Below, piece after piece: positions 1-43,461 of a stretch of DNA of 43,461 bases. Both the position numbers and the translations under genes were made by a program. This DNA comes from Terriglobales bacterium. GTDB lineage: Bacteria; Acidobacteriota; Terriglobia; Terriglobales; Acidobacteriaceae. Positions within the stretch are counted from its first letter, which is position 1; every line of letters starts with the position of its first letter. The DNA lies in contig DATIBR010000123.1 of NCBI GenBank assembly GCA_035457425.1, positions 1 to 43,461 of the forward strand, in the 5' to 3' direction. The notes under the pieces are model-generated. The model was not told the DNA's origin. It searched no databases and worked only from the letters and a program-made list of their open reading frames with translations.

Positions 1-220
1 CGGCGGTGAGCCCGAGCAGGCCCACGACCACGAACGGGAGGTTGGACAGGACGTCGAGGCCGTTGGGGATGCCGAGCAGCGTGCGCCGGTCGGCGAACTG
101 ATGGAAGGCGGGGTCCTGATGGATCGGCGGCACGAGCAGGAACACGCCGGCCACGACGAGACCCGCGGCGCCCGCCAGCGCGCCCGGCCCGATTCCCCGT
201 GAACCCGTCTTCATCCCCAT
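1..220 (-). CDS. Ceramidase-like membrane protein, N-terminal part (cut by window edge)
   Basis: Reading on the minus strand from ATG at 220 (a second ATG lies at 214), about 73 residues remain before the window edge. They show a short basic start, a hydrophobic helix (GALAGAAGLVVAGVFLLVPP), then FADRRTLLGIPNGLDVLSNL and a second hydrophobic stretch. From memory, the FADxRTLLGIPN-xx-xVxSNLPF pattern is typical of bacterial members of the alkaline ceramidase-like family, multi-pass membrane proteins with possible hydrolase activity on lipid amides. The metal-binding His residues of the family would lie outside the window. The gene is divergent from the one starting at 281, and the 60-base gap must hold both promoters. 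The family assignment is fairly good; the substrate is unknown. Confidence 0.6.
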   Translation of the reverse strand, partial: MGMKTGSRGIGPGALAGAAGLVVAGVFLLVPPIHQDPAFHQFADRRTLLGIPNGLDVLSNLPFVVVGLLGLTA

Positions 221-247
221 CTCACGCGGACCTCTCCGTCCCCCGGG

Positions 248-253
248 TATCAT
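248..253 (+). promoter_or_regulatory. Putative -10 element (TATCAT) for the DUF5661 gene
   Basis: TATCAT lies 27 bases before the ATG at 281 in the divergent gap. A GAGG Shine-Dalgarno sequence follows at about 271-274. No clear -35 element is visible. This is inferred from pattern only. Confidence 0.35.
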
Positions 254-280
254 GACGCGGGCCCATCAACGAGGCGACCC

Positions 281-529
281 ATGAACCGCTTCACCCGCAC
301 CGATGCACTGCACATCGGCACCCAGCTCGGGATCGACTGGCGGCGCGTGGACGTGGATGAGTTCACCGCCGGCCTGAACGTCGAGCTCGAGCACGGGCAG
401 CGCGATCCGGCGACCGACGTGACGCACGACGACCCGCTCGTCACCGGGAAGATCGCCCTGGCACACCTGAACGAGCTACCCGACTACTACACGCGGCTGG
501 CCAGGATCGAAGCGGAAGCGGTCTCGTAG
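281..529 (+). CDS. DUF5661 family small protein
   Basis: An 82-residue soluble, acidic protein. The C-terminal half reads VELEHGQRDPATDVTHDDP followed by TGKIALAHLNELPDYYTRL, which I recognise as the DUF5661 signature: a helix-rich small protein whose conserved block mentions Asp/His-rich VTHDDP and a tyrosine pair near the end. Function is unknown. No membrane segment or signal peptide is present. The ATG at 281 follows GAGG at 271-274 at a normal spacing. It is followed 29 bases later by the YyaL-like gene, which seems to have its own start signal, so co-transcription is possible but not required. Confidence 0.75.
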   Translation: MNRFTRTDALHIGTQLGIDWRRVDVDEFTAGLNVELEHGQRDPATDVTHDDPLVTGKIALAHLNELPDYYTRLARIEAEAVS

Positions 530-546
530 CCCCCGCCCCTGCGGGC

Positions 547-552
547 TACATT
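547..552 (+). promoter_or_regulatory. Putative -10 element (TACATT) right before the gene at 559
   Basis: GC-TACATT ends only 6 bases before the ATG at 559 and there is no Shine-Dalgarno sequence, so transcription would begin at or next to the start codon. This is one of a series of TANNNT boxes in this window lying 6-13 bases before ATG codons. Confidence 0.4.
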
Positions 553-558
553 CCCGGC

Positions 559-2673
559 ATGGAGAACCTCCTGGCCGGGGAAGCATCGGCGTACCTCCGC
601 TCGGCGGCGCACCAGCCGGTGCACTGGCTGCCCTGGGGGGACGCGGCGTTCGCCCGCGCCCGCGCCGAAGACAAGCCCATCCTGCTCGATATCGGCGCGG
701 TGTGGTGCCACTGGTGCCACGTGATGGACCGCGAGTCGTACGAGAACCCGAAGCTCGCCGAGCTGATCAACGAGAAGTTCGTCGCCATCAAGGTGGACCG
801 CGACGAGCGCCCCGACGTGGACAGCCGCTACCAGGCGGCGGTGCAGGCCATCAGCGGGCAGGGGGGCTGGCCGCTGACCGTGTTCCTCACGCCGGAAGGC
901 AAACCGTTCTACGGTGGAACGTACTTTCCTCCCGCCGACCACTACGGCCGCCCGGGCTTCGAGCGCGTCCTGCTGGCGATCGCGGACGCCTTCCACAACA
1001 AGCACGACGAGGTGAAGCAGTCGGCCGAGCAGTTGCTCTCGGTGATGTCGCAGGCGGAGACGTTCGCCGGGCGCTCGAAAGATTTTTCGCCGGCGGTCGT
1101 CGACGCCATCGTGCGCTCGGCGGAGAAGATGTACGACGCGCAGAACGGCGGCTTCGGCTCCGCGCCGAAGTTCCCGCATCCGGCGGCGGTCGAGCTGCTG
1201 CTCGACCGCTACGCGCGCGGCGAGACGAAGCTGCGCGACATCCTGATGGGCACGCTGGTGCGCATGGCGCAGGGCGGCGTGTACGACCAGATCGCCGGCG
1301 GCTTCCACCGCTACTCGGTGGACGCGCAGTGGATCGTGCCGCACTTCGAGAAGATGTCGTACGACAACTCGGAGCTGCTGAAGAACTACGTGCACGGCTA
1401 CCAGGCGCTGAACGAGCCGTTCTTCGCAGCGGTCGCGCAGGACATCATCCGCTGGATGGACGCGTGGCTCTCGGACCGGGAGCGCGGCGGATTTTACGGG
1501 TCGCAGGACGCCGACATCTCGCTCGACGACGACGGCGACCATTTCACCTGGACGCTGGCGGAGGCGCAGGAGGTGCTGCGCGGCGACGAGCTGGCGGTCG
1601 CGGCGCTGCGCTACGACATCAACGAGACCGGCGAGATGCATCACAACCCGGCGAAGAACGTCTTGTACGTGGACGCGTCGCTTGACCAGATCGCGGAGAA
1701 GCTGGCGAAGACGCGCGAGCAGGTGGCGGAGATCCTGGAGCGTGCCAAGCAGAAGATGTATGAAGCGAGGACGAAGCGCCCGATCCCGTACATCGACAAG
1801 ACGGTGTACACGAACTGGAACGCGCTGTGCATCTCGGCGTACCTGGGCGCGTCGCGCATCCTCATGCTCGACGACGCGAAGCACTTCGCGCTGCGCTCGC
1901 TCGACCGCATCCTGGCGGAGGCGTGGTCGAACTCGGGCGGGCTCGCGCACGTGGTGGCGTACTCCGATCCGGCGGCGCCGAAGCGGCATGTTCCGGGAAT
2001 GCTGGACGACCACGCGTTCACGGTGAGCGCGTGCCTCGACGCCTACGAGGCGACCGCGGACCTGAGCTACTTCAACTTCGCGCGCAAGATCGCCGGCCGC
2101 ATGGTGGAGAAGTTCTTCGACCCCGTGGGCGGCGGATTCTTCGACACCGCGACGGGCGAGCAGGGCGCGCTCGGCGCGCTCAGCACGCGCCGGAAGCCGT
2201 TCCAGGATTCGCCGACTCCCGCCGGCGACCCGGCGGCGGCCATCGCTCTGCTGCGGCTGCACGCGTACACCAACGAGGCGAGCGATCGGGACAACGCTGA
2301 AGCGACACTTGAGGTATTCGCCGGAATCGCCGAGCAGTACGGCATCTTCGCCGGGACGTACGGGGTGGCGTCGGTGCTGTTCTCGGAGCCGCATACGCTG
2401 GTCGTGGTGATCGGGGAGGACCAGCGCGCGCTGGAACTGGAAGCGGCGGCGCTGGCGCCGTTCGCGTTGAACAAGTCGGTGGTACGGATCGCGCACAACG
2501 AGGTCGTGCCGCAGAACCTGCCGCCGGCGCTGGCGGAAACGGTGGCGAACCTGCCGGCAGTGAAGGAGTCGCGCAGCGTGGCGGTCGTCTGCTCGAACTT
2601 CACGTGCCGCCCGCCGATCGGAGAGCCGGACGAACTGGAGCGGGTGCTGCGGGAGACACTCGCAAGCAGGTAA
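559..2673 (+). CDS. YyaL/Spermatogenesis-associated-20-like thioredoxin-domain protein
   Basis: A 704-residue cytoplasmic protein. The N-terminal 165 residues are the thioredoxin-like domain (old name DUF255): HQPVHWLPWGDAAF, then the redox motif in AVWCHWCHVMDRESY and GQGGWPLTVFLTPEGKPFYGGTYFP. The rest is an (alpha/alpha)6-type barrel related to N-acylglucosamine 2-epimerases, with FPHPAAVELLLDRYARG, VPHFEKMSYDNSELL and KRPIPYIDKTVYTNWNAL as conserved blocks. The length is normal for the family. Members occur in bacteria, archaea and animals (SPATA20); the biochemical role is not established. The two-domain fold is certain. Substrate binding in the barrel is inferred from its fold relatives. 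A GC-rich hairpin follows the stop. Confidence 0.9.
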   Translation: MENLLAGEASAYLRSAAHQPVHWLPWGDAAFARARAEDKPILLDIGAVWCHWCHVMDRESYENPKLAELINEKFVAIKVDRDERPDVDSRYQAAVQAISGQGGWPLTVFLTPEGKPFYGGTYFPPADHYGRPGFERVLLAIADAFHNKHDEVKQSAEQLLSVMSQAETFAGRSKDFSPAVVDAIVRSAEKMYDAQNGGFGSAPKFPHPAAVELLLDRYARGETKLRDILMGTLVRMAQGGVYDQIAGGFHRYSVDAQWIVPHFEKMSYDNSELLKNYVHGYQALNEPFFAAVAQDIIRWMDAWLSDRERGGFYGSQDADISLDDDGDHFTWTLAEAQEVLRGDELAVAALRYDINETGEMHHNPAKNVLYVDASLDQIAEKLAKTREQVAEILERAKQKMYEARTKRPIPYIDKTVYTNWNALCISAYLGASRILMLDDAKHFALRSLDRILAEAWSNSGGLAHVVAYSDPAAPKRHVPGMLDDHAFTVSACLDAYEATADLSYFNFARKIAGRMVEKFFDPVGGGFFDTATGEQGALGALSTRRKPFQDSPTPAGDPAAAIALLRLHAYTNEASDRDNAEATLEVFAGIAEQYGIFAGTYGVASVLFSEPHTLVVVIGEDQRALELEAAALAPFALNKSVVRIAHNEVVPQNLPPALAETVANLPAVKESRSVAVVCSNFTCRPPIGEPDELERVLRETLASR

Positions 2674-2685
2674 GTCAAAGTCAAA

Positions 2686-2710
2686 GGCCGCGGCCGAGGG
2701 CGGCCGCGCC
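2686..2710 (+). terminator. GC-rich palindrome after the YyaL-like gene
   Basis: GGCCGC (2686-2691) can pair with GCGGCC (2699-2704), giving a strong hairpin 12 bases after the stop at 2673. It has no T tract, so it is either a weak terminator or one of the dispersed palindromes of this genome. A second small inverted repeat, GTGAC/GTCAC, lies at 2723-2736. Confidence 0.35.
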
Positions 2711-2805
2711 ACAGAGAACCCAGGTGACGGCGGTCACTGCGGCACGCTGACAAGTTCTGCATCCTCGATGATGGCGAACCATCGAATCTCCCAGGAGAAG
2801 CCATC

Positions 2806-3303
2806 ATGACGACAGCGACCCAACATACCTTCCGCACGAACATCGACATCCCCGAGAAGCAGCGGCACGAGATCATCGAGCTTCTGAACCAGCGGCTGGC
2901 GGACGCCGCGGACCTGAAGTCGCAGACCAAGTACGCGCACTGGAACGTGAAGGGCATGCACTTCCAGCAGTTGCACGAGCTGTTCGACGAGATCGCGGCG
3001 CACCTCGAGGCGCACACCGACCTGATCGCCGAGCGCATCACGGCGCTGGGCGGGGTGGCGCGCGGCACGGTGCGCCAGGCGGCGGCGGATTCGAACCTGC
3101 CGGAGTACCAGCTCGAGGCGGTGGACGGCGAGGAACACGTCTCGGCACTGGTGACGCGGCTGGGCAAGTTCGCGAACGAGATCCGCGCGGGCATCGACGC
3201 GGCCGACCGCCAGAACGACAAGGCGACCGCCGACCTGCTGACCGAGGTCGTGCGCGAGGCCGACAAGGACCTGTGGTTCCTCGAGGCGCACCTGCAGCAC
3301 TAG
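2806..3303 (+). CDS. dps: Dps-type ferritin (DNA-binding protein from starved cells)
   Basis: A 165-residue four-helix ferritin-like protein. The intersubunit ferroxidase ligands are all present with canonical spacing: His45 (in KYAHWNVKGMHF), His57, Asp72 and Glu76. The length is normal for Dps. Members form 12-subunit shells that oxidise Fe(II) with hydrogen peroxide and store the iron, protecting DNA in stress. The N-terminus (MTTATQHTFRTN) is short and has no lysine-rich tail, so direct DNA binding is uncertain. The ATG at 2806 has GGAGA at about 2793. The gene stands alone, flanked by palindromes, with a GNRA-loop hairpin 57 bases after its stop. Confidence 0.93.
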   Translation: MTTATQHTFRTNIDIPEKQRHEIIELLNQRLADAADLKSQTKYAHWNVKGMHFQQLHELFDEIAAHLEAHTDLIAERITALGGVARGTVRQAAADSNLPEYQLEAVDGEEHVSALVTRLGKFANEIRAGIDAADRQNDKATADLLTEVVREADKDLWFLEAHLQH

Positions 3304-3360
3304 ATGAAAACAGGAGGAGAGGAGGAGAGGAGGAATTCTCTTCTTCTTTTTCCGGATCAT

Positions 3361-3386
3361 GCGCCGGCGAAAGCCGGCGCTTTGTT
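3361..3386 (+). terminator. Hairpin with GAAA tetraloop and T-rich tail after dps
   Basis: GCGCCGGC (3361-3368), a GAAA loop and GCCGGCGC (3373-3380) form a perfect 8-bp stem, followed by TTTGTT. A probable intrinsic terminator for dps. Confidence 0.7.
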
Positions 3387-3389
3387 CTT

Positions 3390-3627
3390 GTGCCGTCGGC
3401 GAAAGCCGACTCGCAGTCTCACTGCGCATGCTCCCAGGGCTTACGCCCTGGGCTAACGAATACCGTCCTTCGGACTGGCTTCGTTGCGCCTGCGGCTCGC
3501 TTCCCGGAGCCAGCGTTCGTCGCACACCGAGGTTCAGTTCCGCGCAGCGGGACGGCATTCGTTAGCCCAGCACGTCAGTGCCGGGTGCGAAGCAGGGAGA
3601 AGATGAGTCGGCTTTAGCCGACGGCAC
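3390..3627. repeat. Nested inverted-repeat element between dps and acs
   Basis: The outer arms are 3390-3412 and 3605-3627 (23 bases, one mismatch), and each arm is itself a small hairpin (GTCGGC-GAAA-GCCGAC on the left). The inner arms are 3448-3460 and 3558-3570 (13 bases, perfect; CTGGGCTAACGAA and its complement). Two further hairpins lie inside, at 3433-3452 (CCCAGGGC-TTAC-GCCCTGGG) and 3465-3475. The interval holds no gene. The frame upstream of acs runs open through the right arm, but this is incidental. It resembles the REP/MITE-like palindromic repeats common in acidobacterial intergenic DNA. Confidence 0.7.
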
Positions 3628-3635
3628 GCCTCCGA

Positions 3636-3641
3636 TAGAAT
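3636..3641 (+). promoter_or_regulatory. Putative -10 element (TAGAAT) for acs
   Basis: TAGAAT lies 23 bases before the GTG start at 3665, just outside the right arm of the repeat element. The Shine-Dalgarno GGAGGG at 3655-3660 follows. The -35 region would lie inside the repeat arm. Confidence 0.4.
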
Positions 3642-3664
3642 GCTGCCCTTGCCCGGAGGGACCT

Positions 3665-5616
<1,952 letters not shown>

Positions 5617-5620
<4 letters not shown>

Positions 5621-6915
5621 TAGGCTTCGTCGAGCACTTCGAGGACGTGCTTGACCTCGAGGTTGAGCCCGCGGCGCGCGGCGCCGGCGCGCAGTTGCAG
5701 CATGCAGCCGGTGTTCGCGGTCACCACCACGTCCACGCCGGTCGAAGCGACGTCGTCCATCTTCGAATCCAGGATCTGCATGGAGAGCTCGTGCTCGGTG
5801 ACGTTGTAGACGCCGGCCGAGCCGCAGCAGTGATCGGGGTGCTGCATCTCGATGAGCTGCATCCCCGCCTGCTTCAGCAGGTCGCGCGGAGCCGAGCGGA
5901 CCTTCTGCGCGTGCGCGAGGTGGCAGGGATCCTGGTAGGTGACGCGCCCGGGAACCGAGCGGCTGGGCGCGCGCAGGCCGATCTCGGCGAGGTATTCCGT
6001 CACGTCGCGCACCTTGGACGCAAACCGGCGCGCGTCGTCGTGGTGCTCCGGATCGTCGGCGAGCAGGTTCGCGTAGTCCTTCATCGTGGAGCCGCATCCC
6101 GCTGAACTGGTGAGGATGGCGTCGACGCTCCCATCATCGAGGAAAGCGCGCAGGTTGCGGCGGGCGAGCGTGCGCGCGTCGTCGAGGCGTCCGGCGTGCG
6201 CGTGCAGCGCGCCGCAACACCCCTGGGTGGCCGGCAGGAGGACCTCCAGGCCATTCGCCTGCAGCACGCGAATGGTCGCCTGGTTCAGGTCGTCGAAGGC
6301 GACGCTCCCGATGCATCCCGCAAGCAGCGCAACGCGGCCGCGCGGGGTGCCCTTGGGCGGGAAGATGTGGCCGAGTCCCTGAAAGGTGAAGCTGTCGCTG
6401 ACGGCGGGCGCCAACTTTTCGATCTCTTCGACGCCCAGGAACCTCAGCACGCCCGACGAGCGCGCGACCTTAGCGAGCGGCGAGCGCTGGTACCAGCGCA
6501 GGCGCCTGGCCCACAATGCAAGCTTCCGGTAGTCCGCGAGCAGGCGCCCGTAAACGAAGTCGCGGATGCGGCGCGCGAGCCACGGCCGGCGGTAGTGCTG
6601 CTCGATCTGCGCGCGGGCGCGCTCGACGATGTGCCCGTACTGCACGCCCGACGGGCAGGCGGTCTGGCAGGCGAGGCACCCGAGGCAGCGGTCGATGTGC
6701 GTGACGAACGAGTCGCCGATGGGCAAGCGGCCGTCGTCGGCCAGGAGCACCTGGTAGATGCGGCCGCGCGGCGAATCCATCTCGGTGCCGAGCACGCGGT
6801 ACGTGGGGCACTGCTGCAGGCACAGCCCGCAGTGGACGCAGGTGGAGTAGAGCTCCCACGTAGGGCGGTCGTGGGCGGAGAAGTTGGACTGCTCGGGTTG
6901 GCGCGCGATCGGCAT
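5617..6915 (-). CDS. glcF: Glycolate oxidase iron-sulfur subunit
   Basis: A 432-residue protein with two [4Fe-4S] ferredoxin clusters, Cys26-x2-Cys29-x2-Cys32-x3-Cys36 ([12 protein letters not shown]) and Cys77-x2-Cys80-x2-Cys83-x3-Cys87 ([12 protein letters not shown]), followed by two CCG domains with [10 protein letters not shown] and [10 protein letters not shown]. This is the layout of GlcF, which carries electrons from the GlcD flavin to the respiratory quinone pool. It is the last gene of glcD-glcE-glcF on the minus strand. It starts 98 bases after glcE, across an AT-rich octamer array, and has no visible Shine-Dalgarno sequence. Lactate or another 2-hydroxy acid is possible as a substrate, since these complexes are related. 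Confidence 0.93.
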
Positions 6916-7013
6916 TTGTTAATTTGTTAACTTGTCAATTTGTCAATTCGCGGCGACTGTCGTCCTTTGCTCCACCAATCAACAAGTTAACCAGTTACCC
7001 AGCTAACCAATCG
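6916..7013. repeat. AT-rich degenerate octamer arrays between glcE and glcF
   Basis: Read on the minus strand, about four 8-base units (of the type GGTTAACT) follow the glcE stop, then a GC-rich centre, then about four units (ATTGACAA, ATTGACAA, GTTAACAA, ATTAACAA) directly before the glcF ATG. The second array is roughly the inverted form of the first. The composition differs sharply from the surrounding DNA. No gene is present. Confidence 0.6.
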
Positions 7014-8390
7014 TCAGACCAGGAATCTCCCTCGATTCAAGATGTCACCGGCATCCATCGCGCGCTTGACTGCCAGCATCATGGAGCGGTCGGTCGGCGT
7101 CGAGCCCCAGACGTCGAAATGCTCCTTGGCTTCGATGGGACACTGCAGGACGTAGGCGCTGCCGTCGTGCGGAAGCGCGGCGCGGATCGCGGAGGCGGCG
7201 TTGGCGTACTGCATCGCCGACGGCGGGTCGACGGAGAGCGGGATCAGCGCGACGAGGAGCGAGCCGGCGCCGGCGCGTCCCAGCGTGGCGCAGAGGCAGT
7301 TCTGCTCGACCGCCGCGTGCTCGGCGCCGGCAAGCGCATGCGCGAGGCCCGCGGGCGGCAGGTTGAGCTGCATCAGCATGGCGTTGCGATGGCGCGTGGC
7401 GACGTTGGCATGGAAGTCGCGCAGGCCGCTCCAGAACTCGTCCTCTTCCCTGCCGGTCAGCTCGCGCGCGTCGCCCAGCTCGCGGCGATAGCGGGCGAGC
7501 ACGGCGTCGGAACCGGAGGCGGTCAGCGCGAGGCGCCAGGCGGTCTCGTGCGCGGGCACGGGCGCCGGCGGGTGGTAGTGGTCGGGATCACGAGGGTCCC
7601 CGTGCGGCACGATGTACTCGGTCGCGCGCGGCGAGATGATCTCCAGCCGGATGGGCGTGAGCGCGGATCGCACGATGCGGTCACGAAAAGCGGCCGCTTC
7701 GGTGAGCGACGCGAACCGCGCGACGTAGGTCGCGGTCTGGCGTGGGCCCGGGAAGACCTTGAAGCTCGCGCCGGTGATGACCGCGAGTGTCCCGAAGCTG
7801 CCGATCATCAGCTTCATCAGGTCGAAGCCGGCGACGTTCTTGACGACGCGCCCACCGCCCTTGCCGACGACTCCGTCGCCGGTGACGAAGTGGATGCCGA
7901 TGCAGAAATCGCGCAGGCTGCCGTAGCCGTGGCGCAGCGGCGCCGAGGCGTTGGTCGCGAGCAGGCCGCCGATGGTGGCGCGCTCGGCGAAGGCGACGTC
8001 GAGCGGCAGGAACTGGTGGTGCTGGGTGAGTTGCGCGGCGACGGAAGCGAGCGTGGCGCCCGCGCCGACGCCGAACGTCAGGTCGCCCGGGTCGTAGTGG
8101 ATGAGCGCGGAGAGGCGCGAGGTGTCGAGCAGGAATTCCGCGCGCTCGGGCGGATCGCCGACCTGCTGCTGCGTGAAGCCGCCGGCGATGGCGACCGCGA
8201 GCCGCCGCTCCGCCGCTTTGCGCAGCACCGCCGCGACCTCTTCCGCGGAACCGGGCGAGACCCTGATCGCGGGCTGCGTGCCCTGGATGTCGTAGCGCAG
8301 GAGCGTGGGCACGTCTTCGATGAGGTGTGCTTCGCCGACGATGGCGGCGAGTTCCGAGAAGACGCTGGTATCGGCGGCGGCGGCGCTCAT
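7014..8390 (-). CDS. glcE: Glycolate oxidase FAD-binding subunit
   Basis: A 458-residue FAD_binding_4 protein. Near the start, RVSPGSAEEVAAVLRKAAE is followed by AIAGGFTQQQVGDP, where the usual glycine-rich PP-loop of GlcD is looser, as in GlcE. TIGGLLATNASAPLRHGYGS and GRVVKNVAGFDLMKLMIGSF are typical GlcE blocks. GlcE is required for glycolate oxidase activity together with GlcD and GlcF; its exact electron role is less clear. I chose the ATG at 8390 over an upstream one because it overlaps the glcD stop in ATGA (8390-8387), a classic coupled start. Confidence 0.9.
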   Translation of the reverse strand: MSAAAADTSVFSELAAIVGEAHLIEDVPTLLRYDIQGTQPAIRVSPGSAEEVAAVLRKAAERRLAVAIAGGFTQQQVGDPPERAEFLLDTSRLSALIHYDPGDLTFGVGAGATLASVAAQLTQHHQFLPLDVAFAERATIGGLLATNASAPLRHGYGSLRDFCIGIHFVTGDGVVGKGGGRVVKNVAGFDLMKLMIGSFGTLAVITGASFKVFPGPRQTATYVARFASLTEAAAFRDRIVRSALTPIRLEIISPRATEYIVPHGDPRDPDHYHPPAPVPAHETAWRLALTASGSDAVLARYRRELGDARELTGREEDEFWSGLRDFHANVATRHRNAMLMQLNLPPAGLAHALAGAEHAAVEQNCLCATLGRAGAGSLLVALIPLSVDPPSAMQYANAASAIRAALPHDGSAYVLQCPIEAKEHFDVWGSTPTDRSMMLAVKRAMDAGDILNRGRFLV

Positions 8391-9817
8391 GAGTCCAGTC
8401 CGGCGGCGGGATGCCGCGCCGCGTCGGTCTCGCGGCAACTGCGCGCCATGGGAAATATTTTTTGCGGATTGAGGAGCGCGTTGGGATTGAAGGCGTCGTG
8501 CAGGCGCTGCATGACGTCGAGGTCGGACGCGGCGAACATGAGCGGCAGGATCTCGCTCTTCTCCATGCCGACGCCGTGCTCGCCGGTGATGGAGCCGCCG
8601 ACGGAGAGGCAGTACTCGAGGATCTGGCGGCCGGCGACGCGGGTGCGCTCGAGCTGGTCGTGGTCGCGGGCGTCGAACAGGATGAGCGGGTGCAGGTTGC
8701 CGTCGCCGGCGTGGAAAACGTTGCCGATGGTCAAGCGCTGCTGCGCGGCGATCTCGGCGATGCGGCGGAGGGTGTCGGGAATGCGCGTGCGCGGGATGAC
8801 GCCGTCCTGCGTGTAGTACGAGGGCGAGACGCGGCCGATGGCGCCGAAGGCATTCTTGCGGCCGGCCCAGAGGCGCTGTCGCTCGGCTTCGTCCTTCGCG
8901 ACGCGGGTCTCGCGCGCGAGGCGGTCGCAGACCGCGACCACCGCGGCCTTCTGGCCGTCGACGGCTTCGCGCATGCCCTCGAGCTCGATGAGCAAGACCG
9001 CGCCGGCGTCGAGTGGATATCCGGCGTGCACGGCTTCCTCGACCGTGCGCAGCGTCCAGCCGTCGAGCAGCTCGAGCGCCGCGGGCGTGATGCCCGCGGC
9101 GGTGAGCGCGACGACGGTCTGCGCAGCGGCGTCGACGGAGTCGAAGATGGCGAGCAGCGTGGCGACGGCTTCCGGCAGCCGCGTGAGCTTCACGGTGATG
9201 GCGGTAGCGATACCGAGCGTCCCTTCCGAGCCGACGAAGAAGCCGGTGAGGTCGTAGCCGAGGGTCTCGGCGGACTTGCCGCCGAAGTTCACGACGCGGC
9301 CGTCGGCGAGCACGACCTCAAGGCCAGTCACGTGGTTCACCGTCACGCCGTAGGCCAGCGTGTGCGGGCCACCCGAATTTTCCGCCACGTTGCCGCCGAT
9401 GGTGCAGGCCTTCTGGCTGGAGGGGTCGGGCGCGAAGTAGAGGCCGTGTTTCGCCATCGCCTGCGACAGCTCCCAGTTGACGAGGCCGGGCTGCACGACG
9501 GCGCGCTGGTTGGCGACGTCGACCTCGAGGATCCTGTTCATCCGCGAGAAGCCGAGGATGACGCCGCCGGTGCGCGCGAGGGCGCCGCCGCTTAATCCGG
9601 TGCCGGCGCCGCGCGGAACGATGGGCACCTTCTCCTTCGCGCAGAGCCGGACGATGCGCGAGACCTGCTCGGTGGTGGTCGGGAAGGCGACGGCCTGGGG
9701 CAGGGCGCGCTGCACGCCGCCGTCGTATTCGTAGAGCATCAGGTCGGCGCGGTCGGAGAGGACGGCGTCCTTCCCGACGATCTTCTTCAGCCGCCGGGCG
9801 ATGGAGAACAGGGCCAT
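8387..9817 (-). CDS. glcD: Glycolate oxidase catalytic FAD subunit
   Basis: A 476-residue VAO-type flavoprotein. The FAD_binding_4 domain (about 40-220) includes PRGAGTGLSGGALARTGGV (phosphate loop), CTIGGNVAENSGGPHTLAYG and GLEVVLADGRVVNFGGK. The FAD-oxidase C-terminal domain holds DGVIPRTRIPDTL, IGNVFHAGDGNLHPLILFD (metal/substrate His residues) and GSITGEHGVGMEK. It oxidises glycolate to glyoxylate at the membrane. First gene of the operon, with a probable extended -10 (TGTAGAAT) upstream. A D-lactate dehydrogenase role cannot be excluded from sequence alone, but the glcE and glcF neighbours favour glycolate. Confidence 0.93.
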   Translation of the reverse strand: MALFSIARRLKKIVGKDAVLSDRADLMLYEYDGGVQRALPQAVAFPTTTEQVSRIVRLCAKEKVPIVPRGAGTGLSGGALARTGGVILGFSRMNRILEVDVANQRAVVQPGLVNWELSQAMAKHGLYFAPDPSSQKACTIGGNVAENSGGPHTLAYGVTVNHVTGLEVVLADGRVVNFGGKSAETLGYDLTGFFVGSEGTLGIATAITVKLTRLPEAVATLLAIFDSVDAAAQTVVALTAAGITPAALELLDGWTLRTVEEAVHAGYPLDAGAVLLIELEGMREAVDGQKAAVVAVCDRLARETRVAKDEAERQRLWAGRKNAFGAIGRVSPSYYTQDGVIPRTRIPDTLRRIAEIAAQQRLTIGNVFHAGDGNLHPLILFDARDHDQLERTRVAGRQILEYCLSVGGSITGEHGVGMEKSEILPLMFAASDLDVMQRLHDAFNPNALLNPQKIFPMARSCRETDAARHPAAGLDS

Positions 9818-9835
9818 GGGGGATGAGTGGGCGGG

Positions 9836-9843
9836 ATTCTACA
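9836..9843 (-). promoter_or_regulatory. Putative extended -10 (TGTAGAAT) for the glcDEF operon
   Basis: On the minus strand TGTAGAAT ends 18 bases before the glcD ATG at 9817. No -35 box is seen at the normal distance, which fits an extended -10 promoter. Confidence 0.45.
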
Positions 9844-9845
9844 CT

Positions 9846-9874
9846 GAAAAACAAGCGCCGGCGGGATGGCCGGC
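9846..9874 (-). terminator. Intrinsic terminator of the CBS-domain gene
   Basis: On the minus strand GCCGGC (9874-9869), a 6-base loop and GCCGGC (9862-9857) are followed by GCTTGTTTTTC. It lies 21 bases after the stop at 9895 and just upstream of the glcD promoter. Confidence 0.6.
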
Positions 9875-9894
9875 GGCCCGCCAGGAACGGCCGA

Positions 9895-10332
9895 CTAGCT
9901 CTCGCCCGGCATGGAGTGCATGTAGGCGCGCATCATCTTGACCTCGCCGTCCTTCTCGTCGACCTCGTGCAGCAGCAGGTCGCGCAGCGAGACCAGGCCG
10001 AGCAGCTTGGCGCCATCAAGGATGGGCAGGTGGCGGAAGCCATGCTGCTTCATCAGGATCATGCAGTTGTCGAAGGATTCGTCGGCGGTGACGACCAGCG
10101 GGTTGGGCGTCATGACGTCGGAGACCTTGGCCTTCTTCGGGTCCTTGCCCTCGACCAGGACGCGCTTCATGATGTCGCGCTCGGAGAAGATGCCGACCAG
10201 CTTGCCGCCTTCGAGCACCGGCACGGCGCCGATGTTGCGCTCGACCATGAACTTGGCGACGTCGAGCACGGATTGCTGCCCCTCGACGGTGTACGTCTGG
10301 CGGTCCTTCAGCAGTTGCCGGATCGTGCCCAT
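9895..10332 (-). CDS. Two-CBS-domain protein
   Basis: A 145-residue protein made almost entirely of a Bateman module: CBS1 (about 8-60, ending in GGKLVGIFSERDIMKRVL) and CBS2 (about 75-130, with VVTADESFDNCMILMKQHGF and GLVSLRDLL). Such stand-alone pairs bind adenine nucleotides or S-adenosyl ligands and act as small regulatory or energy-sensing subunits; the partner here is unknown. The start is well supported by GAGGAGG 8 bases before the ATG. It is transcribed in the same direction as glcDEF but is separated from it by a terminator, so it is probably its own unit. Confidence 0.88.
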   Translation of the reverse strand: MGTIRQLLKDRQTYTVEGQQSVLDVAKFMVERNIGAVPVLEGGKLVGIFSERDIMKRVLVEGKDPKKAKVSDVMTPNPLVVTADESFDNCMILMKQHGFRHLPILDGAKLLGLVSLRDLLLHEVDEKDGEVKMMRAYMHSMPGES

Positions 10333-10375
10333 GCTGTACCTCCTCGCCTATCACCCACTGCGATGCATCTTCCCT

Positions 10376-10418
10376 CCCACCCTTTGCTCCGCCAAAGACG
10401 GGCGTCGCAAAGGATGGG
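10376..10418. repeat. Imperfect inverted repeat between the CBS gene and the glycine-zipper gene
   Basis: CCCACCCTTTGC (10376-10387) pairs with GCAAAGGATGGG (10407-10418) with one mismatch. The arms plus the flanking GGGGCACCC resemble a dispersed acidobacterial palindrome. It lies 17 bases after the stop of the 10435 gene and may end its transcript. Confidence 0.5.
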
Positions 10419-10434
10419 GCACCCACAGCCCTGG

Positions 10435-11382
10435 CTACTCGTCGATGTCGAAGGCGTCGAGGATGCGGTATTCGCGGTCGAGCAGCATCACGCGGCGCAT
10501 GTAGACGACGCGCTCCAGTTCGCGCGGCAGCGTGGGCAGCTGGCGCTCGCAGACCTCGGGCAGATCGTGGACGCGCCGCTGCAGCCCCGGCGGCAGCGTG
10601 CCGTTCTTCTGGAGCTGCTTCTCCAGGCCCGGGGGCAGGTTCTCGCGCTTGGCGAGTCCCGGCGGCAGGTCGCCGGCGTGGTCCTCGTAGCAGGTGCGGA
10701 CCGTCGCGCGGTCGCGCGCGGTGAAGCTGCGCAACGACGCCGGGTCGCGCTGCTCGACCTCGCGCGCGGAGGCGGGGCGCACGCTGCCCGAGCCGGCGGC
10801 GCGGCCGACGACCGCGTCGGTGGCCGTATTCCAGTTCAGGACGGCTTCCGAGTCGACGCTGGCGTTCTTCTTTCCCGTGGCCGCCGCGACGCCGGTGCCG
10901 GCCGCCGCGCCCGCGCCCGCGCCGATGGCCGCGCCCTTGCCGCCGCCGGCGATGCCGCCGATGATGGCGCCCAGCGCCGCGCCGCCGCCGATCTTGGTCA
11001 CGTTGCTCTTGGTGTGCGATTCGCCCTTGATGACGAAGCGCTCGGTGGCGATCTCGGTCTTCTTCGTGCCGGAACCGACCGACGTCAGCTCGAGCTCGAG
11101 CACGCCGGGGTCGCTCAGGCGCCCGGACTTGTGGGCCGCGATGACGCGGCCTTCCACGTCGGCGCCGCGCGGCAGCACTTCCCTGCCGCTCACCAGGATG
11201 GGGTACTCGAGCGAGCCGCGGAAGGTCTGGCCGGGCTGCGCGGTCTCGCTGGTCAGCTTGTCGATCATGCGGACCGTGATCTGGGTCCCGGCGGGGATGG
11301 TGACGGCGCTGGCGGTGCGGCGCTGGGCGGCCGCGAGCGCGGGCACCAGAACAAGGAGTAGGAGGGCAAGCTGGCGTTTCAT
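10435..11382 (-). CDS. Exported glycine-zipper protein with LPPGL repeats
   Basis: A 315-residue protein. A signal peptide (MKRQLALLLLVLVPALAAA) precedes a beta-rich domain with TIPAGTQITVRMIDKLTS, a pattern seen in periplasmic proteins of Acidobacteria. A glycine zipper follows near residues 130-172 (GGGAALGAIIGGIAGGGKGA and continuation), a motif that can pack into membranes. The C-terminus has three LPPGL repeats (LPPGLAKR, LPPGLEKQ, LPPGLQRR), like the PGLAKK-type motif near the end of some RcnB-like periplasmic proteins. I chose the ATG at 11382 over one at 11445 because it gives a complete signal peptide with GGGAAGG-like purines upstream. Function is unknown. It is downstream of and co-oriented with the DUF58 gene. 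Confidence 0.75.
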   Translation of the reverse strand: MKRQLALLLLVLVPALAAAQRRTASAVTIPAGTQITVRMIDKLTSETAQPGQTFRGSLEYPILVSGREVLPRGADVEGRVIAAHKSGRLSDPGVLELELTSVGSGTKKTEIATERFVIKGESHTKSNVTKIGGGAALGAIIGGIAGGGKGAAIGAGAGAAAGTGVAAATGKKNASVDSEAVLNWNTATDAVVGRAAGSGSVRPASAREVEQRDPASLRSFTARDRATVRTCYEDHAGDLPPGLAKRENLPPGLEKQLQKNGTLPPGLQRRVHDLPEVCERQLPTLPRELERVVYMRRVMLLDREYRILDAFDIDE

Positions 11383-11459
11383 GCAGACACCTTCCCGACC
11401 GTGGAATGGGTACCTATAGCAGGCGCATCGTACTCCCGCCCGCAAGCAGAGTACAAGCC

Positions 11460-12875
11460 TCAGTCCGCGCCGGTCCGCAGGCCGGCCGGCTCGATGAAGA
11501 CGAAGTACGACGAGGCCCAGAGCTGCGTGGGGATGCTGCCGCGCGGCCGCGCCGTCAGGATGACGTTGTAGTCGCTGGTCAGGGGCAGGGTCTCCAGCCC
11601 CACGGGCGAGGCGCCCGGCTGCACCAGGGCGAGATAGCGCAGGAACTCGTAGATGTCGGGCGCGCCGGAGTAGCCCGGCGCGACGAAGGTGAGCTCGGTG
11701 TCTTCCGCGGCGAAGTGCCAGGCAAGCGAGGCGGCGAGCTCGACGGCCGACTCGTAAGCCGCGAGCGTGACCTGGCCAGCGGCGGGATTGTCGAACACGA
11801 TGCGCAGCTTGCGCTCGTCCTCGCGCGTGTACTCGCGCACCTTCAGCGACATGGACTTCGCGGTCGCCTTCCAGTCGACGTGGCGGGCGGAATCCTCGGG
11901 CATGTACTCGCGGATGCGATAGAGGTCATAGCCACGCCCGCGGACGAACGCCTCGAACTCGCCGCGGATCATCGGCAGCACCTCGAAGAGCTCGTCGGTC
12001 TGGTCGACCCGCGGGTAGACGATCACCTTCTCGCGCATGGCGATGTGGCGCGTCTTCTCGAGGAAGCTGAAGGGGAAGCGGGTGCGGACGCCGAATTCAT
12101 CCTGCTGGTACTCGCCGCGCCGCTCGAACAGCAGCTCGACGTCGGCGGAGACCGAGCCGCCGCCGGGAATGTATGCGAAGTACACGGCGCCGGAGTAGAT
12201 CTGCTGCGGGTCCGGCGGGTCGGGATCGCGCCGCAATGCGAGATCGGGAACGCGGATCCACTGGCGCTCCGGGGGACGGCCGAACGGGAAGCCAAGATGC
12301 GACTTCTGCCAGCGCCAGCGACGCTCCGGCTTTTGCCCGCTTTGCCCGGTGAGCACGATGGAGAACGACGGCAGGAAGCGGCGGGTGTTCTGCAGCGTGA
12401 AGCGCGCCAGGGTCTTGCGCCCGGCAAACAGCTGCATGGGCAGGGCGAGCTCCAGGTCGAGCCCGCGCAGCACCCCGGCCGAGGCGACACCGGAGACGAG
12501 GATGGCCGCCAGCATGGCGGAGACCACGATGAACAGGAGGTTGTTGCCGGTGTTCAGCGCGGCGACGCCGATGAGGAGGATGACGCCCAGGTAGACGAGG
12601 CCTTCGCGCGTGACGTCGTAATGGAAGGCGTCGCGGACGCGCGCGACCAGGACGCGCCGCGCCAGGTACGGCACCACCGTGAGCGCCACGAACCCGGCCA
12701 TCAGCAAGGCAGAAGTCGCGAGCATCGCCGAGACCCAGAGGTGCCCTTGTTCGCGGAAGACGGTGGAGAACAGCGCCGCCATGAACGCGAAGGTGAGCCC
12801 GGCAAGCGCGATGAAGAAGCGTATCCAGGCGGCGCGATCCACGTGCCGGAGCTGCGACTTGAAGAAGTCCCACAT
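11460..12875 (-). CDS. DUF58 domain membrane protein
   Basis: A 471-residue protein. Hydrophobic segments occur near residues 15-38, 45-70 and 90-130 (LVYLGVILLIGVAALNTGNN and following). The soluble C-terminal part carries the DUF58 signature YMPEDSARHVDWKATAKSM, then REYTREDERKLRIVFDN, the beginning of a vWA-like fold. DUF58 proteins usually sit beside MoxR AAA ATPases and transglutaminase-like proteins; none is in this window, which is unusual. The start at 12875 (MWDFFKSQ) is preferred because upstream sequence in this frame runs antiparallel with no family similarity and overlaps the next gene. It is 44 bases downstream of the small membrane protein gene and probably in one operon with it. 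Confidence 0.85.
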   Translation of the reverse strand: MWDFFKSQLRHVDRAAWIRFFIALAGLTFAFMAALFSTVFREQGHLWVSAMLATSALLMAGFVALTVVPYLARRVLVARVRDAFHYDVTREGLVYLGVILLIGVAALNTGNNLLFIVVSAMLAAILVSGVASAGVLRGLDLELALPMQLFAGRKTLARFTLQNTRRFLPSFSIVLTGQSGQKPERRWRWQKSHLGFPFGRPPERQWIRVPDLALRRDPDPPDPQQIYSGAVYFAYIPGGGSVSADVELLFERRGEYQQDEFGVRTRFPFSFLEKTRHIAMREKVIVYPRVDQTDELFEVLPMIRGEFEAFVRGRGYDLYRIREYMPEDSARHVDWKATAKSMSLKVREYTREDERKLRIVFDNPAAGQVTLAAYESAVELAASLAWHFAAEDTELTFVAPGYSGAPDIYEFLRYLALVQPGASPVGLETLPLTSDYNVILTARPRGSIPTQLWASSYFVFIEPAGLRTGAD

Positions 12876-12919
12876 CCGTATGCGGAGCGTAGCAGCGGGC
12901 GGCGCGCCAGGCAACGAGG

Positions 12920-13189
12920 CTAATCGTCGGCGCGCGAGCCGGCGTGGCGGTCGGAGTGGATCCAGCGGCGCGCCTTTTCGCGCGCGATCTCCAGCGGCCG
13001 CGCCAGCTTCGGGAAGCGCTGGTGCAGGCGGTGCAGCAGGTGGTGTGCCCAGATGTACTCGGTCGAGAGGATGACCAGGCCGATCAGGATGAACAGAACG
13101 CCCTGCAGGACGGGCAAGAACAGCCCGGCGATGCCGAGCAGGAGGAATCCCCACCCGACCACGAGGACCAGCACGCGCCTGGCTGACAT
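12920..13189 (-). CDS. Small two-helix membrane protein (PGPGW/DUF454-like)
   Basis: An 89-residue protein with two hydrophobic segments, VLVLVVGWGFLLLGIAGLFL and VLQGVLFILIGLVILSTEY, joined by a tight GLFLPVLQG turn, then a basic amphipathic tail rich in His, Arg and Lys. The short hairpin with a proline/glycine turn resembles PGPGW and DUF454 (YbaN) proteins, whose function is unknown. I chose the ATG at 13189; an in-frame ATG further upstream (13297) would add a tail without membrane or signal character and overlap the hydrolase gene. Confidence 0.7.
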   Translation of the reverse strand: MSARRVLVLVVGWGFLLLGIAGLFLPVLQGVLFILIGLVILSTEYIWAHHLLHRLHQRFPKLARPLEIAREKARRWIHSDRHAGSRADD

Positions 13190-13223
13190 TTTCACGTTGG
13201 GGATTGGATGAGGATAGTAGTGC

Positions 13224-14078
13224 TCAGGAGGCGAGAAAGTCGAGGACGGCGCGATTGAACTCCTCCGGGGCCTCCTCATACGGGAGGTGGCCGACACCCG
13301 GGAGCAGCACCAATCGCGCCCGCTCGAGGCGCCGGCGCAGCTCTTCCGCGGACGACGCGAAGACGGCGCGGTCTTCGGAGCCCCAGAGCAGCAAGGTAGG
13401 CAGGTGACGCACGCGCTGGAGAAGCGCTTCGTAGGCCGCGAGGTCGGCCTGCCAGGAGTTCAGGATGCCGCGGGCGTGCTCGATGGTGCCGCCGAGCCGG
13501 AGCGGCGCGGTGTAGCCCGCGAGCGTGCCGGCGGAGATGCGGCGCTTGTCGGCGTACTGCCGGCCCAGCCAGTAGGACTGGCTCCACGAGAAGGTGCGGA
13601 TGGCCCAGGGGAGCGCCCAGCCCATGCGCGCCATGAAGGGCACCAGGATGCGGCCGTGCGCCGACCAGGGATTGACGGCGTCGACCAGCAGCAGGCGGCG
13701 GATGCGCCGGCCACCCTGCTCCTGGTCCAGCGCGGCGGCGGCAACGGCGACCGCGCCGCCGTAAGAGGTTCCCAGCAGGTCGGCTTCCCTGACCCCCAGC
13801 TGGTCCATGAATTCGAGCGCGCGCGCGGCGGCGCCCCGGACGCTGCAATCGAGCTCGGGATCGCGGTCGGAGAAGCCGCAGCCGAGCGCGTCGGGCGCGT
13901 AGAGCGTCGCGACTTTGCCGAGCGCTTCGAAGTTGAAGCGCCAGGAGAACGAGTAGCCCAGCAGCCCGTGCAGCAGGACCAGCGGCGGGCCGGAGCCGGC
14001 GGTCAGGTACCGCATGCGGCGGCCGGCGACGGTCGCGAAGCGCTCCTCGGCGCAGCGGATCTCAGGCGGACGAGTCAT
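13224..14078 (-). CDS. Alpha/beta-hydrolase fold protein
   Basis: A 284-residue hydrolase. The oxyanion strand reads [15 protein letters not shown], the nucleophile elbow is GTSYGG (Ser in the centre), the acid is in [12 protein letters not shown] and the catalytic His in [19 protein letters not shown] cap region with helical, aromatic-rich sequence ([20 protein letters not shown]) lies between. The triad is complete, so an esterase, epoxide-hydrolase-like or C-C hydrolase activity is likely, but the substrate cannot be told. Start ATG at 14078 gives the usual length. First gene of the minus-strand run that continues to 10435, with a 34-base gap to the next gene. Confidence 0.88.
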
Positions 14079-14153
14079 TCTTTGTCGAATGTACAACCGA
14101 ACCGCGCGGGCGCGCGTCGAAGTGAGTAGATATCGCCTCTGTCGCTTTTCTGT

Positions 14154-14186
14154 GAGGGGACCTTCCGGTCCCCTCGTTTTCGTTTT
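14154..14186 (+). terminator. Terminator-like hairpin with no obvious plus-strand gene before it
   Basis: GAGGGGACC (14154-14162), loop TTCC and GGTCCCCTC (14167-14175) make a perfect 9-bp stem followed by GTTTTCGTTTTC. It has the form of a plus-strand intrinsic terminator, but the only upstream gene runs the other way. It may end a small RNA, stop antisense transcription into the kinase gene, or be a passive repeat. Confidence 0.5.
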
Positions 14187-14328
14187 CTTCCAGGGTCGCC
14201 GCAACGCAGTCGCCTCGTCCGCCACCGCGGACCCGGCTCGGCTGCATCGCCCCTCGGCCTCTGCTCGCGCGATCCGGCGCTCGCTCCGGCCTCACCCTTC
14301 TTCCAGGGTCGCCGCAACGCCGTCGCCT
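14185..14328. repeat. Pair of direct repeats, 31 bases each
   Basis: 14185-14215 and 14298-14328 match with one difference (TTCTTCCAGGGTCGCCGC and continuation), 113 bases apart. The right copy ends in a hairpin, CGCCGTCGC (14318-14326) with GCGACGGCG (14332-14340), touching the stop of the kinase gene at 14343. The rest of the 14079-14342 interval holds no gene. Confidence 0.65.
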
Positions 14329-14342
14329 TTCGCGACGGCGGA

Positions 14343-16886
14343 CTAGCCGTTGGCGCCGCGGACCCAGGTCGCCGACGACGGGATAATGCGCCCTTCCAGT
14401 ACTTCGCGCACGCGCCGCTGCAGAGCCGCGGGCGTGAACGGCTTCTCGAGGAAGGCGATGCCGCTCTTGATGTCGGTCCCCTGCAGCGCCTGGTCGGTGT
14501 ATCCGGACATGTAGAGGACCTTCATGCCGGGACGCTTGCCGGCGACCTTCTGCACCAGTTCGTGCCCGCTGAGCCCGGGCATCACGACGTCGGTGATGAG
14601 CAGGTGGATGACGCCGTCGTACTCGATGCAGATCTTCTCCGCTTCGTCGCCGCGGCTGGCGAGCAGCACCTTGTAGCCGGAGGTCACGAGGATGCGGTTG
14701 GCGAGCTGGCGCACCACGTCTTCGTCCTCGACCAGCAGGATGGTCTCGAAGCCGACGCGGCGCGTGCCGCTCTCGCTCGGGTCGCCGTCGGCCACCGGCT
14801 GGTCGACGCGCGGCAGGTAGATGCGGAAGGTGGCGCCCGCGCCCGGCGAGCTCTCGACCGCGATGTATCCCTCGCTCTGCTTGACGATGCCGTAGACGGT
14901 GGAGAGGCCGAGGCCGGTGCCGCGCCCCAGCTCCTTGGTGGTGAAGAAGGGCTCGAAGATGTGGCGCTGCGTCTCGGCGTCCATGCCGTGGCCGGTGTCG
15001 GAGACCTCGAGCAGGACGCAGCGGCCCGGGCGGATGCCGAGGTGCTCGCGGGCGAAGGCCTCGTCGATCACGACGTTGCTGGTGGTGAAGGTCAGCCGGC
15101 CGCCGGTGGGCATGGCGTCGCGCGCGTTGACGGCGAGGTTGAGGATGACCTGCTCGATCTGGCTGGGGTCGGCGCGCACGGTGCCGACGTCGGGCGCGAA
15201 GCGGTTCACGATCTCGATGTGCTCGCCGATGACGCGGCGCAGCATGTTGTCGACGCTGGCCACGATGGCGTTGAGGTTGATGTTGCGCGGCTGCAGCACC
15301 TGGCGACGGCTGAATGCCAGCAGCTGGCGGGTCAGCGTCGCGGCTTTTTCCGCGGCTTTCTCGATCTGGCCGACCTCGCGCGCCAGCTGCTCATCCTCTT
15401 TCACGCGGTCGAGCACCAGGCAGCTGTAGCCCTTGATGACGGTCAGCAGGTTGTTGAAGTCGTGCGCGATGCCGCCGGCGAGCGTGCCGACGGCTTCCAT
15501 CTTCTGCGACTGGCGCAGCTGCTCCTCCAGTCGCTGGCGCTCGGTCAGGTCCTGGCTGAGGACGAGCATGGCGTTGTGGCCGGCGAATTGGATGGGCTCG
15601 GCGTGGATCTCGACGGTGACGATCTCGCCGTTCTTGCAGGCGTGCTTCCAGACGCCGAACTCGCGGATGCCGGTCTCGTCGGCGAGCGATTCGAGCAGCT
15701 TGGGGACTTCGTCGGGCGGCCGGATCTGCGTGAGCCGCATGGAGAGGAACTCGTCGCGCGAGTAGCCGTAGCGGCGGACGGCGGCGTCGTTCACTTCCAG
15801 GAAGCGCAGCGTCTCGAGGTCCACCACCCACATGGGGTGGGGATTGGCGGCGAACAGCAGCCGGAAGCGTCCCTCGGTCTCGCGCAGCGCCGTGACGGCG
15901 CGCCGCTGCTTGTCCTGGCTGACGGCGAGCCGCAGGCTGTAGCAGGCGAACGAGAACAGCATCAGCAGCGAGGCCAGCACCGTCTGCTCTTTCAGGATCT
16001 GGCTGGAGAGGAACAGGACGGTGAACGGGATGAGCGTGGGCAGCAGATGCACGCTGAGCACGGTGCGCACGTTGGGAATGCGCTCGATGACGGGCTCGGG
16101 CTCCTGCTGCCGCCAGGTCAGCACGACGATGGTCAGCACCGTGAAGCCCATCGTCCAGCCGGCGCTGGACCAGTGCCCCGACCCCGCATCCCACTGGAAG
16201 CGCGCCAGGTTCGCCAGCCCGGTGCATATGGCGTAGGCGAACAGGAACGCCGAGAGCCGCATGAACAGCTCGCGCACCTGGCGCGAGCGGCTCAGCGTGG
16301 CGCGCAGCAGGCTCCCGATGATCAGGAATGCGTTGCGCGCGTTGAACAGGATCCCCAGCCGCCGCCACGCCAGCTGCTGCGGCGCCTCCGGGTGCGGCAT
16401 ATAGAAGAAGTACATGTAGGCCGCGAACAGCACGATGCCGAACTGGACAAGATCGAGGGTGCGCTCCCAGTCGATGCGGCGCCGCTCCGGGTCGATCTCC
16501 ATCAGCAAGGTGAGCGCGATCGGGGTGTAGGCAAAAAAGAACAGGACGTCGGTCCGCGCGCGTATCTGGTCCGGCGTGTCGAACAGGTCGTACCACGTCC
16601 AGAATCCCTGCGCGATCGCCCAAGCCGCCATCGACGCCGCAACCAGCCACCAGAAGTGGCGCGCGAAACCGGCCGAGCCGCGCGCCACCGCCACGCAGGC
16701 CACCCCTGCCAGCAGGCAAGCGCCGAGCTGGATCAGGTTCGAGGCAGTCGTGCGCGCATATTCGCTGGGCAGCGCCAGGGTCAGCAGCACGTGCGCCCAC
16801 AACAGCAGCAGCGCGCCGACGAACAGGATCCGATTTGTCCGCTGAGAGACCACGACGGGTGGGGGACAGCCGGAGTCTATGAACAT
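14343..16886 (-). CDS. Membrane hybrid sensor histidine kinase (PAS-HisKA-HATPase-REC)
   Basis: An 847-residue protein. Residues 18-320 hold about nine or ten membrane helices, an uncharacterised integral sensor. A PAS domain follows (about 335-450), then HisKA with phosphoacceptor His475 ([11 protein letters not shown]), HATPase_c with the N box [10 protein letters not shown] (Asn587), G1 box DTGHGM and [15 protein letters not shown], and a receiver domain at 715-830 with phosphoacceptor Asp766 (ITDVVMPG) and Lys815. It would pass phosphate from His475 to Asp766 and perhaps onward. No output-domain regulator lies beside it on the same strand; the divergent PDZ kinase has its own partner. The start is not fixed by a Shine-Dalgarno sequence, so it could be some codons off. 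Confidence 0.92.
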
Positions 16887-16994
16887 CCGCTGGGAGGGTC
16901 AAACGAAATGTTCCGCAAGGGGTTACCGGGCAGGAGCGGCACCGGATTCTTGTATCTCGGCTACGGGAAACCACAAGGTAAATACAAAAAATGG

Positions 16995-17000
16995 TATGAT
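16995..17000 (+). promoter_or_regulatory. Putative -10 element (TATGAT) for the PDZ kinase gene
   Basis: TATGAT lies in an A-rich patch 63 bases before the TTG start at 17064. Downstream is a small inverted repeat (GACGG-TAG-CCGTC, 17014-17026). No clear -35. The gap 16887-17063 between the two divergent kinases holds no gene. Confidence 0.4.
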
Positions 17001-17063
17001 TTCAAGGTTCTCCTGACGGTAGCCGTCTAAGCCCTGTGGTCCCAGAGAGTTGAAGGGAAGCAC

Positions 17064-19967
17064 TTGTCCCAAAACATGGAAGCCGGCTTGCAATCAAGAC
17101 AAGGCGCGAACGGGGCTGAGGCCCCGACCGCACGCCCCCGCCGGCCCATGAAGAGCGAGTCGCAGTTCCGCTTTGCCGCCATCCTGCTGGCGGTGCTCAC
17201 CGTGACGGCGGCGATCTTCGCCTTCATCAACTTCCAGAAAGAGCGCGAGGTCGAGACCGCGACCGACGGCGTGTGGTGGGTGGAGCACGAGGGCTGGCTG
17301 CGCGCCGAGCGCATCGAGGCCGGCGGGCCGGCTGACAAGGGCGGCATCAAGGTGGGCGACACGCTGACGGCCATCAACGGCCGCACCGTGAGCAGCGTCG
17401 CCGCGGTGCAGCGGCAGATCTACCGCACCGGCATCTACAAGGACTCCACCTACTCGCTGGTCCGCAACGAAGTCCCGGTCGACGTGAAGGTGATCCTGGA
17501 GCCGACGGACCGGTCGGTGAACTCCGGGTTGCGGCTGATCGCGCTCATCTACCTGGGCATCGGGCTCTACGTGCTGCTGCGGCGCTGGACGGCGCCGAAG
17601 TCCATGCACTTCTACGTGTTCTGCCTGGTGTCGTTCGTCTTCTACTCGTTCAAGTACACCGGCAAGCTCAACGCGTTCGACGAGATGATCTACTGGTCGA
17701 ACGTGGTGGCGTGGCTGCTGCAGCCGGCGCTGTTCCTGCACTTCTCGCTCACCTTCCCCGAGGACAAGCCGTTGGTGCGGCGGCATCGCTGGACGATCGT
17801 GGCGGCGTACGTGCCGGCGGTGGTGCTGCTGGCGCTGCACGTGGCGGCGCTGCTGGTGCTGGCGCCTTCGGCGGTGCTGATGTGGAACCTCGACCGCCTG
17901 GCGATGCTGTACCTCGCGCTCTATTTCGTGGCCGCGGCCTTCGTCTTCTGGAACACCTACACCAAGGCCGACACGCCGCTGCTGCGCCAGCAAATGAAGT
18001 GGGTGACGCGCGGGACGATTCTGGCCATCGCGCCGTTTACCGCGCTGTACGTGATCCCGTTCCTCATCGGGAACCTGCCGACCGGCCTGCAGAAGGTGTC
18101 GGTGCTGTCGCTGGTGTTCCTACCGCTGACGTTCGGCTACGCCATCGTGCGCTACCGGCTGATGGACGTGGACATCATCTTCAAGCGTGGCATGACGTAC
18201 ACGCTGGCCGCGGCGGCCATCGTCGGCATGTTCTACGGCGCGGTGGCGGTGGTGGCCACGCTGGCGCAGAAGGCCTTCCCTTCCACCGGGCCGGCGGGCC
18301 TGGTGGCGGCCGTCATCGTGACGGCGCTGCTGTTCGAGCCCATCAAGAATTTCACGCAGCAGAAGCTCATCGACCCGCTCTTCTATCGCAAGCGCTACGA
18401 CTACCGGCGGACGCTGATCGAGTTCGGCCGCGAGCTGAACTCCGTCACCGACCTGGCGAAGATGCTCACCATGGTCATCGACCGGCTCTCGCGCACGCTG
18501 CTGGTCGACAAGCTGGCCGTCTTCCTGGAAGACGACGGGCACTTTTACATGGCGCGCTCGTTCGGCATCGGGAACGTCGGCGCGCTCGACCTCGGCTTCC
18601 TGGCGACGCACCAGGAAGAGTTCGCCACGGGCCACCTGTTCTACGACAACACGCGGCTGGTGCCGCGCGAGACGCCGACCGAGCAGGAGACCATCGCGAA
18701 GCTCGACCTGAACTACTACATCCCGTGCACCATCCAGAACCGCGTGATCGCGGTGCTCGGGCTGGGCAAGACGATGGAAGGCGACTTCCTCTCGTCCGAA
18801 GACGTGGAGCTGCTCGAGACCCTGGCCGGGTACATCGGCATCGCCATCCAGAACGCGGTGCTGTACGCCTCGCTGGAGCAGAAGGTCAGCGAGTACGAGC
18901 GGCTGAAGGAATTCAACGAGAACATCGTGGAGTCCATCTCGGTGGGCGTGCTGGCGGTGGACCTGGAAGACCGCATCGAGAGCTGGAACTCGCAGATGGA
19001 AGTGATGTACGCGATGCCGCGCGTCGAGGTGCTGGGCAAGCCGCTGAGCGAGGTCTTCCCTGCTGCCTTCAACGAGGAGTTCTACCGCGTGCGGCAGAAC
19101 GCGGGCATCCACAACCTGTACAAGTTCCGGCTGCAGACGCCGGCGGGCGACGCGCGGGTCACGAACGTGGCCATCGCGCCGCTGGTGACGAAGAAGTTCC
19201 ACGTCATCGGCCGGCTCATCATCGTCGACGACATCACCGAGCGCATCGGGCTGGAATCGCAGCTCACGCAGGCGGAGAAGATGTCGTCCATCGGCCTGCT
19301 GGCCGCGGGCGTGGCGCACGAGGTCAACACGCCGCTCGCCGTCATCTCCAGCTACGCGCAGATGCTCGCCAAGCAAGTGGCGGGCGACGAGAAGAAGAGC
19401 AGCCTGCTGGAGAAGATCACGGCGCAGACCTTCCGCGCCTCCGAGATCGTCAACAACCTGCTGAACTTCTCGCGCACTTCCGGCACCGAGTTCTCGGACA
19501 TCAGCCTGAACAAGGTCATCGGCGACACGCTCTCGCTGCTCGACCACCAGATGAAGGTGGCGAAGGTGAAGGTGGTGCACGAGCTCGCCGAGGACCTGCC
19601 GCTCATCCACGGCAACGCCGGCAAGTTGCAGCAGGTGTTCCTGAACCTGTTCCTGAACGCGAAGGACGCGATGCCGCACGGCGGCACGCTGACGGTGAGC
19701 ACCGCGAACGGCTCGGGCGTGAACGTCGCGATCAAGGACACCGGCACCGGCATCGAGCCGGAGAACCTGCGGCGCATCTACGACCCGTTCTTCACCACCA
19801 AGAACAACGTGCGCGAAGGCGAGCGCCGCGGCACCGGGCTGGGACTGGCCGTGAGCTACGGCATCATCCAGGAGCACGCCGGCAAGATCCACGTGGAGAG
19901 CGAGCCGGGCAAGGGCACCACGTTCTATCTGGAATTCCCCATGGTCCGCAAGGCCGTGGGCGTTTAG
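17064..19967 (+). CDS. PDZ-, GAF- and PAS-containing membrane sensor histidine kinase
   Basis: A 967-residue protein. A first membrane helix (about 35-57) leads into an extracytoplasmic PDZ-like domain (about 80-145; AGGPADKGGIKVGDTLTAIN). Roughly eight membrane helices follow (155-425), then GAF (455-600), PAS (618-730), HisKA with His752 (GVAHEVNTPLAV) and HATPase_c (850-960; [27 protein letters not shown]). A PDZ domain in the sensory part suggests it reads exported peptides or misfolded protein ends. I chose the TTG at 17064, 5 bases after AGGGA; an ATG at 17076 is the alternative. It ends 12 bases before its partner regulator, so the two form a two-component pair. Confidence 0.92.
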   Translation: MSQNMEAGLQSRQGANGAEAPTARPRRPMKSESQFRFAAILLAVLTVTAAIFAFINFQKEREVETATDGVWWVEHEGWLRAERIEAGGPADKGGIKVGDTLTAINGRTVSSVAAVQRQIYRTGIYKDSTYSLVRNEVPVDVKVILEPTDRSVNSGLRLIALIYLGIGLYVLLRRWTAPKSMHFYVFCLVSFVFYSFKYTGKLNAFDEMIYWSNVVAWLLQPALFLHFSLTFPEDKPLVRRHRWTIVAAYVPAVVLLALHVAALLVLAPSAVLMWNLDRLAMLYLALYFVAAAFVFWNTYTKADTPLLRQQMKWVTRGTILAIAPFTALYVIPFLIGNLPTGLQKVSVLSLVFLPLTFGYAIVRYRLMDVDIIFKRGMTYTLAAAAIVGMFYGAVAVVATLAQKAFPSTGPAGLVAAVIVTALLFEPIKNFTQQKLIDPLFYRKRYDYRRTLIEFGRELNSVTDLAKMLTMVIDRLSRTLLVDKLAVFLEDDGHFYMARSFGIGNVGALDLGFLATHQEEFATGHLFYDNTRLVPRETPTEQETIAKLDLNYYIPCTIQNRVIAVLGLGKTMEGDFLSSEDVELLETLAGYIGIAIQNAVLYASLEQKVSEYERLKEFNENIVESISVGVLAVDLEDRIESWNSQMEVMYAMPRVEVLGKPLSEVFPAAFNEEFYRVRQNAGIHNLYKFRLQTPAGDARVTNVAIAPLVTKKFHVIGRLIIVDDITERIGLESQLTQAEKMSSIGLLAAGVAHEVNTPLAVISSYAQMLAKQVAGDEKKSSLLEKITAQTFRASEIVNNLLNFSRTSGTEFSDISLNKVIGDTLSLLDHQMKVAKVKVVHELAEDLPLIHGNAGKLQQVFLNLFLNAKDAMPHGGTLTVSTANGSGVNVAIKDTGTGIEPENLRRIYDPFFTTKNNVREGERRGTGLGLAVSYGIIQEHAGKIHVESEPGKGTTFYLEFPMVRKAVGV

Positions 19968-19979
19968 TCGGGAGAGAGT

Positions 19980-21416
<1,437 letters not shown>

Positions 21417-21466
21417 GGGTGTTTCCGGGTCCCGGTTTCCAGTTTCCCGCGTCGAGGGGAGGCTGA

Positions 21467-22162
21467 TTGCTGACTGCGGTCCTCGCGCTGTGGTTTCTGC
21501 AGCTCCCCGCTGCGCATAAGCTCCCAGCGCCCGTGTGTCCGCACGAGATGGTGCCGCGGTACTGGCTCCAGCCCGTCTATCCCAGAGACGCGGTGAAGAA
21601 GAACTTCGGCGGCAAAGTGCGGCTGGAAGCGCTGGTCGCCGCCGACGGGCACGTGAAGAAAGTCGTCACGCTCTCCGGCGACGAGGATCTGGCAGACGCG
21701 GCGGACGACGCGCTGAAGGAATGGAAGTTCCAGCCGTGCATCGTGGATGGCGCCGCCCGCGAGGTGGCGGCGGCCATGGAGTTCGATTTTCACGCCGAAA
21801 CCTGGCACGTGACCTACTCGGCGACGCTGCCGCCCTTCCCCAAGGACCCGAACCATCGGGAGCAGGCGCTGCGACGAGTGCGTGTGAATCCGGGAGTGAC
21901 TTCGGGCAACGTGCGTTACCGTCCGAAACCGGGATATCCGCTCAAGGCGGACCTGCTTCGCATTCAGGGCGCCGTTCTACTTCGGATCGTCATCGGCAGA
22001 GATGGTGGGGTCGAGGTTCTCGAAGTGGAGAGCGGTCCGCCCGAACTGGCGGAGGAAGCGGTCCATTCCGTGCGCCAATGGCGCTACAGACCTTATCTCC
22101 TCAACGGCGAGCCGGTCGAGGTTGAAACGGCCGTTACGATCCGCTTCCGGATCCAGGATTGA
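21467..22162 (+). CDS. Secreted protein with two TonB C-terminal domains
   Basis: A 231-residue protein with a short signal-like hydrophobic start (MLTAVLALWFLQLPAA) and two TonB_C folds in tandem: YWLQPVYPRDAVKKNFGGKV to about residue 105, and YRPKPGYPLKADLLRIQGAV to the end. Each has the family pattern of YP, G-x-V-x-L and a final W-x-(F/Y)-x-P (EWKFQP; QWRYRP). TonB_C domains contact outer-membrane receptors, but this protein lacks the proline-rich spacer and usual anchor of a true TonB, so it may work in the periplasm. The start is TTG at 21467 with GGGGAGG at about 21456-21462. It is 50 bases after the regulator gene. Confidence 0.8.
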   Translation: MLTAVLALWFLQLPAAHKLPAPVCPHEMVPRYWLQPVYPRDAVKKNFGGKVRLEALVAADGHVKKVVTLSGDEDLADAADDALKEWKFQPCIVDGAAREVAAAMEFDFHAETWHVTYSATLPPFPKDPNHREQALRRVRVNPGVTSGNVRYRPKPGYPLKADLLRIQGAVLLRIVIGRDGGVEVLEVESGPPELAEEAVHSVRQWRYRPYLLNGEPVEVETAVTIRFRIQD

Positions 22163-22190
22163 GGTAGTTCCAGCTTTTACGCACCTCTGC

Positions 22191-22196
22191 TACACT
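22191..22196 (+). promoter_or_regulatory. Putative -10 element (TACACT) for mlaE-mlaF
   Basis: GC-TACACT ends 11 bases before the mlaE ATG at 22208, and the pyrimidine-rich spacer has no Shine-Dalgarno sequence. This fits a leaderless or nearly leaderless start. Confidence 0.4.
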
Positions 22197-22207
22197 CCCC
22201 CTTCCGC

Positions 22208-22990
22208 ATGGAACTCATTTCCCCGGTCGATTTCGCCAAGCAGACCGTATTGGCGGTGCAGGACTATTCCCAGCTCGCCTGGCGGTCGGTGTCGAACGTC
22301 TTCCGCAAGCCGCGCTACGTCGCGGACACCCTGCAGCAGATGGACTTGATCGGCGTGGGCTCGCTGCCCATCGTGGTGCTGACGGGCTTCTTCACCGGCG
22401 CGGTGCTGGCGCTGCAAGGCTCGAACACGCTGCAGCGCTTCGGATCGCTCTCGCTCATCGGGCAGCTGGTGTCGATCTCGATGGTGCGTGAGCTGGGCCC
22501 GGTGCTGACCAGCCTGATGGTCGCCGGCCGCAACTCCAGCGGCATGGCTTCGGAACTCGGCTCCATGAAGGTGACCGAGCAGATCGACGCCATGCGCGCG
22601 CTCGGCACCGACCCGTCGAAGAAGCTGGTGACGCCGCGCGTGGTCTCCACCGTGAGCATGCTGTTCTTCCTCACCGTCATCTCGGACCTGGTCGGCCTGG
22701 CGGGCGGCGCCATGGTCTCCACCCTGATGCTGGGGCTGAACTCCTACGAGTACTGGAACAAGGCGTGGCAGTCGCTGGTGTGGCAGGACGTGGCGATGGG
22801 CCTGACCAAGCCCATCATCTTCGGCTTCATCGTGGCGACGGTGGGCTGCTACTACGGCATGGCCACCAAGGGCGGCACGCAGGGCGTGGGCCGCTCGACC
22901 ACGCAGGCGGTGGTGGCGGCCTCGGTGCTCATCCTGGTCGTCGACTTCTTCTGGACGCGCCTGCTCATGACCATGCTCGGCGGCGGTTAA
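22208..22990 (+). CDS. mlaE: MlaE-family ABC transporter permease
   Basis: A 260-residue integral membrane protein with about five helices. Family blocks include PIVVLTGFFTGAVLALQGSN, SMVRELGPVLTSLMVAGRNS, GSMKVTEQIDAMRALGTDP and YYGMATKGGTQGVGRSTTQA. MlaE permeases move phospholipids between the inner membrane and a periplasmic MCE-domain carrier in Gram-negative cells, keeping outer-membrane lipid asymmetry. The length is normal. mlaF follows two bases after its stop. No MCE protein (MlaD) is in the window, so the substrate-binding part must be encoded elsewhere. Confidence 0.93.
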   Translation: MELISPVDFAKQTVLAVQDYSQLAWRSVSNVFRKPRYVADTLQQMDLIGVGSLPIVVLTGFFTGAVLALQGSNTLQRFGSLSLIGQLVSISMVRELGPVLTSLMVAGRNSSGMASELGSMKVTEQIDAMRALGTDPSKKLVTPRVVSTVSMLFFLTVISDLVGLAGGAMVSTLMLGLNSYEYWNKAWQSLVWQDVAMGLTKPIIFGFIVATVGCYYGMATKGGTQGVGRSTTQAVVAASVLILVVDFFWTRLLMTMLGGG

Positions 22991-22992
22991 AC

Positions 22993-23835
22993 GTGTCGCT
23001 CACCGCGCCCATTCCCGGCAACCTGGCTGCGCAGGACACGCAGCACGTCGCCATCGTGTTCGAAGACGTCGCGCTCGCCTTCGACGACATCGTGGTGCTC
23101 GACGGCATCTCGTTCGAGCTCAAGCGGGGCGAGACCAAGGCCATCTTCGGCGTCGCGGGCTCGGGCAAGACCACGCTGCTCAAGCTGGCGCTCGGCCTGA
23201 TCAAGCCCGACCGCGGGCACATCTGGGTGCTGGGCCACGACGTCACCGAGATGCGCGAAGAGGACCTGTTCGACCTGCGCCGCAAGGTCGGCATGGTGTT
23301 CCAGGAAAGCGCGTTGTTCGACTCGATGACCGTGCGCGACAACGTGGCGTTCCGCCTGATCGAGGAGGGCGGCATCGCGGACGACGAGATCGACAACCGC
23401 GTGCGCGAGGTGCTGCGCTTCGTGGAGCTCGAGCACACCATGAAGATGCTGCCTTCGGAGCTCTCCGGCGGCATGCGGCGGCGCGTCTCCATCGCGCGCG
23501 CCATCATCTCGCAGCCGGAGGCGATCCTCTACGACTCGCCCACCGGCGGCCTCGACCCCATCACCTCCACCACCATCGTGGAGCTGATCGTGAAGCAGCG
23601 CGACGTCTACCGCACCAGCTCCCTGCTCGTCACCCACCGCCTGCAAGACGCCTTCGTGATGGCCACCAGCTACTACGACACCCAGGCCAACGAGATGAAG
23701 ACCATCCAGGCGGGGCAGAACATCGACGTCCGCACCAGCTTCCTCATCCTGCGCGACGGCAAGATCATCTTCGACGGCGACGCCGCCGAGCTGGCCGCGA
23801 CCCGGGATGAGTACATCAAGGAGTACATCGCGTAG
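22993..23835 (+). CDS. mlaF: MlaF-family ABC transporter ATP-binding protein
   Basis: A 280-residue ATPase that powers MlaE. Walker A GVAGSGKTT (about 53-61), Q-loop VFQESALFDSMTV, ABC signature LSGGMRRR (158-164), Walker B ILYDSPTGGLDP and switch His215 (LLVTHRLQDA). The residue after the Walker B Asp181, normally the catalytic Glu, is Ser182 here (codon TCG at 23536-23538). The C-terminal tail (about 225-280) contains an extra QANEMKTIQAGQNI stretch before LILRDGKIIFDG. The start is GTG at 22993, two bases after the mlaE stop, in keeping with coupled translation. A convergent bidirectional terminator follows. Confidence 0.92.
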   Translation: MSLTAPIPGNLAAQDTQHVAIVFEDVALAFDDIVVLDGISFELKRGETKAIFGVAGSGKTTLLKLALGLIKPDRGHIWVLGHDVTEMREEDLFDLRRKVGMVFQESALFDSMTVRDNVAFRLIEEGGIADDEIDNRVREVLRFVELEHTMKMLPSELSGGMRRRVSIARAIISQPEAILYDSPTGGLDPITSTTIVELIVKQRDVYRTSSLLVTHRLQDAFVMATSYYDTQANEMKTIQAGQNIDVRTSFLILRDGKIIFDGDAAELAATRDEYIKEYIA

Positions 23836-23878
23836 AAGCAGTTGCGAGCTCCGAGTCGTGAGTTGCGAGCAAAACCAA

Positions 23879-23901
23879 GAGGCCGGCGAGTCGCCGGCCT
23901 C
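23879..23901. terminator. Bidirectional terminator between convergent genes
   Basis: AGGCCGGC (23880-23887) pairs with GCCGGCCT (23893-23900) around a 5-base loop. The plus side is followed by CCGGTTCTTCC and the minus side by TTGGTTTTGC, so it can serve both mlaF and the gene at 23920. Confidence 0.6.
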
Positions 23902-23919
23902 CGGTTCTTCCTGGGCGTT

Positions 23920-24405
23920 TTACTGAGCGGCGGCCTTGGCCGGCTGGGCGCGGCGGCTGGCGATCATCCGGCGCGCGCGCTCGACGCGGGCGCGGCGCTC
24001 GGCCGTGGCGTTCGCCACGCGCTCGATGTGCTGCCCGAACAGCGGGCTCATGCGCTCGCGCATGATGGGAAAGAACGACCCGTACTTGGCGTAGAGGAAG
24101 AAGAGCTCGCCCGAGAAGTCGTCGAACAGGTCCGGGTGGACGATGCCGCGGTCAGCCAGCGCCGCCGTCTGCTCCCAGTAGGAGAAGACCATGCGGAAGT
24201 AGGTCTGCTCCTGGGTGCCGAAGTTGAAGGCCAGGGAGGCGAACTCTTCGTCGGTGGTCGGCGTCCACTGGAAGAGGATGAAGTTGCGAGCGTCGCGCAG
24301 CTTCTGATCACGACGTTGCTCGTAGGTGCGCAGCATGAGATCGGCGTCGAGGTGCGTCGCCGGGCGGGACTTGGGGGCAGATTTCGACTTCGTCTTCTTC
24401 GCCAT
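23920..24405 (-). CDS. Unrecognised 161-residue soluble protein
   Basis: I do not recognise this family. The N-terminal 20 residues are Lys/Ser-rich (MAKKTKSKSAPKSRPATHLD). The middle is helical and aromatic-rich: YEQRRDQKLRDARNFILFQW, EEFASLAFNFGTQEQTYFRM and FSGELFFLYAKYGSFFPIM. The C-terminus is Arg/Ala-rich. No signal peptide or membrane helix. The acidic-aromatic helix pattern looks a little like cytoplasmic helical-bundle proteins. The start is supported by AGGAGA 6 bases before the ATG and a TAGAAT box at 24444-24449 on the same strand, which overlaps the topA stop codon. So it has its own promoter although it lies downstream of topA. Confidence 0.7.
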   Translation of the reverse strand: MAKKTKSKSAPKSRPATHLDADLMLRTYEQRRDQKLRDARNFILFQWTPTTDEEFASLAFNFGTQEQTYFRMVFSYWEQTAALADRGIVHPDLFDDFSGELFFLYAKYGSFFPIMRERMSPLFGQHIERVANATAERRARVERARRMIASRRAQPAKAAAQ

Positions 24406-24443
24406 GAGTGTCTCCTCAGTTCAGGACAGGTTTGCGGGCTGCG

Positions 24444-24449
24444 ATTCTA
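24444..24449 (-). promoter_or_regulatory. Putative -10 element (TAGAAT) for the 161-residue protein gene
   Basis: On the minus strand TATAGAAT overlaps the topA stop codon (TAG at 24449-24447) and lies 38 bases before the ATG at 24405. Confidence 0.4.
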
Positions 24450-26984
24450 TACCGGAGCCGGTTCCGGGACCGGACGGGAATAATCGCATTTCACGGATTC
24501 CTCTGCCTCGTCGGCGGATCTCTTCTTTTTCCGCTTCGGAGTCTCGTCCTCGTCGGCGCCCGTGCGCTTGTTGTTGGGGCAGGCGAGGACCGTGCCGCTT
24601 TTTAGTCTCTTTTCAACAAGATACGGGCTGCCGCACTGCGGGCACTTCTCGTCGACCGGCTTCCAGTTCGAGGTGAAGTCGCACTTCGGGTAGTTCGCGC
24701 AGCCATAAAAGAGGTTGCCGCGGCGGCGCGCCTTCTTCTCCACGATCTCGCCCGTCTTGCACTTCGGGCACTTCACCCCGATGAAGTTCTGCTTGATGTA
24801 CTTGCAGTCCGGGTAGCCGGAGCAGGAGACGAACTCGCCGTAGCGCCCGTGGCGCAGGATCATGCCGCGTCCGCATTGCGGGCACTTCTCGTCGAGCGGG
24901 ATGTCGGGGACCTTCTTCTGCTGGTCGAGGCGGCGCGTGGTCTTGCACTCGGGATAACCGGTGCAGGCCATGAACTGGCCGAAGCGCCCGCGCTTCAGGA
25001 CCATCAAGCGGCCGCAGTTCTCGCAGTATTCCTCCTGCGAGGTCTCCTGCATGTCGGCCGAATCGAGGTCGGGGAGGTCGATCGGGTTCTCCTTGGTGAA
25101 GGTGCAGGAGTTGGGATCGTCCTTGGCATACGCGCTGCACGCGAAGAAGGAGCCGTGCTTGCCCCACTTGATGACGAGCGGCGAGCCGCAACGCTCGCAC
25201 TTCTCCTCCGTGGGCTTCTCCATCCGCTTGATGTTCTCCATGTGCTTCTCGGCGTAGCGGAGGTCCTTCGCGAACTTCTTGTAGAACTCGGCGAGCGCGT
25301 CGGTCCACTTCTCCTTGCCCTCTTCGATCTCGTCGAGCTCTTCCTCGAGGCGCGCGGTGTATTGCAGGTCGAAGATGTCGGGGAAATTGGCGACCAGCAG
25401 GTCGGTGACGACGAACCCGATCTCGGTGGGCGCGAACTTGCCGCCGAACTTCTGCACGTAGCCGCGGTCCTGGATGGTCGAGATGATGGCCGCGTAGGTG
25501 GACGGCCGCCCGATGCCCCGCTCCTCCAGCTCTTTCACGAGCGACGCCTCGTTGTAGCGCGGCGGCGGCTCGGTGAAGTGCTGCTCCGGCTTCAGGCCCT
25601 TGAGCTCGAGCTTCTGGCCCGGCTCGAGCGGCGGCAGCTTGTGGCGCAGCTCCTCGTCTTCCTCGGTCTTGCCTTCATGCGACTCCTCGTAGACCTTGAG
25701 GAAGCCTTCGAACTTCAGGACCGAACCGGTGACGCGGAAGGGATAGGTCTTGCTGCTCTTCGCGGTGGCGTCGATGTCGACCGAGGTCTGGTCGAAGACG
25801 GCGGGCGTCATCTGGGACGCGATGAAGCGCTGCCAGATGAGCTTGTAGACCTTGAACTCGTCTTCCTGCAGGTAGCGCTTGATGGAATCCGGGGGGCGCA
25901 TCGCGGAGGTCGGGCGGATGGCCTCGTGCGCCTCCTGCGCGCCCTTCTTCGACTTGAAGAAGTTGGGCGACTCGGGCAGGAAGTTCTCGCCGAAGTTCGA
26001 CGCGATGTACTCGCGCACCTCGCCGAGCGCGTCGTTGGAGACGCGCGTGGAGTCGGTGCGCATGTAGGTGATGAGGCCGACCGAGCCTTCGTCGCCCAGG
26101 TCGATGCCTTCATACAGACGCTGCGCGATCATCATGGCGCGCTTCACGCTGAAGCGCAGCTTGCGCGAGGCGTCCTGCTGGAACTTGGAAGTGGTGAAGG
26201 GCGGCGCGGCCGAGCGGCGGCGCTCCTTCTTCTCTACGTTGCGGACGACCCAGGAGGCGTTCTCCAGGTCGGCCTGGATCTGCCTGGCACGCTCCTCGTT
26301 CGGGATCTCGTTCTTGTCGGGATTCGCGCCCACGAAGCTGGCGTCGAACAGCGGCGGCTTGGCGGCGTGCAAGTGCGCGTCCAGCGTCCAGTACTCGACC
26401 TTCTGGAAGGCCTTGATGTCGCGGTCGCGCTCGACGATGAGCCGCAGCGCGACCGTCTGCACGCGGCCGGCGGAGATGCCGCGCCGCACCTTGTCCCACA
26501 GCAGCGGCGAGATCTGGTAGCCGACCAGCCGGTCGAGCACGCGGCGGGTCTGCTGCGCGTCGACCAGGTGCTGGTCGATCTCGCGCGGATGCTGGAAGGC
26601 TTCCTGAACCGCCTTCTTCGTGATCTCGTTGAAGGTGACGCGGTGGACGGGGATGCCGTTCTTCTTTTTCTTCTTGCCCGCGCCGTCGGTCAGCTCTTCC
26701 GCCAGGTGCGCGGCGATGGCCTCGCCTTCGCGGTCCGGGTCGGGCGCCAGATAGATGGCGGACGCCGACTTGGCCAGCTTCTTCAGCTTGCCGAGGACCT
26801 TCTCCTTGCCCGGGATGACGATGTATTCGGTCTCGAAATCGTTCTCGACGTCGACGCCGAGCGTCTTCTTGGGCAAGTCTTTCACGTGCCCGAGCGAGGC
26901 TTCGACGTCGAACTCGCGACCGAGATATTTGTTGATCGTCTTCGCCTTGGCCGGCGATTCGACGATCACGAGTGCTTTGGCCAA
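24447..26984 (-). CDS. topA: DNA topoisomerase I (type IA) with zinc-ribbon tail
   Basis: An 845-residue enzyme that relaxes negative supercoils. The Toprim domain opens with KALVIVESPAKAKTI (Glu9) and has APDPDREGEAIAAHLAEEL (acidic triad region, about 80-98). The active-site Tyr307 is in GLITYMRTDSTRVS. The C-terminus (from about residue 610) carries five zinc-ribbon units beginning CERCGSPL, CENCGRLM, CPQCGRGM, CPKCKTGE and CPQCGSPY; the last lacks the final cysteine pair. It is followed by a Lys/Arg-rich tail. The start is TTG at 26984 with AAGGAGA just upstream. A 106-base gap with a large palindrome separates it from dprA upstream, with which it shares orientation. Confidence 0.96.
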   Translation of the reverse strand: MAKALVIVESPAKAKTINKYLGREFDVEASLGHVKDLPKKTLGVDVENDFETEYIVIPGKEKVLGKLKKLAKSASAIYLAPDPDREGEAIAAHLAEELTDGAGKKKKKNGIPVHRVTFNEITKKAVQEAFQHPREIDQHLVDAQQTRRVLDRLVGYQISPLLWDKVRRGISAGRVQTVALRLIVERDRDIKAFQKVEYWTLDAHLHAAKPPLFDASFVGANPDKNEIPNEERARQIQADLENASWVVRNVEKKERRRSAAPPFTTSKFQQDASRKLRFSVKRAMMIAQRLYEGIDLGDEGSVGLITYMRTDSTRVSNDALGEVREYIASNFGENFLPESPNFFKSKKGAQEAHEAIRPTSAMRPPDSIKRYLQEDEFKVYKLIWQRFIASQMTPAVFDQTSVDIDATAKSSKTYPFRVTGSVLKFEGFLKVYEESHEGKTEEDEELRHKLPPLEPGQKLELKGLKPEQHFTEPPPRYNEASLVKELEERGIGRPSTYAAIISTIQDRGYVQKFGGKFAPTEIGFVVTDLLVANFPDIFDLQYTARLEEELDEIEEGKEKWTDALAEFYKKFAKDLRYAEKHMENIKRMEKPTEEKCERCGSPLVIKWGKHGSFFACSAYAKDDPNSCTFTKENPIDLPDLDSADMQETSQEEYCENCGRLMVLKRGRFGQFMACTGYPECKTTRRLDQQKKVPDIPLDEKCPQCGRGMILRHGRYGEFVSCSGYPDCKYIKQNFIGVKCPKCKTGEIVEKKARRRGNLFYGCANYPKCDFTSNWKPVDEKCPQCGSPYLVEKRLKSGTVLACPNNKRTGADEDETPKRKKKRSADEAEESVKCDYSRPVPEPAPV

Positions 26985-27061
26985 CTTGTCTCCTTGGGGA
27001 TTGAAACTAGCATGAGTGGGGTGAAAATCAGAAATCGGCTACTCGAACGACACTCCTTCCT

Positions 27062-27119
27062 CGGAGGTCATCCTGAGCGAGTCCGCCGCGGCGGACGACC
27101 TCGCTCAGGATGACCTCCG
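27062..27119. repeat. Perfect 20-bp-arm palindrome between dprA and topA
   Basis: The arms 27062-27081 and 27100-27119 are exact inverted copies (GGTCATCCTGAGCGAG within the left arm). Between them GTCCGCCGCGGCGGAC (27081-27096) is itself a palindrome. The whole could form a long hairpin or cruciform. The rest of 26985-27127 holds no gene. Confidence 0.8.
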
Positions 27120-27127
27120 TAAAGGGG

Positions 27128-28297
27128 TCAAAAACTCTTTACAAAGTTCTTCCCCGGCAATTGCCGGATCTTGCCGCTCAGTTCCAACTCGAACAGCGCG
27201 GCGAAGATCTCGGACGATGAGACGTCCGGCTCCAGGCGCTCCACTAATTCGTCGATGTGTGTGGATTCGTCGGGCTTCAGCAGCGCATAAATGCGGCGCT
27301 CGGCGGGACCAAGGGCTTGGTCGTCCTCGAATAGAGATGCGGTGGAGGGTGGTTTGGATTCAGAAGTCTCGGGAACGAGCTGTTGCTGAAGCTCCGCCGG
27401 CAGCTCTTCCCACACGTCTTCCCAGGTAGCAGTGAGCTTGGCGCCCTGCTTGATGAGCGTGTTCGGTCCCCAGGAATTCTTGTTGGTCACGTTGCCCGGG
27501 ACGGCGAAGAGGTCGCGGTTCTGCTCGAGCGCGCAGCGCGCCGTGATGCGCGTGCCGGAATACTCGCCCGCTTCCACTACCAGCACGCCGAGGGAGAGGC
27601 CGCTGATGATGCGGTTGCGGATGGGAAAATTCTGCGGCGCGGCGAACGTGCCCATGGCGAACTCGCTGAGGAGCGCTCCGCCCAGCCCGAGGATCTGCTC
27701 GCTCAGCTTGCGGTTCTCGCGCGGGTAGAGCACGTCGACGCCGGTGCCGAACACGGCCACCGTCTTCCCTTTCGCGTGGATGGCGCCGCGGTGCCCGGCA
27801 GTGTCGACGCCGCGCGCCATCCCGCTGAAGATGACCAGGCCGCGATGGGCGAGGTCCTGCGCCAGGCGCTCCGCCATGCCGATGCCGTACGGCGTGGGGT
27901 GGCGCGTGCCGACCAGCGCGATGCCGGGGCGCGACAACACTTCCGCCTCGCCGCGCACGTAGAGCACGACCGGCGGGTCGTAGATCTGCTTGAGCCGCGG
28001 CGGATAAGCCGGGTCGCTCAGCGCGAGCAGTTGGGCGCCCGCGGCGACCGCGCGCACCATCTCCTCCTGCGCCAGCTCTCCGGACTTTCCGGTCGCGATC
28101 GACTGCGCGGCCGCGGCCGGCAAGCCGGCAGCCTCGAGCTCGGTCAACGAAGCATGGAAGATGTTCTCGATGGAGTCAAAGTGCTCGACCAGCTTGCGGG
28201 CGCGACTCGGGCCGAGCGTCGGCGTGAGGGCGAGCGCCAGCCACAGGCCGGCGGCCCGGGAGGTCGTGCTGGCGGTCTGAAGAGCCGCCGTCTCCAT
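27128..28297 (-). CDS. dprA: DNA-processing protein DprA
   Basis: A 389-residue protein that loads RecA onto incoming single-stranded DNA during transformation. After an N-terminal SAM-like region (LALTPTLGPSRARKLVEHF), the Rossmann-like core shows IALVGTRHPTPYGIGMAE, IFSGMARGVDTAGHRGAI, AVFGTGVDVLYPRENRKL, PQNFPIRNRIISGLS and EAGEYSGTRITARCALEQ. The last 60 residues resemble the winged-helix (DML1-like) tail (GPAERRIYALLKPDESTHID). I chose the ATG at 28297; an in-frame start at 28651 would add an unlike tail running antisense to the mqnA upstream region. Competence genes are not otherwise visible; DprA is also kept in non-competent bacteria. Confidence 0.94.
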   Translation of the reverse strand: METAALQTASTTSRAAGLWLALALTPTLGPSRARKLVEHFDSIENIFHASLTELEAAGLPAAAAQSIATGKSGELAQEEMVRAVAAGAQLLALSDPAYPPRLKQIYDPPVVLYVRGEAEVLSRPGIALVGTRHPTPYGIGMAERLAQDLAHRGLVIFSGMARGVDTAGHRGAIHAKGKTVAVFGTGVDVLYPRENRKLSEQILGLGGALLSEFAMGTFAAPQNFPIRNRIISGLSLGVLVVEAGEYSGTRITARCALEQNRDLFAVPGNVTNKNSWGPNTLIKQGAKLTATWEDVWEELPAELQQQLVPETSESKPPSTASLFEDDQALGPAERRIYALLKPDESTHIDELVERLEPDVSSSEIFAALFELELSGKIRQLPGKNFVKSF

Positions 28298-28397
28298 GAT
28301 CGTTGCGGAATCTAGCAGGGTCTTGGCGGCCTGTTTGTGACGGCCATCACGCAAGAGTGTGGCGCGGGCGCGGCCCACGCGGCTCACCTGCATCGTT

Positions 28398-28424
28398 GCA
28401 CGATATATAATGACGCCATCGTGC
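28398..28424 (+). promoter_or_regulatory. TATAAT flanked by a 7-bp inverted repeat upstream of mqnA
   Basis: TATAAT (28406-28411) sits between GCACGAT (28398-28404) and ATCGTGC (28418-28424). The arrangement looks like an operator over a promoter. It lies 58 bases before the mqnA ATG. A second -10-like box, TAGAAT (28450-28455), lies 13 bases before the ATG. Confidence 0.4.
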
Positions 28425-28449
28425 CTCCCCGCAGCTCCCAGGGTCCTGC

Positions 28450-28455
28450 TAGAAT
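28450..28455 (+). promoter_or_regulatory. Putative -10 element (TAGAAT) close to the mqnA start
   Basis: GC-TAGAAT ends 13 bases before the ATG at 28469 and there is no Shine-Dalgarno sequence between them, as in the other leaderless-type starts of this window. Confidence 0.4.
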
Positions 28456-28468
28456 CTCCCGTCCGCGT

Positions 28469-29356
28469 ATGGCTGACCGGCTGCGCATCTCCGCCATCTC
28501 TTTCCTGAACACCGCGCCCCTGATGTGGGACTTCGACCACGGGGAGCTGCGGCGGCGCTTCACCATCCACTACACGGTGCCGTCGGCGTGCGCCGAGGAG
28601 CTGCGGACGGGCGTGGCGGACATCGGCATCATCCCGGTCATCACCTACCACACCATCCCGGACCTCTCGGTGCTCCCCGGCGTGTGCATCGCGGCCAAGG
28701 GGCCGGTGCGGTCGATCTTGCTGATCAGCCGCAAGCCGCTGGACCAGATCCGCACGGTCGCGGCCGACAGCTCCTCGCGCACCTCGGTGGCGCTGGCGCG
28801 CGTGATCTTCCGCAAGTGGTTCGGCGGACAGCGCACCTTCACCGCGATGGAGCCGAAGCTCGACGTGATGCTGCAGAACGCCGACGCCGCGCTCATCATC
28901 GGCGACAACGCTCTCACGGTCGATCGCTCGCAGTACCTGTGCTACGACCTGGCGGAAGAGTGGACGCGCCAGACCGGCAAGCCCTTCGTCTTCGCCTTCT
29001 GGGCGGTGCGCAACGCCGCGCTCGCCGGGCGCAACGATTATCCGGACTTATCCGAACTTTTCCGGAGCTCGCGCGACCACGGCCTGGAGCACACGGCGGA
29101 ACTGGCGCGCGAGTGGGCGCACCGCGTCGGCATCAGCGAAGACGCCGTCCGCAGCTACCTCACCGAGAGCATCGACTACCGCCTCGACCGGGAGAAGCTC
29201 GACGGCATGCGGCTGTTCCTGGAGTACGCGCTCGAGACCGGCGTGCTGCCGGCCGTGCGTCCCTTGCAGATGCTGGGCGAGGCCGGGCGGGCGAGCGCGT
29301 TGGCGGGGCTCGCGCCGCTCGCGGCGCTCGGCTCGCTTTTCCACGTATTCAACTGA
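28469..29356 (+). CDS. mqnA: Chorismate dehydratase, futalosine menaquinone pathway
   Basis: A 295-residue MqnA/MqnD-family protein with a periplasmic-binding-protein-like fold but no signal peptide. Recognisable blocks: RISAISFLNTAPLMWDF, IGIIPVITYHTIPDLSVLPG, AADSSSRTSVALARVIF and ALIIGDNALTV, and a C-terminal half ending in SIDYRLDREKLDGMRLFLEY. MqnA turns chorismate into 3-enolpyruvyl-benzoate, the first step of the futalosine route. mqnC (32259) and mqnD (40830) are in the same window but apart; mqnB and mqnE are not seen. I chose ATG 28469 because residues upstream are not family-like and it fits the -10/ATG pattern. Confidence 0.93.
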   Translation: MADRLRISAISFLNTAPLMWDFDHGELRRRFTIHYTVPSACAEELRTGVADIGIIPVITYHTIPDLSVLPGVCIAAKGPVRSILLISRKPLDQIRTVAADSSSRTSVALARVIFRKWFGGQRTFTAMEPKLDVMLQNADAALIIGDNALTVDRSQYLCYDLAEEWTRQTGKPFVFAFWAVRNAALAGRNDYPDLSELFRSSRDHGLEHTAELAREWAHRVGISEDAVRSYLTESIDYRLDREKLDGMRLFLEYALETGVLPAVRPLQMLGEAGRASALAGLAPLAALGSLFHVFN

Positions 29357-29379
29357 ACGCCGGCGTTTCTCGTGCTACG

Positions 29380-29712
29380 ATGGAGCCCACTCGAGCAGAG
29401 AGAGCTGTGAGAATCCTCGCCACGATCGCGCGCGACCGCCTCCAGGTGATGCTGGTGGTCCTGGTGTTGCTGGCGGTGCTCGCCATGTTCGTCTCGCCAC
29501 AGCTCGAGCTTCCGGAGAGCGCCTTGCGGGCCGCACGGCTCGCCGCGGTCACGCTGGGCACGCTGCTGGTGCTGGCGCAGACGATCGTGCGGATGCTGCG
29601 CCGGCCGGGCGCCGCCGTGGCCATCGAGGCACGAGCCGCTGAGCCGTTGCCGCCAGTCCTTTGCCCGAAGAGCTCCGCTGCCCTCCTGAGCACCGTCGTC
29701 CTCCTCTGCTAG
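29380..29712 (+). CDS. Small two-helix membrane protein (110 residues), uncertain
   Basis: An ORF with two hydrophobic segments, LQVMLVVLVLLAVLAMFVSP and LAAVTLGTLLVLAQTIVRML, separated by a short acidic loop, and a C-terminal hydrophobic end. I recognise no family. The start may be ATG 29380 or GTG 29407; neither has a strong Shine-Dalgarno sequence. The two clean helices at the spacing of a hairpin and the fit between the mqnA stop (29356) and the otsB Shine-Dalgarno region (29748) support it being real; in high-GC DNA a chance frame is still possible. Confidence 0.45.
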   Translation: MEPTRAERAVRILATIARDRLQVMLVVLVLLAVLAMFVSPQLELPESALRAARLAAVTLGTLLVLAQTIVRMLRRPGAAVAIEARAAEPLPPVLCPKSSAALLSTVVLLC

Positions 29713-29758
29713 CTCCGATCGATTCGGCAAGACGCTGAATCCAGATCGGAGGTTCCCC

Positions 29759-30547
29759 TTGGCAAGTCCGCATTTGCTTTCCAGGATCGACGGCTTTTTT
29801 GAGACTCTCGCCGGCAGCCGCGAGCGCGCGCTGCTGGTCGATTATGACGGCACTCTCGCCCCCTTCCGGCAGGAACCGCAGCAGGCGTTCCCCTATCCGG
29901 GGATCATGGAGCTGCTCGATTCCCTCCGCAGCACCACGGGCACGCGGCTGGTCATCGTGACGGGCCGGCCGACGGCGAAAGTGCTGCCACTGCTCGGCCT
30001 CAACCCAGCGCCGGAGATCTTCGGCGTCCACGGGCTGGAACGGCTGCTTCCCGACGGCTCGCGGCGCGTGCACGCGCTCGAGCCCGCCGCCGTGCTTGCC
30101 CTGGCCGAAGCCGGCTCGGAACTCGCCCGCGCGGGCGCTGGCTCCCTGCTCGAACACAAACTGGGAGCGCTCGCGGTCCACTGGCGTGGGTTGTCGGAGC
30201 GCGCCCAGGCTCAGACCGAGAGCACTGCCCGCAAGATCCTGCAACGCTATGCGCGACAGGGGCTTGTGCTGGCGCCCTTCGACCACGGTGTAGAGCTGCG
30301 CCTGAGCCGCCCCAACAAGGGTGACGTCGTCCAGACCATCCTGGAGGAAGCGCCCGGGGCTGCCGTCGCCTACCTGGGCGACGACGTGACCGACGAAGAC
30401 GCCTTCCGCGCCATCCGCGGCCACGGCCTGGGCGTGCTGGTGGCGAAGATGCACCGCAAGACCGCCGCCACCGAGTGGCTGCAGCCGCCCGAGGGACTCA
30501 CGCAATTCCTGCACCGCTGGCTGCACGTTTGTGGAGGTGACGCATGA
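29759..30547 (+). CDS. otsB: Trehalose-6-phosphate phosphatase
   Basis: A 262-residue HAD-superfamily phosphatase. Motif I LLVDYDGTLAPF (nucleophile Asp28, Asp30), motif II VIVTGRP (Thr68), and motifs III/IV with the conserved Lys (RPNKGDVVQ) and YLGDDVTDEDAF (Asp208, Asp209). It removes the phosphate from trehalose 6-phosphate. The start is TTG at 29759, 6 bases after GGAGG (29748-29752). It comes before otsA and its stop overlaps the otsA ATG as ATGA, so the two are translationally coupled. Confidence 0.95.
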   Translation: MASPHLLSRIDGFFETLAGSRERALLVDYDGTLAPFRQEPQQAFPYPGIMELLDSLRSTTGTRLVIVTGRPTAKVLPLLGLNPAPEIFGVHGLERLLPDGSRRVHALEPAAVLALAEAGSELARAGAGSLLEHKLGALAVHWRGLSERAQAQTESTARKILQRYARQGLVLAPFDHGVELRLSRPNKGDVVQTILEEAPGAAVAYLGDDVTDEDAFRAIRGHGLGVLVAKMHRKTAATEWLQPPEGLTQFLHRWLHVCGGDA

Positions 30548-32037
30548 GCGCCAAGTGCCGGCTTCTGCTCGTCTCCAACCGCCTGCCGGTGAGCGTCGAG
30601 CGCGGCGCAACGGGCGTCACGGTGCAGCGCTCGAGCGGCGGGCTCGTCCGCGCCCTCGGTTCCCTGCTGCGGCCGATGCAGGTCGCGTGGATCGGCTCCT
30701 GCGACGGCCCGCCGGATGAGGAGGTCGCCGCCGCGCTCGCCGCGCATCCCGAGTCCTTCGGCTGCGAGCTGACGCCGGTCTTCCTCGACGCGGAAGAGCG
30801 CGCGCTCTTCTACCAGGGATTCTCGAACGAGGTGGTGTGGCCGCTGTTCCACGACCTGCAATCGCGCTGCAACTTCGATCCGCGCTACTGGCGCAGCTAC
30901 CGCTCGGTGAACCAGCGCTTCGCGCGCGCGGTGCTGGCGCGGCTGCGCGTCGCCGCGCCGCCGCTGGTCTGGGTGCACGACTACCACCTGATGGACGTGG
31001 CGCGCGAGCTGCGCGCCGCCGGCGTGCGCTCGCGGCTCGCATTCTTCCAGCACATCCCGTTCCCCGCGCCCGACATCTTCGCCAAGCTGCCGTGGCGCGC
31101 GGAAGTGCTGACCTCGCTGCTGGAGTACGACCTGCTCGGCTTCCAGACCGCGCACGACGTGCGTAACTTCACGGCGTGCCTGCGGCGCTACCTGCCGGGC
31201 AGCCGCGTGCGCCGCACGCACGGCGTCCTGAGCGCGACGCTCGACCACCGCCGCGCCAACATCGCGCACTTTCCCATCAGCGTGGACTACCGCGCGTTCT
31301 CCGCGCGCGCGGCCACGCGCCAGGCCGGCGCGCGCGCCGAGCGCGTGCGCCTGGAGCTGGGGTGCGAGCACATCGTGCTGGGCGTCGACCGGCTCGATTA
31401 CACCAAGGGCATCCCCGACCGGCTGCGGGCTTTCGACGACCTGCTGCGCCGCTCGCCCGAACTGCATCGCAAGATCGTCCTGCTGCAGATCGTGGTGCCC
31501 AGCCGCGAGGAGATCCCCGAGTACCACGGCCTGCGCTCCGAGATCGAGCAACTGGTGAGCGAGATCAACGGGCGCCACAGCCAGCCCGGGTGGGTGCCGG
31601 TGCAGCACTTCTATCGTCACCTCGAACCGGACGACCTGCTGGCGTATTACCGCGCCGCCGACGTGTGCCTGGTCACTCCCCTGCGCGACGGCATGAACCT
31701 GGTCGCCAAGGAGTACTGCGCCGCGAAGGTGGACGGCAATGGCGTGCTGGTGCTGAGCGAGTTCGCGGGCTCGGCGGCGCAGCTCGCCAACGGCGCGCTG
31801 CTCGTCAATCCCTATCACACGGAAGCCGTGGCCGACGCCATCGCGCGCGCCTGCCACATGCCGGCGGAGGAGCGACAGCGGCGCATGCGGCACATGCGCC
31901 ACCTCGTCCGCCGCTTCGACGTCTTTCGCTGGGCTGAAGCCTTCGTGTCGGCTGCCGCCGACCGCTCCTCTGCGGCGGCCGACGATGTTCTGCCTGGCAT
32001 CGCACGACTGGCTTCGGCAGCCGCGCCCTTGCATTGA
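30544..32037 (+). CDS. otsA: Trehalose-6-phosphate synthase
   Basis: A 497-residue GT20 glycosyltransferase joining UDP-glucose (or another NDP-glucose) and glucose 6-phosphate. Motifs: [12 protein letters not shown] (8-19), SSGGLVRAL (30-38), WVHDYHLM (143-150), [23 protein letters not shown] (280-289, nucleotide-binding Arg283/Lys288), [14 protein letters not shown] (Asp382) and [11 protein letters not shown]. All key residues of OtsA are present and the length is normal. Together with otsB it makes trehalose for osmotic and desiccation protection. GGAGGTGA precedes the ATG, inside the end of otsB. A strong terminator follows. Confidence 0.96.
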
Positions 32038-32047
32038 GGGCGTTGCT

Positions 32048-32091
32048 GGCCGCGCTCCCTTTCTGACCCCTCGGGGAGCGCGGCCTTTTTT
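32048..32091 (+). terminator. Strong intrinsic terminator of otsBA
   Basis: GGCCGCGCTCCC (32048-32059) pairs with GGGAGCGCGGCC (32074-32085), a perfect 12-bp stem with a 14-base loop, followed by TTTTTT. It starts 10 bases after the otsA stop. Confidence 0.92.
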
Positions 32092-32133
32092 GAACTGGAC
32101 GCGGCAGGTTTGGCCGGCTGCGCTCTTCCCCGC

Positions 32134-32139
32134 TAAAAT
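32134..32139 (+). promoter_or_regulatory. Putative -10 element (TAAAAT) of the mqnC transcript
   Basis: GC-TAAAAT ends 12 bases before an ATG at 32152 that begins like mqnC. The true mqnC ATG is 107 bases further on, so this box fits the displaced rather than the present start. Confidence 0.45.
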
Positions 32140-32151
32140 AGCTGTTTCAGC

Positions 32152-32262
32152 ATGAGTCTGACCCAACAACAGGTTGAGACGACTTGCGGGCGTGAGGCCG
32201 CCACAGCGGCCGGGAGCCCGCAGCCGAGATCCCGAGCGCAGCGAGGGACCTCTACCAGATGA
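32152..32262 (+). other. 36-codon upstream ORF that starts like mqnC and overlaps its ATG
   Basis: It begins MSLTQQQ, almost the same as the mqnC start MSLTRQQ, also at base level over the first 22 bases (about 17 match). It then runs into palindromic DNA: TGCGGGC (32185-32191) with GCCCGCA (32216-32222) around GGCCGC-CACA-GCGGCC (32196-32211). Its TGA (32260-32262) overlaps the mqnC ATG (32259) in ATGA. It may be a leader peptide or the remains of the original start after insertion of a repeat. Confidence 0.5.
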
Positions 32263-33305
32263 GTCTCACGCGCCAGCAGGCTTTGGACCTTTTCCGCTCC
32301 GACGACCTGGTCGGCATCGGGATGGAGGCCGATTCCCTCCGCCGCAAGCTGCACCCCGAGGGCGTGGTCACCTACATCATCGACCGCAACATCAACTACA
32401 CGAACCTCTGCACCGAGTACTGCACCTTCTGCGCCTTCTACGCGCCCATCAAGGGGCCGGGCCGCGCCAGGGGCTACGTGCTCGACTTCCAGCAGATCTA
32501 CGACAAGATCCAGGAGACGGTGGAGTTCGGCGGCACCGGCGTCCTGATGCAGGGCGGCCTGCATCCCGACCTGAAGCTCGACTGGTACGAGCAGATGCTG
32601 CGCGGCATCAAGCAGCGCTTTCCGCAGATCCACCTGCACTGCTTCTCGGCGAGCGAGATCATCCACTTCGCCGAGCTGAACGGGCTTTCCATCCGCGACA
32701 CCATCGCGCGCTTGCGCGACGCCGGGCTCGACTCCATCCCGGGCGGCGGCGCCGAGATCCTCGACGACGAGGTGCGCCACAAGGTCGCGCGCCTGAAGTG
32801 CCTCACCGAAGACTGGCTCAACGTCCACCGCACCGCGCACGCGCTCGGCATGCGGACGACCGCGACCATGATGTTCGGCGTGGGCGAGACCTTCGAGCAT
32901 CGCGTGAACCACTTCCAGCACGTCTACGACCTGCAGCAGGAGACCGGGGGCTTCACCGCGTTCATCCCGTGGACCTTCCAGCCGAAGAACACCGCGCTCG
33001 GCGGCCGCGGCTGGGACGAGGCCACCTCGGTCGAGTACCTGAAGACGCTCGCCATCGCGCGGCTGTTCCTCTCGAACATCGAGAATGTGCAGTCGAGCTG
33101 GGTCACGCAGGGCCTGAAGGTCTGCCAGATGGGACTGCGTTTCGGCGGCAACGACGTCGGGTCGGTGATGCTGGAAGAGAACGTGGTGCGCGCGGCAGGG
33201 ACGACGAACTGCACGACCGAGGAGGAGCTGCGCCGCATCATCCGCGATGCCGGCTTCCGCCCCGCGCAGCGGGACACGCTGTACACGAAGTTCTTCCTGA
33301 ACTAG
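32259..33305 (+). CDS. mqnC: Cyclic dehypoxanthinyl futalosine synthase (radical SAM)
   Basis: A 348-residue radical SAM enzyme with Cys51-x3-Cys55-x2-Cys58 (CTEYCTFCAFY) for the [4Fe-4S]-SAM cluster, then VEFGGTGVLMQGGLHPDLKL, CFSASEIIHFAELNGLS, DSIPGGGAEILDDEVR and GFTAFIPWTFQPKNTALGG. These are typical of MqnC, which cyclises dehypoxanthine futalosine, the third reaction of the route. Length is normal. Its ATG has GAGGGA about 11 bases upstream, a little far, and overlaps the stop of a 36-codon ORF with a near-copy of its own first codons. MqnE is related but has a different N-terminus. Confidence 0.94.
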   Translation: MSLTRQQALDLFRSDDLVGIGMEADSLRRKLHPEGVVTYIIDRNINYTNLCTEYCTFCAFYAPIKGPGRARGYVLDFQQIYDKIQETVEFGGTGVLMQGGLHPDLKLDWYEQMLRGIKQRFPQIHLHCFSASEIIHFAELNGLSIRDTIARLRDAGLDSIPGGGAEILDDEVRHKVARLKCLTEDWLNVHRTAHALGMRTTATMMFGVGETFEHRVNHFQHVYDLQQETGGFTAFIPWTFQPKNTALGGRGWDEATSVEYLKTLAIARLFLSNIENVQSSWVTQGLKVCQMGLRFGGNDVGSVMLEENVVRAAGTTNCTTEEELRRIIRDAGFRPAQRDTLYTKFFLN

Positions 33306-33330
33306 GCTTTCTCCGACAGGTGGCGCTCTC

Positions 33331-35031
33331 ATGCGCTTCTGGATATCGCTCGCACTGTTGCTCGGCACTCTCCCTTCTCCGGGGCAGGATGGCCCCTCCA
33401 AAGCGGTATGTGAGGTCCGCGGCGTGGTCGTACGCGCCTCTGACGACGAGCCGCTGCCACGCGCCAAGGTAAAGCTCGGTTCGTTGACCGGAAGGCGCGA
33501 CGAAGGGTCGTCCGAACGCGAGCGCGAGAGCACGAGCGCGGAGGATGGCAGCTTCGAATTCCGCGACCTGCCTTGCGGGCGCTACGCGCTCTCGGCCGAG
33601 CGCACCGGCTTCTTGCGCGCCGACTTCGGGGAGCGCGGGCCAGACCGGCCAGGCGCGCCCCTCACCCTGACCGCGGGCGAAAAGCTGCGCCCGGTCAAGC
33701 TACGGCTGACGGCCGCGGCGGCTATCACCGGCCGCGTCGTCGACGCCGATGGCGAGCCGGTCAGCCGCATGCAGGTCGTTGCCCTGCGCATGTTCCGGCG
33801 CGGCGGCAAGCCGCAGGAAGACTCGGTCGCATTCGCGCAGACCAATGACCTGGGAGAGTACCGGTTGCACACCCTTCCGCCGGCGCGGTATTACGTGCGT
33901 GCCGGCGGTTCTGAGGGCAACGGAGCCTTCGGGTGGAGCATGAACTTCGCCGCTCCCCAGGCCGGGAAGCCCGCGCGCCTGGTCAACGTGCCTACTTATT
34001 TTCCCAGCGCCACGCAATTAGAACAGGCGAGTCCGCTGGAGCTCAAAGCCAGCGACGAAGTGCGGGCCGACATCCAGCTCCAGCGCGCGGCCGCGCTGGC
34101 GATCCGCGGCCGCGTGATCGGCGGCGGAAAGCAGACCCAGGTCATAGCGCTCGCGCGCGAGTCCGAGGCCAAGACCGCCCAAGTAAGGCCGGACGGGAGC
34201 TTCGAGATCGCGGACCTCATACCCGGGGAATACGTGCTGATGGCGATGTCACCTGCTGAAGGATCCTCCGACGAGAGCGACTGGGCCGCGGTGCGCCGAG
34301 CGTTTCAGCAAGTCAGTGTGACTAACTCCGACCTCGAAGGCGTGACAATCACCCTCGAAGCCGCCGGCCGGTTCTCTCTCGCGGGGAAGGTCGTATCGCG
34401 GGATCCGAAGATCGACCTGAGCAAGGTCTTCATCCAGGCGGCCCAAGACGACGACACGGTCGAGCTCAGTGCGCGCAATTATTTCGGATTGCGGCAACCT
34501 GCCTTCGCCCGCGCGAAGCGCGACGGCACCTTCGTCCTCAAGAACCTAGCGCCGGGTGAATACCGTGTGGGGGTCTATGAGATCGGCAGGGTTGGCGGCA
34601 GCTGGTATCCCGAGTCCGTCCGCCTGGGAAGCATCGACGTGCTGACTTCCGGATTCCGCATTACCAACGCGAACCCGCAAGGCACGCTCGAGATCGTGCT
34701 CAACGATGCCGCGGGGAGCATCACTGGTACCGTTACCGATGCCGACGGCCAGCCGCTAACAGGCGTCACAGCCGTTGCCGTTCCGGCTGCGCCGCTTCGG
34801 AAGACCGTCAACCAGCGCCGCGGCACGACCGACCAGAACGGCCGCTTCCTCCTCGAGTCGCTCAGGCCGGGGCAGTACACCGTCCTAGCCGTGGACGGTT
34901 CGGAATGGACGGTCGACTTCGGGGATGCTGATTTCCTTGCGCGTTATGAATCGCAAGGCAAGCGCGTGACCGTGGGCGAGCGGCAGACGGTCTCGGTCGA
35001 GCTCCGCTCCATCACGGTCGAGCCGGAGTAG
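33331..35031 (+). CDS. Secreted carboxypeptidase-regulatory-like domain protein
   Basis: A 566-residue exported protein with a signal peptide (MRFWISLALLLGTLPSPGQ). It is built from four or five Ig-like carboxypeptidase-regulatory modules, each with G-x-V-x-D-A/D-G-x-P followed by a later F-x-(L/I)-x-x-L-x-P-G-x-Y: VVVRASDDEPLPRAKVKLGS with FEFRDLPCGRYALSAE; GRVVDADGEPVSRMQVVALR with LHTLPPARYYVRAG; FEIADLIPGEYVLMAM; FVLKNLAPGEYRVGVYE; GTVTDADGQPLTGVTAVAV with FLLESLRPGQYTVLAV. The family is abundant in Acidobacteria and is thought to act at the cell surface; the exact job is unknown. It stands 25 bases after mqnC, with AGGTGG before the ATG. Confidence 0.82.
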   Translation: MRFWISLALLLGTLPSPGQDGPSKAVCEVRGVVVRASDDEPLPRAKVKLGSLTGRRDEGSSERERESTSAEDGSFEFRDLPCGRYALSAERTGFLRADFGERGPDRPGAPLTLTAGEKLRPVKLRLTAAAAITGRVVDADGEPVSRMQVVALRMFRRGGKPQEDSVAFAQTNDLGEYRLHTLPPARYYVRAGGSEGNGAFGWSMNFAAPQAGKPARLVNVPTYFPSATQLEQASPLELKASDEVRADIQLQRAAALAIRGRVIGGGKQTQVIALARESEAKTAQVRPDGSFEIADLIPGEYVLMAMSPAEGSSDESDWAAVRRAFQQVSVTNSDLEGVTITLEAAGRFSLAGKVVSRDPKIDLSKVFIQAAQDDDTVELSARNYFGLRQPAFARAKRDGTFVLKNLAPGEYRVGVYEIGRVGGSWYPESVRLGSIDVLTSGFRITNANPQGTLEIVLNDAAGSITGTVTDADGQPLTGVTAVAVPAAPLRKTVNQRRGTTDQNGRFLLESLRPGQYTVLAVDGSEWTVDFGDADFLARYESQGKRVTVGERQTVSVELRSITVEPE

Positions 35032-35075
35032 GTAGCCCGCACCTCGTCCGTAACGGCGGCGCCGCCTACGTCCTG

Positions 35076-35081
35076 TACAAT
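35076..35081 (+). promoter_or_regulatory. Putative extended -10 (TGTACAAT) of the glycosyltransferase operon
   Basis: TG followed directly by TACAAT lies 48 bases before the CTG start at 35130. No clear -35 box. A GGCGGCGCCGCC palindrome lies just upstream (35055-35066). The 98-base gap 35032-35129 holds no gene. Confidence 0.45.
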
Positions 35082-35129
35082 CTTTGGTTTACCTGTCCCG
35101 TTCGGGGCGGACCAGCCGGAGGAGTTCCG

Positions 35130-36821
35130 CTGCAACTACTGGCCACAATCTGGAGCTACGGGTGCGCCTGGGCGGCGTCCCTCTACCTGTGGGCGGCGCA
35201 GAACAAGGGCGCCTGGGAGACCATCAAGCGCACGGTCAGCCGCGTGGTCACCAACCCGTTCGTGGTGTACGAGGGCGGCAAGAGCCGCCCGCTCTACCAG
35301 CTCGACGGCTTCGACCTCTCCATCCTGCTTCCCTACTTCGCGGTGATGATCGTGCTCGCGACCTACGGCATGCACCGCTACCAGCTCGTCTGGATGTACT
35401 ACCGCAACAAGCGGAACAAGACGACCGAGCCGCCGGCGCGGTTCGCGGAGCTGCCGCGCGTCACCATCCAGCTGCCCATCTTCAACGAGCAGTACGTGGT
35501 CGACCGGCTGGTGGACTCGATCTGCAAGCTCGACTACCCGAAGGACAAGCTCGACATCCAGGTGCTCGACGACTCGACCGACGAGACGGTCGAGGTCGCG
35601 CGCGCGGTGGTGGAGCGCTACGCCGCGGTCGGCAATCCCATCACGCATCACCATCGCACCAACCGCGAGGGCTTCAAGGCGGGCGCGCTGCACGAGGGCC
35701 TGAAGACCGCGGAGGGCGAGTTCGTCGCCATCTTCGACGCCGACTTCGTCCCGCCGGAAGATTGGCTGATGAAGGTCGTGCACCACTTCACCGATCCCAA
35801 GGTCGGCATGGTGCAGACGCGCTGGACGCACCTCAACCGCGACTACTCGTTCCTCACCAACGTCGAGGCCATCCTGCTCGACGGCCACTTCGTGCTCGAG
35901 CACGGCGGGCGCTCGCGCTCGCGCGTCTTCTTCAACTTCAACGGCACCGCCGGCATGTGGCGCCGCCAGGCCATCGACGAGGCCGGCGGCTGGGAGCACG
36001 ACACCCTCACCGAGGACACCGACCTCAGCTACCGCGCGCAGCTCAAGGGCTGGGAGTTCAAGTACCTGCAGGACGTCGAGTGCCCGGCGGAGCTGCCCAT
36101 CGAGATGACGGCGTTCAAGGTCCAGCAGGCGCGCTGGGCGAAGGGCCTGATCCAGTGCGCGAAGAAGGACCTGCCGAAGGTCTGGCGGTCGAACGCGCCC
36201 TGGCGCGTGAAGCTGGAAGCGTTCTACCACCTGACGGCGAACATCTCGTATCCGCTGATGATCCTGCTCTCGGTGCTGCTGTTGCCGGCGATGGTCACGC
36301 GCTTCTACCAGGGCTGGTTCCAGATGCTCTACATCGACCTGCCGCTGTTCCTGGCGTCGACCTTCAGCATCTCGTCGTTCTACCTGGTGTCGCAGAAGGA
36401 GCTGTTCCCGAAGCAGTGGCCGCGGACCTTCCTCTACCTGCCGTTCCTGATGGCGCTCGGCATCGGGCTCACGCTCACCAACACGCGCGCGGTGATGGAG
36501 GCGCTGTTCGGCTACCAGACCTCGTTCAAGCGGACGCCGAAGTACCGCGTGCAGAAGAAGGGCGACGCCGTCCTGGCAAAAAAGTACCGGCGGCGGCTGG
36601 GCATTGTGCCCTGGATCGAGCTCGCCGTGGGCTGCTACTTCGCGCTCACCGTGTGGTACGCCCTCGTCAACCAGAACTACATCACGGTGCCGTTCCTGGT
36701 GCTGTTCGTCTTCGGCTACTGGGCGACCGGGCTGATGTCGCTGCTGCAGGGCCGCTTCGAGCGCGCCACCGGCCGCGGCACCGCCGAGCTGCACGAGAAG
36801 CCGTTCCCGGTCGGCGTCTGA
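35130..36821 (+). CDS. Membrane family-2 glycosyltransferase (cellulose synthase-like)
   Basis: A 563-residue processive-type GT2. An N-terminal helix ([18 protein letters not shown]) and a second one ([16 protein letters not shown]) lead into the catalytic domain: [29 protein letters not shown], the DxD in [10 protein letters not shown] (about Asp203/Asp205), TEDTDLSYR (about 294-302) and QQARWAKG (QxxRW, about 332-336). Four or five helices follow at the C-terminus. It would polymerise a beta-linked glucan or mannan, or glycosylate a lipid; the product is not known. No in-frame ATG, GTG or TTG with a Shine-Dalgarno sequence is available, but CTG 35130 follows GGAGGAG (35118-35124) by 5 bases and gives a complete first helix. 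The alternative is GTG 35244, without a Shine-Dalgarno sequence. Confidence 0.85.
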
Positions 36822-38050
36822 TGTCACAGACCGGCATGTTCGCCTTGCTGGGCGCGATGCTCGTGCTCGGCTTCCTGGCGAATCGCGCCTTCCAGATCAC
36901 GCGCGTGCCCGACCCCATCGTGCTGATGATCGCCGGCGTGCTCGCCGGCCCGGTGCTTCACCTGGTGGGCGAAAATGCCTTCCAGCCGGTCATCAACGTA
37001 TTCGGTACCCTGGCGCTGCTGCTGGTGCTGTTCGAGGGCGGGCTCGAACTCAACGTTCGCGAGACGATGCGCCACTTCCCCGGCGGGTTTGTGCTCGCAT
37101 TCCTCGGCTTCGTCATGTCAGCTGGAATGGTGGCCCTGGTCGCGCGCTTCGCCATCACCGGCATGGGCTGGAGCGGCGCGCTGCTGATCGGCGCCGTGCT
37201 GGGATGTACGTCCAGCACCGTCGTCCTCCCTATCCTGCAGCAGGTGCGCGTGCACGACTCCACCAGGGTCGTGCTGCTGGTGGAATCGTCGCTGGCGGAC
37301 GTCATCGCCGTGGTCGGCGTCGGCATCCTGGTAGACGTCACCAGCCTGGGCGGAGCGCTGCTGGGCTCCCTGCTGGGCGGCTTCCTCTCCAAGGTGCTCA
37401 TCTCGCTGGTCACCGGCGGCGTGGCTGGGTTCCTGTGGTCGCGCGTCTTGCCGCGGCTGCTGCGTGCCAGGTTCTGGTACGTGCTGACTTTCGGCGCGGT
37501 CCTGCTCGTCTATGCGGGAACCAGATCGATCGGCGGCAGCGGGCTCATCGCCGTGCTCTGCTTCGGGGTGACGCTCGGCAACATCCGGCCGGTCACGCGC
37601 ACGCTCGCCGACGCCGCCGCTTCCGAGCGCCTCTCCAAGGAAGCGTACCTCCAGGTGCTGGCATTCCATTCCGAGCTGGGGTTCCTCATCCGGACCTTCT
37701 TCTTCTTCGTGCTCGGTACGCTGGTGCAGCTCGCGGATGCGGAGTTGCTGGTCGCCGCGCTGGGCATGTTCGCGGCCATCGTGGTGGCGCGCGCTCTCGC
37801 GGTGCAGGCCAGCCGCTGGTCGTGGCAGGTACCGCGCGAGGACCGCAGCCTCGTCTTCTTCATGATGCCGCGCGGGCTGGTGACCGCGGTACTGGCGGTG
37901 CAGGTCATCGAAGCCCGCGGCGCCGATTTCGAATGGCTTTCTCCCATCGTGTTCCTCATCATCCTGCTCACCAGCGCGGTCGTCGTGCTGGGCACGTGGA
38001 GGGCGTCCGCGGCGCAGGCGGGGCTTGCCTCCACCGCCCCAACGCTGTAA
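36821..38050 (+). CDS. Cation/proton antiporter (CPA family, Kef/NhaP-like)
   Basis: A 409-residue membrane protein with about 12 helices. Family blocks: DPIVLMIAGVLAGPVLHLVG, LALLLVLFEGGLELNVRE, GALLIGAVLGCTSSTVVLPI, VLLVESSLADVIAVVGVGIL (ion-binding SLAD region) and FFMMPRGLVTAVLAVQVIE. Typical of monovalent cation/H+ antiporters. No C-terminal TrkA/RCK regulatory domain is present, so it is the short form. Its ATG (36821) overlaps the glycosyltransferase stop as TGATG (36819-36823), so it is translated by coupling. The length is normal for the transporter core. Confidence 0.92.
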   Translation: MSQTGMFALLGAMLVLGFLANRAFQITRVPDPIVLMIAGVLAGPVLHLVGENAFQPVINVFGTLALLLVLFEGGLELNVRETMRHFPGGFVLAFLGFVMSAGMVALVARFAITGMGWSGALLIGAVLGCTSSTVVLPILQQVRVHDSTRVVLLVESSLADVIAVVGVGILVDVTSLGGALLGSLLGGFLSKVLISLVTGGVAGFLWSRVLPRLLRARFWYVLTFGAVLLVYAGTRSIGGSGLIAVLCFGVTLGNIRPVTRTLADAAASERLSKEAYLQVLAFHSELGFLIRTFFFFVLGTLVQLADAELLVAALGMFAAIVVARALAVQASRWSWQVPREDRSLVFFMMPRGLVTAVLAVQVIEARGADFEWLSPIVFLIILLTSAVVVLGTWRASAAQAGLASTAPTL

Positions 38051-38073
38051 CTTTTTCTCCTGCGGTGCCTCTC

Positions 38074-38523
38074 ATGCCCATGCGTCGCCTTTCCATCGCC
38101 GCGCTTCTGCTCGTTGCCGCCACCGCCTACGCGGGCGACAACCTCAAGCTCAATCCCAAGCTCGACTACGACTCCGATTCGCTCGACGGCCCGCTCATCT
38201 CGGGCGAGCGCATGACCGAAGGCCTGGTCAAGGGCAAGGTCAACTACATCCTCATCGTGGGCGAGGGTTGATGGAATTCCAAGCGGCAGGCTCGCCGCTC
38301 CGTCACGCTCTATGAGAAGTACAAGGACCGCGTGAACTTCGTCGTCATCGACATGGACACGCACCTCTCCAACGACCAGCTCCAGCTCGCGCGCCGCTAC
38401 TATAAGGGACTGATCCCGCACGTGGTCGTCACCGACCGCTTCGGCAAGCCGGTGTACGACGACTCCGGCGAGGTCGAGGAGAAGACCATCATCAAGTCCA
38501 TCGAGAAGGCGCTCTCGAAGTAA
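38074..38523 (+). CDS. Probable selenoprotein: exported thioredoxin-fold protein with in-frame TGA (Sec66)
   Basis: The frame runs from ATG 38074 to TAA 38521-38523 (149 residues) with one internal TGA at 38269-38271. It has a signal peptide (MPMRRLSIAALLLVAATAYA) and a thioredoxin-like fold: strand NYILIVGEG, then U66-W-N-S69-K in the place of the C-x-x-C-K of thioredoxin, helix ARRSVTLYEKYKD, strand VNFVVIDMD, helix QLQLARRYYKG, and a cis-Pro115 strand (LIPHVVVTDRFG). The TGA thus falls exactly on the first catalytic Cys; the second is Ser. A hairpin with loop AGGCTC starts 11 bases after the TGA. I therefore read TGA as selenocysteine. A nonsense mutation or a sequencing error is the alternative. 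No Sec-synthesis gene lies in this window. Confidence 0.75.
38269..38299 (+). promoter_or_regulatory. Putative bacterial SECIS element (UGA plus hairpin)
   Basis: After the TGA (38269-38271), AGCGGC (38282-38287) pairs with GCCGCT (38294-38299). The six-base loop AGGCTC begins 16 bases after the TGA and has G as its second base. Bacterial SECIS elements have the apical loop about 16-37 nucleotides after the UGA and a G in the first two loop positions; in E. coli fdhF the loop region is GCAGGUCUGC, close to GCAGGCUCGC here. Confidence 0.65.
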
Positions 38524-38529
38524 GGCTCC

Positions 38530-38589
38530 ACCACAAAGGACACGAAGGCTTCACGAAGGGCTTCGTGCGACCTTTGTGTCCTTTGTGGT
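38530..38589. repeat. Inverted repeat after the selenoprotein gene
   Basis: ACCACAAAGGACAC (38530-38543) and GTGTCCTTTGTGGT (38576-38589) are perfect 14-bp inverted arms. Between them lie CACGAAG and CTTCGTG copies, so a longer bulged hairpin can form. It starts 7 bases after the stop and may be a terminator. The CACAAAGGACACGAAGG word is a dispersed repeat seen in many environmental genomes. Confidence 0.6.
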
Positions 38590-38601
38590 ATCGCTTTTCG
38601 T

Positions 38602-38607
38602 TACAAT
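38602..38607 (+). promoter_or_regulatory. Putative -10 element (TACAAT) of the Xaa-Pro peptidase gene
   Basis: TACAAT ends 11 bases before the ATG at 38619 and the spacer has no Shine-Dalgarno sequence, as in the other leaderless-type starts. Confidence 0.45.
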
Positions 38608-38618
38608 CGGCCTTCGCC

Positions 38619-39959
38619 ATGAGAGCCACTCGAACGCTTGTCATCGCCCTCCTTCTGCTTTCCCCGTTAGCCGCCGCGATCGAGCGGCAGCCCAACGCCG
38701 ACTACCGCGCGCGCCGGCAGAAGCTCGCGGACGCCGCCGGCACCGGCGTGGTCGTGATGTTCGCCGCCACCGAGGCCGAAGGTCCGAACGCGCTCTACGG
38801 CTTCCGGCAGGACGACGACTTCTACTACCTGACCGGCTGGTCGGAGCCGGGCGCGGCGCTCCTCATCGCGCCGGCAGCGAAGGCGGTGGGCGAGAACAAG
38901 GAGCGCCCCTACACCGAGATCCTCTTCCTGCCGGCGCACAACGCGACGCAGGAGAAGTGGACCGGCCCGAAGCTCGGCCCGGAGAACCCGCGCGCGAAGG
39001 AGCTGACCGGCTTCGACGACGTGAAGGTGCTCGACCAGATGCGCGACGAACTGGTGCGCCTGCTGCCGGCGCCGCGCGCGACCGTCTACTCGGACCTCGC
39101 GGCCTGGGACGAGAGCCGGCCGGCGACCATCCCGCTGCAGTGGCTGCGCCGCGCGAACTCGTTCCCCAACTACATCAGCTTCGAGGACGCCGCGCCGCTG
39201 GTCGCGCGCCTGCGCATGACCAAGGACGCGGGCGAGCTCGCGCTCATCAAGAAGGCGACCGACGCCTCCGTCGCGGCGCACCTGGCGACCTTCCAGGCGA
39301 TCAAGCCGGGCGTGACCGAGCGCGAGATCTCCGCGCTCATGCAGTACGAGTTCGGGCGGCGCGGCTGCGAGCGACCCGCGTACGCCCCGATCGTCGGCTC
39401 GGGCCTCTACTCGACCGTGCTGCACTACTCCGCCGACTCCCAGACCATGCAGGCCAGCGACGTGGTGGTGATGGACGTGGGCGGCGAGTACTCGATGTAC
39501 GCCACCGACATCACGCGCACGCTGCCGGTCTCCGGCAAGTTCACGGCGCGGCAGCGCGAGATCTACGACATCGTCTACGGCGCGCAGCAGGCGGCCATCG
39601 CGGCCTTCCAGCCGGGCAAGTCGGCGCTCAGCGGCCAGAGCCCGAACTCGCTCTACAAGGTCGCCTACGACTACATCAACACGCACGGCAGGGATTCGCA
39701 CGGCCAGCCGCTGGGCAAGTACTTCATCCACGGGCTCGGGCACCACGTCGGCCTGAACGTGCACGACGCCAACGACCCTTCCGTGCCGCTCGACAAAGGC
39801 ATGGTGTTCACGCTCGAGCCCGGCATCTACATCCCGGAAGAAAAGCTGGGGATCCGGCTGGAGGACATCTTCTACGTCGACGCGAACGGCAGGCTGGTGA
39901 ACATGAGCGCGGCCATCCCGCGCACGGCGGAGGAGATCGAGAAGGCGATGGGAAAGTAA
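38619..39959 (+). CDS. Secreted Xaa-Pro aminopeptidase (M24B, PepP-like)
   Basis: A 446-residue protein with a signal peptide (MRATRTLVIALLLLSPLAAA). The N-terminal creatinase-like domain has DFYYLTGWSEPGAALLIAP. The pita-bread catalytic domain has the five metal ligands of M24: Asp in VVMDVGGEYSMYATDITRT (two Asp), His in HGLGHHVGLNVHD, Glu in FTLEPGIYIP and a final Glu in IRLEDIFYV. It should remove N-terminal residues before proline with two Mn or Zn ions, in the periplasm or outside the cell. The family usually ends near 440 residues. Flanked on both sides by inverted repeats. ATG 38619 is chosen over an upstream GTG because it gives the signal peptide. Confidence 0.92.
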   Translation: MRATRTLVIALLLLSPLAAAIERQPNADYRARRQKLADAAGTGVVVMFAATEAEGPNALYGFRQDDDFYYLTGWSEPGAALLIAPAAKAVGENKERPYTEILFLPAHNATQEKWTGPKLGPENPRAKELTGFDDVKVLDQMRDELVRLLPAPRATVYSDLAAWDESRPATIPLQWLRRANSFPNYISFEDAAPLVARLRMTKDAGELALIKKATDASVAAHLATFQAIKPGVTEREISALMQYEFGRRGCERPAYAPIVGSGLYSTVLHYSADSQTMQASDVVVMDVGGEYSMYATDITRTLPVSGKFTARQREIYDIVYGAQQAAIAAFQPGKSALSGQSPNSLYKVAYDYINTHGRDSHGQPLGKYFIHGLGHHVGLNVHDANDPSVPLDKGMVFTLEPGIYIPEEKLGIRLEDIFYVDANGRLVNMSAAIPRTAEEIEKAMGK

Positions 39960-39960
39960 G

Positions 39961-40025
39961 TCTTCAGACCTCAGACTTCAGCCTTCAGGGATGTGAGGGT
40001 TTCCTGAAGACTGAAGTCTGAAGAC
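39961..40025. repeat. Imperfect inverted repeat after the Xaa-Pro peptidase gene
   Basis: TCTTCAGAC...CTTCAGG at 39961-39988 pairs with CCTGAAGACTGAAGTCTGAAGAC-type sequence at 40003-40025, with an internal offset of some bases. The words CTTCAG and CTGAAG also repeat directly. It starts at the stop codon and may end the transcript. Confidence 0.55.
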
Positions 40026-40038
40026 CGACGACTTTTGT

Positions 40039-40044
40039 TAGACT
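40039..40044 (+). promoter_or_regulatory. Putative -10 element (TAGACT) for the small membrane protein/bioY pair
   Basis: TAGACT ends 13 bases before the ATG at 40058, with no Shine-Dalgarno sequence in between. Confidence 0.35.
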
Positions 40045-40057
40045 ATGCACCTTATTC

Positions 40058-40219
40058 ATGCTGGCGCTGTTCATCATCCTGCTGCTCTCGCTGGTCGCGA
40101 TCCTGGGCACCACCATCGCGCTGTACCTGCGAGTGCGCCGGCAGTTGCAGGCCTCCGAGACCGCGTTGCGCGAAGCGCTGCACGAGCTGGAGCATGAACG
40201 AGAATCGACCAAGGTCTGA
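40058..40219 (+). CDS. 53-residue single-helix membrane protein
   Basis: A short ORF with one strong membrane helix (LALFIILLLSLVAILGTTIA) followed by a charged coiled-coil-like tail (RRQLQASETALREALHELEH and a few more residues). The topology would leave the tail in the cytoplasm. It ends 4 bases before the bioY ATG and is preceded by a -10-like box at a leaderless distance, so it is probably the first gene of that transcript. I recognise no family. The clean helix-plus-heptad layout makes a chance ORF unlikely. Confidence 0.6.
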   Translation: MLALFIILLLSLVAILGTTIALYLRVRRQLQASETALREALHELEHERESTKV

Positions 40220-40223
40220 CGCT

Positions 40224-40796
40224 ATGAATCGAGCCGCCGAGAAGATCGCTCCCCGCACCCACGTGGAAGTCCCCAGCCTGCTGCTGGACGCCGGCCTGGT
40301 GGTCGCCGCCAGCGCGCTGGTCGCGCTCGCCGCACGCTTCAGCCTGCCGCTGCCGGGGACGCCGGTGCCGCTCTCGCTGGTGAACTTCGCGGTGCTGCTG
40401 GTCGGCCTTACGCTGGGCGCCAAGCGCGGCTTCGCGGCGCTGGTCCTGTACTTGGCGGAAGGCGCCGCGGGATTGCCCGTGTTCAGCCCGGCCGGACCGG
40501 GCGGCATCCTGCAGCTCCTCGGTCCCACCGGCGGCTTCCTGATGTCGTACCCGTTCGTCGCGCTGCTGGCGGGCTGGGCATTCCGCGCCGGCAAGCGGGA
40601 CTTCAAAGGCGCGCTCATCGGCGCCACCGCGGGCGAGCTGCTGCTCTTCGCTCTGGGCGTGAACTGGCTGCTGCTGCTGTTCCGCGTGCCGCTCTCCCAG
40701 GCGGTCGCGTGGGGCCTGTATCCATTCTTCGCGGCGGAAGTGCTGAAAGTCGTCGCGGCCGCCGGGCTCGCGAGCCGCTGGAGTTTGCGCAAGTAG
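40224..40796 (+). CDS. bioY: Biotin transporter substrate-binding subunit
   Basis: A 190-residue protein with about six helices. Family blocks: LPLPGTPVPLSLVNFAVLLV (the P-x-T/G-P-V-P motif of BioY), GLTLGAKRGFAALVLYLAEG, GLPVFSPAGPGGILQLLGPT and GGFLMSYPFVALLAGW. BioY is the S component of biotin ECF transporters; it can work with the shared EcfAAT module or alone in some bacteria. No EcfA/EcfT (BioM/BioN) is in the window. The gene is 4 bases after the 53-residue ORF and 33 bases before mqnD. Confidence 0.93.
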   Translation: MNRAAEKIAPRTHVEVPSLLLDAGLVVAASALVALAARFSLPLPGTPVPLSLVNFAVLLVGLTLGAKRGFAALVLYLAEGAAGLPVFSPAGPGGILQLLGPTGGFLMSYPFVALLAGWAFRAGKRDFKGALIGATAGELLLFALGVNWLLLLFRVPLSQAVAWGLYPFFAAEVLKVVAAAGLASRWSLRK

Positions 40797-40829
40797 CCCC
40801 TCCTGATAGAGACTGAATAAGACCCTCCC

Positions 40830-41690
40830 ATGCCCTCGGCAACTTCCACCAAAGTGCGCGACATCTCGGTAGCGCACTCGCCCGACTCCGACGACGCCTT
40901 CATGTTCTACGCGCTCGCGACCAACAAGGTCCGCGTACCGGGGCTGAAGTTCAACCACACGCTCACCGACATCGAGACGCTCAACCGCAAGGCGCGCGAG
41001 GGCAAGGGCTTCTACGACGTCACCGCCATCAGCTTCCACGCCTATCCTTATATCCAGGATAACTACGCGCTGCTGCCCTCGGGCGGCTCGGTCGGCGAAG
41101 GCTACGGCCCGATGATCATCGCCTCCAAGGCGCTCTCGGCCGAAGAGGTCACGAGCAGGAAGATCGCCATCCCCGGCACGCTGACCACGGCGTACCTCGC
41201 GCTCAAGCTGTTCGCGCCGCAGGTCGAGACCGAGGTCGTGCCGTTCGACCAGATCATGCCGCAGGTCGAGGCCGGCAAGTACGAAGCCGGGCTCATCATC
41301 CACGAAGGCCAGATCATGTACGACCGTCACGGCCTGCATAAGGTCGTGGACCTCGGCAAGTGGTGGCGCGACAGGACCGGGCTGCCGCTGCCGCTGGGCG
41401 GCAACGCCATCAAGCGCTCGCTCGGCAAGGAGACCATCGCGCAGGTCTCGAAGGCCCTGAAGGACTCCATCCAGTACGCGCTCGACCATCGCGACGAGGC
41501 GCTGGAATACGCCATGCAGTTCGCGCGCGACCTCGACCGCTCGCTCGCCAACCGGTTCGTCTCCATGTACGTGAACGAGCGGACGGTGGACTACGGCGAG
41601 GAAGGCCGCCGCGCCATCAAGCTGCTGCTGGACGAGGGGCACAAGGCGAAGATCATCCCGCACAAGGCCAAGGTGGATTTCGTGGAGTAG
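40830..41690 (+). CDS. mqnD: 1,4-dihydroxy-6-naphthoate synthase, futalosine menaquinone pathway
   Basis: A 286-residue MqnA/MqnD-family protein without a signal peptide. It begins ISVAHSPDSDDAFMFYALAT, close to the S-P-D-D/N-D-x-F-x-F pattern of MqnD; then NRKAREGKGFYDVTAISFHA, YGPMIIASKAL, GTLTTAYLALKLF, GLIIHEGQIMYDRHGL and PLPLGGNAIKRSLG. MqnD turns cyclic dehypoxanthine futalosine (the product of MqnC) into 1,4-dihydroxy-6-naphthoate. The length fits. It is separated from the convergent PilZ gene by only 12 bases. No clear Shine-Dalgarno sequence. Confidence 0.93.
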   Translation: MPSATSTKVRDISVAHSPDSDDAFMFYALATNKVRVPGLKFNHTLTDIETLNRKAREGKGFYDVTAISFHAYPYIQDNYALLPSGGSVGEGYGPMIIASKALSAEEVTSRKIAIPGTLTTAYLALKLFAPQVETEVVPFDQIMPQVEAGKYEAGLIIHEGQIMYDRHGLHKVVDLGKWWRDRTGLPLPLGGNAIKRSLGKETIAQVSKALKDSIQYALDHRDEALEYAMQFARDLDRSLANRFVSMYVNERTVDYGEEGRRAIKLLLDEGHKAKIIPHKAKVDFVE

Positions 41691-41702
41691 AGGCGCCCGC
41701 TT

Positions 41703-42074
41703 CTACTTGTGCTTCTCGAGCAGGCTGGTGTCGGAGACGTAGTACTTCCCGATCAGGATGCCGATCTTGACCGCCGAGTCCGCGTCGAGGTCATTGAACT
41801 CGAAGCCGGCGCAGCCGTGTTGGAAGTAGCAGAAGGTGGCGTGCACGTGGATGTTCAGGTCTTCGTGCGGGTCGACGATGACGAAGCTCTGCTTCTTCTC
41901 GGTCTTGAAGTGCGTCTCGTCGGTGGTCGTCATGAGGAAGCCGCCGCGGCCGAGCTGGCGCACCTCGCCCTGCTTCGCGCCCTTCGGCGTGGTGACGTAG
42001 ACGCCCGACTTCGCATCGACGTCGATGCGCTCGAAGCGGCGCCGCTCGTGCTTCAGGTCTGCCTGGCTGGTCAT
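41703..42074 (-). CDS. PilZ-like domain protein
   Basis: A 123-residue single-domain protein. It has the arginine-rich start (HERRRFERIDVD, 9-20) and, after GVYVTTPKGAKQGEV, the glycine-rich turn LGRGGFLMTT (41-50), then a beta-barrel pattern and HGCAGFEFNDLD. PilZ domains bind cyclic di-GMP through RxxxR and D/N-x-S-x-x-G. RxxxR is present, but the second motif reads Q-L-G-R-G-G, without the Asp and Ser, so ligand binding is doubtful. The ATG at 42074 overlaps the stop of the upstream peptidase in ATGA (42074-42071), so the two genes are coupled. Confidence 0.75.
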   Translation of the reverse strand: MTSQADLKHERRRFERIDVDAKSGVYVTTPKGAKQGEVRQLGRGGFLMTTTDETHFKTEKKQSFVIVDPHEDLNIHVHATFCYFQHGCAGFEFNDLDADSAVKIGILIGKYYVSDTSLLEKHK

Positions 42075-43461
42075 TGCAGTTTCTCCGGGAACGGCTGGAC
42101 CGGATCGATGTCCACCGGGATGTCGGTGACGGTTTGCAGGGCGGATTTTAGCTCACTTGGCATGGAATCGTACTTCTTAAACCACGCCTCGGCGCGGGCG
42201 CGGTCGCCGGTGGCCTCGATCTCCAGCAGCTCCTTGGCGAGCTTCTCGATGGCGCCCGGCATCTTGGCGTAGTCGATCTCGTAGCGGCCGTCCTTCATGC
42301 GGCGGATAGCGCCCTGCTCGCTCAGGTAGTTGAACTCCATCATCTCGGCGCGGCCGTGCGCCTCCGCGATCGAGAAGCGCACCGTGCGGAAGATGCCGGC
42401 AACATGCGAGGCGTAAATCTCCTCCAGCCGGTCCTTGGGCATCTTGCCGTTGTCCATCAGCCACTTCAGGCCGAACAGCCCGGTGACGTCGGCCTTGGCC
42501 TCTTCCAGCCCGGAGAACGTCGGCCCGATGGCTTTGCGGATATCGAGCTGCGCGCCGTTGACGCGCGCGTACGCCGGTCCCAGCCCGTGGCAGATCTCGT
42601 GCATCACCACGCCGGCCAGGTAGCCTTCCGCCGACGCCTGCGCCGCCTGGTCGGCCCGCATCAAACGCTTGCCGATGGGCAGGATGACTTCGTGCACGCG
42701 CGCGTCCATGTAGTTCTTGAAGAAGATCTTCTTGGTCCCCTTCTCCTGGTGGATGCGGGGGTCGTTGGGCAGATTGTCGGCCACGGCCTGGTAGCCGTGG
42801 CGCAGATCGCCGGCGCGGTACGGCGTGTCCATCACTTCCATCGGCGTGATCTGGCCGCGCTTCGACGGCCGGTCCTCGGGCGCGAGCGGCAGAGCGTCCT
42901 GGATGTCGGGCACGAACTTCTGGTACGTGGCGAGCTTCGCGCTCTCCGCCTCGTTGCGGACCAGCACCGCGGCGCCGTAGCTGGTCTTCACGCCCAGCAC
43001 GTCGTCGAGATAGGTCTCGTAGGGCGCGAAGATGATGTCGAACTTCGGGTTCTTCAGATCGAGCCACGCGATGTCCGAGGCGTAGTAGTCATCGGAGAGC
43101 AGCGCGTCGGCGCGCAGCCGCAGGAACTTGGCGAAGTCGGGCTCGTCGGAAAGGTCAGCGGCCTCGCGCAGCGCCTTCGCGGCGGGCTCGAGGAAGTCGC
43201 GGTAGGCGATCTTGTACGGGACGCCGATCAGCTCATCGCCCTTGCGGCGGATCACGGTGGTCCCGCTGTACAGCTCGGCGCTCTTCTCGGGATGCTGGGC
43301 CACGTACGCTTCAAGTTCGTCGCGCGTCAGGCCGTCGGGCATGAGCGCGCGCCCGGGGGCGAACTTCGCGCCCTTCACGAACGGCTCGTGCTCCGCCAGC
43401 AGGTCGAAGCGGCTGCCCATGATGCGCAGCATCCGCGCCAGCTTCTTGCTGGTAGCGTCGG
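42071..43461 (-). CDS. M49-like zinc metallopeptidase (dipeptidyl peptidase III-like), 5' end cut off
   Basis: About 463 codons are in the window; the frame is still open at the right edge, so the N-terminus lies outside. The zinc motif His-Glu-Ile-Cys-His is coded at 42601-42587 (AGVVMHEICHGLGPAY), followed by GLEEAKADVTGLFGLKWL, the counterpart of the E-E-x-R-A-E motif of M49. The upstream part includes KTSYGAAVLVRNEAESAKL and DARVHEVILPIGKRL. Classical dipeptidyl peptidase III has HExxGH; a five-residue form (HEISH) is known in Caldithrix abyssi. It would cleave dipeptides from N-termini. A signal peptide cannot be judged. Its stop overlaps the PilZ gene start. Confidence 0.82.
   Translation of the reverse strand, partial: DATSKKLARMLRIMGSRFDLLAEHEPFVKGAKFAPGRALMPDGLTRDELEAYVAQHPEKSAELYSGTTVIRRKGDELIGVPYKIAYRDFLEPAAKALREAADLSDEPDFAKFLRLRADALLSDDYYASDIAWLDLKNPKFDIIFAPYETYLDDVLGVKTSYGAAVLVRNEAESAKLATYQKFVPDIQDALPLAPEDRPSKRGQITPMEVMDTPYRAGDLRHGYQAVADNLPNDPRIHQEKGTKKIFFKNYMDARVHEVILPIGKRLMRADQAAQASAEGYLAGVVMHEICHGLGPAYARVNGAQLDIRKAIGPTFSGLEEAKADVTGLFGLKWLMDNGKMPKDRLEEIYASHVAGIFRTVRFSIAEAHGRAEMMEFNYLSEQGAIRRMKDGRYEIDYAKMPGAIEKLAKELLEIEATGDRARAEAWFKKYDSMPSELKSALQTVTDIPVDIDPVQPFPEKLQ

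Follow-up and report, generated by a model that had tools for sequence, protein, structure and literature searches.

The prokaryotic selenoproteins were catalogued in a review of May 2026 as 119 families or subfamilies (PMC13188914). Its thioredoxin-fold members (Trx, Prx-like and DsbA/DsbG-like proteins in Table 1 of that review) have Sec at a redox motif, Cys homologs and a SECIS element just past the UGA codon. For Trx, Prx-like thiol:disulfide oxidoreductase, DsbG-like and DsbA-like form 1 proteins, the motif entered in the catalogue is UxxC (or UxxU); UxxS is entered only for rhodanese-like form 1 (PF00581), arsenate reductase (TIGR00014) and Prx-like (cd02970) proteins, some rows of the catalogue being without a motif (PMC13188914). 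The bSECIS model in the same source has a stem of 4–16 bp, a loop of 3–9 nt with a G within the first two loop positions, a spacing of 16–37 nt and an MFE of −7.5 kcal/mol or lower (PMC13188914). For one acidobacterium, the genome data in print include a count of 3 known selenoprotein genes (PMC12013277).

Here we analysed a stretch of 43,461 nucleotides (the window), which is contig C123 of an assembly of 3.14 Mb in 192 contigs (96.5% complete). The nearest kin are filed as Candidatus Korobacter, order Terriglobales, and from this filing the window would belong with that taxon. It contains a gene that we predict, with little doubt and from comparative sequence data, to encode a selenoprotein in which UGA is read as Sec (Table 1). 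The shared features of the thioredoxin-fold selenoproteins recur in this gene: Sec would occupy a redox motif, Cys homologs exist, and a SECIS hairpin lies just past the UGA.

Table 1. Coordinates of the predicted selenoprotein gene and its parts in the window
Feature	Position	Strand	Description or basis
Predicted selenoprotein gene	38074..38523	+	149 aa, signal peptide plus thioredoxin-fold domain; start ATG at 38074 or 38080
In-frame TGA, predicted to be read as Sec; residue 66, motif U-W-N-S	38269..38271	+	TGA/Cys pairing among homologs and Sec machinery in the genome
bSECIS apical hairpin, 6 bp AGCGGC/GCCGCU, loop AGGCUC	38282..38299	+	16 nt past the TGA; −10.2 kcal/mol
Putative signal peptide (n-region MRR, hydrophobic core, AYA|GDN cleavage site)	38080..38136	+	By eye
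Invariant Pro115 codon, at the place of the thioredoxin cis-proline loop	38416..38418	+	Alignment and AlphaFold2 model

The initial annotation had described a single frame with one lone internal TGA and family-like sequence on either side of it, and this description was confirmed. The frame runs through 149 residues to a terminal TAA, with its single TGA at codon 66 (VGEG-U-WNSKRQARRS), and residues invariant in a 30-row alignment of the family flank the TGA both upstream (L24, D38 and G44) and downstream (N68, S69, K70, R71 and Q72, followed by P115 and E133). The N-terminus resembles a signal peptide (MRRLSIAALLLVAATAYA|GDN, read by eye), and the N-termini of relatives are similarly hydrophobic. 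A table-11 reading breaks the gene at the TGA, as had been anticipated: in the table-11 ORF list (≥80 aa), the same-frame ORF 37204–38271 stops exactly at this codon and no ORF reads through it.

An order-level search covered 397 genomes and detected the protein in 35 of them. The 30 best of its 38 listed matches make up the 30-row alignment; the remaining 8 had no in-frame TGA, and one of these had a TAA. A scan of named genomes, with search patterns that included NSKRQARR, gave 48 loci. Loci were counted as distinct when their 72-base stretches at the site differed; the site was located via xxNSKR with the C/TGA residue left free. Among 52 distinct homologous loci, codon 66 was TGA in 12 and Cys (TGC/TGT) in 40, with no other codon, and each of the 12 TGA frames contained only that single TGA. 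An unreadable locus with a broken frame and no motif (L097) lies outside these counts, whereas L096 and L098, affected by an N run and a frameshift, are within the 52 and outside the tree and the codon statistics. A distant member from another family of the phylum (L121:1501-1854), found later and not among the 52, has Cys in a C-F-N-T motif instead of C-x-N-S. Both the placement of the TGA at the catalytic Cys position and the expectation of Cys or Sec at residue 66 in homologs had been put forward beforehand. The TGA coincides with the only conserved Cys column of the family, and Cys or TGA was present at all 52 loci, with Cys in L121 as well and no unrelated sense codon. Because the TGAs fall in this one column in 12 of the 52 loci, with one TGA per frame in those 12, their placement is more than chance. 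The same TGA was also found in a separate assembly of the same genus (L022, same contig as L051).

The AlphaFold2 model of the protein (pLDDT 89) has a thioredoxin fold in which residue 66 stands directly before helix 67–83 (helix 1), strand 56–62 is upstream of the site, and the invariant Pro115 precedes the facing strand 116–120. This is the strand-U-helix and Pro-strand layout that the initial annotation had read from the sequence, and the two marks of the thioredoxin fold class, a catalytic residue at the N-terminus of helix 1 and a Pro before the facing strand, are both present. Thioredoxins were the best PDB matches in the fold search (1fb0, Z 11.9, rmsd 2.1, 99 aligned), and fold searches gave a function no narrower than thioredoxin. 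A PDB search with the single sequence yielded no match below E 0.2, and profile matches included ResA/TlpA-type thiol-disulfide oxidoreductases (5um7, E 0.00062; 4nmu, E 0.019). These share the thioredoxin fold with the window protein, but their aligned site is CxxC, whereas that of the family is C/U-x-N-S.

The full motif of the family is U/C-(F/Y/W/S)-N-S-K-R. N-S follows C/U-x in all 30 rows of the protein search and at all 52 loci, at the latter partly by choice since the search patterns included NSKRQARR or xxNSKR. No other Cys is conserved, strays being confined to the N-terminal part of two rows and to the two broken rows, and the second Cys that defines TrxA and the UxxC selenoprotein thioredoxins is absent. 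The U-x-x-S site without a resolving Cys, as first proposed, agrees with the Cys forms, which have C-x-N-S (C-x-N-T in L121).

The UxxS motif is shared with the rhodanese-like form 1, arsenate reductase and Prx-like (cd02970) families of the catalogue, whereas the UxxC (or UxxU) families differ from the window protein, which has UxNS and no second thiol (PMC13188914). Rhodanese (PF00581) and arsenate reductase models were absent for the 30 rows, and the weak matches there were to Thioredoxin_8 and Thioredoxin_2. No Pfam or NCBIfam model scored above its cut-off for the window protein. The best NCBIfam match, over residues 53–145 and in 30 of 30 members, was NF038096 (slr1796, cyanobacterial thylakoid photosystem I accumulation factor), for which the window protein scored 35.1 bits against a cut-off of 140; slr1796 carries the label ‘thylakoid-specific thioredoxin’, that is, thylakoid-located and thioredoxin-like, in one publication (PMC7880944). 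The selenoprotein models in NCBIfam gave no match above cut-off, TsoB matching weakly in 13 of the 30 rows. No row of the review's catalogue fits by name, domain or motif, its 119 families having been compared by description only (PMC13188914), and the present proteins probably form an uncatalogued family of a known kind. In the selenoprotein and selenocysteine literature on Acidobacteria, Acidobacteriota and Koribacter, a scope that most subscription papers fall outside, there was no apparent description of the family, which may nonetheless be in print.

We suggest from the conserved anatomy that the hairpin recruits SelB with Sec-tRNA(Sec) and that the UGA would be decoded as selenocysteine. 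The signal peptide would then carry the protein out of the cytoplasm, where it may act as a one-selenol redox enzyme (U-x-N-S) whose attacking nucleophile is the selenolate heading helix 1. A selenenyl-sulfide or selenenic acid arising from turnover would be resolved by an outside thiol, either a small molecule or a partner protein; such a thiol would be required because the protein has no resolving Cys. Our best guess is a periplasmic one-selenol redox enzyme, whose reaction is most likely periplasmic disulfide or sulfenic-acid reduction, or isomerisation, and we lean somewhat towards disulfide-type chemistry. A selenoprotein that reduces peroxide or another oxidant, similar to glutathione peroxidase or 1-Cys Prx and with one selenol in a thioredoxin shell, is a possible but doubtful alternative. 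The lack of a resolving Cys and the interchange of Sec and Cys among related species would suit such an enzyme; however, the sequence and fold neighbours listed are thioredoxins and ResA/TlpA-type proteins, and there is no Prx or GPX model among the Pfam/NCBIfam matches.

The window hairpin, with its 6-nt loop, falls within all limits of the published bSECIS model. It was found at the same 16-nt distance in 11 of the 12 TGA forms, in one of them (L035) with one swapped pair; in L040 our script ranked a longer alternative hairpin first, and the same 18-base hairpin is also there. Selection on the hairpin nucleotides is visible. In codons +1 to +11 of the 11 TGA forms, synonymous codon identity had a mean of 0.83 versus 0.53 elsewhere in those genes, where the best of 76 other 11-codon stretches reached 0.71, whereas 27 acidobacterial Cys forms averaged 0.44 over this stretch of codons. 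These means, the SECIS alignment and the SECIS model do not include the remaining TGA locus, L080. All 66 of 66 pair cells pair, with a single compensation (GC to CG in L035), and this swap of G-C to C-G in the stem corresponds to two synonymous Arg changes. At residue +10, 11 of 12 TGA forms encode Ser (TCC), whereas 37 of 38 Cys forms encode Thr; the T of TCC forms the closing A-U pair of the stem, so Ser at this position keeps that pair. The codon preceding the TGA is GGT in 11 of 12 TGA forms versus 6 of 38 Cys forms, in which it is mixed. On the 3′ side of the hairpin, substitutions among TGA forms favour third codon positions (1408, 924, 2284), and the window compared with its nearest relative (G001) alone shows a small third-position excess (19, 16, 24).

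By bare rules, SECIS-like hairpins are common: they follow 111 of the window's 927 TGAs, counted on both strands, and occur in 5 of 38 Cys forms. The folding energy is unexceptional (z −0.84 for 60 nt after the window TGA); the evidence is the conservation of the hairpin, not its mere presence. For 45 nt, z was −2.45 in the window, but −0.83 in L022 and −0.90 in L035. Shuffles matched the pair count in 40 of 500 cases, which is a weak control because only one pair varies. When the SECIS model (R1) was run against the whole genome, it returned its own site only and no sister SECIS of like sequence, and all matches in an Rfam scan of 38050–38620 were below gathering scores.

A search for selA, selB, selD and tRNA-Sec, the check suggested at the outset, located all four in the same assembly: tRNA-Sec on contig C92 (72.7 bits, ARAGORN anticodon TCA), SelA (563 bits), SelB (337 bits, match positions 1–492 of 581, near a contig end) and SelD (373 bits; L019:1501-2427, G000:C127). 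SelD of this genome has its own in-frame TGA in the context AAG-U-ASK, which agrees with the SelD motif UxxK in the catalogue (PMC13188914), and is itself a probable selenoprotein judging by this sequence.

Across the 12 genomes with TGA forms, SelA was above cut-off in all and SelB in 11 (G142 misses). tRNA-Sec was counted when ARAGORN called tRNA-SeC (8 genomes) and additionally in G014 on its 70.2-bit score alone, which gave 9 of 12; RF01852 had matches in all 14 control genomes, 5 of them over the cut-off, and a match near the cut-off therefore means little. No tRNA-Sec was found in the nearest relative (G001), G117 or G322, where the best matches were called Gly, Ser and Leu by ARAGORN, and none adjoins selA in G001 or G117. 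The three genomes have selA and selB despite the missing tRNA-Sec match. G001 is 90% complete, G322 76% complete, and G117 is in ~190 contigs; their tRNA-Sec is likely to lie on a lost contig. SelA was also above cut-off in 24 of 25 genomes without a fetched TGA form, which indicates that the Sec machinery does not force the Sec form. The interpretation of the TGA as Sec in the initial annotation is supported by the sel genes, the Cys/TGA homologs, the TGA in the same genus and the conserved hairpin.

The TGA might still be a true stop, that is, a nonsense mutation or an assembly error in a Cys-form gene, which would leave the gene broken. One locus looks like such a case. At L080 (L080:5001-5384) the Sec codon is TGA, but residue +10 is Thr, no hairpin qualifies after the TGA, and the tree places the locus closest to Cys forms; its genome does carry tRNA-Sec, SelA and SelB. 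Because of the absent hairpin, the Thr and the Cys kin, we read this locus as probably non-Sec, most likely a Cys gene with a point change or a sequence error. L080 is an example of the false case, and the window gene does not resemble it. For the window gene a true stop is very improbable: the same TGA occurs in 11 loci that share a near-frozen hairpin, including the separate assembly of the same genus, there is no further in-frame stop, the protein after the TGA remains conserved, and the Sec machinery is in the genome. Insertion of a different amino acid at the UGA, either through a changed code (Trp or Gly) or through near-cognate readthrough, is less credible still, for it has the open frame across the TGA in its favour and nothing beyond, while non-TGA homologs have Cys in 40 of 40 cases, UGA is an ordinary stop in the window, ending the glycosyltransferase frame 35244–36821, and SelA, SelB, SelD and tRNA-Sec are present.

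With Sec as the preferred reading of the codon, we think it fairly likely that these proteins are exported one-selenol enzymes with a thioredoxin fold (U-x-N-S, without a resolving thiol) and make up a family missing from the catalogue. This family would be patchily distributed in Terriglobales, with Sec and Cys forms replacing one another among relatives, and every Sec form would carry a near-identical SECIS that fixes Ser for Thr at +10. In the tree, in which 14 of the 47 inner branches are drawn open, the Sec forms do not group as a single clade and their label needs 5 changes. A phylum-wide draw gave matches in just 3 of 396 genomes, namely G000 and G010, both with already known TGA forms, and G579 with the Cys-containing L121, suggesting that the family is patchy. 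Cys forms were also detected in records titled Dadabacteria, Thermodesulfobacteriota or Thermodesulfobacteriales, and Deltaproteobacteria, and tblastn gave no plasmid match. The QIAS01 assembly has two separate members of the family, one a Sec and the other a Cys form (L059 and L081).

The selenoproteome of this phylum, on which we found little literature, probably gains a new family from these data. The family, in which Sec forms coexist with Cys forms and the chemistry is not confounded by a second thiol, would be a clean system for studying the benefit of selenium to an exported redox enzyme, and it would equally suit asking how readily lineages exchange Sec for Cys.

Upstream of the gene, the window encodes glycosyltransferase and Na/H exchanger domains, and downstream an aminopeptidase P-like M24 protein, BioY and MqnA. 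Near the family loci, an upstream glycosyltransferase was present in 20 of 52, an M24 peptidase in 15 of 52 and mqnA in 7 of 52 (6 of them TGA forms), as counted with a home-made ORF picker on flanks of unequal length. Assignment of a substrate from gene neighbours was rejected, the neighbours being too general. The MqnA-type menaquinone biosynthesis gene (PF02621) at 40830–41690 adjoins BioY. An inverted repeat (38522–38597) with exact CCACAAAGGACAC arms at 38531–38543 and 38576–38588 separates the selenoprotein gene from the M24 peptidase gene. Rfam microRNA matches at this repeat were below gathering scores; it is the sole such pair in the window and is REP- or terminator-like.
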